Below, one piece after another: positions 1-64,000 of a stretch of 64,000 nucleotides of DNA. Source of the DNA: Pectobacterium carotovorum (GTDB taxonomy: Bacteria > Pseudomonadota > Gammaproteobacteria > Enterobacterales > Enterobacteriaceae). The first letter of the stretch is position 1; every line of letters begins with the position of its first letter. Position numbers and translations under genes: made by a program. Location of the stretch: positions 248,001 through 312,000 of the forward strand of contig NZ_FQWI01000004.1 of the NCBI RefSeq assembly GCF_900129615.1. The letters are read 5' to 3'. Below the pieces are notes generated by a model. The model did no database searches. It was not told the origin of the DNA and saw only the letters and a program-made list of their open reading frames with translations.

Positions 1-1
1 G

Positions 2-1201
2 CTACAGCGCTTATATCACTGGCAAGCCATCACGTCTGAGGACGAATTTATCGATGGAGAACTCATTAGCACACATCGCCAGCACGCCTATGCCAGCCTG
101 ATTGCGCAGGGCTACCAGCCGCTTCTCGTAAAAGCCGGCCATTACCTGTCGCTACGCGACTGGAAACGTGAACAGCTAGGCGAGTTAATCAAACAGCTTG
201 CTGCCCTGCTACAAGCCGGATTACCGCTGCTGGAAGCATTAAAACTGGTATCGGAACAGCATGAACGCCCCAGCTGGCGTTGCGTATTACGGGATGTGCG
301 TACCCATGTTGCTCAGGGAAATTCGTTCTCTGAGGCGTTACAGGAATACCCGCATATCTTTCCCGTTCTGTATCGTTCCCTCATTGCCGTCGGCGAATTG
401 ACCGGGAAACTAGATGCATGCTGCCTACAGCTCGCTCAGCAGCAAGAAAAACAGTCCAGACTGCAACAGAAAGTCATCAAAGCGCTACGCTACCCCTGCT
501 TTGTTTTGGCAATTGCCATAGTGGTCAGCATGATGATGTTGACGCTGGTTCTGCCCGAGTTTGCGTCGCTCTATTCCTCGTTCGATACGCCGTTACCGTG
601 GTTTACCCGTCAGTTGCTCCATCTGGCAGAGTTAGTAACTGACTACGGATTCATTGGGTTACTGGTACTCAGTAGCCTGATCGTGGGGTACGCCCGCTTG
701 AGGCAGAAACGGCCATTATGGAAAATTCGAGAGCAAGAGTGGCTGCTGAAGCTTCCTATCGTATCCAGCCTGCTACGCGGTAAATCGCTAAACCAGATAT
801 TCCATATTCTCGCCATGACGCAACATGCCGGTTTGACGCTCCCGGAAGGACTGGATGCCGCCGCGACAATCCGTCACCCGCTTTATCAGACCGCGATTCA
901 ACAAATACAAGCGCAACTGCATCAGGGCACGTCGCTATACCATGCCACACAGCATCATGCTTCTCTGTTCCCTGCGCCTTGCCCGCAGTTAATTCGCGTG
1001 GGAGAAGAAACGGGTGCGTTGGATGCGATCTTTACACAACTGGCAGAATGGCATGAGGGTCGGGTACAACAGCAGGCGGACATGCTGACACAAACGCTGG
1101 AACCGTTGCTGATGATGGTCGTCGGGGGAATGGTCGGGGCACTGGTGATTGGCATGTATTTGCCTATCTTCCAGTTGGGGAATGTATTGGCCGGAGCCTG
1201 A
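2..1201 (+). CDS. hofC: HofC, type IV pilus/type II secretion inner-membrane platform protein (5' end outside window)
   Basis: The reading frame is open from the first bases of the window, so the N-terminus is missing. The visible part holds two T2SSF (GspF/PilC) domains, each built of helices rich in Gln and Leu. Hydrophobic segments lie around bases 500-570, 640-700 and 1100-1180; the last one is the usual C-terminal membrane anchor. Family members form the inner-membrane platform that couples the assembly ATPase to pilin polymerisation. In E. coli hofC sits next to guaC, as here. It is convergent with guaC, with 84 bp between the stop codons. The function as a working pilus gene is inferred from family; hofB and ppdD would lie upstream. 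Confidence 0.9.
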   Translation, partial: LQRLYHWQAITSEDEFIDGELISTHRQHAYASLIAQGYQPLLVKAGHYLSLRDWKREQLGELIKQLAALLQAGLPLLEALKLVSEQHERPSWRCVLRDVRTHVAQGNSFSEALQEYPHIFPVLYRSLIAVGELTGKLDACCLQLAQQQEKQSRLQQKVIKALRYPCFVLAIAIVVSMMMLTLVLPEFASLYSSFDTPLPWFTRQLLHLAELVTDYGFIGLLVLSSLIVGYARLRQKRPLWKIREQEWLLKLPIVSSLLRGKSLNQIFHILAMTQHAGLTLPEGLDAAATIRHPLYQTAIQQIQAQLHQGTSLYHATQHHASLFPAPCPQLIRVGEETGALDAIFTQLAEWHEGRVQQQADMLTQTLEPLLMMVVGGMVGALVIGMYLPIFQLGNVLAGA

Positions 1202-1285
1202 ACCGACCAATACAGCACGACAACGTTTACACGTTAGGCCGCACGCTCTCGCTAACAGCAAAAAGACGGCGCGTAACAGCGGCAG

Positions 1286-2326
1286 CTATCCGTTGAAAAT
1301 ACGGTTTTCCTGTTCAGCCACGCGGATAAACGTTGTACGCTTCGTCAGCTCTTTCAAACGGGATGCACCAACATAGGTGCAGGCCGACCGCAGGCCGCCA
1401 AGAATATCGCGTACGGTATTGTCTACCGGACCACGCAGAGGCAATTTCACGGTTTTTCCTTCTGCGGCACGGTACTCTGCCACGCCACCAACGTGACGCT
1501 CCATCGCAGATGCGGAACTCATGCCGTAGAACAGCATCATTTTCTCACCGTTTTCTTCAACGATAGTGCCTTCACATTCATCATGTCCTGCCAACATACC
1601 GCCCAGCATGACGAAATCGGCTCCGCCACCAAATGCTTTCGCGACATCGCCCGGCATGGCGCATCCGCCATCGCTCACGATTTGCCCACCGAGACCATGT
1701 GCTGCATCGGCGCATTCGATCACGGCAGAAAGCTGAGGGTAACCGACACCCGTTTTAACGCGCGTCGTGCAGACAGAACCTGGGCCAATACCAACTTTCA
1801 CAATATCCGCGCCGGAGAGGATAAGCTCTTCCACCATTTCACCGGTCACGACGTTTCCAGCACAGATAACTTTGTCTGGGCAAGCCTCGCGTGCTTTTTG
1901 CAGGAACGTGACAAAGTGCTCGGAATAACCATTGGCCACATCAATACAGATAAATTTCAGCTCAGTCGACAACGCTAAGATTTGCTTTAACTTGATGAAA
2001 TCAGCATCAGATGTCCCGGTCGAGACCATCACATGGCGCAATACCGATGCCGGTGTGCGTTGCACAAACTGAGACCATTGCTCGACAGAATAGTGTTTAT
2101 GGACAGCCGTCAGAACATCAAAAGAGGCCAGCACCTCCGCCATACTAAACGTACCGACAGTATCCATATTGGCTGCGATAATCGGTACGCCGGACCAGTT
2201 GCCGCCAGCATGGAGGAAGGTGAATTGACGTTCCAGTTCAACGTCGGAGCGGCTTTTCAGCGTCGAACGCTTTGGCCGGATGAGAACGTCTTTAAAGCCT
2301 AACTTTAAATCTTCTTCAATACGCAT
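1286..2326 (-). CDS. guaC: GMP reductase
   Basis: This enzyme reduces GMP to IMP with NADPH, returning guanine nucleotides to the purine pool. The protein is 346 residues, matching the E. coli enzyme (about 347). The IMPDH/GMPR fold is evident, with the catalytic cysteine Cys186 in the loop [11 protein letters not shown] and the [10 protein letters not shown] segment near residues 51-60. The open frame extends 32 codons further upstream, but those codons run into an ERIC repeat; the ATG at 2326 matches the family N-terminus ([11 protein letters not shown]), so it is chosen. It is transcribed toward hofC. The ERIC element lies 54 bp upstream of the start and may be in the 5' leader. Confidence 0.96.
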
Positions 2327-2380
2327 GAGGTTCGAGTTCCTGGTTAGTGACGGCGGAATGCTCAGTATTGTTACTAAGCG

Positions 2381-2506
<126 letters not shown>

Positions 2507-2745
2507 ATCATTTCTGAAAAAATAATAGCCCTTTACCAGTGACGTTATCATACGCAGGAATAATCCTGCGGCAAGACTGCGATTTTCACTTTATTTGGGA
2601 TAAAATCAGAGAAATTTACCTATCACCCAGCAAAGTGATAACGTGAAGCACACTGCGGTTGATGCCTGATTGACTTCAAAGAGGCAGGAACACAATTCCT
2701 CACCTTTGAAAATAGTAGAGATGTTAACTTTTCAACACGGGTGCA

Positions 2746-3372
2746 ATGACATACATCGTAGCCTTAACGGGCGGTATCGGCAGCGGAAAAAGCACCGTTG
2801 CTGATGAATTTGCCACATTAGGGGCCACTATCGTTGATGCGGATATCATCGCGCGTCAGGTAGTCGAGCCTGGGAAACCCGCACTGGATGCCATCAGGCT
2901 CCGGTTTGGCGACGCTATGCTCAATACCGATGGTTCATTGGATCGTGCCGCACTACGCCAACGGATTTTTTCCTCACCGGCGGAGAAACAGTGGCTGAAT
3001 AATTTACTCCATCCGTTGATCCATCAGGAAACACAGGCCCAGTTTCAGGTTGCGTCCGCACCGTACATTCTGTGGGTCGTCCCTTTACTGGTGGAGAACG
3101 GTTTACAACAGCGAGCCCAGCGTATTCTGGTCGTTGATGTAGACAAAGAAACACAGCTTGCACGCACGCTAGCTCGCGATGGCATCAGTCGGCAGCAAGC
3201 AGAAAACATACTGGCAGCACAGGCTACCCGAGAACAGCGCCTGGCTTATGCCGATGATATTATTGATAACAGTCGCTGCCCGAACGAGCTGGCTCCACAG
3301 GTTGCGGAATTACACCGCCAGTACCTGGAGCTCGCCGCCTCAGCAGCCGACAGGATGACTAAGAATGAGTGA
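2746..3372 (+). CDS. coaE: Dephospho-CoA kinase
   Basis: CoaE phosphorylates the ribose 3'-OH of dephospho-CoA with ATP, the last step of coenzyme A synthesis in the cytosol. The 208-residue length fits the family (E. coli 206). The P-loop GGIGSGKST is at residues 9-17, followed by the conserved [13 protein letters not shown] segment at about 31-43 and the lid region [11 protein letters not shown] near residues 155-165. It is the first gene of a coaE-zapD-yacG set; its last codons overlap the zapD start by 8 bp, which suggests translational coupling. Confidence 0.97.
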
Positions 3373-4117
3373 CGCTCCCTCAACGATTTTATTCGAATAC
3401 CCGCTGAACGAAAAAACACGTACCTGGTTGCGTATCGAGTCATTATTGCAGCAGTTGCATCAAAACCACTCCCTGACCGATATGGGAGGCGCTCTGACAT
3501 TTTTTCGTGCTATCGCCGAACTGCTCGATGTGCTGGAACGTGGAGATGTCCGTACTGAGCTGCTGAAAGATCTGGAGCGGCAACAGCAAAAACTGCTGCA
3601 ATGGAGTGATGTACCGGGCGTTGACATGGAGCGTATTCATACGTTGAGACGCCAGTTGAAAGATCTGGCCAGTACGTTGATGGCCGCACCACGAATGGGG
3701 CAGTTCTTACGGGAAGATCGCCTGATTGGCATGGTACGCCAGCGTCTTGGTATTCCCGGCGGATGCTGTAGTTTCGATCTGCCCACTCTGCATAGCTGGC
3801 TGCACCAGCCTCAGGAACTGCGTGAAAAATTGGTTTCCGGCTGGCTTAACTCGTTGTCGCCGCTCAAACAAGCGCTGGATATGATCCTGGAACTGATCCG
3901 CCACTCCGGCACGTTTCGCCCGCAGACCAGCCTGAACGGTTTCTTTCAGGACAATGCCTCCGATGCTGACCTGCTACGTTTGCGCCTTGAACAGGTACAT
4001 CAGCTCTATCCGCAGATATCTGGCCATAAGACACGCTATGCCATCCGTTTTCTGCCATTAGATAGCGAAAACGGCCACATTCCTCCGCGTTTAACATTTG
4101 AACTGGCCTGCTGCTAG
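3365..4117 (+). CDS. zapD: Cell division protein ZapD (FtsZ bundling factor)
   Basis: ZapD (formerly YacF) binds the C-terminal tail of FtsZ and cross-links protofilaments at the Z-ring. The protein is 250 residues (E. coli 247), soluble, without a signal peptide, and recognisable along its whole length, with an alpha-helical N-terminal domain (about 20-120) and a beta-rich C-terminal part. The ATG at 3365 overlaps the end of coaE. It belongs to the coaE-zapD-yacG unit and lies on the strand opposite to the dcw genes. Confidence 0.96.
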
Positions 4118-4174
4118 ACTCAGCCCTGACAAACCAGAATGTGTTAAATCACAAATAGAGTGAAAAAGAATCTT

Positions 4175-4369
4175 ATGACAACAGAAGTTACGACGGTGAA
4201 ATGCCCAACCTGCAAACAGGCGGTCATCTGGGAAGCAGCCAGCATCTATCGCCCATTTTGCAGCAAACGTTGTCAGCTCATCGATTTGGGTGAATGGGCT
4301 GATGAAGAAAAGCGCATTCCAAGTGATGATATGGTTTCTGATAGTGAAGAATGGAGCGAAACGCGCTAA
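4175..4369 (+). CDS. yacG: DNA gyrase inhibitor YacG, small zinc-finger protein
   Basis: A 64-residue protein with a four-cysteine zinc ribbon: Cys10 and Cys13 in CPTC, Cys29 and Cys33 in CSKRC, then the conserved [16 protein letters not shown] stretch and an acidic tail. E. coli YacG binds the GyrB subunit and inhibits gyrase. Two starts are possible: a GTG at 4160 and the ATG at 4175. The ATG gives the family-typical length of about 65 residues and is preferred. It is the last gene of the coaE-zapD-yacG set, 57 bp after zapD. Confidence 0.93.
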
Positions 4370-4433
4370 CGGCCGCGTTCCGCTACTATAGTTTGAAGGC
4401 AGGGGCTTTCAGACAGGAAAAAGTAAAGCTAGA

Positions 4434-4829
4434 TTAAAGCGATTTCAGCCAGCGGATCATCTCCGCATTCGCTGGCGGAAATTCTTCCTCACGTAATTCG
4501 TCTACGTTAACCCAGCGAGATTCCTGACCTTCCCGGCCATAGGGTTCCCCCTGCCACGTTTCAACCAGAAAGAAATGAAGCGTGATGATTCTCTCCGGCG
4601 TAGAAAACGTTTTGTCGTTTAGCGCCTGTGGTGCGCTGGCTTCGATACCCGTTTCTTCATGCAGTTCACGAATCAGCGCCTGCTCTGGCGTTTCGCCCTC
4701 TTCAACTTTACCGCCGGGAAATTCCCACATCCCTGCCATATGCACGCCATCAGGGCGGCGAGCAATGAAATATTGCTGCTCCGCATTGCGGATGATGCCG
4801 ACCGCGACGGATAACTGTTTTTGCGTCAT
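4434..4829 (-). CDS. mutT: 8-oxo-dGTP diphosphatase MutT
   Basis: MutT hydrolyses 8-oxo-dGTP to the monophosphate and so prevents A:T to C:G transversions. The 131-residue protein carries a complete Nudix box at residues 40-62 (G40, E46, R54-E55-L56, E58-E59, G61). The frame opens 21 codons earlier, inside the secA terminator region, but the ATG at 4829 is preceded by a good AGGAAG ribosome site and gives the family length (E. coli 129). It lies downstream of secA on the same strand, separated by a hairpin terminator, so it may be expressed by read-through or from its own promoter. Confidence 0.95.
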   Translation of the reverse strand: MTQKQLSVAVGIIRNAEQQYFIARRPDGVHMAGMWEFPGGKVEEGETPEQALIRELHEETGIEASAPQALNDKTFSTPERIITLHFFLVETWQGEPYGREGQESRWVNVDELREEEFPPANAEMIRWLKSL

Positions 4830-4856
4830 GACACTTCCTATCAGGTTCTTATCAAG

Positions 4857-4880
4857 TAAAAGGCGGTCAATGACCGCCCT
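4857..4880 (-). terminator. Intrinsic terminator between secA and mutT
   Basis: GGCGGTCA and TGACCGCC pair around a one-base centre (4862-4878). In the secA direction the stem is followed by TTTTACTT. It should end or attenuate the secM-secA transcript before mutT. Confidence 0.75.
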
Positions 4881-4919
4881 TGTACTTATCACATTTTAAT
4901 CACTGGATTCAGCAGTCAA

Positions 4920-7616
4920 TTATTTCTGTAAGCGACCGTGGCACTGCTTATATTTCTTGCCTGAACCACATGGGCAAGGGTCGTTACGTCCAATTTTACG
5001 GTCTGCCTGCGCAGGTGAACCCGTATTCAGGCTATCTTCTTCCTGATGGCTAAACTGTTGCTGCTGTGCCAAACGCTCAGCTTCTTCGCGGCGTTGTTGC
5101 TCCAACGCTTCAATTTCTTCCGGCATTCTCACCTGGACTTTGCTCAGCGTACTGATCACTTCATATTTCAGTGATTCCAGCATCGCGGCAAACATAGAGA
5201 ACGACTCACGCTTATATTCTTGCTTCGGATCTTTCTGTGCATAGCCACGCAGATGGATGCCCTGACGCAGGTAATCCATTGCTGCCAGATGCTCTTTCCA
5301 CAAGGAATCCAGCGTCTGCAACATCACGCCTTTCTCGAAGTTGCGCATGACTTCAGCGCCAACCACTTCTTCTTTGCGATGATAAACCTCAAGCGCCTGC
5401 TGGAAAATACGCTCACGCAGCGTTTCTTCGTGCAGCTCATGCTCTTTATCCAGCCACGCCTTGATCGGCATATCCAGATCGAAGTCGTTCTTCAGGCGCT
5501 GTTCCAGACCTTCCGTATCCCACATTTCTTCCAGAGATTCCGGTGGAATATAGCTGTCGATAGTCGCTTTAAACACATCCTCACGAATACTGGTGATGGT
5601 TTCACTGATATCGGACACATCCAGCAGTTCGTTACGCTGTGTGTAGATCGCACGACGTTGGTCGTTCGCCACATCATCGTATTCCAGCAGTTGTTTACGA
5701 ATATCAAAGTTACGGCTTTCCACTTTACGCTGGGCGTTAGCAATCGCCTTGGTGACCCACGGGTGCTCAATCGCTTCGCCCGGTTTCATACCTAGCTTGC
5801 GCATCATGTTGGAAACGCGATCGGAGGCAAAAATACGCATCAGCGCATCTTCCATCGACAGATAGAAGCGTGATGAACCCGCATCCCCTTGGCGACCAGA
5901 ACGACCACGCAACTGGTTATCGATACGGCGAGATTCATGGCGCTCTGTACCGATAATATGCAAACCACCCGCAGCCAACACCGCATCATGGCGCACTTTC
6001 CAGGCCGCTTTGATTTCTGCAATTTGTGCGTCATCTGGGTTTTCCAGATGTGCGACTTCTGCCTGCCAGCTACCACCCAATACGATGTCCGTACCACGAC
6101 CGGCCATGTTGGTCGCGATGGTGACCGCACCAGACTGACCAGCTTGTGCAACGATGTCCGCTTCCATGGCGTGGAATTTCGCATTCAACACATTGTGTTT
6201 GATGCCCGCTTTTTCCAGCGCCTGAGAAACCACTTCTGATTTTTCAATGGAGATCGTACCGACCAGAATAGGCTGGCCTTTTACAGAGCGGTCTTTGATA
6301 TCTTCAATGATGGCATCGATTTTTTCCTGCTCGGTCATGTAGACCAGGTCAGGCAAGTCTTTACGAATCATCGGACGGTTAGTCGGCACCACAATCGTAT
6401 CCAGCTTATAGATGGAGCTGAATTCGAACGCTTCGGTATCTGCCGTACCAGTCATACCGGCCAGTTTTTCATACAGGCGGAAGTAGTTCTGGAAGGTAAT
6501 GGAAGCCAGCGTCTGGTTTTCATTCTGAATGGTCACCTTCTCTTTCGCTTCTACAGCCTGATGCAAACCATCAGACCAGCGACGTCCCTGCATGGTACGG
6601 CCAGTGTGTTCGTCGACGATGATTACTTCACCGTCTTTCACAATGTAGTCCACATCGCGGGTAAAGAGCACGTGCGCACGCAGCGCGGCGGTAACATGGT
6701 GCATCAGCATAATATTGGTCGGAGAGTACAGCGACTCGCCCTCTTCCATAATGCCTTCTTTCACCAGAAGTTCTTCGACCAGAACCAGACCACGCTCGGT
6801 GAGGTTAACCTGACGCGCTTTCTCATCAACAGAGAAGTGGCCTTCGCCATGGAAGGTATCCGAATCTTCTTTCTCCTGACGGATCAGGTGAGGGATGATT
6901 TTATTGACGCTGATATAAAGCTCAGAGCTGTCTTCAGCCGGGCCAGAAATGATCAGCGGCGTACGCGCTTCATCGATCAGGATGGAGTCAACCTCATCCA
7001 CCAGCGCGTAGTACAATTTACGCTGTACACGTTCTTCTGGGCTGAACGCCATGTTGTCACGCAGGTAGTCAAAACCGTATTCGTTATTGGTACCGTAGGT
7101 AATGTCTGCAGCATACGCTTCACGCTTCGCCGGAGCAGGCATTCCCGGCAGGTTGATACCGACGCTCAGGCCAAGGAACTCAAACAGCGGACGGTTATTT
7201 TCGGCATCACGCTGTGCCAGATAGTCGTTCACGGTAACCACGTGTACGCCACGACCCGTCAGCGCATTCAGGTACGCAGGCAGAGTTGCCGTCAGCGTTT
7301 TACCTTCACCGGTACGCATCTCCGCGATGCAGCGTTCGTTCAGTACCATACCGCCGAGAAGCTGCACGTCGAAGTGGCGCATACCAAATACACGCTTACT
7401 GGATTCACGCACCACGGCGAAGGCTTCTGGCAGCAGGCTCTCCAGCGTCGCGCCTTTTTCCAGACGAACACGGAACTCCAGCGTTTTCGCTTGCAGTTCC
7501 TCATCTGAAAGTTTTTCCATTTCCGGCTCTAAACGACTGATGACATCAACATTTTTACGCATACGACGCAGCGTACGATCGTTACGGCTACCAAAAATTT
7601 TGGTTAGGATATTCAT
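4920..7616 (-). CDS. secA: Protein translocase ATPase SecA
   Basis: SecA drives preproteins through SecYEG using ATP. The 898-residue protein has the DEAD-motor Walker A (TGEGKT, residues 102-107), a DEVD Walker B in the segment [15 protein letters not shown], the preprotein cross-linking region, the second helicase domain with GRSGRQGD, and a C-terminal zinc-binding motif ([13 protein letters not shown]) that contacts SecB. The open frame extends 18 codons upstream, but the ATG at 7616 starts the family N-terminus. It lies 118 bp downstream of secM, whose translational arrest is known in E. coli to expose the secA ribosome site. Nearly the full antisense strand is also open; those ORFs are shadows. 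Confidence 0.98.
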
Positions 7617-7734
7617 GACCATAATAGTTTTAATCTCACAAATGCCACGTATCCAGTGGCAACACAACATCGAAAAACTGAGAAACTCAGCAAAAAACGA
7701 GAGAAATTTCTTCAGCTAATTATCCACTACACTT

Positions 7735-8250
7735 TCAGCTGAGAAGGGAAGGTCCTGCACGGATGCCGCGGATTTGGGCAAGCCAGATGCCGATTTGATG
7801 GTGTGCCTGAGGATAAAAAGTGACGCGCCCAGCATGGGGGGAGATCACAAAGGGATACTGGGAATCCTGCGTCAGCAACGCATTTAGCGTATCCAGCAAA
7901 ACCAGAGAATGAGGTTGAAGATCGTCAACCTGCTGGGCACTAGCCGTCTGTGGCGTCGTCAACGCAAAAGAAAGGTGGCGAATTACCGTACGAATCGCAT
8001 GCTGATGCCAGTAGTCAACGCTGTAGGACGAGCGCCGATGCGCTTCCTTCAGCGCGACCAGATCGGTAAGGTTCAGCGATACGTTATTCTGGCGACTAAC
8101 ACTGGAGCTTGAATTAGGGAGTGAGGCGATATCCTGTGAGTCGTTCAGGCTTGTCGGCAGGCCAAGACTCGCCGCGACCATCCCTAATAAGAGATGCGGC
8201 CAGAAATAACGTCTGCCAAATTGCCGCCAACGATTTAGAATACCAATCAC
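7735..8250 (-). CDS. secM: Secretion monitor SecM with variant arrest peptide
   Basis: SecM is an exported regulatory peptide whose C-terminus stalls in the ribosome tunnel, raising secA translation when export is slow. Its N-terminal region matches E. coli SecM closely (RWRQFGRRYFWPHLLLGM, a long signal sequence), as does the mid-region SVDYWHQHAIRTVIRHLSFA. The arrest segment ends in GIRAGP, but relative to the E. coli arrest peptide the Phe150 position is His151 and the Ile156 position is Leu157; Trp156 (E. coli Trp155) is kept. The GTG at 8250 gives the best ribosome-site spacing (GGTGG, 9 nt); an ATG three codons upstream (8259) is the alternative. The divergent DUF721 gene starts only 26 bp away. 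Confidence 0.93.
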   Translation of the reverse strand: MIGILNRWRQFGRRYFWPHLLLGMVAASLGLPTSLNDSQDIASLPNSSSSVSRQNNVSLNLTDLVALKEAHRRSSYSVDYWHQHAIRTVIRHLSFALTTPQTASAQQVDDLQPHSLVLLDTLNALLTQDSQYPFVISPHAGRVTFYPQAHHQIGIWLAQIRGIRAGPSLLS

Positions 8251-8276
8251 GAGTAACATCCACCGGAGCCAGGTCT

Positions 8277-8804
8277 ATGCGTGATAGCCGCCCACAATCA
8301 CTGGAATTTCTGTTTGATAGCGCATCCATGTCGGGTAAAGGCCCGCTACAAGATGTGCAACAACGCGCTATCGCCTTATTAAAACTCAACCGTGCCGTAC
8401 GCGGATTACTGCCTGCACCGTTGCACCCATGGTGCCGCGTCGCTAATTACCGGCAAGGTTTACTGATACTGGAAACCGCCAACGCAAGTTGGCTGATGCG
8501 GTTACGTTACGAACAGCCTGCGCTGCTCTCTGCATTACGCGCACAAATACTACCATCATTGGCTTCAATCGACATCAGGATTAATCCAACGCTTGCCGCA
8601 AAAGGGCATGAAATCGTGAAAAATAGTGACATTGCAGCGACGGAAAATACCGACGATAAACCGTTGCGTCAGTTGAGTGAACAAAGTGCGGAGACATTGA
8701 GGACGTTAGCAGGCAACAGCCCCGAAAAACTCAGAAAGATATTAGAACGACTGGCCTCATTGGCCGGAGAGAGTACCAATAAAACCAGTCGTAATAAGAA
8801 ATGA
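8277..8804 (+). CDS. DUF721/DciA-like family protein, function unknown
   Basis: A 175-residue protein with a DUF721-type segment: an N-terminal helical part, then the pattern HPWCRVANYRQGLLILETANASWLMRLRYEQ (residues about 55-85), typical of this fold (strand-strand-helix followed by a helix and strand). The tail is polar and Ser/Lys-rich. DUF721 includes DciA, which loads the replicative helicase in bacteria that lack DnaC; enterobacteria normally use DnaC, so a helicase role is not assumed. The ATG at 8277 follows a GGAG ribosome site; the frame is open further upstream through secM antisense and those codons are rejected. It is convergent with lpxC (18 bp between stops) and divergent from secM. 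E. coli K-12 has no gene in this slot. Confidence 0.8.
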   Translation: MRDSRPQSLEFLFDSASMSGKGPLQDVQQRAIALLKLNRAVRGLLPAPLHPWCRVANYRQGLLILETANASWLMRLRYEQPALLSALRAQILPSLASIDIRINPTLAAKGHEIVKNSDIAATENTDDKPLRQLSEQSAETLRTLAGNSPEKLRKILERLASLAGESTNKTSRNKK

Positions 8805-8822
8805 TTACTTCAATTTCAAGCG

Positions 8823-9792
<970 letters not shown>

Positions 9793-9844
9793 GTGGCACA
9801 GTTTAGCACAAAGAGCGGAGATTCCAACGTTATCTGGCAGCAAA

Positions 9845-10996
9845 TTAGTCTGCCTGCTTACGCAGAAACGCTGGGATATCCAGATAGTCTGGCTCTTTAT
9901 TCGTCTGCGGATTCTGGTCGTTAACCACTTTGGCAGCCGGTTTTTCCTGCGCCAGCGGCGTCATACCGTGTTGCTGATAACGATGATCCATCACAGGCTG
10001 GCTGGCCTGCTTGTTCGTTACCAGAGTAATCTCAGGACGCTTGTCCATGCCGATACCCGTCGCAACAACCGTGACACGCAGTTCATCATTCATTTCCGGG
10101 TCAAGCGACGTACCGATTACGACTGTCGCATTATCGGACGCGAATGCACGGATGGTGTTACCTACCGTCTCGAACTCATCCAGACGCAGGTCAAAGCCCG
10201 CCGTGATGTTGACCAACACGCCACGTGCGCCAGACAGATCGATGTCTTCCAACAGTGGACTGGAGATCGCCATTTCAGCCGCTTCTTCTGCACGGTCTTC
10301 ACCACGCGCAACACCGGAACCCATCATGGCATAACCCATTTCGGACATCACGGTACGCACGTCTGCAAAGTCGACGTTCATCAGGCCCGGACGTGTGATC
10401 AGCTCGGCAATACCTTGCACCGCGCCTTTCAGTACATCGTTTGCCGCGCCAAATGCATCCAGCAGGGAGATACCGCGTCCCAGCACTTTCAGCAGTTTGT
10501 CGTTTGGAATGGTGATCAGCGAGTCGACGTGCTTAGACAGCTCGGCGATACCCTGCTCTGCAAACGCCATACGCTTTTTGCCTTCAAAGTTGAAAGGCTT
10601 GGTCACGACAGCGACAGTCAGAATACCCAGGTCTTTTGCAACTTCGGCAACAACTGGTGCAGCACCAGTTCCCGTACCACCGCCCATACCTGCGGCGATA
10701 AACACCATGTCCGCACCTTCCAGTGCTGAACGCAGTGCTTCACGATCTTCTTCAGCCGAATTACGGCCGACTTCTGGGTTAGCGCCTGCACCCAGACCTT
10801 TCGTGATGCCACTACCGATCTGAATAGTCTGGCCAACAGCTGTTTTACGTAATGCCTGCGCATCCGTGTTGACCGCAAAGAACTCGACGCCTTCGATGCG
10901 CTCACGCACCATGTGTTCGACGGCATTACCACCGCCGCCACCGACGCCGATGACTTTAATCACCGCGTCGTTGGTTAATTCCATTGGTTCAAACAT
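9845..10996 (-). CDS. ftsZ: Cell division GTPase FtsZ
   Basis: FtsZ is the tubulin-like GTPase that forms the Z-ring. It is 383 residues, as in E. coli. Visible motifs are the N-terminal [10 protein letters not shown] nucleotide-binding loop (17-26), the tubulin signature GGGTGTG at residues 105-111, the T7 loop NVDFAD around residues 207-212, a variable Gln/Asn-rich linker, and the conserved C-terminal peptide ([14 protein letters not shown]) that binds FtsA, ZipA, ZapD and MinC. It lies 68 bp after ftsA in the dcw cluster. Confidence 0.99.
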
Positions 10997-11064
10997 AATT
11001 TCTCTCCGTTTGTGCCTGTAACTGCGAGATCATAAAACTGTGCCAGGTGATCTCTTTGATAAAA

Positions 11065-12321
11065 TTAAAATTCTTTCCTCAACCAGCTGTTGATTCGCTT
11101 GAACCAGTTGCTCACTGAGGCACGTTTTTCGACTTCATGCTCACCACCCAGATGAGATTCTTTTCCGTAATGCAGCAACCCAACCGCCGTTGAGTAATAA
11201 GGCTCTTGGGCATAATCCGTCAGCCCTGTTATATTCATTGGTTGTCCAATACGCACTTGTGTATGGAACACACGCTGCGCACAGGCCGCCAGACCGTCTA
11301 TTTGCGCGGCACCGCCCGTCAGCACAATCCCTGCCGCCAGATGGTGTTTCACGCCTTGTTGACGCAACTGCTCCTGCAACTGTAAAAGTTCATCGTTCAC
11401 CAAGTTCAACAGCTCGGTGTAACGTGGTTCAATCACTTCCGCCAATGTCTGTCTTTGCAGACTGCGGGGTGGACGTCCTCCAACGCTCGGGACTTCCACA
11501 TTCTCATCTTTGCCAACAATCGCGCCTAACGCACAGCCGTGGCGCACCTTGATCGCTTCGGCATCCGTCGGCGGCGTACCAAATGCGTAGGCAATATCGC
11601 TGGTAACCACATTGCCCGCATACGGAATCACTTTAGTGTGTCGCAATGCGCCGCCGGTATAGACCGCGATGTCCATTGTACCGCCGCCGATATCAACAAC
11701 ACACACGCCCAGCTCACGTTCGTCTTCAGTCAGCACCGCATAACTGGAAGCCAGCCCTGCAAAAATAAGCTGGTCGACCTTTAAGCCGCAGCGTTCAACG
11801 GCTTTAACAATGTTCTTCGCCATATCGTTATGGCAGGTTATCAGGTGGACTTTCGCCTGCATACGCACGCCAGATAAGCCAACCGGGTTTTTAATCCCTT
11901 CCTGATAATCGATCGCGTACTCCTGTGGAATCACATGGAGCACACGGTGTTCATCACGCACACGCACGGATTTAGCGGTATGCACCACGCTTTCCACGTC
12001 GTCCTGCGTGACCTCTTCCTCTGAAATAGGCACCATCCCTATTTCATTCTGGCAGCTGATGTGTTTTCCCGAGAGCGCCAGATACACGGAGGAGATCTGG
12101 CAGTCTGCCATCAACTCAGCCTGATCAATAGCGCGCTGAACACATTTAACGACCGATTCCAGATCGTTTACGCCGCCTTTATCCATACCGCGTGACGGGC
12201 AACTGCCTACGCCAATAATGTTGACCATGCCATCGGGCAGAACTTCCCCTACCAGCGCAGCCACTTTTGCTGTACCGATTTCCAGCCCAACTACCAGTTT
12301 TCTGTCCGTCGACTTGATCAT
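11065..12321 (-). CDS. ftsA: Cell division protein FtsA (actin-like membrane tether for FtsZ)
   Basis: FtsA is the actin-family ATPase that anchors FtsZ to the membrane and recruits later divisome proteins. The 418-residue protein shows phosphate-binding segments (VGLEIGTAKV at 11-20; CVVDIGGGTMDIAVY near 207-221), the SHS2/1C domain between them, and a C-terminal amphipathic helix (NWFKRINSWLRKEF) that inserts in the membrane. Its ATG overlaps, as ATGA, a TGA that would have been the ancestral ftsQ stop, but ftsQ now ends 53 bp earlier (see ftsQ). No strong Shine-Dalgarno sequence lies in front of this start. Confidence 0.98.
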   Translation of the reverse strand: MIKSTDRKLVVGLEIGTAKVAALVGEVLPDGMVNIIGVGSCPSRGMDKGGVNDLESVVKCVQRAIDQAELMADCQISSVYLALSGKHISCQNEIGMVPISEEEVTQDDVESVVHTAKSVRVRDEHRVLHVIPQEYAIDYQEGIKNPVGLSGVRMQAKVHLITCHNDMAKNIVKAVERCGLKVDQLIFAGLASSYAVLTEDERELGVCVVDIGGGTMDIAVYTGGALRHTKVIPYAGNVVTSDIAYAFGTPPTDAEAIKVRHGCALGAIVGKDENVEVPSVGGRPPRSLQRQTLAEVIEPRYTELLNLVNDELLQLQEQLRQQGVKHHLAAGIVLTGGAAQIDGLAACAQRVFHTQVRIGQPMNITGLTDYAQEPYYSTAVGLLHYGKESHLGGEHEVEKRASVSNWFKRINSWLRKEF

Positions 12322-12353
12322 TGTTGTTTAGCCTGTGCTTGTTTCTGGTTACT

Positions 12354-12416
12354 GTTCTGTTGCTGATCAATGTCTTAGTGCTGACCAACTCGTTGCCGAT
12401 CAACGTTTTGTTGATC
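12354..12416 (-). repeat. Degenerate 15-bp tandem repeats at the ftsQ 3' end
   Basis: In the coding direction the units are GATCAACAAAACGTT (12416-12402), GATCGGCAACGAGTT (12401-12387), an 18-nt divergent unit containing the TAA stop (12386-12369), and GATCAGCAACAGAAC (12368-12354). They encode a Gln-rich tail and appear to have grown by duplication; the third unit holds the present ftsQ stop. Confidence 0.6.
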
Positions 12417-13199
12417 AAGCAAGGCTGGAGCCCAGCCTATCGCGGCCCCGCTGTCGTACCGCAAGTCCACATGGCTGATACGTTTGTTTTCGCTCTGAGC
12501 CTGCCGCTGCAACAGCGGATACAGCTCGATAAAGCGTTGCAGACGTTTGGCCCTATCGTCCCGCCCCAACTCAAGGCGAGTATCATCGTCTAATCCTAGT
12601 TGCCACGAATGCCGTGCGCTCATCGCAACCGTCTTTAACGTAAACTTCCCGGCGGCCAGCGTCTGATTCATTGTGCGATAGCCTTCCAGCACTTCTGCTT
12701 CACTACCTTCTGGACCATACAGCAGCGGCATCTTGCGATTGCCAATACGTTCGGCGGGTACACTGAACGAATTTCCTTCCGCATCAACCATTAGCTGGTC
12801 ATTCCAACGTGCTACCGGAACATATTCAACCAGATGAATCTTTAATTCGTCCGGCCACTGCTTGCGCACGCTGGCCTGTTTTATCCACGACAGGCGTTCA
12901 ATCTGCTGCTGGATCACGTTCACATCCTGTGTCATGAACGTTCCCGGCGACCCCAACGACAAAATGGCCTGACGGATATCGTCGTTGGTGGTGTACTGCC
13001 TTTCCCCTGTCACTGCCATGCGGGAGAGCGGTAAGCGGCTGGCATCTTTCATCCACCCCACTACCATCCAGCTTCCCCAGACGATCGTCCCTATCACCAT
13101 CAGCAGGAAAATCATCCCTGCCAATTGGCCTCCATTACTGCGACGTGTTCCTTTCGTTTCAGGCTCTCGTCCGCGTGTATTCAGCGCTGCCTGCGACAT
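12375..13199 (-). CDS. ftsQ: Cell division protein FtsQ, C-terminal tail shortened by an in-frame stop
   Basis: FtsQ links early and late divisome proteins and binds FtsB-FtsL in the periplasm. The 274-residue protein has a short cytosolic tail, one membrane segment (about 28-47), a POTRA domain ([23 protein letters not shown], about 58-80) and the beta domain ending in [14 protein letters not shown]. After the TAA at 12377-12375 the same frame continues for 18 Gln-rich codons (Asp-Ile-Asp-Gln-Gln-Gln through Ala-Lys-Gln-Gln) and then meets a TGA that overlaps the ftsA ATG, the arrangement seen in E. coli. So the tail has been cut off but not lost. The FtsB-binding region is intact, so the protein should still work. 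The ddlB stop lies 1 bp upstream of its start. Confidence 0.96.
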
Positions 13200-13200
13200 A

Positions 13201-14121
13201 TCAGCCAGCGAGCTCTAAAATTTTCACGACCAGTTGCGAGAAAGTCAGCCCACGTTGGCGCGCGGCCATAGGAACCAGGCTGTGGCTCGTCATCCCTGGA
13301 GACGTATTCACTTCAAGCAGATAGAAGGCGCCGTCGCTATCCAGCATAAAATCGACACGTCCCCACCCGCTGCAACCCACCGCACGATAAGCCGCCATCG
13401 CCAATCCAGCTAATGCTTGCTCTTGCTCATCCGGCAAACCACTCGGACAGAAATACTGCGTATCATCCGATAAATACTTCGCTTCATAATCGTAAAACGT
13501 ACCCGCAGGCTGAATACGAATAGAAGGCAACACTTCATCACCCAGGATAGCCACCGTATACTCTGGGCCGCTCAGCCATTTCTCGACCAAAATATCGTCA
13601 TCGTGACGGAATGCTTCTTCCAATGCCGCAGGCAGTTCGCTAAGCGTATTCACTTTGCTCATACCCACGCTGGAACCTTCACGGCTTGGCTTAACGATCA
13701 GCGGCAAGCCGAGATGGGTAAACTTCGCCAACAAGGCGTTTGCCGCCGTTTCCGAATATTGGCGACGATCTAGCGCTACATACGGCGATACCGGCAATCC
13801 CACGGCTTGCCACACCTGTTTGGTGCGGAGTTTATCCATCGTCAGTGCGGATGCCATGACACCGCTACCGGTATAAGGCAAGCCCAGGAATTCCAGAACG
13901 CCCTGCAATGTACCGTCTTCGCCACCACGACCATGTAAGGCGATGAATATTTTGGTGAAACCTTCTTCTTTTAACGTCGTCACAGAGACGTCACGGGTAT
14001 CAACCGCATGCGCATTGATGCCCGCTTCTTTCAGACCAGCCAAAACCGCCTGACCGGAAAGTAACGAGACTTCACGTTCGGCAGAGGTTCCACCAAGCAA
14101 TACAGCAACTTTCTCAGTCAT
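13201..14121 (-). CDS. ddlB: D-alanine--D-alanine ligase B
   Basis: This ATP-grasp enzyme joins two D-alanines for the peptidoglycan stem peptide. The 306-residue length equals E. coli DdlB. Visible motifs include [16 protein letters not shown] (N-terminal Rossmann lobe), [28 protein letters not shown] (ATP-grasp loop) and the magnesium site [14 protein letters not shown]. The frame is open four codons upstream, where an ATG would overlap the murC stop; the ATG at 14121 has a GAGGA ribosome site and the family N-terminus. Confidence 0.97.
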
Positions 14122-14129
14122 GATGTTCC

Positions 14130-15590
14130 TCATTCACTCATCTGTGGCTGTAATCTGGAATCAGCCAGTTTACGCGCCAGTTTACCGATGTTGCCGGCGC
14201 CCTGAACCAAAATCAGGTCTTCACCTCGCAGCGCCTGTGACAACAGTTCCGGTAAAGTATCCACATCCGTCACCAGAATCGGATCAATCTTACCTCTTCC
14301 GCGAATCGTACGGCACAGCGAACGGCTGTCCGCGCCTGGAATCGGCGACTCTCCAGCGGAATACACATCCAACATCAGCAGCACGTCAACCTGTGATAAC
14401 ACATGCGCGAAATCATCATACAAATCGCGGGTTCGCGTATAGCGATGCGGCTGAAAAATCATGACTAACCGCTTATTCGGCCACCCAGCACGGGCAGCTT
14501 TAATCGTGGCATCAACTTCCGTCGGATGGTGGCCGTAATCATCCACCAACATCGCCGTACCGCTTTGCCCATTCACCAATTCAAGCGGGTACTCACCGAG
14601 GAAATCAAAGCGACGTCCGGTGCCCTGAAAACGCTCAAGCGCGCGCAGAATCGCCTCGTCATCAATGCCTTCATCGGTCGCCACCGCAACCGCCGCCGCT
14701 GCGTTGAGCGCATTGTGACGCCCCGGCGCATTCAGCGTAACAGTGAGCAGCGGTTTATCTTTCCGCTCCAGCGTAAAATGCCCTTGCGCACCAGTCTGGT
14801 GATACCCTGAAATTCGCACATCGGCATCGTCGCTAAAGCCATACGTAGTGATATGACGTCCCACGCGCGGTAACAGCTCACGGATTACCGCATCATCAAT
14901 ACACATCACCGCTTGCCCGTAAAACGGCAGGTTGTGCAGGAAATTGATGAACGTCTGCTTCAGGTTCTCAAAATCGCCCTGATAGGTGTCCATATGGTCG
15001 GCTTCAATGTTGGTCACAATCGCCACCATCGGCTGCAAATGCAGGAAAGACGCATCGCTTTCATCTGCTTCCGCAATCAGGTAACGGCTTGAGCCCAAAC
15101 GCGCATGCGTTCCCGCCGCCTTCACTAATCCGCCATTCACAAACGTCGGGTCTAATCCCGCTTCCGCGTAAATACTGCTGACCATCGCCGTTGTGGTCGT
15201 CTTACCGTGCGTACCCGCAATCGCAATACCGTGACGAAAACGCATCAGTTCCGCCAACATCTCGGCACGACGGATCACCGGAATACGTGCGTCATGCGCG
15301 GCGACAATCTCAGGGTTATCTGCAGTAATCGCACTCGATACCACCACCACGCTGGCGTTCAGAACATTCTCCGCACGGTGGTGGAAATAAATTTGCGCGC
15401 CAAGTTCGGTCAACTGCTGCGTCACCGCATTCGGTGCCAGATCGGACCCGCTAATCTCATAACCTTCGTTGGCCAACACTTCGGCGATACCACCCATGCC
15501 AGCACCGCCGATGCCGACAAAGTGTATGTGCCGGACGCGATGCATCTCGGGCACGATTGAACGTAGTTTCGCCAGTTGTTGAGTATTCAC
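14130..15590 (-). CDS. murC: UDP-N-acetylmuramate--L-alanine ligase
   Basis: MurC adds the first amino acid (L-Ala) to UDP-MurNAc. The 486-residue protein has the N-terminal UDP-binding GIGGAGMGG (27-35), the central ATP loop GTHGKTTTT (126-134) and a C-terminal Mur ligase domain with [10 protein letters not shown]. It lies between murG (62 bp upstream) and ddlB (8 bp downstream), as in other enterobacteria. Confidence 0.98.
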
Positions 15591-15652
15591 TTTATTCTAT
15601 CGCTACCTTGTAGCGTCGTCGCACAGCCGTATGTCCGACAACGTTGTATTAA

Positions 15653-16744
15653 TTAACCATGAGCCACATGTGTGGCCCGACTGCCTGCCGCTGCACTGAC
15701 TTCCGCCGCAACCCGTTCGGTTGCATCTGGAATCGCCACTGCGCGGGCTTTTTGCGCCATTGTCAGCAAGGTTGCGCGATCCCAACCGGACAGCACCTCG
15801 CTAACAGCCGCCACGCTAAACTGTGGCTGCTCAATAATTTTTGCCGCGCCTGCCTTTTCCAACGGCAGCGCATTCCAGTACTGCTGCCGATCTTTATGTT
15901 GGAATGGGACAAACAGCGCCGGTAACCCAGCCGCCGCAATTTCACTGACGGTTAATGCGCCGGAGCGGCACACCACAACATCCGCCCAAGCGTAAGCTCC
16001 CGCCATGTCATCAATAAATTCGGTAATCTTGTGCTGCGTCTGTCCAACATCCTGGTAAGTCTGCTGAACGGTTGATAACGCGCCTTTACCGACCTGATGC
16101 CAAATCGTCACGCGATCGCCCAACTCTGCCGCCACACCGGGTAGCGTTTGGTTCAGCACTCTTGCGCCCTGACTACCGCCAACAACCAGCACCCTCACAG
16201 GGCCTGAGCGATCGGCTAATCGTGTTTCTGGCGCAGGCAACGCCAACACATCGGTTCTTACCGGGTTACCCACGACGTCCGCTTTAGGAAACGCGCCCGG
16301 AAATGCCTGCAATACCTTTTTTGCGATATGGGATAACCAGCGGTTGGTCAACCCGGCAATCCCATTCTGCTCATGCAGGACGACCGGAATGCCACACAGC
16401 CAGGCTGCCAAGCCGCCGGGGCCGGAAACGTAACCGCCCATACCCAGCACCACATCAGGCTGGTAGCGGCGCATAATCGCCCGCGCCTGACGCACTGCCT
16501 GAAAAATACGAATCGGCGCGCTTAACTGCGCCAGAATGCCTTTACCACGCAAGCCAGAAATGCGGATAAAATCAATTTCGATACCATGCTTAGGCACCAA
16601 ATCGGCTTCCATACGATCCGCCGTACCTAACCAGCGAACCTGCCAGCCCTGCGCCATCAGGTGGTGCGCAACCGCCAGCCCGGGGAAAACATGCCCGCCC
16701 GTACCGCCAGCCATCACCATCAAACGCTTGCCTTCGCCACTCAT
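15653..16744 (-). CDS. murG: MurG, undecaprenyl-PP-MurNAc-pentapeptide GlcNAc transferase
   Basis: MurG makes lipid II from lipid I at the inner face of the membrane. The 363-residue GT-B glycosyltransferase shows the N-terminal glycine-rich loop GGTGGH (13-18) and the C-terminal UDP-GlcNAc site with [19 protein letters not shown] and a [13 protein letters not shown] segment. Its start overlaps the ftsW stop by 4 bp (ATGA). The C-terminus ends 62 bp before murC. Confidence 0.98.
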
Positions 16745-17943
16745 CGGGCACCTCTCGTAAACGCCTGCGCTTTCGTCAGACGCGTTTCAAAATCAATGCG
16801 TAACAGCAACACAATCGCCGTCGACATAATCAGCAGGCTAGAACCACCGTAACTGATCAGCGGCAACGTCAGCCCTTTCGTCGGTAGCATCCCCGCCGCC
16901 GCGCCTACGTTCACCAGCGTCTGAAAGCTGAACCAGACACCGATAGAACATGCCAGAAAGCCCGAAAAGCGCTGATCGATCTCCAACGCCCGCTTCCCGA
17001 TAGACATCGCGCGAAAAGCGACGAAGAATATCATTAACAACGCCAAAACCACACCGATATAGCCGAGTTCCTCACCTAAAATAGAGAAAATGAAATCGGT
17101 ATGTGCTTCCGGCAAATATTCCAGTTTCTGTACTGAATTCCCCAGCCCTTGCCCCCAGAATTCACCGCGCCCAAACGCCATCAGGGATTGCGTTAACTGG
17201 TAGCCGCTGCCAAACGGATCGTCCCACGGATTCCAGAAAGACGTCACACGGCGCATACGGTAAGGCTCAGCGACAATCAGCAGGCCAACGGCAAACACGC
17301 CACAGCCGATGATTGCCAGAAACTGCCACATCTTGGCGCCAGCCAGAAACAACATCGCCAGCGTCGTAATAAACAGTACAACCACGGTACCGAGGTCAGG
17401 CTGCGCCAGCAGCAGCACCGCCAACACCACCATCACGCCCATTGGTTTGCAAAAGCCCCAGAAGTTATTTCGCACTTCTTCAACTTTGCGCACCATGTAG
17501 CTGGACAGGTAGCAAAACAGCGCCAGCTTGGATAATTCCGCAGGCTGAATACGCAATGGCCCCAGAGAAATCCAGCGTGAGGCACCGTTAACCGAGCTTC
17601 CCACCGCGAGTACCACCAACAACATAACCATGGCGAGCAGTAGCAGCACCGGGCTGTAACGTTGCCATATCTCCATCGGGACACGCAGCGTGATTAACGA
17701 CAGGCCAAATGCCAACCCCAGATAAATCGCATCACGCTTCGCGAACAGGAACGGGTCGCTAGCAAGGCGCTGCCCAACAGGCATAGAAGCCGACGTCACC
17801 ATCACAAAACCAATCACGGCCAGCCCAAGCGTCAACCACACCAACGTTCTGTCGTACAGAACCACGCTGAGCGTATCGCTTTCGCGCGTTCCCATCACCC
17901 AGCTCTTGATGCGTTCGATAAACGCCAGCCCGAAGAACCGCAT
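16741..17943 (-). CDS. ftsW: SEDS peptidoglycan polymerase FtsW
   Basis: FtsW is the septal glycan polymerase that works with FtsI. The 400-residue protein has about ten membrane segments after a cytosolic N-terminus. Characteristic SEDS stretches are present: the loop with [19 protein letters not shown], the periplasmic loop [19 protein letters not shown], and [17 protein letters not shown] near the end. It overlaps murD by one base upstream and murG by four bases downstream. Confidence 0.97.
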
Positions 17944-19259
17944 CAGCCTAACTCCTCCGCCAGACGAGCGAATTCATCGCCTCGCTGTTCAAAACTGCGG
18001 AACTGATCCAGGCTGGCGCAGGCTGGCGACAGCAGCACCATATCGCCCGGCTTAACGCGTTCGGCGATGATGCGCATCGCCTGTTCCATCGTTTCTGTCT
18101 GCTCGGCAATGTCCGGACGCAGCGCAGCCAGCTGTTGCCCATCCTGGCCGAAGCAATACACATGAATGTGTTCGCCCTGCAAATACGGCACCAGCGGCGA
18201 GAAGTCAGCAGATTTACCGTCACCGCCTAACAGCAGGTGCAGCGTGCCTTCTACCGCCAAACCGCTCAATGCGGCCTCGGTGCTGCCTACATTGGTGGCT
18301 TTAGAATCATTGATCCACCGCACACCGTTGCGCTCAAAGGCCATTTGAAAGCGATGAGGCAGCCCAGTAAATGACGTCAACGCCGTCAGCGCAGACGAGC
18401 GCGGAATCTTCACGGCATCAGCCAGCGCCAGCGCGGCCAATGCGTTCGTATAATTGTGCTGCCCGACCAGCTTGATTTCACGGGTATTGAGCACACGTTC
18501 ACCGTCCACCCGCAGCCAGGTTTCTCCCTGCTGGCGGTTAAGATGATAATCGCCGACATCAACCCCAAAGCTGCGGCAGCGTGCATCCGCACCACGAACT
18601 GGCATGGTCAGCGCATCATCAGCATTCACAACACACAAATCCGCGTGTTCATAAATACGCAATTTCGCCGCCCGGTACTGCTGTAGACCAAACGGGTAAC
18701 GGTTGGTGTGATCTTCCGTCACGTTCAGGATGGTTGCCGCAGCAGCGTGCAGGCTACTCGTCGTTTCCAACTGGAAACTCGACAGTTCCAACACATAAAG
18801 CTGAGCAGGCTGTTCAAGCAGTTGCAACGCAGGTAGACCAATGTTGCCACCGACCCCCACCTGCCAACCCGCCGCTCGTGCCATTTCGCCGACCAGCGTC
18901 GTCACCGTGCTTTTACCGTTAGAACCAGTAATCGCCACAATCGGTGCCTGCGCTTCACGGCAGAACAGTTCGATATCGCCAACGATTTCAATGCCAGCAT
19001 CGGCGGCGTCACACAGAATCGGCGTTGCCAACGCAACACCGGGGCTGGCGACGATCAAATCCGCACTCATCAACCAGTCTTCATTCAGGCTACCGAGATG
19101 TCGCTCCACCTGCTCCGGCAGCTTATCCAGACCCGGCGGACTGATACGGGTATCCACCACGCGCGGTATAACACCACGCGCGAGAAAGAAATCAACACAG
19201 GAGAGCCCGGTCAGACCCAACCCGATAATGACGACTTTTTTACCCTGATAGTCCACCAT
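17943..19259 (-). CDS. murD: UDP-N-acetylmuramoyl-L-alanine--D-glutamate ligase
   Basis: MurD adds D-glutamate to UDP-MurNAc-L-Ala. The 438-residue protein has the N-terminal [11 protein letters not shown] loop, the ATP loop [11 protein letters not shown], the segment [18 protein letters not shown] that carries the carbamoylated lysine region, and the C-terminal [19 protein letters not shown] motif. It starts 3 bp after the mraY stop and its own stop overlaps the ftsW start. Confidence 0.98.
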
Positions 19260-19262
19260 GTC

Positions 19263-20345
19263 TTACCGTACCTTCAGCGTTGCCAGGCCAATCAGCACCA
19301 GCATCAACGAAATAATCCAGAAGCGCACAATCACGCGCGGTTCCGGCCAGCCCTTAAGTTCATAATGATGATGAATTGGCGCCATGCGGAAGATCCGCTG
19401 CCCGCGCAACTTAAAGGACCCGACTTGCAAAATCACCGACAGCGTTTCGACCACGAAGACACCGCCCATAATCACTAACAAAAACTCCTGACGCAGCAGG
19501 ACCGCGATCGTCCCCAACGCGCCGCCCAGCGCCAGAGAACCTACGTCTCCCATGAAGACCTGCGCCGGATAGGTGTTAAACCACAGGAACCCAAGCCCCG
19601 CGCCCACAATCGCGGTGCAGACGATCACCAGTTCACTGGCATGACGGATATACGGAATATGCAGATAACCAGCAAAATTCATGTTCCCCGTTGCCCATGC
19701 CACCAGCGCAAAGCCTGCGGCAACAAACACAGTCGGCATGATTGCCAAACCATCCAGACCATCAGTCAGGTTTACAGCATTACTGGTGCCGACAATCACA
19801 AAGTAGGCCAATGCAACATAGAGCAGGCCCAGTTGCGGCATCACGTCTTTGAAAAACGGCACAACCAGCTGCGTGGCTGGCGTATCTTTGCCGATGGAAT
19901 ACATGGTGAACGCCACCACGAGCGCAATCACTGACTGCCAGAAATATTTCCAGCGGGCAATCAGCCCCTTGGTATCCTTACGGACCACTTTACGGTAGTC
20001 ATCAACAAACCCGACCGCGCCATAGCCTGCTAACACCAGCAGTACGCACCAGACATACGGGTTCGACAGATTCGCCCACATCAAAACGGAAACGATGATT
20101 GCGACGAGGATCATCACGCCCCCCATCGTCGGGGTGCCGCGCTTACTGAAATGTGATTCTGGCCCTTCGTTACGCACAACCTGCCCAATCTGCAAACGCT
20201 GCAACCAGGCAATCATATGTGGTCCCATCCATAGGGAAATAACCAATGCGGTCAGCAGGCTGACAATGGCGCGGAACGTCAAATAAGAAAAGACGTTAAA
20301 ACCGGTATAAAGTTTGGCCAAATGTTCGGCCAGCCATACTAACAT
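19263..20345 (-). CDS. mraY: Phospho-MurNAc-pentapeptide transferase MraY
   Basis: MraY transfers phospho-MurNAc-pentapeptide to undecaprenyl phosphate, giving lipid I. It is a 360-residue protein with ten membrane helices. Catalytic aspartates lie in FVDDYRKV and in [10 protein letters not shown], and the [10 protein letters not shown] and [14 protein letters not shown] stretches are typical. Its start overlaps the murF stop by 7 bp. It is the target of phage phiX174 protein E and of nucleoside antibiotics in E. coli. Confidence 0.98.
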
Positions 20346-21700
20346 TGAGCATTCTCCTGTAATGCATGTACAACCTGCTCCATCGCAGCACTGCGTGAGC
20401 CTTTGACCAATACGCTGATGACGTTATGTTCTGACATCAGCACCTTCAAACGTGAAACCAGCGCGGCTTTATCCTGAAAATGCTCACCATTGCCACTGGC
20501 AGTGCCGATCAATTCACTCAATGTTCCCACACTCAATACGCGATCAATGCCCGCAGCACGCGCCGCTTCGCCCACTTGGCGATGGCACTCAGGGGCTTCA
20601 TCCCCTAGCTCGCCCATATCACCAACGACCATCACGCGGTAGCCCGGCATGTCAGCCAATACCTGTGCAGCCGCTGTCATCGAGCCCACATTCGCGTTGT
20701 AGCTGTCATCCAGCAGCAACTTGCCCTCAGACAAAGCAATCGGAAACAACCGCCCCGGCACCGCTTGAAGCTGGGATAGACCAGATTTAACGGCTTCCAG
20801 CGTTGCTCCGACGGACATTGCCAGCGCGGCCGCTGCCAGTGCGTTAGAAATGTTATGTCGACCGGGTAAAGGCAACAGAATCTGCGTTTTGCCAAATGGC
20901 GTGTGAAGAGTGAAACGCGTACCTTGCGCCAAAACGTCTACGTCGCTGGCAAAAAAATCGATATCGCAAGCCGCCTGCGGCGAGAAACGCCACACGGTTT
21001 TATGATTAAACATGACCTGCCAGTGCGGGAAATCGTTGCTGTCCGCATTCACGATCGCCACACCGTCTACTGGCAAACCCGCAAAAATCTCACCTTTCGC
21101 CTGCGCCACACCGGCCAGTGAGCCAAACCCTTCCAGATGCGCAGCGGCCAGATTATTGACCAGTGCGCTTTCCGGCCGCACTAAATCGGTGGTATAGGCA
21201 ATCTCACCAATGTGATTCGCCCCTAATTCAATCACCGCAAACTGGTGTTCCGCCGTTAGGCGCAGCAGCGTTAACGGCACACCGATATCGTTGTTGAAGT
21301 TACCGGCGGTATACAACACGGAGCCACACTGGCGCAGAATCGCCGCCGTCATCTCTTTAACCGAGGTTTTGCCGGAGGATCCGGTCAGAGCCACAACGCG
21401 TGCCGTTGATTGCTGACGAACCCAGGCAGCTAATTGGCCCAACGCCACACGCGTATCGCTCACCAACAGCTGTGGTTCGTCAACGAGTAAGCGCTTACTG
21501 ACTAAAAGAGCCGCCGCACCGCCTTTCACCGCATCAGCGGCGTAATCGTGCGCATCAAATTTTTCGCCTTTCAGCGCGACAAATAAGCAGCCAGAAGACA
21601 GCTTACGCGTATCGGTTGAAACATCTTCAATATCAATGCTTTCGCCAATCAACTGTGCATTCAGCACCGTGGCAAGCTGCTGCAAGGAGACGCGGATCAT
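20339..21700 (-). CDS. murF: UDP-MurNAc-tripeptide--D-alanyl-D-alanine ligase
   Basis: MurF adds the D-Ala-D-Ala dipeptide made by Ddl to complete the stem peptide. The 453-residue protein has the substrate-binding N-terminus ([16 protein letters not shown]), the ATP loop [13 protein letters not shown], and the central ligase domain with [17 protein letters not shown]. The C-terminal domain carries [13 protein letters not shown]. It overlaps murE (4 bp) and mraY (7 bp). Confidence 0.98.
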
Positions 21701-23184
21701 GCAATCACCCCCAACAGGCGGGCAACGGTGATGCGATCGGAATAATCAAGACGCTGATTGCCAACCAGTTGGTAGTCTTCGTGCCCTTTACCCGCAACCA
21801 GAACAACGTCATTTTCCTGTGCCTGCATGATCGCGCTAGTGACCGCTTCAGCACGTCCGTGAATCACCTGAACCCGCCCCGCATCCAGCAGCCCAGAGAG
21901 AATATCGGCAACGATCGCCTGAGGCTCTTCACTGCGCGGGTTATCATCAGTCACAACAACGCGGTCGGCCAGCTGTTCTGCAATTCCGCCCATAAGTGGG
22001 CGCTTACCTTTATCACGATCGCCACCGCAGCCAAACACGCACCAGAGTTTCCCCTGACAGTGCAAACGCGCCGCTTCAAGCGCTTTTTCCAGCGCGTCTG
22101 GCGTGTGAGCGTAATCCACAACGACCGTTGGTTTTCCTTCTGCCTGGAAAACTTCCATGCGGCCACATACAGGTTGCAGCTGAGATCCCGCGATAACCAA
22201 TTTGTCGAGCGGATAGCCAAGAGACAGCAGCGTTGCCAGCGCCAGCAGCATATTGCTGACGTTAAACGCGCCCATCAGGCGGCTTTCAATTTCGCCGTGT
22301 CCCCAGCTTGAATCAAACGCAATCGTGGCACCGTTGTCGTGATAATCAATCTGTGTCGCTTTCAGCCAGCGCCCACGGCAGCCGGGAACCAAATTGTTTT
22401 CCATGGTTACAGCAACCGCGTCCGGCAGCTTCGCCAACCAGCGCAGACCGACCTCATCATCAGCATTGATAATCATCTGGCCAACGCGATGCTCACCGAA
22501 CAGCGCCCATTTGGCCGCTTCGTAGCTTTCCATATCGCCATGGTAATCAAGGTGATCGCGACTCAGGTTAGTGAACACCGCCGCCGCAAACGGCAACGCA
22601 GCCACACGATGCTGCACCAGACCGTGGGAGGACACTTCCATTGCGGCGAACGTCGCGCCTTGCTCGACCAGTTGGCTTAACACCTGCTGAACATCGACAG
22701 CGGAACCCGTCGTATTTTCTGTCGGAATCGCCCGACCCAATAGGCCATTGCCTACCGTGCCCATCACCGCACTCGTTTCGCCTAATGCCTGGCTCCACTG
22801 TGCCAGAAGCTGAGTCGTCGTCGTTTTTCCGTTGGTTCCTGTTACGCCAATCAGCTGTAACTTTTCCGCAGGCTGCTGATAAAAACGGCCTGCCAACGCG
22901 GACAGTCTTTGGTTCAGATTGCTGAGATACACCACTGGCACACCGTGCATTTCGCGAACGGTGCCATCAGCGGCCTCACCTTCTGCTTCGGCAACAATCG
23001 CTGCTACGCCTTGCGCAATTGCCTGCGGAATATAGCGCCGTCCATCTGCTTTGTGCCCGACAATCGCGACAAACAGATCCCCGGCAGCCGCAACGCGGCT
23101 GTCTAATGTCATTTCCCGCAGCGCGCGCGCCGGAGTGTCTTGCACCCACGGCGCAAGTAAATCGCGCAAATTACGATCTGCCAC
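21697..23184 (-). CDS. murE: UDP-MurNAc-L-alanyl-D-glutamate--2,6-diaminopimelate ligase
   Basis: MurE adds meso-diaminopimelate to the stem peptide. The 495-residue protein has the ATP loop [12 protein letters not shown] and the DNPR motif (DDNPRSEEP), which selects meso-DAP over lysine, as expected for a Gram-negative. The carbamoylated-lysine region YEAAKWALF is present. Its start lies inside the ftsI 3' end (14-bp overlap) and its stop overlaps murF by 4 bp. Confidence 0.98.
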
Positions 23185-24934
23185 CTGATCCCTCTTCTCT
23201 ATTAATTACAAACTCGTTTTTGTCGCCCGTCGGCAACGCATCCGGTTCAATATTCATCGTACGCAGAACGCCGCCCATGATGGCGCCAAAGATTGGCGCA
23301 GAAACCGCGCCGCCGTAGTACTTCCCTGCCTGCGGATCGTTAATCACGACAACCAGAGCAAAACGTGGGTTACTGGCTGGCGCCACACCCGCCGTGTAGG
23401 CAATATATTTGTTGATGTACTTGCCATCTGGGCCAACTTTCTTGGCCGTACCGGTTTTAATCGCGATACGGTAACCTTTGATGGCCGCCTTGGTACCGCC
23501 GCCGCCGGGCAGCGCTACGCTTTCCATCATGTGCACTACGGAACGCACCAGCGCTTCAGGGAAGACACGCTCGCCTGGAACGGGTGGATCAACTTTGGTA
23601 ATCGACAGCGGACGGTAAATACCGAAACTGCCAATCGTGGCGTAGACTCGCGCTAACTGTAACGGCGTTACCATTAGCCCGTAGCCGAAAGAGAAGGTGG
23701 CCCTCTCTATGTCAGACCACCGTTGTTTTTGAGGGTATAAGCCACTGCTTTCTCCGACCAACCCCAAATTGGTCGCTTTTCCTAATCCAAAGCGCGCGTA
23801 AGTATCTACTAGCGCAGAGGAAGGCATCGCTAACGCCAGCTTAGATACGCCAACGTTACTCGATTTCTGAAGCACGCCCGTCAGCGTCAATTCGCTATAA
23901 CGCGCTACGTCTTTGATTTCATGACCATTGACGTAATACGGCAGGGTGCTGAGTACACTGTTTTCTTTCACGACACCGCGCTGTAGCGCCGTCATCACCA
24001 CCATTGGTTTAACGGTAGAGCCGGGCTCGAAGATGTCGGTAATCGCGCGGTTACGCATAATGTCTTGCGGCGTACCCGCCAAATTGTTCGGGTTATAAGA
24101 CGGGCTATTCGCCATCGCCAGCACTTCGCCAGTATTCACATCGACCAGTACGGCCGTTCCTGACTCCGCTTTGTTAAAGGCAACTGCGTTATTGAGTTCA
24201 CGGTAAACCAGCGCCTGCAAGCGTTCATCAATACTGAGCGCCAGATTGTGTGCGGCCTGGCTGTCAACGGAAGAGATATCTTCAATCACGCGGCCAAACC
24301 GGTCTTTACGCACGGTTCGTTCACCGGGTTGCCCGGTCAGCCAGCGGTCAAAACTTTTCTCAACGCCTTCAATACCCTGTCCATCGATATTGGTGAAGCC
24401 AATGAGGTGAGAGGTAACTTGTCCAGAAGGATAGTATCGGCGAGACTCCTGCCGCAGATTGATGCCCGGCAGCTTCAGCTTATGGATATATTCACCAATG
24501 GCTGGATTCACCTGACGAGCCAGATAAACGAAGCGACCTTTAGGGTTAGCATTGATCTTCGTTGCCAACTGATCCAACGGAATATCGAGCGCATCAGACA
24601 GTGCTTTCCAGCGCGTATCCAACGTAATACCGCCACGATCGTTCACTTCTTTCGGATCGGCCCAGACGGCATTCACCGGTACGCTGACGGCCAAAGGACG
24701 ACCCGCGCGATCGCTAATCATACCGCGTGCCGTTGGCACTTCCTGCACGCGCAGAGAACGCATATCCCCTTCGCGCACCAGTTTGTCTGGGTTGATGACC
24801 TGAAGATAAGCCGCACGCGCCATCAAGCCAACCATCGCAAGCAGGATACAGCCGCAAAGCAACGCAAAACGCCAGCTAACAAAGCTGGCTTGATCTTCCT
24901 GGCGCTTTAACTTTCCTGTACGGGCTGCTTTCAT
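23171..24934 (-). CDS. ftsI: Penicillin-binding protein 3 (FtsI), septal transpeptidase
   Basis: FtsI cross-links septal peptidoglycan. The 587-residue protein has a short basic cytosolic start, one membrane anchor (about 23-40), the pedestal domain and the transpeptidase domain. The active-site serine is Ser306 in the STVK tetrad (306-309), with SSN (KSSNVG) and KTGT (KTGTAKK) further on. The last residues (GSGGRS) resemble a processing tail; E. coli FtsI is trimmed by Prc at the C-terminus. It starts 23 bp after ftsL. Confidence 0.98.
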
Positions 24935-24957
24935 GCTTAGCTGGTTGCCTATTTAGT

Positions 24958-25278
24958 TCATTGCTTAACCACAATGTTTTCCTGTGACGGATCAACGTGC
25001 CCCATTTGCAGTTTTTCCGTCGCGATCCGCTCCACGCGGCTATGATCCCCTAGTGAGTTTTCCTCCAGGATCAGGTTTCTCCATTCGATATCCAACGCAT
25101 CACGCTCCAGCAGAAGCTGTTCGCGTTCTGCCGTCAGCAGACGTGTCTTATGCGCCGTGGTGACCACAAAGACCGCAGAGACCAGCACGGCAATCAGCAG
25201 CAGCACCGGGAGTTTTGCATTACGCAGCAAATCCTCACCGATGACGCCGACCAGAGTGTGCCGCTCGTTACCGATCAC
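24958..25278 (-). CDS. ftsL: Cell division protein FtsL
   Basis: FtsL is a short bitopic membrane protein that forms a trimer with FtsB and FtsQ and helps activate FtsWI. The 106-residue protein has a cytosolic start, one membrane segment ([20 protein letters not shown], about 24-43) and a periplasmic leucine-heptad coiled coil (about 50-90). Its ATG overlaps the rsmH stop by 4 bp. Confidence 0.96.
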
Positions 25279-26219
25279 GCTGGCAGTCTCTCAGCGAAGC
25301 GCAGAACTGAACTGCGCGCGCGTGGGTTTTCTGCAACTTCTTCTTCCGAAGGCATCAGTTTCTTGCCGACAGCTTTTAACGTCTGTCCGCCCTGACTGCG
25401 CAGTTGCTCTTCCGTTAACGGCAGGCCAGCCGGCACCTGTGGTCCACGGCTCTGATGGCGAATAAACCGTTTCACAATCCGATCTTCTAACGAGTGGAAG
25501 CTGATCACCGACAGACGGCCCTGCGGAGCCAGTACGCTCAGTGCGCCTTCTAATGCACGTTCGATCTCTTCCAGTTCGCTATTGATGTAAATGCGGATCG
25601 CCTGAAAACTGCGCGTTGCCGGATGCTTATGCTTTTCTCTAATTGGGCTGGCGGCAGCGATCAATTCAGCGAGTTCTTTTGTCCGTGTCATCGGATCGAG
25701 ACGATTACGCTCCACAATGGCGCGGGCAATACGCTTGGCAAAACGCTCTTCGCCGAACGTTTTCAAGACCCAGACAATGTCGTCAGCTTCCGCTTTCATC
25801 AGCCATTCAGCAGCGGATAAGCCACGTGTCGGATCCATACGCATATCCAGTGGGCCATCGCGCATAAATGAGAACCCACGTTCAGGGTCATCAAGCTGAG
25901 GAGAAGAAACGCCAAGATCGAGCAGAACGCCATCGATCTGCCCGGTCAGTCCGAGTTCCGCGACATACTCCGCCATCGCGGAAAACGGCCCGTGAATAAT
26001 AGAGAAACGAGGATCGTCAATCGCCCTGGCGGCTTCAATAGCCTGAGGATCGCGATCGATAGCTAACAGGCGCCCTTCCGGCCCCAGTTGGGAAAGAATC
26101 AGACGAGAATGACCACCACGGCCAAATGTGCCGTCGATGTATATGCCGCCGCTGCGAATGTTCAGGCCATTTACTGCCTCATCCAACAGGACGGTGGTAT
26201 GTTTATAATTTTCCAGCAT
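25275..26219 (-). CDS. rsmH: 16S rRNA (cytosine-1402-N4)-methyltransferase
   Basis: RsmH (MraW) methylates C1402 of 16S rRNA in the P site using SAM. The 314-residue protein has the SAM loop [10 protein letters not shown] near residues 29-38 and the conserved [14 protein letters not shown] and [10 protein letters not shown] segments. It is the second gene of the dcw transcription unit: 2 bp after mraZ and overlapping ftsL by 4 bp. Confidence 0.98.
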
Positions 26220-26221
26220 GG

Positions 26222-26680
26222 CTATAGCGATAGGTCCTGCAACCGCTCAGACAAAGGTTCCTGAGTCGATTGTTCAGCGTCAATATCATCCCTGACCTGT
26301 TGATACCAAGTCTGTTCATCCCACAGTTCAAACTTGTTGAACTGCCCGACTAGCATCACTTCTTTTTTGAGGTCCGCATGCTGCCTTAACGTATTCGCAA
26401 TCAACAAACGCCCTGCACTATCCATTTGGCACTCGCTGGCATGCCCCAATAACAAACGCTGAACACGACGTTCAGCAGGGTTCATGCTCGACAAGCGCGA
26501 TAGCTTTTGTTCAATAATTTCCCATTCAGGTAAGGGATAAAGCAGCAGGCATGGCTGATGCAGATCAATGGTGCAAACCATTTGACCTTGCGATTCCCCG
26601 TTCAGCATTTCCCGATATCGGGTAGGCACAGCAAGGCGCCCTTTACTGTCGAGGTTAACCAGCGTAGCCCCACGAAACAT
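26222..26680 (-). CDS. mraZ: Transcriptional regulator MraZ
   Basis: MraZ is a ring-forming DNA-binding protein with two SpoVT-AbrB-type domains that represses its own dcw promoter in E. coli. The 152-residue length fits. Both domains carry the DxxGR hallmark: [15 protein letters not shown] near residue 10 and [15 protein letters not shown] near residue 85. It is the first gene of the dcw cluster. The matching operator is visible just upstream (26710-26734). Confidence 0.98.
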
Positions 26681-26709
26681 ACCTGAGTTACCCCTCCATA
26701 ACCTTTTTC

Positions 26710-26734
26710 ACCACTTTACCCCACAAAATCCCAC
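26710..26734 (-). promoter_or_regulatory. MraZ operator: three GTGGG-type boxes in the mraZ promoter
   Basis: Read toward mraZ the sequence is GTGGG, 5 nt, GTGGG, 5 nt, GTGGT: three direct repeats with a 10-bp period, 30 bp before the mraZ start. This is the layout described for MraZ binding in E. coli. It predicts autorepression of the whole dcw unit. Confidence 0.8.
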
Positions 26735-27566
26735 CTTTAAGAGTGTACGGAGGGTATGAAAACCTTGTCAAGCCAGAGCTGGCGCGCTTTGGGATTATTC
26801 CTGAATGAATTGGGGCCGTCATAGAGGTAAAAGGAATAAGGAGTCAGAATTAACAAAGATTAACATCATGATAATTTGAGAAAAATTCATAGCGGAACGG
26901 GAATATTGCAAACATATAGCCACCAACTCCGGCATATCGATTATTTTTATTGTCACACGCTGATACCAAAGGTAGCGGTTTTCAGAATAGTCTTACCAGG
27001 CCAAACACCTTGAATACCAAGGCCTACACAAGCCCGCAGCATCATACAGTAGCTGTTAACATCTGCTCAATGTCACATTTTTAACATCAATATCGCCGAT
27101 TCTTCCTTAATCAGCCGATTTACGTTAATTGGTGCCCCTCCCGACGAATGCAGTTTCCTGAAAAAAAGCAGGCTCAAGAAACGGACCGAATAAATTGAGC
27201 GCACACCAACCCCAAAGACGCATTAAAAACGGGGCACCACAAGCAACCCTGTTTTATCGGTCATCTACTCACTTCCTTTAATGCTTTAACGCAATTCCTT
27301 ACCGCGCAGAAAGGCTTTTCCCAAAAAACCATAACGGCTTGTTTTTAAAAAATTTTAAATCCCTTGTCGCGATAAAAAAACGGGAAAATTACCGGACAAA
27401 CATAAAGTAGCGGGAAAGTATAAAAAACACTCACAAATAAATATTTTTACCTAGTACAAAGCCAATCATGCAGTGATGTAAACTACACAAACAAAATAAG
27501 GCATGACAAAAAACCACACCAAACCATTACGCCAGTTTATCCGCCCTAAGAATGGAGCAACCAAGA
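26735..27566. other. Long AT-rich intergenic region between mraZ and alaE
   Basis: About 830 bp without a convincing gene. It is AT-rich, particularly 27340-27480. It must hold the divergent promoters for the dcw cluster (left end) and alaE (right end). No tRNA, strong hairpin or known leader peptide was recognised; the unusual length leaves room for a small RNA, but nothing in it shows one directly. Confidence 0.5.
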
Positions 27567-28004
27567 ATGTTTTCCCCGACGTCACGATTGCGAAGTGCCA
27601 CCGCAGATACCTTTGCGCTCGTTGTCTATTGTTTCATCACCGGCATGGCAATTGAAATCATGCTTTCCGGTATGAGCGTCGAGCAATCGCTGTCTTCACG
27701 CTTGTTGTCGATCCCCGTTAATATTGCTATTGCCTGGCCGTATGGGCTTTACCGCGATCGCGTATTGAATATGGCCAGACGTCACGGTGGCGATCATTTC
27801 CTGGTGCGCAGCGTTGCCGATCTGTTTGCCTATGTCAGTTTCCAATCCCCCGTTTACGCCATCATTCTCTGGTCTATCGGGGCGAACCCCGCGCAAATCC
27901 TGACCGCCGTCACCAGTAATTTGGTGGTGTCGATGGTGACGGGCGTGATATATGGCTACTTTCTGGAATATTGCCGTCGGCTATTCCGGGTCGCATTGCC
28001 ATAA
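27567..28004 (+). CDS. alaE: L-alanine exporter AlaE
   Basis: AlaE (formerly YgaW) exports L-alanine and protects against alanine or dipeptide overload. The 145-residue protein matches E. coli AlaE along its length: [21 protein letters not shown] at the start, [21 protein letters not shown] in the middle and [11 protein letters not shown] at the end, with about four membrane segments. The ATG at 27567 follows a GGAG ribosome site; an ATG five codons earlier is less likely. In E. coli alaE is elsewhere (near stpA), so its place between mraZ and cra is a local rearrangement. It is convergent with cra. Confidence 0.93.
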
Positions 28005-28032
28005 AAGAGAATTGAGGCAGGGTAAGGAAGAG

Positions 28033-28054
28033 GCGCCATAGCAATCTATGGCGC
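28033..28054. terminator. Strong hairpin between convergent alaE and cra
   Basis: GCGCCATAG and CTATGGCGC form a perfect 9-bp stem with loop CAAT. No proper U-tract follows in either direction (the T-run lies before the stem in the cra direction), so it may be a weak or factor-assisted bidirectional terminator. Confidence 0.5.
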
Positions 28055-28070
28055 AAAAAGCAGGTAGAGA

Positions 28071-29075
28071 TTACGCGCGGCTCAAAGAACCACGACGATA
28101 CAGATTGCGCCGGATACGATTCAAACCAGGTTTCGGCCTTTTCGGCTCATCCAGACTGGCCAGCACCAATTCCAGTACGCGCTCCGCGACTTCACGATGG
28201 CGCTGAGCGACAGACAATACCGGGCACTCCAGATAATCCAACAGCTCATTATCCCCAAAGGTCGCAATGGCCAAATTATTCGGCAAACGCCCGTTAATCT
28301 TCAGGTTGACGTCCATCACTCCCTGCAATAACGGGAATGAGGTGGTGAATAACGCTTCGGGCATAGGATTATCTTTCAAATAATCCATAAACGCGGCAGC
28401 AGAAGCCACACGTTCATAGCTATTGGAATAAAGGTAATTCACTTCACGCGGATCGCCCGCCCACGCCTGACGGAACCCTTGCTCACGCAAGAAACTGACG
28501 GAAAGCTCAGGCAAGGCACCAAGATAAAGTACCGATTTCGCAGGCACCTTCCTTAATTCCTGCGCCAGCATTTCAGCATCTTCAAGATCGGCACCCACCA
28601 CGCTGGTGAAGTGCTCACGATCTAACGCCCTGTCTAACGCAATAATCGGCAGGCTGCCGTTTATCCAACGCTGATAAAACGGGTGCTCCGGCGGTAATGC
28701 GGTAGAAACAATAATCGCGTCAACCTGGCGCTGTAACAGATGCTCAATACACCGCATCTCGTTGTCCGGCTGATCTTCTGAACACGCAATTAATAGCTGA
28801 TATCCGCGCTGTCTGGCCTGACGCTCCAGATAATTAGCAATGCGTGTATAGCTGGTATTTTCCAAATCGGGAATAACCAAACCAATTGAACGCGTACGCC
28901 CGGCACGTAATCCAGCCGCGACGGCGTTGGGATGATAATTGTGCTCCCTGACGACAGCCATGACTTTCTCAACGGTCTTATCGCTGACGCGATATTGTTT
29001 CGCTTTCCCGTTAATGACATAGCTGGCTGTCGTGCGTGAAACACCCGCAAGACGCGCGATTTCATCCAGTTTCAC
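28071..29075 (-). CDS. cra: Catabolite repressor/activator Cra (FruR)
   Basis: Cra is the LacI-family regulator that senses fructose-1-phosphate (or fructose-1,6-bisphosphate) and controls glycolytic and gluconeogenic genes. The 334-residue protein has the N-terminal HTH and hinge ([20 protein letters not shown], with [20 protein letters not shown]-type hinge at about 50-68) and the periplasmic-binding-like effector domain. It lies between alaE and ilvH, the E. coli neighbourhood apart from alaE. Confidence 0.97.
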
Positions 29076-29285
29076 GGTAACCCCTTAGTAGGCCGGAAAA
29101 TAAGTAGGCCGGCTCAATAAATAGTGTGATGACCATAAAATCATCATGGATATGGCGTAGATCTAACAGCAGAAGCTTTTGTACGGCAACTGCTTTTATC
29201 ACGTTACCCACATATTTCAAGCTGCCATATCAATAATGGATGTCTTTTAAGCTGAATATATTGTGTTTATATAAGATAAGGGAAA

Positions 29286-29318
29286 TAAAAAGGCCCGATA
29301 CTATTATCGGGCCTCTTA
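29286..29318 (-). terminator. Intrinsic terminator after ilvIH
   Basis: AGGCCCGATA (29291-29300) pairs with TATCGGGCCT (29305-29314) around a 4-nt loop, followed in the ilvH direction by a run of T (TTTTTATTT). A strong rho-independent terminator 28 bp after the ilvH stop. Confidence 0.9.
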
Positions 29319-29342
29319 AAAGAAAAAGCAGCGAAAAGTCGA

Positions 29343-29834
29343 TTAACGCATGATTTTATCGCCGCGCGATACGCCGACGATACCAGAGCGCGCCACTTCA
29401 ACAATTTCGGAGACTTCACGCACGGCGCTGAGGAATGCATCCAGTTTATCGCTGGTGCCAGCAAGCTGTACAGTATAAAGCGAAGAGGTGACATCCACGA
29501 TCTGACCGCGGAAAATATCGGCGCAGCGTTTCACTTCTTCACGACCATATCCTGTCGCCTGTAGCTTCACCAACATGATCTCACGCTCAACGTGCGCTCC
29601 CTGCCCCAGCTCGCTGACGCGCAGGACATCCACCAGCTTGTGCAGTTGCTTTTCGATCTGCTCCAGCACTTTCTCATCGCCTACCGTCTGGATAGTCATA
29701 CGAGATAGCGTTGGGTCTTCGGTTGGCGCTACCGTCAGGCTTTCGATGTTGTAGCCGCGCTGTGAAAACAGACCGACGACACGTGACAAGGCGCCTGATT
29801 CATTCTCAAGTAATACTGATAAAATCCGCCGCAT
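29343..29834 (-). CDS. ilvH: Acetolactate synthase III regulatory (small) subunit
   Basis: IlvH activates IlvI and confers valine feedback inhibition. The 163-residue protein equals the E. coli length: N-terminal ACT domain (about 1-80) and a C-terminal domain. Gly14 and Asn29, known in E. coli IlvH to be needed for valine sensitivity, are both present, so the enzyme should be inhibited by valine. The frame extends ten codons upstream into ilvI; the ATG at 29834 begins the family N-terminus [14 protein letters not shown]. It starts 2 bp after the ilvI stop. Confidence 0.97.
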
Positions 29835-29836
29835 GA

Positions 29837-31555
29837 TCAGGTCCTCTCCGTTTTGCTCAACCACATTTCGTCCATCGCCCCGCCGCGAATCTGCATGGGG
29901 TAAACATGCTCGCTGCTGTCGATGTTGATATCAACAAACACCAGACGATCTTTCTGCGCCAGCGCTTGCAACAGCTTACTTTCCAGTTCGTCCGGCGTAT
30001 CGATAGAAATCCCGACGTGACCGTACGCTTCAGCCAGCTTGACGAAATCCGGTAGCGATTCCATGTAAGAACTGGAATGGCGGCCAGAGTAGATCATGTC
30101 CTGCCACTGCTTCACCATGCCGAGGAAACGGTTGTTCAGGTTGATCACCACAACCGGCAAATCATATTGCAGCGCCGTAGAAAGCTCCTGAATATTCATC
30201 TGAATACTGCCGTCGCCCGTTACGCAAATGACTGTTTCTTCCGGCAGCGCAAGCTTGATACCCAATGCCGCAGGCAGGCCAAAGCCCATCGTGCCCAGCC
30301 CACCGGAGTTCACCCAGCGGCGCGGTAAATCGAACGGATAATACAGCGCGGCGAACATCTGGTGCTGGCCGACGTCCGATGCCACATAAGCTTTGCCTTC
30401 GGTCAGTCGGTGCAGCGTTTCAATCACCGCCTGCGGTTTAATCTTGTCGCCTTCGGTGCTGTATTTCAGACAGTGACGCCCACGCCATTGCTCAATACCC
30501 TGCCACCAGTCGCGCAGCGCATCAAACTGCTGCGGTGCGCCATCTTGTTCCAGTAGCTCCAGCATCAGGCTTAGCACCTGTTTAGCATCGCCCACGATAG
30601 GGATATCGGCATTTACCGTTTTGGAAATCGACGCGGGATCGATATCAATATGCAATACCGTCGCATTCGGACAGTACTTTGCCAGATTGTTCGTCGTACG
30701 GTCGTCGAAGCGAACCCCTACGGCGAAAATCACATCGGCGTTATGCATTGCCATGTTGGCTTCATACGTCCCGTGCATCCCCAACATGCCGAGGCATTGG
30801 CGGTGCGTTCCGGGAAAACCGCCCAGCCCCATCAGAGAGGTTGTCACTGGCAGGTTAAGTTTTTCCGCCAGCGTCAGCAGTTCTTCGTGGCACTCCGCGT
30901 TAATCACACCGCCACCGCTGTAGATAATCGGCTTTTCTGCTGCCAACAGGGTTTGCAGCGCGCGACGAATCTGCCCTTTGTGCCCTTGAACCGTTGGGCT
31001 GTAGGAACGCATGCTGATGCTTTCGGGATAAACGTACGGCAGCTTATTCGCCGGATTCATGATGTCTTTCGGCAGATCGACCACCACAGGCCCCGGACGT
31101 CCGGTTGATGCCAGATAAAATGCTTTTTTCAGGATCGTCGGGACATCTTCCGCTTTCTTGACCAGAAAACTGTGCTTAACGATAGGCCGGGAAATCCCCA
31201 CCGTGTCGCATTCCTGAAAGGAATCGTAGCCAATCAGCGAAGTTGCAACCTGACCGGACAACACCACCATAGGAATGGAGTCCATATAGGCAGTCGCGAT
31301 ACCGGTAATCGCGTTGGTCGCACCGGGACCGGACGTGACCAGCACGACGCCGACCTCACCCGTCGCACGCGCATAGCCATCCGCCATATGTACCGCACCT
31401 TGCTCATGCCGCACCAAAATATGCTCGATACCGCCAACCGTATGCAGGGCGTCGTAAATATCCAGCACCGCACCGCCCGGATAACCGAACACATGTTTTA
31501 CGCCCTGATCGATCAACGATCGGACCACCATTTCGGCGCCTGACAACATCTCCAT
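29837..31555 (-). CDS. ilvI: Acetolactate synthase III catalytic (large) subunit
   Basis: IlvI condenses two pyruvates (or pyruvate with 2-oxobutyrate) with thiamine diphosphate and FAD, the first common step to valine, leucine and isoleucine. At 572 residues (E. coli 574) it has the catalytic glutamate in [15 protein letters not shown], the FAD domain, and the ThDP/Mg motif GDGSIQMN followed by NLNN near residues 455-485. A GAGG ribosome site precedes the ATG. It forms an operon with ilvH. Confidence 0.98.
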
Positions 31556-31915
31556 GGGTCTGCCTCTTTTGTTCAGAAAGCGGAATCCGCTTCTGTATTG
31601 ACCGGGGAAATCCCCGCGCTCACATTGTATTAATACTGTTAACTTTTAGTACAAGAATACGAAATTTTATAGGGATTACTGATAACCCATTAACATAACG
31701 CCAGATTATGACGCAGACAAACGGCAAAAAACCACCGCCCTTAATCAGGCCTAGGGGCAATCGAACGTGAGGGAAAAAGGAACTGAGATAAAATACTAAC
31801 TGGGAACCTTCAGACCTGAGAGATCGTCCATAAAGGCTATAAATTACAGAGTGAAATATTGAGGCCGAAAATCACATTTCTTTTCAGGAAACGCGCTTTT
31901 CGGCCTACGACAGCA
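31556..31915. other. ilvI promoter and leader region
   Basis: Within 65 bp of the ilvI start are two short inverted repeats: AAGCGGA/TCCGCTT near 31578-31592 and CGGGG-AAAT-CCCCG at 31603-31616. The rest is AT-rich and probably holds the ilvIH promoter; in E. coli this promoter is activated by Lrp. At 31862-31906 AGGCCGAAAA and TTTTCGGCCT could pair across a 25-nt loop after the acyl-CoA ligase stop. No leader peptide was found, as expected for ilvIH. Confidence 0.45.
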
Positions 31916-33721
31916 TCAAGACTCTGCGTACATCGCATCAATTTCCAGTTGGTAACGCTGGTTGATGATCTTTCTGCGCAGTTTGAGCGTTGGCGTCAAT
32001 TCCCCTTCCGCCATCGAAAACGGTACAGGCAACAGCGTGAATTTCTTCACTTGCTCAACGCGGGAAAGCTCCTTCTGCATCTCCCGCAGGCGCTGTTCAA
32101 ACAGCTCAATAATATGGCTGTGGCGCAGCAGCTCCAGACGATCGTGATATTTCAGATTGATGGAGTGAGCGTATTCTTCCAGCGCCTCGAAACAGGGAAC
32201 AATCAGCGCAGACACGTACTTACGCGTGTCCGCAATAATCGCAACCTGTTCAATGAAGCGATCCTGCCCCAACGTGCCTTCCAGATGCTGCGGTGCAATA
32301 TATTTACCGCCCGAAGTTTTCATCAGATCTTTCAATCGTTCGGTAATAAACAGGTTACCGTTGGCATCCAGTTCCCCCGCATCGCCGGTTTTCAACCATC
32401 CGTCTTCGGTAAAGGTTTCTGCGGTTTCCTGCGGACGGTGGAAATAACCTCGCATGATGGTTGCACCGCGTACCTGAATCTCTTTTTCCTCACCAATGCG
32501 GACCTCAATGCCCGGCAGCGGCGTACCAATAGAGCCTAAGCGGAAGCGGCCCTCTTCCCAGCAGGAAACCGTCGCGCAGGTTTCAGTCATGCCGTAGCCA
32601 TAGATGATGCGAATCCCAATCGACCGGAAAAACAGAATGATGTTGTCATCCAGTCGCGCGCCCGCAGCTGGCATAAAGCGAATCTCGCCCCCCAGCAGTT
32701 GGCGCAGTTTCCCTAACACCAGTCGGTCTGCATAGCGATGCATCACGCGGCGGAAAAGACCGCCCTTCTTCGCGGCCTGGCTAGCCAGAAAAGCGTGTTG
32801 CCCCTGCGCAAGAGCCCAGTTAAATAGACGCTGGCGATACCACGGTGCCTGCGCCACTTTTTCATGGATCGCGCTGTAAACTTTCTCATAAAAACGCGGC
32901 ACGGCACACATCACGGTAGGCTTCACCGCCTGCATCGCGGCACGCACCAGATTCGTATCGCTGAGGTACACGTTCTGCGCGCCACGGTGCATAATGACAA
33001 AGCTCCATGCGCGCTCAAATACGTGAGAAAGCGGCAAGAAACAGAGCGATACGTCGTTTTCTGACATATCCAGACGATCGTCGTGCAGCTTTAGCTGCAT
33101 TGCCATGTTGGTGTAATCCAGCATGACGCCTTTCGGTTCACCCGTCGTGCCAGAGGTATAAATCAGCGTAAACAGATCGTTGAGATCGCGGCTGTCGATG
33201 CGCGTTTGCCATTCCTCACGCCAGAAATCGTCTACCGCCTGCGCTTCAAACTCGCACAGGGATTGCACAATGTCGCTGCCGCGCAGGTTAACACCTTCAT
33301 CCATCACGATGATGTTTCGCAGCTGTGGGCAGGTATCGCGCAGCGCCAGCAGCGCATCCAACTGTTCCTGACCGCCAACGAATATCGTACGGATGTCCGC
33401 ATCATTGATGATAAATGCCGCCTGTGCCGCCGTATTCGTGGCATAGATTGGCACGCTGATCGCACGCAGGTGCAGCAGTGCCAGATCGGCCAGCGACCAG
33501 TTCATTGAATTATGAGAGAAAATCGCAACCCGTTCCTGAACATCCAGCCCCAGCGCTAAGAGCGCGCTGGCAATGCGCTGAATGCGCTGCCCGGCCTGTG
33601 TCCAGGTGAGCTGCTGTTCGCCCGCAGGCGTCCACTCACGCAACGTAATACGGCCTGCGCAGTGATTGATTTGATCTTGGACCCGGTGCACCACATGGTA
33701 TGGCTGTAAATGATTATTCAT
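31916..33721 (-). CDS. AMP-forming long-chain acyl-CoA ligase (FadD15-like)
   Basis: This ANL-family enzyme activates a fatty acid through an acyl-AMP to the CoA thioester. The adenylate loop LIYTSGTTGEPKGVML, the A5 motif GYGMTETCAT, the A7 segment KTGDAGELDANGNLFITERLKD and the A10 lysine region LTPTLKLRRK are clear. The 601-residue form starts at the ATG at 33721; further in-frame starts exist at 33760 and 33805 and none has a good ribosome site, so the N-terminus is uncertain. The substrate is not shown by the sequence. It occupies the position, on the same strand, where E. coli has leuO between ilvI and leuABCD. Confidence 0.85.
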   Translation of the reverse strand: MNNHLQPYHVVHRVQDQINHCAGRITLREWTPAGEQQLTWTQAGQRIQRIASALLALGLDVQERVAIFSHNSMNWSLADLALLHLRAISVPIYATNTAAQAAFIINDADIRTIFVGGQEQLDALLALRDTCPQLRNIIVMDEGVNLRGSDIVQSLCEFEAQAVDDFWREEWQTRIDSRDLNDLFTLIYTSGTTGEPKGVMLDYTNMAMQLKLHDDRLDMSENDVSLCFLPLSHVFERAWSFVIMHRGAQNVYLSDTNLVRAAMQAVKPTVMCAVPRFYEKVYSAIHEKVAQAPWYRQRLFNWALAQGQHAFLASQAAKKGGLFRRVMHRYADRLVLGKLRQLLGGEIRFMPAAGARLDDNIILFFRSIGIRIIYGYGMTETCATVSCWEEGRFRLGSIGTPLPGIEVRIGEEKEIQVRGATIMRGYFHRPQETAETFTEDGWLKTGDAGELDANGNLFITERLKDLMKTSGGKYIAPQHLEGTLGQDRFIEQVAIIADTRKYVSALIVPCFEALEEYAHSINLKYHDRLELLRHSHIIELFEQRLREMQKELSRVEQVKKFTLLPVPFSMAEGELTPTLKLRRKIINQRYQLEIDAMYAES

Positions 33722-33886
33722 CTGTAAAAGAATTTCTAAGGGGGAAGAATTTGACAGCATTTCAGCGTACAGCTGTACATTATTTGGCGTGCAGTCTACC
33801 GTCATTGTTCAAAACCGCAACGATCTTTCGTTCATTCGGCGCAGGCTATCGCTGGTTTACTTGACGCATGTCACACCAATCAAAAG

Positions 33887-33915
33887 TTGACATAACCCTG
33901 ATAATCGCGTACCAA
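33887..33915 (+). promoter_or_regulatory. Probable leu operon promoter
   Basis: A perfect -35 TTGACA (33887-33892) is followed after 17 bp by TACCAA, a weak -10 candidate, 35 bp before the leuL start. The assignment rests on position and the -35 match only. Confidence 0.4.
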
Positions 33916-33949
33916 TAAAGGAACACCGAATTTCAGATGACGAGACACC

Positions 33950-34033
33950 ATGTTCAACTTTACTGTCCTACTAGGCCTACTACTAAACGCATCCTTCTTG
34001 CGCGGTAGGTTTGTGGGCAGAGTTCAGAACTAA
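33950..34033 (+). CDS. leuL: leu operon leader peptide LeuL
   Basis: A 27-residue peptide with the leucine codons clustered at residues 7-12 (Leu-Leu-Gly-Leu-Leu-Leu, encoded cta cta ggc cta cta cta), followed by Asn-Ala-Ser-Phe-Leu-Arg-Gly-Arg. The run and the NAS-LRG sequence match E. coli LeuL (28 residues). All five of those Leu codons are CTA, a rare codon that makes stalling sensitive to charged tRNA-Leu. It is followed by a terminator at 34053-34084, the classic attenuation layout. Confidence 0.95.
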   Translation: MFNFTVLLGLLLNASFLRGRFVGRVQN

Positions 34034-34052
34034 GTTTCTCGCCACACGATAC

Positions 34053-34084
34053 AAAAACCCGCGCCGATGCGCGGGTTTTTTTTT
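34053..34084 (+). terminator. leu attenuator
   Basis: CCCGCGC (34058-34064), loop CGAT, GCGCGGG (34069-34075), flanked by A-run and a 9-T run. It sits between leuL and leuA and acts as the conditional terminator of the leucine operon. Confidence 0.93.
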
Positions 34085-34131
34085 ACTCGCCGAGCGCTAA
34101 GTACAAGTAGACACGACAAGGAACTAAACCG

Positions 34132-36821
<2,690 letters not shown>

Positions 36822-36823
36822 CC

Positions 36824-38224
36824 ATGGGTAAGACGTTATATCAAAAATTGTTCGAAGCGCACGTGGTTCATGAAGCGCCGAACGAAACGCCGCTGCTGTA
36901 TATCGACAGACATCTGGTACACGAAGTGACTTCCCCACAGGCCTTCGACGGCCTGCGTGCGATGGGCCGCAAGGTTCGTCAACCGGGGAAAACCTTCGCG
37001 ACCATGGACCACAACGTGTCCACGCAGACCAAAGACATCAACGCCAGTGGCGAGATGGCCCGCATTCAGATGCAGGAGTTAATCAAGAACTGTGCAGAAT
37101 TCGGCGTTCAACTGTATGACCTGAACCACCCGTATCAGGGCATCGTTCACGTTATCGGCCCTGAACAAGGGATGACGCTGCCGGGTATGACCATCGTCTG
37201 CGGTGACTCACACACGGCAACGCACGGCGCGTTTGGCTCACTGGCTTTCGGTATCGGTACGTCGGAAGTAGAACATGTGCTGGCAACGCAAACCCTGAAA
37301 CAGGGTCGCGCCAAAACCATGAAGATTGAAGTCACCGGCGATGCACCACACGGCATTACCGCGAAAGACATCGTGCTGGCGATCATCGGTAAAACCGGTA
37401 GCGCAGGCGGCACTGGTCATGTGGTTGAATTCTGCGGTACAGCTATTCGTGCGCTGAGCATGGAAGGCCGTATGACGCTGTGTAATATGGCGATTGAAAT
37501 GGGTGCGAAGGCAGGTCTGGTCGCGCCGGACGAGACAACCTTCAACTACCTGAAAGGCCGCCAGTTTGCACCGAAAGATGCAAATTGGGATGCCGCCGTT
37601 GCGTACTGGAGTACGCTGAAATCCGATGATGACGCGCAGTTCGATACGATCGTCACGCTGGATGCCGCGCAGATCGCTCCGCAGGTTACCTGGGGTACTA
37701 ACCCCGGTCAGGTTATCGCCGTCAATCAGGAAATCCCTAGCCCTGACTCTTTCAGCGATCCAGTAGAACGAGCCTCCGCGGCTAAAGCGCTGGCCTATAT
37801 GGATCTGCAACCCGGCATTAAACTGACCGACGTGAAGATCGATAAAGTCTTCATTGGCTCCTGCACCAACTCGCGCATTGAAGATTTGCGTGCAGCAGCA
37901 GAAATCGCCAAAGGGCGCAAAGTTGCCGCTGGCGTTCAGGCTATCGTCGTACCTGGCTCCGGCCCGGTAAAAACGATGGCGGAGCTGGAAGGGCTGGATA
38001 AAGTGTTCATCGAGGCGGGCTTTGAGTGGCGTTTACCGGGCTGTTCTATGTGTCTGGCGATGAATAATGACCGCCTGAACCCCGGCGAGCGTTGTGCATC
38101 AACCAGCAACCGTAACTTTGAAGGCCGTCAGGGTCGCGCTGGCCGCACCCATCTGGTCAGCCCGGCAATGGCTGCGGCAGCGGCAGTGACGGGTCGCTTT
38201 GCCGACGTCCGCGAGTTGAATTAA
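36824..38224 (+). CDS. leuC: 3-isopropylmalate dehydratase large subunit
   Basis: LeuC with LeuD isomerises 2- to 3-isopropylmalate. The 466-residue aconitase-family protein carries the three iron-sulfur cysteines: one in [12 protein letters not shown] and two in [22 protein letters not shown] is the conserved substrate loop. It starts 2 bp after leuB and is followed by leuD after 13 bp. Confidence 0.98.
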
Positions 38225-38237
38225 GAGAGAAACCGAC

Positions 38238-38840
38238 ATGGCTAAATTTACCCAACACACAGGTCTGGTGGTTCCTCTGGATGCCGCTAACGTCGATACC
38301 GACGCCATCATTCCCAAGCAGTTTCTGCAAAAGGTGACGCGTACCGGTTTCGGCCAGCATCTGTTCCACGACTGGCGTTTTCTGGACGATGCGGGCCAAC
38401 AGCCCAACCCTGAGTTTGTGCTGAACCAACCGCATTACAAAGGGGCGAGTATCCTGCTGGCGCGGGAAAACTTCGGCTGTGGCTCTTCCCGTGAGCACGC
38501 TCCGTGGGCGCTGACCGATTACGGCTTCAAAGTCGTTATCGCCCCAAGCTTCGCCGATATTTTCTACGGCAACTCGTTTAACAACCAACTGCTGCCGGTG
38601 AAGTTGAGCGATGAAGAAGTGGACGAGCTGTTCAAGCTGGTTGACGGGCAGGAAGGCATTACCTTCACGGTCGATCTGGAAAATCAGGTCGTTCAGGCGG
38701 GCAGCAAAAGCTATCCGTTCGAAATCGACAGCTTCCGCCGTCACTGCATGATCAATGGGTTAGACAGCATCGGCCTGACGCTACAACACGAAGCGTCTAT
38801 CACCGAGTATGAAAAGAATCAGCCAGCCTTTTTGAACTGA
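38238..38840 (+). CDS. leuD: 3-isopropylmalate dehydratase small subunit
   Basis: The 200-residue swivel-domain subunit of isopropylmalate isomerase. [14 protein letters not shown] and [15 protein letters not shown] are the family signatures. It is the last gene of the leuABCD operon and is followed by a terminator at 38862-38896. Confidence 0.98.
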
Positions 38841-38861
38841 TTAAAGATTACAGATAGCCCA

Positions 38862-38896
38862 AAGCCCGCACTGTTATTTGCGGGCTTTTTCTTTTT
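38862..38896 (+). terminator. Intrinsic terminator after leuABCD
   Basis: AAGCCCGCA and TGCGGGCTT form a stem around CTGTTATT, followed by TTTTTCTTTTT. Because azlD ends on the other strand at 38912 it may serve both directions, although the A-run on the other side is short. Confidence 0.9.
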
Positions 38897-38911
38897 GAAG
38901 AATGACGTGGA

Positions 38912-39223
38912 TTACAGCAACCCGGCAATGAGATAAAAAGCCAGCATACTCAAGAGCACCGCGACCACAATATTTCTGATAAAAAACGAAATCACGACAC
39001 TCACTATTGCGCCGAGAAAATACGGATTATCAGGAAATGCGCGAATAACACCGTGGTCCATCAAAATAATCGGTCCGCAAATTGCGGTGAGTAAACAGGG
39101 TGCTGAATACTTTAACGCCCGATGGAGTAAAACCGGGATTTTTACTGGCACCGCGGGTTCAAGAAAGATATAGCGATTAAAAAACACGATCCCTGCCAGA
39201 ACGAATATCAATAACCAGCTCAT
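38912..39223 (-). CDS. azlD: AzlD-family branched-chain amino-acid transport subunit
   Basis: A 103-residue protein with four hydrophobic segments and the AzlD-type pattern (RYIFLEPAVPVKIPVLLHRALKYSAPCLLTAI). AzlD partners AzlC; the E. coli counterpart pair YgaZ/YgaH exports valine and methionine. Its ATG overlaps the azlC stop by 4 bp. It is placed immediately after the leucine operon, convergent to leuD. Confidence 0.88.
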   Translation of the reverse strand: MSWLLIFVLAGIVFFNRYIFLEPAVPVKIPVLLHRALKYSAPCLLTAICGPIILMDHGVIRAFPDNPYFLGAIVSVVISFFIRNIVVAVLLSMLAFYLIAGLL

Positions 39224-39954
39224 TTTTCTTCCTTAAGCACAGACGCAATGAACACAGAGAAAAACATGCCGCCGACACCGGCAATAGCAATGGCACCGTC
39301 TACCTTGAAATAGCTTAATAGCATCGACAACAGCAGAGAAAACAGGACGCCAGAGAAGGTACTGATCTTCTTTATCATCGGTACAACGATGGTGATGAAC
39401 GTGGCAACGATAGAGTAATCAAGGTGATACTTATCTAAATCGGGTACAGATGAGGCCATGACCACGCCAAGAATACTGAAGATATTCCAGAAAATATAAA
39501 AGGTGAAACCCGCACCGATTAAATAGCTGGTACTAACGTTGTTCTTTCTGTCTTTCTTTTCACTGAGTGCAAAAAGCTCGTCTGATAATAAAAATCCGAT
39601 AGGAAGCCGTTTTCTTAATTTCAACGTTGAAACATATTCACGTAGCGTCAGACCATATATCAGGTGCTGTGCGGTGATAAAAAAAACGGAGATTAATAGC
39701 GTCGCGACATTCGCCCCAGACATGAGCAAACCAAGCGCCACGAGTTGCGCCGCTCCCGCGAAAATAATCGCGGACATCCCGATACTTTGCCCGACAGATA
39801 ATCCCGATTGAATAGCCATAGAACCAGCCAGAATGCCCCAGGGCACAACGGACAAACAGAGCGGCAGCATTTCAACCACGCCGGTCATAAAATGCTTCCA
39901 CGGACTAACGGTGTCTTTTGATTCAGACGATGAACGGGCTACGGTGTTTTCCAT
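39220..39954 (-). CDS. azlC: AzlC-family branched-chain amino-acid exporter subunit
   Basis: A membrane protein of 244 residues from the ATG at 39954 (a GTG four codons upstream is also open), with the AzlC pattern MLPLCLSVVPWGILAGSMAIQSGLS and the AAQLVALGLL segment. AzlC/YgaZ forms a branched-chain amino-acid exporter with AzlD. It follows the AraC-type regulator gene on the same strand by about 100 bp, so the three genes may form a regulated export unit. The exported substrate is inferred from family and from the leu and ilv neighbours. Confidence 0.9.
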   Translation of the reverse strand: MENTVARSSSESKDTVSPWKHFMTGVVEMLPLCLSVVPWGILAGSMAIQSGLSVGQSIGMSAIIFAGAAQLVALGLLMSGANVATLLISVFFITAQHLIYGLTLREYVSTLKLRKRLPIGFLLSDELFALSEKKDRKNNVSTSYLIGAGFTFYIFWNIFSILGVVMASSVPDLDKYHLDYSIVATFITIVVPMIKKISTFSGVLFSLLLSMLLSYFKVDGAIAIAGVGGMFFSVFIASVLKEEK

Positions 39955-40058
39955 ATAACATTGCACTACCAGAAATAAATCGATAGCGGAAAACTAACAA
40001 ACCGTCTTTTAAGAGTATTGGATAAAGTTGCTACCCTCGGAATAGAGGGACAGCCTAT

Positions 40059-40895
40059 TTATGCGTAGCCTTTAGCAAACTCGCCAGGCGTCAATCCCAA
40101 CGAGTTTTTGAAATGGCGATGGAAATGGCTCTGGTCGGTAAAACCACACGATACGGAGACATCAAGGATAGCACCGCCTTTGCGCAATAGTGCCTTAGCC
40201 TTGCGCAGGCGAGCCTGAATCAAGTAGGCATGAGGCGTAATCCCCACCACCGCTTTAAACTGTCGTAAGAAGTGCCACACACTGAGTTCAGCCAGCGCGG
40301 CTAATTCAACGAGAGCCAGTTCTCTCTCAGGATAGCTGTCCATAAACGCTTTAACGTTCAGTATATTTTGGGTCGCAACGGGCAGCATCTGTGGCGTCAG
40401 GCGCGTCTTGCTATAGCGCATCGTCAGCCAGGTTAATGACGACAACAGCAGCGTTTCTTTCAAGAGCATATTGCCCGGCTGAGCGAGCATATTGAACGTC
40501 ATGAGCAGCTGATCCGACAGCCCAGGGTCGTGAACAACCGCGTCGGGAAACCACGGAATGGAATCCTTTGAGCGTTGAAGATCCTGATTAATCGAACGAA
40601 AAAGATCGGGATGCGGATAAATGGCGCGATAGGCCCAGCCTGTTTCTACTTCGGAGCTCCCCGTGTGTACATCGTCCGCGTTCACAAGAATGATGTCACC
40701 TTTGGGGGCAACATGCTCTGCACCAGAGCGATAAAAACGCTGAGCCCCCTGCTCAATCACGCTGATACAATACGTATCATGCACATGGCGAGGAAAGCGC
40801 TGCTGATAGTACTGCGCCTGCAACATATCCAGACCACCTAATGCTTCCAGATGCCTGAAATGTGTCTGCTCTTGCACTACCGGCTTTTTCTGCAC
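40059..40895 (-). CDS. AraC-family transcriptional regulator next to azlCD
   Basis: A 278-residue protein with an N-terminal cupin-like effector domain (about 20-150; RHVHDTYCISVIEQGAQRF) and a C-terminal double HTH (ELALVELAALAELSVWHFLRQFK and VSVSCGFTDQSHFHRHFK at about residues 190-270). It starts at a GTG (40895) preceded by GAGGG. It is directly upstream of azlCD on the same strand, and is probably their regulator; regulators of this type often pair with LysE/AzlC exporters. The ligand is unknown. Confidence 0.88.
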   Translation of the reverse strand: MQKKPVVQEQTHFRHLEALGGLDMLQAQYYQQRFPRHVHDTYCISVIEQGAQRFYRSGAEHVAPKGDIILVNADDVHTGSSEVETGWAYRAIYPHPDLFRSINQDLQRSKDSIPWFPDAVVHDPGLSDQLLMTFNMLAQPGNMLLKETLLLSSLTWLTMRYSKTRLTPQMLPVATQNILNVKAFMDSYPERELALVELAALAELSVWHFLRQFKAVVGITPHAYLIQARLRKAKALLRKGGAILDVSVSCGFTDQSHFHRHFKNSLGLTPGEFAKGYA

Positions 40896-41036
40896 GCGTT
40901 AACCCTCTTATCATTTGTACAAAATTGCTCTGGCGGAAACGACATCTGCGTACTTCTTTATAGATAGCCAGAAACAGCGTACCTGTTTCACTGATTCTAT
41001 CAGAAGCGGATTCACATCCCCATGCTGGAAAAAACT

Positions 41037-41067
41037 GCAAAAAAAGCCAGCGACAAAGCCGCTGGCC
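41037..41067 (-). terminator. Intrinsic terminator after the chemoreceptor gene
   Basis: GCCAGCG (41046-41052) pairs with CGCTGGC (41060-41066); in the minus direction a run of seven T follows. It separates the chemoreceptor transcript from the araC-azlCD genes. Confidence 0.88.
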
Positions 41068-41119
41068 ATTGATGATACATTCTTGTCTTTTTACGGCTCT
41101 TGGCTTTTTACCAACCGGG

Positions 41120-42739
41120 TCACATCAGATGAAACCGGGACACGCCAAGATTCAATCGCTCGGCCTGCTGCTCCAGCGAGGCGGCAGACGAGGAAGCCTC
41201 TAGCACCAGCGTCGCGTTTTGTTGCGTAACCCGATCCATTTCTGATATCGCTAACGACACCTGATTGATACCGCTGCTCTGTTCATCAGACGCCAGCGCA
41301 ATCTCATTCATGATGCGGGTGACGTTATTAATTTCAGCCACAATCTCGGCCATCGCTTTACCCGCTTCGGATGCCAGCGTCGTTCCCTCTGTCACTCTGG
41401 CTTCGGATTCTTTAATCAGTGCGGCAATTTCTGTTGCGGCGTTAGCCGAGCGCTGTGCCAGATTACGTACTTCTCCTGCCACCACCGCAAATCCTTTACC
41501 CTGCTCGCCCGCTCTCGCTGCTTCAACCGCCGCATTCAACGCCAGAATATTGGTCTGAAATGCAATCCCGTTAATGAGCGCGATAATCTCAGAAATCTTA
41601 TCTGAACTCTTGGCGATATCCGCCATAGACCCCACAACCTGTTCAACAATGCTGCCACCGTTCACCGCTTTGGTTGAGGTCTCCGTCGCCACAACGCTTG
41701 CATGATGCGCATTATCGGTATTCTGCTTCACCGCAGCCGTAAGTTGCTCCATGCTGGCCGCCGTTTCCGCCAGCGCTGCGGCCTGCTGTTCAGTTCGTGC
41801 AGACAAATCCGTATTACCGACGGCAATTTTCGTCGAACTGCTGTGAATCGACTCTGCGCTGTCACGTACCGAGCCAACCGTTTCGGAGAGCGAGTCCTGC
41901 ATTTGCTGGATGTTGTTCCCCAAAATACCGATTTCATTCCGCCCGACATCTACACTCGCGCGCGTTAAATCTCCGTGCGCGATTGCCTGTATGCGCGACA
42001 CCCAATACTGCACTGGGTTAATAATGACTCGACGAATTAATAAGAACGTCATGCCCGTTAATACGATCGCCAGAATAAAGGCACCTATCATGAGCGTATA
42101 GCCCAGAGTGGAATTCCTTTCAGCCGTCACATTAATATTTTTTGCCATCTCAACCCGATAAAGATAGGACGCCTTCAACGGCACATCATATTCATCATCC
42201 AATTTAGACAGGGTCGTCGACTCAAACGCATTGAGTTCTTCCACATTGCCCTTCTTCGCTATGTCAAACATAGGTTTAATACCGCGTTCAACATAATCGC
42301 CATAGCGCGCTTTTAATTCGTTATCGCGGGCGAGTTCAACATCAGCGCGAACCGACCTATTTTGATAGCCATTAAACATTTGCTGAGACAGCGACAGGCG
42401 TTCTTCAGCCGCTTTCATACTCGCATTGTAGTTATCAGTAAGACCATTACGTAAGTGATTCACAGCATGTAGCAAATTCATACGCGCTGCACGCATATGA
42501 TTAGCACTATCAACAAGTTCCATTCGAACATTCAATTCCAGCGTCGAACTATTTAACGACTGTTCAGCCTGCTTAAGAAAATAGGACGATGTGGAAACTG
42601 CCAAGGCAAAAAGTAGTAAAACACCAGAAAAAACAACGATAAAAAGGGGTGTCAGTTTGATGTTGTGCACGCCGGGTGCAGCGTGCCAAGGTTCTGGTTT
42701 TTCGTAAATCGCTATTGACTGATAAGGAACATCGCTCAT
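41120..42739 (-). CDS. Methyl-accepting chemotaxis protein, Tar-type ligand domain
   Basis: A transmembrane chemoreceptor of 539 residues from the ATG at 42739 (the frame is open 19 codons further). Order: cytosolic N-tail of about 30 residues, membrane helix 1 ([17 protein letters not shown]), a Tar-like periplasmic four-helix domain, membrane helix 2 ([19 protein letters not shown]), HAMP, and the signalling helices with the conserved tip [25 protein letters not shown] split here by position. Methylation-site Gln/Glu pairs are present. It lacks the C-terminal NWETF-type pentapeptide that binds CheR/CheB, so it probably relies on other receptors for efficient adaptation. The ligand cannot be read from the sequence. 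Confidence 0.93.
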
Positions 42740-43429
42740 TTTTACACCCGTCGAGTTATTCAAAAAATTGCTGTGAAGTAAATTGCTGGTAAGCAAGAAA
42801 AAATAAAACGCCGCTACATGTTACATAATATTTAAAGGTTGTAACAATGTGCGTTAAACACAAGATAAAAAAAAGTGGACTATAAAAAATAATTTTATTC
42901 ATAGGACCGCCATCACAAAAAAACCGCCTATAATTTCAACTAAAATAGTTTCTCAAAAAAACAATTTAGAATGAAAACCATTACACTAAATTAGTGAATT
43001 ATTTTAGTCATTATTCTTACATTAATATTAATTATAAGAGAAAAAACAGATTAACGGAGTCATTCTTTTTTATTGAAAATAAACACGCTTTAACATTCAA
43101 CATTACTGATTGATTTATTATTTCGTCATTCGGAATATAAAAGCATCACGCTACGGCACGCCCGGATTAACGTTCACCTATGCCCTCGAGCTTCGGCACG
43201 CTGTCGCCCGTCTAAAACCGGTGGAGTAACCCGCCGTAAGCATGCCCGGTGTCTTTCTCTGCGGGCATGCTTCCTCTCCAGTCTTCTTCTTCAATTTGCT
43301 TTTGCGAAGCTGCGCGCAGGCCGCTCACGCCGTTTAAATGTCAGCTAAATAAGCAGGTATATTTCATTCTCGACTAGCGCTCATGTTGACATTTGTCAAC
43401 GCATGAACATACCATGACCCTATATCGCG
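42740..43429. other. Intergenic region with a GC-rich structured patch
   Basis: Bases 42800-43140 are very AT-rich and should hold the chemoreceptor promoter. Bases 43150-43330 switch abruptly to a GC-rich composition. Within the patch AAGCATGCCCG (43238-43248) and CGGGCATGCTT (43262-43272) form a perfect 11-bp stem with a 13-nt loop, and CTACGGCACGC and CTTCGGCACGC are near-repeats at 43153 and 43193. No ORF, tRNA or known RNA family was recognised. Confidence 0.5.
43385..43400. promoter_or_regulatory. Palindrome over a -35 element before the HicA-like gene
   Basis: GTTGACATTTGTCAAC is a perfect 6+4+6 inverted repeat and contains the -35 hexamer TTGACA (43386-43391). CATACC 16 bp later could be a weak -10. 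The start codon follows at 43430 with no evident ribosome site, so the transcript may have a very short leader. The overlap of palindrome and -35 is what an autoregulatory operator would look like. Confidence 0.5.
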
Positions 43430-43657
43430 ATGAAAAAACATCCAAATAAGCATATTCAGGCAGCCATTGAATACGCGTTAGCGCAGGGCTGGCATTTTTA
43501 TCCCAGCAACGGGCATGCATTTGGCAGGCTTATCTGCGGCACGCCGGACCACAGTACCCATATGATGAGTATTTGGTCCACGCCATCAGTCCCGGAAAAT
43601 CACGCAAAGCAGATCCGCCGCAACGTCGATAGCTGCCTGACCATGTTGAAACAATAG
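43430..43657 (+). CDS. HicA-like small protein, putative toxin of a two-gene module
   Basis: A 75-residue basic protein. Predicted order is helix (HIQAAIEYALAQGW), strand (HFYPS), GHAFGRLICG, strand (MMSIWSTP) and a C-terminal helix (ENHAKQIRRNVDSCL). This alpha-beta-beta-beta-alpha layout, with a histidine just after the second glycine-containing turn, resembles HicA mRNA interferases, though the canonical GSHH motif is not present. Proteins of this kind (GGHAWGR followed by STP-PENHA) are widespread and usually uncharacterised. It is followed after 28 bp by an HTH-containing partner. Toxin function is inference. Confidence 0.6.
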   Translation: MKKHPNKHIQAAIEYALAQGWHFYPSNGHAFGRLICGTPDHSTHMMSIWSTPSVPENHAKQIRRNVDSCLTMLKQ

Positions 43658-43685
43658 AAGATATATATGGCTTACCGAGGAATTT

Positions 43686-44246
43686 ATGACAACGTATCAC
43701 TTTTCTCTCACGCTATCGGGCGTTTCCGCAGACACCGCAGGACTGGAGGATGCGCTTTTTACCAGCGGCTGCGACGATGCCTTGATCTGCTTCTATGGCA
43801 GTGCCGTCTATCTCGAATTTGATCGAGAAAGCCCGCGTTTTTCTACCGCAGTCATTAGCGCTATTCATGATATTGAATCCGCGAGCATCAAAGCCAAAGT
43901 CCACTCCGTCGATGCAGCCTGGGTTGGGATCAGTGACATCGCGGCCTTGTCCGCGCTGTCTCGTCAGGCGATTGCGCTTCTCAAAGACGGAAAACGTGGT
44001 GCAGGTGATTTCCCCTCTCCGGTCCAGCGCTTACGCGGTACATCACCGCTGTGGGAATGGAGCGATGTTGCCGATTGGCTAGCCAAACAAAAAAAAATAC
44101 CACAAGAATTAGCCGACAATGCTCAGGAACTTGCCACGATTAATCTAGCCTTGCAGATACGCAATACCCGTCAGCAGGACGAATTAGCACGTTATTGCGC
44201 ATTGCTCAGCGAAGGTCTGCCATTACGTGAACAAAGCATCACGTAA
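43686..44246 (+). CDS. HTH protein paired with the HicA-like gene, putative antitoxin
   Basis: A 186-residue acidic protein. The N-terminal half (about 1-75) reads as an alpha/beta domain: TYHFSLTLSGVSADTAGLED, then DDALICFYGSAVYLEFDRESP, then a helix ISAIHDIESASI. The second half (about 80-135) looks like a MerR/AlpA-type HTH, with ALSRQAIALLKDGKRG as turn and recognition helix and a wing ending in PLWEWSDVADWL. A helical tail follows. Gene order (small basic protein first, HTH protein second) matches hicA-hicB. The pair recurs in many genomes to my recollection; no proven function is known to me. Confidence 0.6.
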   Translation: MTTYHFSLTLSGVSADTAGLEDALFTSGCDDALICFYGSAVYLEFDRESPRFSTAVISAIHDIESASIKAKVHSVDAAWVGISDIAALSALSRQAIALLKDGKRGAGDFPSPVQRLRGTSPLWEWSDVADWLAKQKKIPQELADNAQELATINLALQIRNTRQQDELARYCALLSEGLPLREQSIT

Positions 44247-44318
44247 ACAACACCTCTGAGACCTACCTACCATGCAAACCACCCGCAGCAGCCAAAGCTA
44301 GCAGCAGGTAAACACCAT

Positions 44319-44590
44319 AAAAAAAGCCAGCGAAAAAACTCGCTGGCTGGTGAAACGTCACCATTACTCAGAATTCTTTTTCTCACACCACCTAGAACCA
44401 ATGACGATATTCGTCGTCGGACATGTCTTTCAGGTGCCACTGCGTCGCCTGCTGTAGTAATGCAATGCGCTGTTGGGTAGACATCCATCGCAACCACTTC
44501 GCTTTACAGGTCGATAAGTAGGCTCGATAGAACTGGGACAAACGGGAAATTGCCATAAGCCACCTCCTCTCTTTCCTTGTTAGAAAGTAT
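44319..44590 (-). ncRNA. sgrS: SgrS, dual-function glucose-phosphate stress sRNA
   Basis: The region divergent from sgrR encodes SgrT and, after its stop, an sRNA 3' part very like E. coli SgrS. Read on the minus strand it has GTGTGA, then CTGAGTAATGGTG (44371-44359), then a GGTGA/TCACC stem, then the terminator AGCCAGCG (44348-44341) / CGCTGGCT (44332-44325) with a T-run. A TATATT -10 box at 44602-44597 puts the 5' end near 44590, giving about 270 nt (E. coli 227). SgrS pairs with ptsG mRNA with Hfq and blocks glucose uptake when sugar phosphates accumulate. Exact ends are estimates. Confidence 0.88.
44392..44556 (-). CDS. sgrT: SgrT, inhibitor peptide of the glucose transporter encoded within SgrS
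   Basis: A 54-residue peptide. Its core SQFYRAYLSTCKAKWLRWMS aligns with E. coli SgrT (RQFYQHYFTATAKLCWLRWLS), as does the following QQRIALLQQATQWH. The start at 44556 has a very strong AGGAGGTGG ribosome site. It is longer than E. coli SgrT (43), with five extra N-terminal residues and an acidic C-terminal extension (KDMSDDEYRHWF). SgrT blocks PtsG transport activity directly. The longer open frame upstream is antisense to sgrR and is rejected. Confidence 0.9.
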   Translation of the reverse strand: MAISRLSQFYRAYLSTCKAKWLRWMSTQQRIALLQQATQWHLKDMSDDEYRHWF

Positions 44591-44596
44591 CGACGT

Positions 44597-44602
44597 AATA
44601 TA
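44597..44602 (-). promoter_or_regulatory. Probable -10 box of sgrS
   Basis: TATATT on the minus strand. The -35 position (AAAGTC, 17 bp away) is poor, consistent with a promoter that needs the activator SgrR, encoded divergently 45 bp away. Confidence 0.45.
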
Positions 44603-44646
44603 GGGAAAGATAAATTGATGACTTTAGTGCAGGGAGTTCCTCTTTT

Positions 44647-46305
44647 ATGTCTTCTCCTCGATTGCAGCAACAGTTCATCCGCCTGTGGCAACATTTTCAG
44701 GGACAAACCACCGACACCACGCTGCAAGAGCTGACTGGTGTGTTGAATTGCTCACGCCGCCATATCCGTTCGCTGCTGAACGCGATGCAGCAAGAAGGCT
44801 GGCTGGTCTGGCAAGCCGAAGCCGGAAGAGGAAAACGCTCGCAGCTCTCCTTTGTGTATACCGGATTGGCGCTACAGCAACAGCGTGCCGAAGATTTGCT
44901 GGAACAGGATCGCATTGAACAACTGGTGCAGTTGGTGGGTGACAAGGAAGCAGTACGCCAGATGCTACTTGCCCACCTTGGGCGGAGCTTCCGGCAGGGA
45001 AAACACATTCTGCGTATCCTCTATTACCGTCCTTTACGCAATTTACTGCCCGGCTCGGCGCTACGGCGTTCAGAGATGCACATTGCCCGGCAAATTTTCA
45101 GCGGACTCACCAATATAAATGAGGAAAATGGGGAAATTGAACCCGACCTAGCTCACCATTGGCAGATGATCTCCCCCCTGCATTGGCGCTTTTATCTGCG
45201 CCCGGCTATCCGCTTTCATCATGGGCGCGAGCTCACAATGGATGACATCACCACGTCACTCTCTCGTCTTATTCCGCTTCCACTCTTTTCTCATATTGAA
45301 GCCGTAACGTCGCCGATGCCGTTCGTGATCGATATCCAGCTAAACAGCCCGGATAAATGGCTGCCGTGGCTATTAGGCAGCGTGCACGCCATGATTTTGC
45401 CGCAAGAGTGGAAAACGCTACCGGATTTTGCCCAACACCCAATTGGCACTGGCCCTTACGCCGTGGTGCGTAATAACAGCAATCAACTGAAGATCCGCGC
45501 CTTCGATGATTATTTTGGCTATCGAGCGTTGATTGATGAGGTCAATATCTGGGTCCTGCCGGACGAACCGGAGGAAATGCCGGTGTCCATCCAACTCCAG
45601 TCTGACAATTCTCGTCACGAACAGTTGGAAAGCCGGATGGAAGAAGGCGGCTATTTCCTGCTATTCGACAAGCGTTCGCCGTTAGCATCACGGCCAGAAG
45701 CTCAGCAGTGGCTCAGGCAGGTATGTAACCCGATTTCGCTACTCAACCACGCCAATACCAGCAATCAGCGTGACTGGTCACCGGCCTACAGCCTGCTCCC
45801 GCGCTGGCACCATCACCATCCCGATGTGCCGCAATCCCTTCCGAAAGGGCTGACGGAGGTCACACTCACGTTCTATCAGGCACACCCTGAATACCGGATA
45901 TTAAGCGAGATTATGCGCACGCTACTGGCGCAGCACGGCGTCACGCTGCATATCCAGACGGTCAGCTACGAAGACTGGTATCAAGGCAATGCCGAGAGCG
46001 ATATCTGGTTTAGCAGCGTGAACTGTTATTTGCCGCTCGAATTCTCCCTGTTCGCGATGATCTACGAGCTCCCGCTGGTGCAGCACTGTCTGGATGACGA
46101 TCTGCATGCGGACGCGCAGCAGTGGCGCAATCACTCACTGCCGATGGCGGAATGGTGTGAAAAACTGATCGATAGCGGCCAACTGTATCCGCTGTTGCAC
46201 CACTGGCTGCAACTTCAAGGGCAACGCAGTATGCGTGGCGTCAGGATGAATATGTTGGGCTGGTTTGATTTTAAATCAGCCTGGTTTGCACCGCCGGAAC
46301 GCTGA
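44647..46305 (+). CDS. sgrR: SgrR, activator of sgrS
   Basis: A 552-residue regulator with an N-terminal winged-HTH (about 1-115; [28 protein letters not shown]) and a C-terminal solute-binding-protein domain (SBP_bac_5 type; [34 protein letters not shown] region). In E. coli it activates sgrS during glucose-phosphate stress and represses itself. It lies head to head with sgrS and upstream of thiBPQ, exactly as in E. coli. Confidence 0.96.
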
Positions 46306-46346
46306 GAGCCTTTCGCTGCCCGACTTAACCCTTTACAATGTGCCGT

Positions 46347-46428
46347 TCTCAACGGGGTGCGGAAAATTTTTCGCTGAGAAGATACCCGTCGAACCTGATC
46401 CGGTTAATACCGGCGAAGGGATTTGAGA
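46347..46428 (+). promoter_or_regulatory. TPP riboswitch (THI element) of thiBPQ
   Basis: Closing stem TCTCAA (46347-46352) with TTGAGA (46423-46428). The conserved core is present: ACGGGGTGC, GCTGAGA (46373-46379), GATACCCG, GAACCTGATC and the GGTTAATACCGGCGAAGGGA arm. It should reduce thiB expression when thiamine pyrophosphate is high. In E. coli this leader is also seen as the small RNA SroA. Confidence 0.96.
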
Positions 46429-46486
46429 GTGCGGCTTATTGCTGCCTCAAAGTCCTTTGCCACCCTATGATTCTCAGGAGTGCAAA

Positions 46487-47503
46487 GTGTTAAATCAATT
46501 ACTACACCGTTCAGCCACCGCGCTGAAAATCAGCCTGCCTTGCCTGTTACTGCTCTCTGCTTCGGCTTTCGCCAAGCCTGCGCTTACCGTTTATACCTAT
46601 GATTCATTCGCTTCCGAATGGGGTCCGGGCCCTGTCATCAAGACCGCATTTGAAAAAGAGTGCGAGTGCGAACTGAATTTTGTCGCACTGGAAGACGGTG
46701 CCTCGCTGCTGAACCGTCTGCGTATGGAAGGCAAAAACAGCAAAGCGGACATCATTCTGGGGCTGGACAACAATCTATTGCAGGCAGCAGAACAAACCGG
46801 CCTGTTTGCGCCACACGGTCAGGACACCCATGCCGTCACGGTGCCAGGCGGCTGGAGCAATAAGACGTTCGTTCCTTACGACTACGGCTACTTTGCATTT
46901 GTGTATAACAAAGACACGCTGAAAAACCCGCCGAAAAGCCTGCATGAGCTGGTGGACAGCAATGCACCGTGGAAAGTGATCTATCAGGATCCACGCACCA
47001 GCACGCCGGGACTGGGCTTACTGCTGTGGATGCAGAAAGTGTACGGCGACGATGCGCCGCAAGCGTGGCAGAAGCTGGCGAAGAAAACCGTTACCGTAAC
47101 CAAAGGCTGGAGTGAAGCCTACGGTCTGTTCCTGAAAGGGGAAGCGGATCTGGTGCTGAGCTACACCACGTCACCGGCCTATCACATCATTGAAGAAAAG
47201 AAAGACAACTACGCGGCGGCCACCTTTAGCGAAGGGCACTATCTGCAAATTGAAATCGCCGGGCAGTTGGCTTCCAGCAAAAATCCCGAACTGGCAAAAC
47301 GCTTTATGCAGTTCATCCTGAGCCCAACCTTCCAGCAGGCGATCCCTACCACAAACTGGATGTATCCAGCGGTTAAAACCGACCTGCCTGCGGGCTTCGC
47401 GGCGCTCGCGGTTCCTGAGAAAGCCATGCAGTTCAGCGCACAGGACGTTGCCGACCAAAGGACGCAGTGGATTCAGGCATGGCAACGCGCCGTCAGCCAC
47501 TGA
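46487..47503 (+). CDS. thiB: Thiamine/TPP ABC transporter, periplasmic binding protein
   Basis: ThiB (TbpA) delivers thiamine and its phosphates to ThiPQ. From the GTG at 46487 (ribosome site CAGGAG at 46475-46480) the product is 338 residues, with a signal peptide ending SASAFA and the mature start KPALTVYTYDSFASEWGPG. DPRTSTPGLGLLLWMQKVYG and TVTKGWSEAYGLFLKGE are near-identical to E. coli. The upstream part of the frame (from 46439) is in the leader and is rejected. It overlaps thiP by 25 bp. Confidence 0.97.
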   Translation: MLNQLLHRSATALKISLPCLLLLSASAFAKPALTVYTYDSFASEWGPGPVIKTAFEKECECELNFVALEDGASLLNRLRMEGKNSKADIILGLDNNLLQAAEQTGLFAPHGQDTHAVTVPGGWSNKTFVPYDYGYFAFVYNKDTLKNPPKSLHELVDSNAPWKVIYQDPRTSTPGLGLLLWMQKVYGDDAPQAWQKLAKKTVTVTKGWSEAYGLFLKGEADLVLSYTTSPAYHIIEEKKDNYAAATFSEGHYLQIEIAGQLASSKNPELAKRFMQFILSPTFQQAIPTTNWMYPAVKTDLPAGFAALAVPEKAMQFSAQDVADQRTQWIQAWQRAVSH

Positions 47504-49086
47504 TCGGCGGACGCCTGTGGCCGGGGCTACTGGCCACAACGCTGTTAATTTCCGTTGCCGTCCTGGCTTTCGGCGCGCTGTGGCTACAGGCGCCCGAAAG
47601 CCAGTGGCGCACGCTATGGCATGACAGCTATCTCTGGCATGTCATTCGGTTTACCTTCTGGCAGGCCTTTCTCTCTGCGCTGTTTTCTACCGTTCCGGCG
47701 ATCTTCCTTGCCAGAGCGCTGTATCGACGGCGCTTTCCCGGCCATCGCTGGTTGCTACGCCTGTGCGCGATGACGCTGGTGCTGCCCGTGCTGGTAGCCG
47801 TTTTTGGCCTGCTCAGCGTTTATGGTCGGCAAGGCTGGCTGGCCTCTGCGCTGGGCTGGTTTGACCTGAAATACACGTTTTCGCCCTATGGGTTGCAGGG
47901 CATCCTGCTAGCGCACGTCTTCTTCAACCTGCCGCTGGCGACCCGATTGCTGTTGCAGTCGTTAGAAGGCATCGCTACCGAGCAGCGTCAGTTGGCAGCG
48001 AATTTGGGTATGAACAGCTGGCAGCATTTCCGTCTGCTGGAATGGCCTGCCCTGCGCCGGCAGATTTTACCCACTGGCGCACTGATTTTTATGCTCTGCT
48101 TCGCCAGCTTTGCTACGGTGCTGTCGCTGGGCGGTGGCCCGCAGGCGACCACAATTGAGCTGGCTATCTATCAGGCATTAAGTTTTGATTACGATCCGGG
48201 GCGCGCGGCACTGCTGGCGTTAATTCAGATGGTCTGCTGTCTTGGTTTGGTGCTGCTGAGCCAGCGGCTGGGGCGCATTCTGCCCGTCGGTAGCACGCAG
48301 CAACTTGCCTGGCGCAACCCGCAGGATAGCGCCTTAAGCCGCCTCACCGATGGCCTGCTGATTGGTGCGCTGTTGCTGCTGGTCGTCCCCCCTTTACTGG
48401 CCGTGGTGGTCGATGGTGTGAACCGATCGCTGGTTACCGTGCTGCAACAGCCTGTGCTCTGGCAAACGCTGTTTACCTCGCTGCGCATTGCCTTAGGCGC
48501 GGGACTCCTGTGTCTGGTGCTAACCATGATGCTGCTCTGGAGCAGCCGCGAGCTAAAATTACGCCAAAAACCACTGTACGGGCAGTTGATGAACCTGAGC
48601 GGTATGCTCATCCTCGCCATGCCGGGCATTGTGTTGGCAACCGGCTTTTTTCTGCTGCTGAATAACAGCATCGGGCTACCGCAATCCCCTTACGTGCTGG
48701 TGGTGTTCACCAACGCACTGATGGCAATTCCTTACGCGATCAAAGTGCTGGAAAACCCGATGCTGGACGTTGCCGAACGCTACAACCGACTCTGCACGTC
48801 GCTGGATATTCGCGGCTGGCAGCGGCTGAGACTGATCGAACTCGCCGCGCTGAAACAGCCGCTGGCGCAGGCGTTGGCTTTTGCCTGCGTGCTGTCGATC
48901 GGTGACTTCGGCGTCATCGCGCTGTTCGGTAATGAGCAGTTCCGCACGTTGCCATTCTATCTGTACCAGCAAATTGGTTCCTATCGCAGCGCCGACGGCG
49001 CAGTCACGGCGCTACTCTTAATGCTGCTGTGCTTTATGTTATTTACCCTGATTGAGAAACTGGCAGGCCGTCATGATCGCGCTTGA
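47479..49086 (+). CDS. thiP: Thiamine/TPP ABC transporter, permease
   Basis: ThiP is a fused double permease of 535 residues with about twelve membrane segments and two EAA-type loops ([24 protein letters not shown] in the first half; [22 protein letters not shown] in the second), which contact the ATPase. The ATG at 47479 gives MATRRQPLI, the family N-terminus, although the frame is open four codons earlier. It overlaps thiB and thiQ, indicating coupled translation. Confidence 0.97.
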
Positions 49087-49783
49087 GAAATTAACCTACT
49101 TCTATCAACACTTGCCCATGCGTTTTGATTTCCACGTCAAACCGGGCGAGCGCATCGCCATCCTCGGCCCCAGCGGCGCAGGGAAAAGCACGCTGCTGAA
49201 TCTGGTTGCTGGCTTCCTGATGGCAGACAGCGGGGAATTACGGCTTAACGGCACATCTCACCGCGAGACGCCTCCCGCTAAACGACCGGTTTCGATTCTG
49301 TTTCAGGAAAATAACCTGTTTCCTCATCTGACAATCGGGCAAAACATCGCGCTGGGGCTACACCCCGGCCTGCGGCTTAGTGCAGAACAGCGCGAGACGT
49401 TACGGCAGATTGCCGATCGGGTCGGTCTGGCCGATCTTCTGGATCGTCTACCCTCGCAGGTTTCCGGCGGACAGCGCCAGCGCGCAGCATTGGCACGCTG
49501 TCTGGTGCGCCATCAGCCGATTCTGCTATTGGATGAGCCGTTCTCGGCACTCGATCCCGCGCTGCGTCAGGAGATGCTCGATCTGGTTGAAAGCGTGTGT
49601 CAGGAACGTCAATTCACGCTGTTGATGGTATCCCACAATCTGGATGATGCCATGCGAATCGCAAAACGTACGGTGCTGATCGTAGACGGGCAGATTTATT
49701 ATGATGGGCCGACTCAGGCGCTACAGGATGGCAGCGCCGAGGCGGCCGCCATCCTGGGAATTTCACGTCCGCCTTCGGATTGA
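49073..49783 (+). CDS. thiQ: Thiamine/TPP ABC transporter, ATPase
   Basis: ThiQ powers thiamine import. The 236-residue ABC protein has Walker [10 protein letters not shown] (near residue 32), Q-loop FQENNLF, signature [15 protein letters not shown] and Walker [14 protein letters not shown], with the switch histidine in MVSHN. The ATG at 49073 overlaps thiP by 14 bp. It ends 4 bp from the end of the convergent GH43 gene. Confidence 0.97.
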
Positions 49784-49787
49784 AGAA

Positions 49788-51410
49788 TTAAGGCAAAGCC
49801 TGATAGCGCAGGTTGCTAAACGTGACGTCGCCCTCGCCTGAAGCATACAGGGCAGGCCGCAGACTGAGGAAATCATACGCGACGTTGTGATGGTAGCCGG
49901 ACACTTCCATCTGCACCGGATATTTCTTCCACGGTTCCTGATCCGAGGTGCGGGTGTAGAACGTCACAATGTGGCGATCGTTTTTCATCAGAATCTGCAC
50001 CTCATTGCCCGTAATATGCGGCAGTTTCTTCTCCGCCCTTTCCAGTCCGTAGCGATGCATGACGGTGCCGTCCTGATTAAACGACAGCCCGACGTATAGC
50101 TTCGCGTTATAGAACAACAGCAACCCTGCCTGTGCGCCGGGGGAAAAATTCGCCGTAACCTCAATCTGATAAGCCTGATCGCCAGGAATCATCGTGAGCG
50201 GCGCGCTGTCCTTCGGCGACGTGCCTTTTGCCTTCAGGTGCAGCTTGCCGTCGCTAAGCGTGACCCGCTTCAGTTCCTCCGCATTGGCGCGGTAGAAATG
50301 CCAGCGAGCCGGAAATTTCTCGTCGGTAAAGCTATCAGACCAGCCGATGCCGTGAGGCACTGCCTCGCCGCCTTCCGGCTTGCGAATCGGTTTGCCGGTA
50401 TCGAATCCAGCGGATGTAAACCAGCCATCATCACCCCAGACGATCGGCTCCAGCATCGCCTGCCGCCCCAGTGTCATAAAGCCGTTTTCATAACCGTGAT
50501 ACACCATGTACCAGTTTTTATCCGGCCCTTCGATCAGCGTCGCATGGCCGCGCGACCACCATTTTTCTGAACGATCCTGCGTGCGGATAATCGGGTTATG
50601 CGGCGAGTTTTCCCACGGTCCGTTGATCGATTTCGATCGGGCGGCAATCACCATGTGTCCGGTCGGAGGCCCAGCCGTTCCACCTTCCGCCAGCACCATG
50701 TAGAAGTAGTCACCGTGGCGCAGCATCTTCGGCCCTTCCTGCGAGAAGCTTTCCACATCCCACTCTTCCGGGTACTGCCATCCCTGATAGACCACCGCCA
50801 TTTCACCGACCGTCGATAGCCCGTCGTCCGTCAATTGCACGCGGTTGCCGCCAGACATAAAGATGTAACGCTTACCGTCCTCGCCTACCACATGGCCTGG
50901 ATCGCTGGCCGGATTTTTCAAGCCGGTATCTTTCGGCGGCGTCCACGGGCCATGAATATCATCGGCGGTAATCACATACAGCGTTTTCTTTTTCGTCCCT
51001 TTGGCGTCGATAATCCGGTTCGTGGTGAAGTAGATATAGTATTTGTCGTTGTGCTTCACCAAATCCGGCGCCCAGATGGCATCGACGGGCGTCGTGATCG
51101 CAGGACTCAGCGGCTCCCAGTTCACTAAATCACGCGAGTGCCAAATCAGCAGTCCGGGGATATCGTCAAATGACGAGAACGTCATGTAATAGTCATCTCC
51201 ATCCTTGATAATCGTGGGGTCAGGATGATCGCCCGCAATAATCGGATTGAGATAACAGCCATTGCCCAAATCCGCCTGACGCTGCTGTTCAATACCCCGC
51301 ATCCATTCATTGGCAGGGCCAGCCTGACAGGCTATCGCCTGACCAATACCCACTGCCATCAATAAGATACCGCTCAATACGCCTTTCCCTACCACTCGGG
51401 ACACGCCCAT
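49788..51410 (-). CDS. Secreted glycoside hydrolase family 43 enzyme (beta-xylosidase / alpha-L-arabinofuranosidase type)
   Basis: A 540-residue protein with a signal peptide (about 1-27; hydrophobic core followed by AIACQAG). The GH43 five-bladed propeller occupies about 50-330: the three catalytic acids are Asp in GDHPDPTIIKD, Asp in VDAIWAPDLV and Glu in SQEGPKML. A C-terminal beta-sandwich (about 350-540) is typical of GH43 subfamilies acting on arabinan or xylan side chains. It probably trims plant cell-wall polysaccharides in the periplasm or outside; the exact substrate is not determined. It is convergent with thiQ and has no E. coli counterpart at this place, so it looks accessory. 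Confidence 0.88.
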   Translation of the reverse strand: MGVSRVVGKGVLSGILLMAVGIGQAIACQAGPANEWMRGIEQQRQADLGNGCYLNPIIAGDHPDPTIIKDGDDYYMTFSSFDDIPGLLIWHSRDLVNWEPLSPAITTPVDAIWAPDLVKHNDKYYIYFTTNRIIDAKGTKKKTLYVITADDIHGPWTPPKDTGLKNPASDPGHVVGEDGKRYIFMSGGNRVQLTDDGLSTVGEMAVVYQGWQYPEEWDVESFSQEGPKMLRHGDYFYMVLAEGGTAGPPTGHMVIAARSKSINGPWENSPHNPIIRTQDRSEKWWSRGHATLIEGPDKNWYMVYHGYENGFMTLGRQAMLEPIVWGDDGWFTSAGFDTGKPIRKPEGGEAVPHGIGWSDSFTDEKFPARWHFYRANAEELKRVTLSDGKLHLKAKGTSPKDSAPLTMIPGDQAYQIEVTANFSPGAQAGLLLFYNAKLYVGLSFNQDGTVMHRYGLERAEKKLPHITGNEVQILMKNDRHIVTFYTRTSDQEPWKKYPVQMEVSGYHHNVAYDFLSLRPALYASGEGDVTFSNLRYQALP

Positions 51411-51633
51411 TTGTCACCACCCACTATCCCAATGATTATTTTATAATTTATAACATTGAAACCCTGTTCCAATTGTGAAAGTAATCACGCTTCTCTCGGT
51501 TATACGGCGAAAAATCAAGCGGTGAAATTTTCAATATACTGTGACCAATTCGACATATTCAGTTTTTATCCCTTGTGGGTATTGTGTCTTTTTGTACTGC
51601 TGTGCTTATATGGATTGACGATTGATTACTCAT

Positions 51634-51686
51634 TCGAACACAACACTCGACCGCAATTAGTTCGAACATAAATAACTCGAACATAA
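51634..51686 (+). repeat. Four iterated TCGAAC repeats upstream of ivbL
   Basis: TCGAACACAA (51634), TCGACCGCAA (51647, degenerate), TCGAACATAA (51662) and TCGAACATAA (51677) occur with spacing 13, 15 and 15 bp, ending 20 bp before the ivbL start. The regular spacing suggests either iterated protein sites or local duplication within the ilvB promoter/leader. A -35-like TTGACG lies at 51615-51620. Confidence 0.6.
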
Positions 51687-51706
51687 CGAATATAAATAGG
51701 ATTCCC

Positions 51707-51814
51707 GTGACACACTATTCTTCTTCCACTTCAGCACTACTACACACCGCGCATGTTGACGCGGTCGTCGTCGTGCGCGTGGTCGTCGTGGTCGTCGTCG
51801 GCAGCGCGCCGTAA
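51707..51814 (+). CDS. ivbL: ilvBN leader peptide IvbL
   Basis: A 35-residue peptide from a GTG start (51707; AGG at 51698-51700). Residues 20-31 are four valines, one arginine and seven valines, and the end is Gly-Ser-Ala-Pro. E. coli IvbL has a similar Val-rich run broken by Arg. Stalling at the valine codons would control the attenuator that follows (51838-51875). The N-terminal half is Ser/Thr-rich and differs from E. coli. Confidence 0.95.
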   Translation: MTHYSSSTSALLHTAHVDAVVVVRVVVVVVVGSAP

Positions 51815-51837
51815 CGGGTTCCGAATCGAAGATTCTC

Positions 51838-51875
51838 AAACCCCGCCGGCGCAAGCCGAGCGGGGTTTCTTATTT
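51838..51875 (+). terminator. ilvB attenuator
   Basis: AAACCCCGC (51838-51846) pairs with GCGGGGTTT (51860-51868), followed by CTTATTTCT. It lies 24 bp after the ivbL stop and 50 bp before ilvB; the conditional terminator of the ilvBN operon. Confidence 0.9.
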
Positions 51876-51924
51876 CTACCCTCCCCGCTCCGACACCGCA
51901 CCGGCCCTGATGAAGGATGTAAAC

Positions 51925-53589
51925 ATGCGTTATACAGGCGCTCAGTTAATTGTTCGGCTGCTCGAACAGCAGGGCATCACCACCGTAGCGGGTATTCCCG
52001 GCGGCGCGGCCCTGCCGTTATATGATGCACTGGGTCAAAGTAAGACGATTCGCCACGTTCTGGCTCGCCACGAGCAAGGCGCGGGATTTATGGCACAAGG
52101 CATGGCACGTGCCAGCGGACGCGCCGCAGTTTGTATGGCTTCCAGCGGACCGGGAGCGACCAACCTGCTCACCGCCATCGCCGATGCCAAACTGGATTCG
52201 ATCCCGCTGGTGTGTATCACCGGTCAGGTGCCTTCCAGCATGATCGGTACCGATGCGTTTCAGGAAGTTGATACCTATGGCATTTCTATTCCCGTCACCA
52301 AACATAACTACCTGGTTCGCGACATCAACGAACTGCCGCGCGTGATCCCAGAAGCCTTTCGTATTGCGCAGTCGGGCCGTCCCGGCCCCGTATGGATCGA
52401 TATTCCAAAAGACATTCAGAACGCAACCATTGAGCTGAGCGAACTGCCGGGTGTCTTTCCTCTCGATACGCCACCCGCCATTGCCCAGCAAGAAATCGAG
52501 CGTGCTGCGGCCATGATTAATGCGGCTCAGCGACCAGTGCTCTATCTGGGCGGTGGGATTATTAGCAGTGCCGCGCACGAACAAGCAGTTCAACTGGCGG
52601 AACGTTCTAGCCTGCCAACCACTATGACGCTGATGGCGCTGGGTACGATGCCTGTCGATCATCCCCTGTCGCTTGGGATGCTGGGCATGCACGCCGCACG
52701 ATCAACCAATCTGATCTTACAGCAGGCAGATTTGTTAATTGTGCTGGGGGCACGTTTTGACGATCGCGCGATTGGTAAAGCGGAACAGTTTTGCCCGAAT
52801 GCCAGCATCATTCATATCGATATCGATCCCGCCGAACTGGGCAAGATCCGACAGCCGCACGTGGCGATCAACGCGGATGTCGCGCAAGCGCTGGATCAGC
52901 TGCTGCCACAGATTACGCCGCAGCAGCGTGACGTATGGCGTACCACCGTCCGCGGGCTGCAACAGGAATTTCCGTTCAGCATGCCGGGCGCTGACGATCC
53001 ATTGAGCCATTATGGTCTGGTTCAGGCGACGGCACAGGCGCTGACGGATGATGCCATCATCACGACCGATGTCGGCCAGCATCAGATGTGGGTCGCGCAG
53101 TCTTATCCTCTGCGTCGTCCACGCCAATGGCTGACATCCGGCGGGTTTGGGACGATGGGTTTTGGCCTGCCTGCGGCGATTGGCGCGGCGCTGGCTGAAC
53201 CGAATCGCACCGTGGTGTGTTTCTCGGGTGATGGCAGCCTGATGATGAATATTCAGGAAATGGCAACCGCGGCAGAAGAAGGACTTAACGTAAAAATCGT
53301 CCTGATGAACAACCAGTCACTCGGTCTGGTTCACCAACAACAGGATATGTTTTTCCAGAAGCGTATCTTCGCGGCCGATTACCGCTACAGTGCGAATTTC
53401 CTCGCAATTGCCGCAGGTTTTGGCTTTGCAACCTGCGATCTGAACGCCGCTGCCGATCCACAGGCCGCGCTGCAAGAGATGCTCAACCAACCAGGCCCTG
53501 CGCTGATCCACGTACTTATTGACGCCAATGAAAAAGTGTTACCCATCGTGCCACCGGGCGCCGCGAACATCGATATGATCGGAGATTAA
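51925..53589 (+). CDS. ilvB: Acetolactate synthase I catalytic (large) subunit
   Basis: IlvB is the second acetolactate synthase of the window, with ThDP chemistry and a catalytic Glu in [15 protein letters not shown]. The [18 protein letters not shown] stretch and [27 protein letters not shown] are more like E. coli IlvB than IlvI. From the ATG at 51925 (AAGGATG ribosome site, 8-nt spacing) it has 554 residues; an ATG at 51910 lacks a ribosome site. It is preceded by the ivbL attenuator and overlaps ilvN (TAATG). Confidence 0.97.
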
Positions 53590-53906
53590 TGACTATGTCA
53601 ATTCAACCCACTTCGCCAACGCAAGCAACGTCAAATCAGGTCACGCTGGAACTCTCGGTGCGCAACCACCCCGGCGTCATGTCACACGTTTGTGGCCTAT
53701 TTGCCCGCCGGGCATTTAACGTGGAAGGCATTCTATGTATGCCGCTGGCAAACGGCGAGGAAAGCCGGATCTGGCTACTGGTCAAAGATGACCAGCGGCT
53801 ACAGCAAATGATCAGTCAGGTGGAAAAGCTGGAGGACGTCCTTCAGGTTCGCCGTCACGGTGAAGAAATGCGTATTTTCGAGCAGGTCGCTGAGTTTTAC
53901 TGCTAA
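53589..53906 (+). CDS. ilvN: Acetolactate synthase I regulatory (small) subunit
   Basis: A 105-residue single ACT-domain protein: [31 protein letters not shown] is almost the E. coli IlvN sequence, with the Gly and Asn positions that bind valine conserved. A polar N-terminal extension of about nine residues is extra relative to E. coli (96). The ATG at 53589 overlaps the ilvB stop; a second ATG at 53595 is possible. Confidence 0.95.
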
Positions 53907-53913
53907 ATGGCTT

Positions 53914-53932
53914 GGCCGGGTCTTTCCCGGCC
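53914..53932 (+). terminator. Hairpin between ilvN and yabI
   Basis: GGCCGGG and CCCGGCC pair around a short TCTTT loop, 8 bp after the ilvN stop. There is no T-run, so termination is uncertain. Confidence 0.4.
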
Positions 53933-53941
53933 TGCCCAACC

Positions 53942-54712
53942 TTAACCGTTTAACACCTGCCATAGCAGATGGCGGTAAACGGGCATCAGCGGGTGCTGTA
54001 GTAGTACGATCAGCAAGGCAACCGCCGCCACGGACATCACGGGCGCGACCCAACGCAGACGTCTGAGCGGCATCTTTCTGCTAAACCAGTCATGATGTTT
54101 ACGTTTATCACTGCGCCACCAGCGCCAGTTTAGCCAGCCTGCGCCCCACACCATGATGGCAGTAATCAGCAGCAGCCACTTAAATCCTGCGCTATTCGTC
54201 CCCGCGGGAATATCAATCGCAACGCCAGCCAGAATGCCGGGTAAGAAATAGGCCGGCGGCCACAGCAGGCAGCCGATGATATTCGGCACGGCAAATTTAT
54301 AAGGCGGTAACCCCAGCATCCCCGCCACCATCGGGATAAGCGGACGCGTCGGGCCGACAAAACGCCCGATCAGTATCGTCGGCATCGGGTGCTGATACAG
54401 GGCATATTCGGTTTTACTCAGCAACGCCTGATGCTTTTTCAGGAAAGACCAGTTATGCAGCGGTGCCTTAAAACGCATGCCAATGAAATAGGAAATCCAG
54501 TCCCCTAGCAGGCAACCGATAATCCCTGCCGCCCACACCGGGTAAAGCCCCATTTGTCCGCTGCCGATCAGTGCACCCAGCGTCGCCATCATCACCGTTC
54601 CCGGCAACAGCAGCCCTACTAAAGCCAGAGATTCGAGAAAGGCAACCAGCATGACGGCGATCAGTGAATACGCTAGCGATTGAGTAACCAGATGATCCAG
54701 CCACGCTTCCAT
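53942..54712 (-). CDS. yabI: DedA-family membrane protein YabI
   Basis: A 256-residue DedA/SNARE-associated (VTT-type) membrane protein, highly similar to E. coli YabI: AFLESLALVGLLLPGTVMMATLGALIGSG, GDWISYFIGMRFKAPLHNWSFLKKHQALL, and GRFVGPTRPLIPMVAGML. DedA proteins are linked to undecaprenyl-phosphate and lipid flipping and to envelope homeostasis. The ATG at 54712 fits the family; the frame is open 24 codons further. In E. coli yabI is beside thiQ; here GH43 and ilvBN lie between them. Confidence 0.93.
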   Translation of the reverse strand: MEAWLDHLVTQSLAYSLIAVMLVAFLESLALVGLLLPGTVMMATLGALIGSGQMGLYPVWAAGIIGCLLGDWISYFIGMRFKAPLHNWSFLKKHQALLSKTEYALYQHPMPTILIGRFVGPTRPLIPMVAGMLGLPPYKFAVPNIIGCLLWPPAYFLPGILAGVAIDIPAGTNSAGFKWLLLITAIMVWGAGWLNWRWWRSDKRKHHDWFSRKMPLRRLRWVAPVMSVAAVALLIVLLQHPLMPVYRHLLWQVLNG

Positions 54713-55140
54713 AAAATCTACCCGTACGTTATAAAAATAAGGATTGTCTGGATCATAGCAGAAGCCGTCAACTCCTGATTTCACCCCATCATTCGATTGT
54801 GGCTACGGTAAAAATCAACACGACGTATTACCACACGATTTCGTCCCTCAGGCACGAGCGCCCCCGTCTGCTAGCACGAAACCCTGCAATATCCTACTGA
54901 AAATATGTAGCATAGTTTATCTATTCCGCGTTGAAGCGATCTCAGCTCGCAGGTATAGAGAGCGTGTACGTTCTGATAAATATCAACTATTCCCCTTATC
55001 AAAGTACACGCAATATCATTTTTCAATTCAAGCCGTTAGCCCCACTTCAGTAATGTAGTTTTATGGTCAATTCTTTTGCACCGACGGGCATCAACACTTA
55101 TGATAGCGGTCATTTTTTACCACCGTGCCACGCTGCCACT
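54713..55140. other. Intergenic region between yabI and the diguanylate cyclase gene
   Basis: About 430 bp with no supported gene. It must hold the divergent promoters. No hairpin, leader peptide or repeat of note was seen. Confidence 0.4.
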
Positions 55141-56721
55141 ATGTTTTTTAAACTACTCAACCATTTCGGATTACGACGTCTTATCCTACTCTTGGCAGTG
55201 GCGAGCGCCTTGGTAACACTGGCAAACAGTTTTTATGCCAGCTATCGCGTTCAGCGAGAGCTTCTGATTGATAACACCCTTGAAGCCAACCGTGTTTACG
55301 CCACCAAGCTTGCGGCGATGACCCATTCTTTCTTTAAAGAATCCCAGCAGCAGTTAGCCTACAGCGCCACTATCGTCGCTACCCAAATGGATGATAAGGC
55401 CAGTCTGTTTAAAGAAGCCGACCGCCTGCGGCTACAGACCAGCCATTTCAACTCAGTTGTCATTGCAGATGAAAAAGGGATCGTCAGAGCCACATCACCG
55501 GATACGTTCCAATTAATCGGGAGAAGCCTGACAACAGAAGGCGCTCTCGAAGCCCTGAAAGAAAAGCAGCCGCTTATCAGCCAGCCCTATGTCTCTGCCG
55601 CCAATAACCTCATTGTGCTGATATCTTCGCCGATCTTCACACGGGATGGCCGCTACAAAGGGTTTATCGGTGGATCCATCTATCTTAAGCAGCCCAGCGT
55701 TCTTAATACGCTCTTAGACAAACACTATTACCGCGATGGTTCTTACATTTATGTCACCGATAAGAACAAAAAAATGCTGTATCACCGTGACATGGAGCGT
55801 ATTGGCAAAACAGAAACCAATAATCTGAAGATCGATGCGTATCACGAAAACAATGGCAGCCAGCATATGGTGAACTATCTGGGTGAAACCATGCTAGCGG
55901 GTTACGCCGTTGAAGCCACTTCACAGTGGCAGATTGTGGCGCTCCGCCCGATAGACATCACGCTGAAGCCTCTCGATAGTCTGATGCTGAACGTGCTGCG
56001 TCACACGCTCCCGCTCGCGCTTTTAACTATATTCTGCGTCTGGCTGCTTGCCCGCCTCATCGCCCAGCCGCTGTGGCTACTGGCACGCAGCGCCAATAAG
56101 ATGGATGCGACGGACGTCTCAGACGACATCAGAAATATTCACTCCTGGTATTTCGAAGCCTCGCAGCTCAAACAGGCCATGCTGCTGGGTATCGATTTAC
56201 TCCAGCGCAAAATTGGTAAGCTGCGTTCTGAAGCACACTCAGACCCGATGACCGAACTGCTCAATCGCCGTGGGTTAGATAGCGTGCTCCGCTACTGGCA
56301 AATGGGGCAGAAAAGCTTTGCCGTCATCGCGCTGGATATCGATCGCTTCAAGCGCATCAATGACACCCACGGCCACGATGTCGGCGACAACGTCATTCGC
56401 TATCTCTCACAGCTTATTCGCACCAGCTCACGCGATGCCGACATTCTGTGCCGCAGCGGCGGTGAAGAATTTTTGATTCTACTGCCGGAAACCAGTCTCG
56501 ACGTCGCACTCAGCATCGCTGAACGGCTACGGCAGCGCGTACAGGAATCGACCATTCCTGTCGTGGGCAATATCACCATCTCACTAGGCGCTGCCCTGTG
56601 GGAACCAGGCGTCAGCGATATGCCAATCGATCGCACCTTCAAACTGGCAGATGAAGCCCTGTATCAAGCCAAGCAAGAAGGCCGCAACCGCGTGGTCTCT
56701 GCCTCCGGCAGCGAGCAGTAA
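55141..56721 (+). CDS. Membrane diguanylate cyclase with periplasmic Cache-type sensor
   Basis: The protein is 526 residues from the ATG at 55141, or 552 from 55063; no ribosome site decides, but the shorter form begins 10 residues before the first membrane helix (LRRLILLLAVASALVTLANSF). A dCACHE-like periplasmic domain follows, then a second membrane helix (LPLALLTIFCVWLLARLIA) and a GGDEF domain. The active motif GGEEF is at residues 440-444, and an RxxD I-site (Arg431-Asp434) five residues before it indicates product inhibition. It should make c-di-GMP from GTP in response to an extracellular cue. It occupies the yabI-polB interval where E. coli has araC-araBAD. Confidence 0.92.
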   Translation: MFFKLLNHFGLRRLILLLAVASALVTLANSFYASYRVQRELLIDNTLEANRVYATKLAAMTHSFFKESQQQLAYSATIVATQMDDKASLFKEADRLRLQTSHFNSVVIADEKGIVRATSPDTFQLIGRSLTTEGALEALKEKQPLISQPYVSAANNLIVLISSPIFTRDGRYKGFIGGSIYLKQPSVLNTLLDKHYYRDGSYIYVTDKNKKMLYHRDMERIGKTETNNLKIDAYHENNGSQHMVNYLGETMLAGYAVEATSQWQIVALRPIDITLKPLDSLMLNVLRHTLPLALLTIFCVWLLARLIAQPLWLLARSANKMDATDVSDDIRNIHSWYFEASQLKQAMLLGIDLLQRKIGKLRSEAHSDPMTELLNRRGLDSVLRYWQMGQKSFAVIALDIDRFKRINDTHGHDVGDNVIRYLSQLIRTSSRDADILCRSGGEEFLILLPETSLDVALSIAERLRQRVQESTIPVVGNITISLGAALWEPGVSDMPIDRTFKLADEALYQAKQEGRNRVVSASGSEQ

Positions 56722-56742
56722 TCCATTTTCCCTTTCTTTTAT

Positions 56743-56941
56743 ATACCCTAAATAATTCGAGTTGCGTGAAGGCGGCAACTGCGCGACAAATCGGTTCCAG
56801 ACCGATTTGAACAGCGCTAGCGCTGGCCCGCAGGGTGGGCCTCATTTATGAGGCTCATTAATCCCCAGGAGCTTACTCAAGTAAGTGACTGGGGTGAGCA
56901 AGAGCAGCCAACGCACAAGCAGCTTGAAGTATGACGGGTAT
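56743..56941. repeat. ERIC element, long form with internal insert
   Basis: Bounded by ATACCC and GGGTAT like the copy at 2381-2505, and with the core CCCAGGAGCTTACTCAAGTA and AAGTAAGTGACTGGGGTGAG at 56860-56900. It is about 199 bp because about 74 bp are inserted after the left arm (roughly 56785-56858). Long ERICs with inserts of about 70 bp are known from Yersinia. It lies downstream of the diguanylate cyclase gene and upstream of polB. Confidence 0.9.
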
Positions 56942-56972
56942 ACAGGTGATGTCGCTGGACATCACCTGTATA
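56939..56972. repeat. Perfect 15-bp inverted repeat abutting the ERIC end, upstream of polB
   Basis: TATACAGGTGATGTC, loop GCTG, GACATCACCTGTATA. The left arm begins inside the terminal GGGTATA of the ERIC element. As RNA it would be a very stable hairpin, but no T-run follows. It is 60 bp before the polB start. Confidence 0.8.
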
Positions 56973-57031
56973 AATAACCATACTTACTCCTACCATCCTT
57001 CCCTATCTCGCTTGCTATAAAAGGCCGCTTA

Positions 57032-59398
57032 GTGACTCAGGTTCGTCAGGGGTTTCTACTGACCCGCCACTGGAATGACACACCAGCCGGCACGCAGGTT
57101 GAATTCTGGCTGGCCACCGATGAGGGCCCGCTGCTCGCACGGCTGCCAGTACAAGAAGCCGTTGCCTTTATTCCTGCACAACAGGAAGCCCGCGCAAGAA
57201 TGCTTTTACAGCAGGAAAAACGCTGGCAGTTAAAGCCGCTCGCTATGCAGGATTTCCACCATCAGCCGCTACTGGGGCTGTATTGCCCGCAATACCGACA
57301 GCTACTGCGGCTGGAGAAATTGCTGCGTGAGGGAGGCGTTCAGGTCTACGAAGCGGATATTCGCCCAACGGAACGCTTTCTGATGGAGCGCTTTATCACC
57401 GCGCCCGTGTGGTTTAGCGGTAACCCAACGTCAGGTAGCCTGCTGACGGAAGCCCGCATGAAACCGAATCCCGATTACCGTCCGACGCTCAAACTGGTGT
57501 CGCTGGATATCGAGACCACCCGCCACGGCGAGCTTTACTGCATCGGACTGGAAGGCTGCGGACAGCGTCAGGTTTACATGCTCGGCCCGCCGAACGGCAC
57601 GCCTGCCGAGCACGAAGATTTTAATCTTGAGTACGTCGCCAGCCGCCCGCTGCTGTTGGAAAAGCTGAATACCTGGATGCAGCAGCACGATCCCGATGCC
57701 ATCATCGGCTGGAATCTGGTGCAGTTTGACCTACGCGTCTTGCAGAAACATGCCGAGCGCTACAACATTCCGCTCAAGCTAGGGCGCAATGGGCAGGCGT
57801 TAGAATGGCGGGAACACGGTTTTAAACAGGGGCATTTTTTTGCCAGTGCCACTGGCCGTTTGATTATTGACGGCATTGAAGCGCTCAAGTCTGCGACGTG
57901 GAATTTTGCCTCGTTTAGTCTGGAGTTTGTCGCGCAGTCGCTGCTGGGGGAAGGCAAAGCTATCGACACGCCCTATCAGCGAATGGATGAAATCGACCGC
58001 CGTTTTGCCGAAGATAAGCCCGCACTCGCTCGCTATAACCTGCAAGACTGCGAACTGGTCACGCGTATTTTCGACAAAACCGAACTGCTGCCTTTCTTAC
58101 TAGAGCGCGCCAGCGTCACCGGTCTGGCAGCCGACCGCAGCGGCGGTTCCGTTGCGGCATTTTCCCACCTTTATTTACCGCGCATGCATCGCATGGGCTA
58201 CGTTGCCCCAAATCTGGGTGACGTCGCGCTTGAAGCCAGCCCCGGCGGATTTGTGATGGATTCGCGTCCCGGTCTGTATGACTCGGTCTTAGTGCTGGAT
58301 TACAAGAGCCTCTACCCTTCCATCATCCGCACGTTCCTGATCGATCCGGTCGGGCTAGCGGTAGGAACACAGAATCCTGACGCTCAGCACGCCGTCCCCG
58401 GTTTTCGCGGGGCATGGTTTTCCCGCGAACAGCACTGCCTGCCAGCGATTGTCGAGCAAATCTGGCAAGGGCGTGAAGCGGCGAAGCGTACCAATAATAA
58501 GCCACTGTCTCAGGCGCTAAAGATCATCATGAATGCCTTTTACGGCGTGCTGGGTGCGACAGGCTGCCGCTTCTTCGATCCGCGTCTCGCCTCCTCCATC
58601 ACCCTACGCGGCCATGAAATCATGCGCAAAACGCGCGAACTGATCGAGGAACAGGGTTATCAGGTGATTTATGGCGATACCGACTCCACCTTTGTCTGGC
58701 TGAAGCACGCGCATAGCGAAGAAGAAGCAGCAAAGATTGGCAACGCGCTGGTGCAGCACGTTAACCAATGGTGGACACAGCACCTGCAAGACACTCAGCA
58801 GTTGACCAGCGCGCTGGAGCTGGAGTTTGAAACGCACTTTCGCCGCTTCCTGATGCCAACAATCCGCGGCGCGGAGCAAGGCAGTAAAAAGCGCTACGCC
58901 GGCATGATCGACACGCCACAAGGCGAAAAAATGGTGTTCAAAGGGCTGGAAACCGTGCGTACCGACTGGACACCGCTGGCGCAGCAGTTTCAACAGCAGC
59001 TCTATCTGCTTATTTTTCAACAACAGCCTTATCAGGAGTGGCTGCGGGATTATGTCGATCGTACCCTGAACGGTGATTTTGACGATCTGCTGATCTACCG
59101 TAAACGACTACGCCGTCGGCTCGATGATTACCAACGCAACGTACCGCCACACGCCAGAGCCGCGAAAATCGCCGATGACTATAACCGCCAGCAAGGACGG
59201 CCTTTGCAATACCAAAACGGCGGCTGGATCAGCTATGTGATGACCGTCAACGGCCCCGAACCATTGGAAACCCGGCATTCTCCGCTGGATTACCAGCATT
59301 ATGTCGAACGTCAGCTCCAGCCCGTCGCGGACGCTATTCTGCCTTTCCTGCACGACGATTTTGCTACACTGGTGACAGGCCAGATGGGCTTGTTTTAA
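57032..59398 (+). CDS. polB: DNA polymerase II
   Basis: Family B polymerase active in translesion synthesis and replication restart. The 788-residue protein (E. coli 783) starts with GTG. The 3'-5' exonuclease has [11 protein letters not shown] (Exo I), [14 protein letters not shown] (Exo II) and the [11 protein letters not shown] Exo III region. The polymerase motifs are [11 protein letters not shown] (A), [12 protein letters not shown] (B) and [10 protein letters not shown] (C). In E. coli polB is SOS-regulated; here only a half-site CTGTATAAAT near 56966 resembles a LexA box. Confidence 0.97.
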
Positions 59399-59411
59399 AT
59401 GAAAGCTATTA

Positions 59412-59449
59412 ATGCTTTAAATAGCAGATAATGTTTTAAATGGCAGATA
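59412..59449 (+). repeat. 19-bp tandem duplication between polB and rapA
   Basis: ATGCTTTAAATAGCAGATA (59412-59430) is followed directly by ATGTTTTAAATGGCAGATA (59431-59449), differing at two positions. A small local duplication just after polB. Confidence 0.75.
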
Positions 59450-59557
59450 TTCATGTTTTTAGATGAAAGGGGTTAATTCGCGCGACAGCAAGTTTGAGGG
59501 GTGACGAACGCACCGTCATCCATTACCATAACGCCCTTTCTGAATTTGCATCAGCAG

Positions 59558-59578
59558 CATTATCGGCACCCGATAATG
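59558..59578 (+). promoter_or_regulatory. Hairpin in the rapA leader
   Basis: CATTATCGG, loop CAC, CCGATAATG: a perfect 9-bp stem ending 46 bp before the rapA start. Function is unknown; it could be an operator or a leader structure. Confidence 0.45.
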
Positions 59579-59624
59579 TAATCAGACATTCCTCCGACAC
59601 AGACGAACATCGAGCTAAGAATTT

Positions 59625-62528
59625 ATGCCTTTTACACTTGGTCAGCGCTGGATCAGCGATACGGAAAGCGAACTTGGACTGGGAACGGTTGTTGCCGTCG
59701 ATACGCGTATGATTACGCTGCTTTTCCCTGCCAGCGGTGAAAACCGACTTTATTCCCGCAGCGACGCCCCCATCACCCGCGTGATGTTCAATCCCGGCGA
59801 CACCGTCACCAGCCATGAAGGCTGGCAGCTCAAAGTTGATGACGTGCGAGAAGAAAAAGGGTTGCTGGTGTATTGCGGCCAACGCCTGGACGATGAAACG
59901 TCGGCGGAACTGCGTGAAGTCTTCCTCGACAGCAAACTGACGTTCAACAAACCGCAAGATCGCCTGTTCGCCGGGCAGATCGATCGTATGGATCGCTTTG
60001 CCCTGCGCTATCGCGCCCGCAAGCATCAGAACGAGCAGGCGCTACAACAATGGGGCGGATTGCGCGGTATGCGTGCCAGCCTTATCCCCCATCAGCTTCA
60101 TATCGCTCACGAAGTCGGCCAACGCCACGCGCCACGCGTTTTGCTGGCGGACGAAGTCGGTCTGGGAAAAACCATTGAAGCAGGGATGATCATCCACCAG
60201 CAGTTGCTCGCGGGTCGTGCCAGCCGCGTGCTGATTGTCGTGCCGGAAACCCTGCAACACCAGTGGCTGGTCGAAATGCTGCGCCGCTTTAACCTGCTGT
60301 TCTCCCTGTTTGACGACGAGCGCTATGCCGAAGCCAAGCTGGACAGCAGCAATCCATTTGAAACCGAACAACTGGTGATCTGCTCACTGGGATTTGTTCA
60401 ACGCAGCGCCCAGCGCTTTGCGCAGCTCGTCAACGCCGACTGGGATCTGCTGGTGGTGGATGAAGCCCACCATCTGGTCTGGAGCGAAGAGAGCCCTAGC
60501 CCGGAATATCAGGCCATTGAAACGCTGGCACGCGCCACGCCGGCCGTTTTGCTGTTAACCGCGACGCCGGAACAGCTCGGCCAACAGAGCCACTTTGCGC
60601 GCTTGCGCCTGCTCGATCCCAACCGTTTCCACGACTATCATGAATTCGTTGCTGAACAGCAGCAGTACCGCCCGGTTGCCGATGCCGTCACGCTGCTGTT
60701 AGCGGGCGAAAAAGCCCAAACGGCTGAACTGAATGCGCTGAGCGACCTGCTGGGCGAGCAGGACATTGAACCGCTGCTGAAAGCCATCAACAGCGACAGC
60801 GATGACAATCAGAAGGCGCGTCAGGAACTGATCACCATGCTGATGGATCGCCACGGCACCAGCCGTGTGCTGTTCCGTAACACGCGTCAGGGTGTTAAAG
60901 GCTTCCCGCAGCGTGTCCTGCATCAAATCCGTCTGCCGCTGCCAGCGCAGTACCAAACGGCGATTAAAGTGTCCGGCATTATGAACGCGAATAAGGCGCT
61001 GGAAGTCCGCGCTCGCGACATGCTGTACCCGGAACAAATTTATCAACAGCTCGAAGGGGACGATGCCACGTGGTGGAACTTCGATCCGCGCGTGGAATGG
61101 TTACTGAACTACCTGACCGCCAATCGTGATGAAAAAATCCTGGTGATCTGTGCACAGGCAGCCACCGCGCTACAGCTGGAACAAGTGCTGCGCACGCGTG
61201 AAGCCATCCGCGCCGCCGTCTTCCATGAAGGGCTGTCGATTCTGGAGCGTGACCGCGCCGCCGCCTATTTTGCTTCTGAAGAAGAAGGCGCACAGGTGCT
61301 GATCTGTTCAGAGATCGGTTCCGAAGGCCGTAACTTCCAGTTCGCCAGCCATTTAGTGATGTTCGATCTGCCGTTCAACCCCGACCTGCTGGAACAGCGT
61401 ATTGGTCGTCTGGACCGTATCGGACAGGCCAAAGAAATTCAGATCATGGTGCCGTATCTGGAAAATACCGCACAGGCCTTGCTGGTACGTTGGTATCATG
61501 AAGGCTTGGACGCGTTTGAGCACACCTGCCCGACAGGTCGCACCATCTATGATGCGCACCACACGCAGCTGATCGAGCGACTGACGACCGTCGGTGAACA
61601 GCAGGGGCTGGATGAGTTTATTCATGTTTGCCGTCAACAGCACGACAGCCTGAAGCAACAGCTTGAACAAGGCCGCGATCGCCTGCTGGAAATGCATTCT
61701 AACGGTGGCGAACAGGCTCAGTTGTTGGCGCAGGCCATTGCCGAACAGGACAATGACGTCAATCTGGTGACGTTCGCCCTGAACCTGTTTGATATTGTTG
61801 GTATCAATCAGGAAGATCGCAGCGATAACCTGATCGTCCTGACGCCATCCGATCATATGCTGGTGCCGGATTTCCCGGGCCTGCCGCAGGACGGCTGTAC
61901 GATCACCTTCGATCGCGATCAGGCGCTCTCTCGCGAAGACGCACAGTTTATCAGTTGGGAACATCCGCTCATCCGTAACGGACTCGATCTGGTGCTGTCC
62001 GGCGATACCGGAAGCTGCGCAGTGTCGCTGCTGAAAAATAAAGCGTTGCCGGTCGGCACGCTACTGGCTGAGTTGGTTTACGTTGTGGAAGCACAAGCAC
62101 CGAAGCACCTGCAACTGACCCGCTTCCTGCCGCCAACTCCGGTTCGTCTGCTGATGGATCGTAAAGGCACCAATCTGGCGGCACAGGTTGAGTTTGAGAG
62201 CTTCAACCGCCAGCTCAACGCGGTAAACCGCCATACGTCCAGCAAGCTGGTGAATGCCGTACAGCCCGATGTTCACGCCATGCTGCAACAGGCGGAAGCG
62301 CTAGTCGAAACGCAGGCGCGCCAGCTCATCACCGAGGCTCAGGAGCAGGCTGACCTGCAATTGCGCCGCGAGCTGGAGCGTCTGGAAGCGCTGAAAGCCG
62401 TCAACCCCAACATTCGTGAAGATGAGCTGACCGCGCTGGAAAACCAGCGCGAGCAGGTGCTGAGCAACCTGCACGAAGCCAACTGGCGTCTCGATGCTAT
62501 TCGTCTGGTTGTGGTGACACACCAGTAA
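59625..62528 (+). CDS. rapA: RNA polymerase-associated ATPase RapA (HepA)
   Basis: RapA is a Swi2/Snf2 translocase that recycles RNA polymerase from post-termination complexes. The 967-residue protein (E. coli 968) has N-terminal Tudor-like domains (about 1-110), Walker [15 protein letters not shown] (near residue 178), the DEAH box [10 protein letters not shown], and the helicase C domain with [38 protein letters not shown] pieces. It lies between polB and rluA, as in E. coli. Confidence 0.98.
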
Positions 62529-62880
62529 TGTGCTGCCCGTACTATGCCTTATCAGACCGTTGACAAACCTATTCGCCGAATGAAAACGGGAGTAACGGAA
62601 TAGAAGAGTAAAGCGTTTGCGCCATGGATGGCGCAAGCCGAGCTTACATGGACGTACTTGCAGCGTCTTTACGATCTATCCGTTACCCCCGCTCTGCGGA
62701 CTTTGTCAGCAACCTCTTATGCATATATGGGCAGTCAGACTTTTCAGCACACGGATAGCTGCATATTAGGGAAAGCACGGGGATGAGGTTTCCGCAGGAA
62801 CACCTCGCCCCGTGATAAGCCCGTGTATCTCGGTCAAACAGCAACGACGTCCCTGTTTCTTGCCTATTTTTGGAGCGTGA
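62529..62880. other. Intergenic region between rapA and rluA with two hairpins
   Basis: At 62615-62636 TTGCGCCA-TGGA-TGGCGCAA forms a strong stem followed by GCCGAGCTTACATGGACGTA, a pattern that looks like an interspersed structured repeat, although no second copy was found in this window. At 62776-62814 CACGGGG/CCCCGTG with inner GAGGT/ACCTC gives a long imperfect hairpin without a T-run. No gene is supported; the rluA promoter probably lies here. Confidence 0.5.
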
Positions 62881-63534
62881 ATGGAACCCTATAATCCGCC
62901 TACCGATCCCTGGTTACATATTCTGTATCAGGATCAGCACATCATGGTGGTGAATAAACCCAGCGGTCTGCTGTCGGTTCCCGGCCGTGCGCCAGAACAC
63001 AAAGACAGCGTCATGAACCGCATTCAGGCTGACTACCCGACGGCTGAATCTGTGCATCGTCTAGATATGGCAACGAGCGGCGTGATTGCCGTTGCACTCA
63101 CGAAAGCCGCTGAACGCGAATTAAAGCGTCAGTTTCGCGAGCGCGAGCCCAAGAAATCCTACCTTGCCCGCGTCTGGGGACATATGGCGCAGGATGAAGG
63201 CGTCATCGACCTGCCACTGATCTGCGACTGGCCGAACCGCCCGAAACAGAAAGTCTGCTTTGAAACAGGAAAATCAGCACAGACGGAGTATCAGGTACTT
63301 TCGCGTGACGCTGACGGTACAACACGCGTCAAGCTGATGCCGATTACCGGTCGCTCTCATCAACTGCGAGTCCACCTGCTTGCGCTGGGTCACCCTATCC
63401 TCGGCGATGGCTTTTATGCGCATCCCGATGCCAAAGCGCTGGCCCCACGCCTGTTACTGCACGCACAAGAACTAGCCATCACCCACCCAGAGTTCAATAC
63501 CCCGATGCACTTTCGTTGCGAAGCGGATTTCTGA
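62881..63534 (+). CDS. rluA: 23S rRNA pseudouridine(746)/tRNA pseudouridine(32) synthase
   Basis: RluA isomerises U746 of 23S rRNA and U32 of several tRNAs. The 217-residue protein (E. coli 219) has the catalytic aspartate in VHRLDMATSGVI, the ITGRSHQLRVH motif and the N-terminal PSGLLSVPGR segment. It is convergent with djlA, with 83 bp between stops. Confidence 0.97.
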   Translation: MEPYNPPTDPWLHILYQDQHIMVVNKPSGLLSVPGRAPEHKDSVMNRIQADYPTAESVHRLDMATSGVIAVALTKAAERELKRQFREREPKKSYLARVWGHMAQDEGVIDLPLICDWPNRPKQKVCFETGKSAQTEYQVLSRDADGTTRVKLMPITGRSHQLRVHLLALGHPILGDGFYAHPDAKALAPRLLLHAQELAITHPEFNTPMHFRCEADF

Positions 63535-63617
63535 CGCAAACGCGCTGACAGTATTTTCAAATCGGATTTGGTGGAGCGGTAAAACGGGGAAGTAAGTAAG
63601 AAGAGAAAGGATGCGGA

Positions 63618-64000
63618 TTATTTTGTCTGATTCGCGCTTTTCAACAGTTCATAGGCGGCCTGAATATCCTGCGCTTTGCGCTTGGCCATCTCCATCATCC
63701 TCGGCGAAAGCTTCTTGGCGACCAGCTTATCAGGATGATGTTCGCTCATGAGTTTGCGGTAGGCGCGCTTAATCGTCACGGCGTCATCGCTGCTGCGCAC
63801 GCCCAGCGTACGACAGGCACTTTCGACCGTAGGCCCTCGCGGCGGTGAGGCCGGGCGTTGGCCACCATAAGAGTGCCCGTTAGAGTAGCCCCCGCTGGAA
63901 TGGCCGTTACTACGTCGCTGATGCGATTTACCGTTCTGGCGTGACTGATTCTGCCGCGACTGCTGCCCCGTGGTACTTTCCATATTGCGCAGAAAGAACT
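63618..64000 (-). CDS. djlA: Co-chaperone DjlA, C-terminal part (5' end outside window)
   Basis: The frame is open to the window edge, so only the C-terminal 127 or so residues are present. They hold a Gly/Ser/Gln-rich linker and a C-terminal J domain with [19 protein letters not shown] containing the HPD tripeptide that stimulates DnaK. DjlA is a type III DnaJ anchored by an N-terminal membrane helix and influences the Rcs system in E. coli. An internal ATG at 63983 is not the true start. Confidence 0.95.

Follow-up and report, generated by a model that had tools for sequence, protein, structure and literature searches.

Here we describe two adjacent genes, A and B, in a 64,000-nucleotide (64 kb) stretch of the Pectobacterium carotovorum genome (hereafter the window). 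We put at roughly two in three the probability that they form a mobile, autoregulated type II toxin-antitoxin (TA)-like module, in which B would repress the operon through a helix-turn-helix (HTH) domain and silence A through its N-terminal domain. That A and B form a functional pair is near certain. The reading draws on the linkage of the two genes, a conserved operator, classes of operator and HTH that change together, decay of the candidate toxin ahead of its partner and the predicted fold of A. From these we infer that B may bind and repress its own promoter, that its N-terminal domain may neutralise A, that A may be toxic and act as an RNase, and that the pair may serve in phage exclusion or element maintenance. 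By profile match A-B is a member of PDC-M06, a phage-defence candidate in PADLOC; the pair itself was already catalogued, and what we propose here is its fold, its operator and how it works.

Organisation and distribution of the pair

Gene A (43430-43657, plus strand) encodes a basic protein of 75 aa, a putative toxin of the PDC-M06A family with a predicted alpha-beta-beta-beta-alpha (HicA/dsRBD-like) fold. Gene B (43686-44246, plus strand) encodes a protein of 186 aa, a putative antitoxin and autorepressor of the PDC-M06B family and of phrog_2620. As the initial annotation had stated, the two open reading frames (ORFs) are separated by 28 bp, which is also the median gap among 63 loci, one truncated A included (range -8 to 200 bp). 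The annotation was likewise right that the first gene has no clear ribosome site: reading the window sequence we find no Shine-Dalgarno sequence ahead of A, and a Shine-Dalgarno-like GAGG (43677-43680, plus strand) before B.

The two genes are rarely found apart. With B as the query we recovered 62 loci from genomes and 7 from viruses, and A (as a tblastn match) lay beside B in 55 and 6 of these, respectively. With A as the query we recovered 20 viral loci, all 20 with B alongside. Two profile surveys, which share genomes and in which a few of the A genes are split or stop-bearing, gave the same picture. Across 295 genomes of the order, A was found in 11 and B in 12, with every A (11/11) directly upstream of B; across 398 genomes of the phylum, A was found in 23, spread over 20 of the 212 sampled genera, and B in 26, with every A (23/23) adjoining B. 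Every surveyed genome with A thus has B directly downstream, the co-occurrence expected of the TA-like two-gene module that was initially proposed. Within the genus, B is present in 13 of 25 genomes and A in 12; the 12 genomes that show no B agree with the earlier description of the region as accessory.

The module is also carried by SSU5-like phage-plasmids and by a few plasmids of cyanobacteria. Plasmid records matched by the B query number 281 and those matched by the A query 236 (262 and 223 of them non-mobilizable, respectively), and the plasmids among the matches listed are mostly about 100-115 kb. More Escherichia plasmid records carry B (114) than A (80). Among 5,426 E. coli genomes searched at the DNA level there was one partial match, on a plasmid. 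Both genes are present in 3 of 50,697 phage records, namely SSU5 (two entries) and Cyrano. In an LF82 lysogen the genes of the Cyrano pair are reported to be transcribed 30-fold and 14-fold over the prophage background, and are called morons (PMC9928086). A mobilizable and a conjugative plasmid, both alphaproteobacterial, each carry a distant A followed immediately by a B-sized gene, which matches PDC-M06B in the one scanned.

Window A matches six PDC-M06A models (best E 1.4e-23) and window B matches the PDC-M06B model (E 1.6e-33, residues 1-164 of 186; PADLOC-DB 2.0.0). The PDC-M06 models also match the Cyrano pair, one of the alphaproteobacterial plasmid pairs, and an A gene together with the neighbouring ORF for the N-terminal domain of B on a viral contig discussed below. 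Candidates of this kind (PDCs) are nominated by 'guilt-by-embedding', and the majority of the core-defensome ones are described as awaiting validation (PMC12988326, PMC10855318). Among the main texts of the papers searched, none names PDC-M06 and none deals with the mechanism of the pair. The initial description of an uncharacterised type is therefore apt as regards mechanism; as regards the pair itself it is too strong, since the pair is catalogued as PDC-M06A/B and is annotated in Cyrano as 'HicA toxin / putative antitoxin HicB'.

A conserved operator-like palindrome upstream of A

A perfect GTTGAC-N4-GTCAAC palindrome, GTTGACATTTGTCAAC, lies at 43385-43400 and, as first noted, covers the -35 box of a promoter-like site (43386-43415, plus strand). 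Its left arm contains a perfect -35 hexamer, TTGACA (43386-43391), followed after 18 nt by a -10-like TACCAT (43410-43415). This is a match to consensus only, and a promoter scan found one site compared with a mean of 2.3 in shuffled sequences, so that the promoter match means little by itself.

The palindrome carries more weight. The exact sequence is present in a single copy in the window and in a single copy in the assembled genome. We compared 72 distinct A-upstream regions, some of which come from close relatives; in 63 of them the core TTGAC-N4-GTCAA begins between 40 and 66 bp ahead of the start codon, and much of the remaining sequence differs. Moreover, in the 62 related genome loci (738 kb) we counted 49 exact palindromes at the module and none elsewhere. 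Taken together, these counts are beyond chance and favour the autorepression-type operator that had been suggested. Among the genomes of the genus with B, the palindrome is found at the module in 11 of 13, and in the two exceptions the pair is divergent (G004) or decayed (G001); among those without B it occurs anywhere in 1 of 12. The genus-wide total of 14 sites is not above that of a reversed control pattern (17), and 11 of the 14 are at the module; it is therefore the location of the palindrome, not its number, that is special.

The site is also retained where A is missing. Of seven loci with an intact B and no detected A, six keep the palindrome, three in exact form (L001, L038 and L260) and three in near form (L051, L054 and L068); L251 has none. 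At many distant loci GTTGTC-N4-GACAAC occupies the same place, and at a few GTTTAC-N4-GTAAAC does. Counting both arms and dereplicating by B sequence, we assigned 76 loci to the GTTGAC class, 14 to GTTGTC and 3 to GTTTAC, a comparison that omits the 25 of 204 B-bearing loci (counting copies) at which there is no clear palindrome, as well as two loci where the palindrome is a spurious TCCCGC one. Residues 97-98 of B, in the recognition helix, are mostly A-L/M with GTTGAC, R-K with GTTGTC and S-N/Q with GTTTAC; the association is confounded by ancestry, residues outside the HTH associate equally strongly, and L069 is an exception to it. Because the operator is conserved, is kept without A, and has half-site classes that change together with those of the HTH, B is very probably an autorepressor of the A-B operon. 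Tight bicistronic linkage and a palindromic, operator-like promoter site are features that A-B, as read from its sequence, has in common with type II TA loci.

Decay of the pair

Both genes are intact in 107 of 128 distinct loci. A broken or absent A beside an intact B was called by script in 17 of the 128, or 16 once a locus in which B is also frameshifted (L122) is removed, in a sample that leans to intact B, since B served as the query for many of the loci, and in which some of the breaks in A come from draft assemblies and may reflect sequencing or assembly errors. In three further loci both genes are damaged, or A is absent and B damaged. The reverse case, an intact A with a broken B, occurs at most once and is not clearly a broken B even there. 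At this locus (L297, a viral contig, 3998-4877) A is followed by the N-terminal domain of B alone, as an ORF of 103 aa, and then by a separate ORF of 98 aa in which we recognise by eye an XRE-like HTH and which has no PADLOC match; no GTTGAC palindrome was found upstream. The shorter gene, A, is thus the one that decays first, the pattern expected of a toxin, and its loss beside an intact B appears toxin-like.

Protein B

The predicted model of B begins with a ferredoxin-like beta-alpha-beta-beta-alpha-beta domain (residues 1-77; 43686-43916, plus strand), the proposed A-binding part, with strands at residues 2-11, 32-37, 40-49 and 71-75 and helices at 20-26 and 52-64 (mean pLDDT 90.6). Residues 78-139 (43917-44102, plus strand) are predicted to form a winged HTH of the MerR/excisionase/terminase-small-subunit type, the proposed operator-binding domain. 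Unlike the MerR-type winged-HTH proteins (CueR, BldC, excisionases and terminase small subunits), B has this HTH behind a ferredoxin-like domain. All structural matches of B have Z < 8 and may reflect only a common arrangement; a Foldseek search of the PDB with the B model gave no match at E <= 0.001.

By its predicted HTH, B resembles the HicB antitoxins that carry a C-terminal DNA-binding domain. No HicB entry is among the 50 structural matches listed for B, which in itself says nothing either way. In Pfam, window B has no HicB, MerR or AlpA match at E 10, and HicB is not among the 25 of 36 families listed for 61 B members. Compared by hhalign with 22 HicB sequences, B reached at most 1.1%, whether whole or in parts. 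The identification of B as HicB was rejected, given a predicted ferredoxin-like N-terminal domain in place of a partial RNase H fold and the lack of a HicB match in these profile comparisons.

The foremost alternative to a TA-like module is that B is a mobile-element regulator of AlpA/excisionase type which represses its own promoter, with A as a small co-regulator or anti-repressor and not a toxin. B matches phrog_2620, labelled 'excisionase and transcriptional regulator', at E 6.8e-66, its HTH can be aligned structurally with excisionase and terminase small-subunit domains, the SSU5 record annotates it as AlpA-like, and it is found without A at loci where the operator is mostly kept. However, Phage_AlpA (PF05930) is matched weakly by only 2 of 61 B members, even at E 0.1. 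Moreover, in SSU5 and Cyrano the pair is oriented opposite to the replication and recombination genes between which it lies, like an added cargo unit, and A decays before B. We therefore regard this alternative as unlikely and favour the reading in which B is the antitoxin of A.

Protein A

The predicted model of A (pLDDT 91.9) has helices at residues 7-18 and 55-74 and strands at 22-25, 30-35 and 45-49. This is the HicA topology, so that the predicted fold agrees with the dsRBD-like fold that had been expected of the 75-aa protein. The claim of a single conserved His was incorrect: in 62 aligned members H4, H29 and H58 are all invariant, as is the motif WSTP. Among 95 members H29 is conserved in 100%, C36 in 96% and C69 in 97%. 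H29 falls at the beginning of strand 2, the position that the GSHH motif occupies in HicA, and hhalign places it, at low probability, on the His run of HicA.

Profile comparisons gave a weaker picture. No PF07927 match, let alone one above gathering, was listed by Pfam at E 0.1 for the 62 A members, and the PADLOC 'HicA-like' model reached only E 0.011. The relatives' loci gave 63 different A proteins and 75 different B proteins, of which 61 and 60 were aligned together with the window's own, and motif filters reduced the reference sets from 32 to 21 distinct sequences for HicA and from 32 to 22 for HicB. With 62 members, A scored 11% and 8% against HicA, depending on direction (best of 8 permuted controls 0.82%); with 95 members in a poorly trimmed alignment, 4% and 1% (best of 40 controls 2.2%); and with 94 trimmed members, one sequence (L304) being left out, 17% and 26% (1 of 100 permuted controls 22%, reversed control 2%). 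This likeness is suggestive only. A Foldseek search of the PDB with the A model gave no match at E <= 0.001, and in structural re-alignment unrelated chains (a designed trap and aminotransferases) score like HicA. Searching the PDB by sequence, with the individual proteins as well as with their profiles, returned nothing convincing. The best Pfam match of window A, below threshold, is to the RuBisCO small chain, a model that also matches 42 of the 62 members at E up to 0.1 (best 5.9e-5); this is possibly owing to chance helix-GW and W-x-x-P-helix-Cys patterns.

We consider it likely that A is toxic and that B is its antitoxin. That A has RNase activity through H29 is a less secure proposal, to which we give a little under an even chance. 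A could instead be a HicA-fold protein without RNase toxicity that acts with a partner, as does Shi of ICEclc. Shi is reported to be HicA-derived and not toxic alone, to arrest division together with ParA and to be encoded in a parA-shi operon that includes alpA (PMC6812849). The resemblance to A-B is a small HicA-derived protein, a mobile-element operon and a putative AlpA regulator, and A is likewise far from HicA in sequence. Yet Shi has ParA as its partner and no dedicated B, whereas the partner tied to A is B, and H29 is invariant at the GSHH position of HicA. Such a role for A is accordingly improbable.

Relation to hicAB and proposed mechanism

A-B very likely works like hicAB. The class 3 hicAB loci of a survey of HicA share with A-B a toxin-first bicistronic order, a small alpha-beta-beta-beta-alpha toxin, an antitoxin with a C-terminal HTH and a palindromic operator in the promoter (PMC10865869). 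They differ in that B has a predicted ferredoxin-like N-terminal domain and a MerR-type HTH, and in that A has invariant H4, WSTP and H58 along with the conserved cysteines C36 and C69, and does not match PF07927. As B fails the tests for HicB and A that for PF07927, A-B is not filed under hicAB. The initial label of HicAB-like therefore survives for A, with its predicted HicA (dsRBD-like) topology; it fails for B, whose predicted N-terminal domain is not a partial RNase H fold and which matches no HicB profile by Pfam or hhalign.

The survey distinguishes 14 HicA contexts; in the parts consulted, the partner in the bicistronic ones is Viperin or an antitoxin of HicB or DUF1902 type, and a term search of its main text found no MerR, AlpA or ferredoxin (PMC10865869). 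That A-B is simply canonical hicAB with a divergent HicB, as gene order, sizes, operator logic and the Cyrano annotation might suggest, is very improbable, given that B is predicted as beta-alpha-beta-beta-alpha-beta against beta-beta-beta-alpha-beta for the partial RNase H fold of HicB, matches no HicB profile, and has no counterpart among the antitoxins of the 14 contexts in the parts of that survey consulted (PMC10865869).

In the TA-like module that we prefer, B would repress the operon by binding, with its MerR-type HTH, the palindrome that spans the -35 box, and its N-terminal ferredoxin-like domain would bind and silence A. A, as a HicA-fold protein, would probably act on RNA, and growth would stop when B falls. 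A natural role in phage exclusion is possible, though we hold it with less conviction. A HicA-domain system, which may or may not be related to A-B, is reported to have been validated recently in defence (PMC13092281).

Still more tentatively, A-B may represent a fifteenth context of the HicA fold, in which a HicA-like toxin that targets RNA and may carry a metal-binding knuckle is held by a non-HicB antitoxin, the module riding phage-plasmids as an exclusion or addiction device. The knuckle would lie between strands 2 and 3 of A, with C36 and His or Cys partners, plus C69. The ferredoxin-like domain would neutralise the toxin and the MerR-type domain would read the operator, the two domains being separable, as at L297. 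If true, the HicA fold would have been combined with antitoxins of a lineage distinct from HicB, a point that matters for how toxin and antitoxin domains are recombined. For PDC-M06 the proposal supplies a concrete, falsifiable mechanism that names a candidate toxin, its candidate catalytic residue and an operator, and predicts how the antitoxin divides its tasks. The pair would also offer a compact module in which to study how phage-plasmids keep out rivals or persist in their hosts.

Genomic surroundings

The module lies between a chemoreceptor-like ORF, so named from reading its protein (41120-42796, minus strand), and the small RNA SgrS (44319-44567, minus strand; Rfam match), beyond which is an ORF (44647-46305) that we take, from its position and features, to be sgrR. 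At Rfam gathering thresholds there are no RNA families within the module, SgrS being just beside it. The A-B operon points head-on at SgrS, and a scan of 44246-44348 found no plus-strand terminator between them; read-through from the operon would run antisense to SgrS. In Pectobacterium and Brenneria every copy of the module (L001-L006) is no more than about 1.3 kb from sgrR, a placement that suggests long residence with patchy loss and not repeated recent arrivals.

Elsewhere in the same genome are three PF07927 matches (contigs C23, C10 and C14), each near a HicB-profile match, that on C14 falling below the cut-off of its family; these three loci are probably canonical hicAB. Lastly, positions 62610-62716 of the window match the Yersinia small RNA Ysr224 (RF02770, 95.7 bits), though the host here is Pectobacterium.
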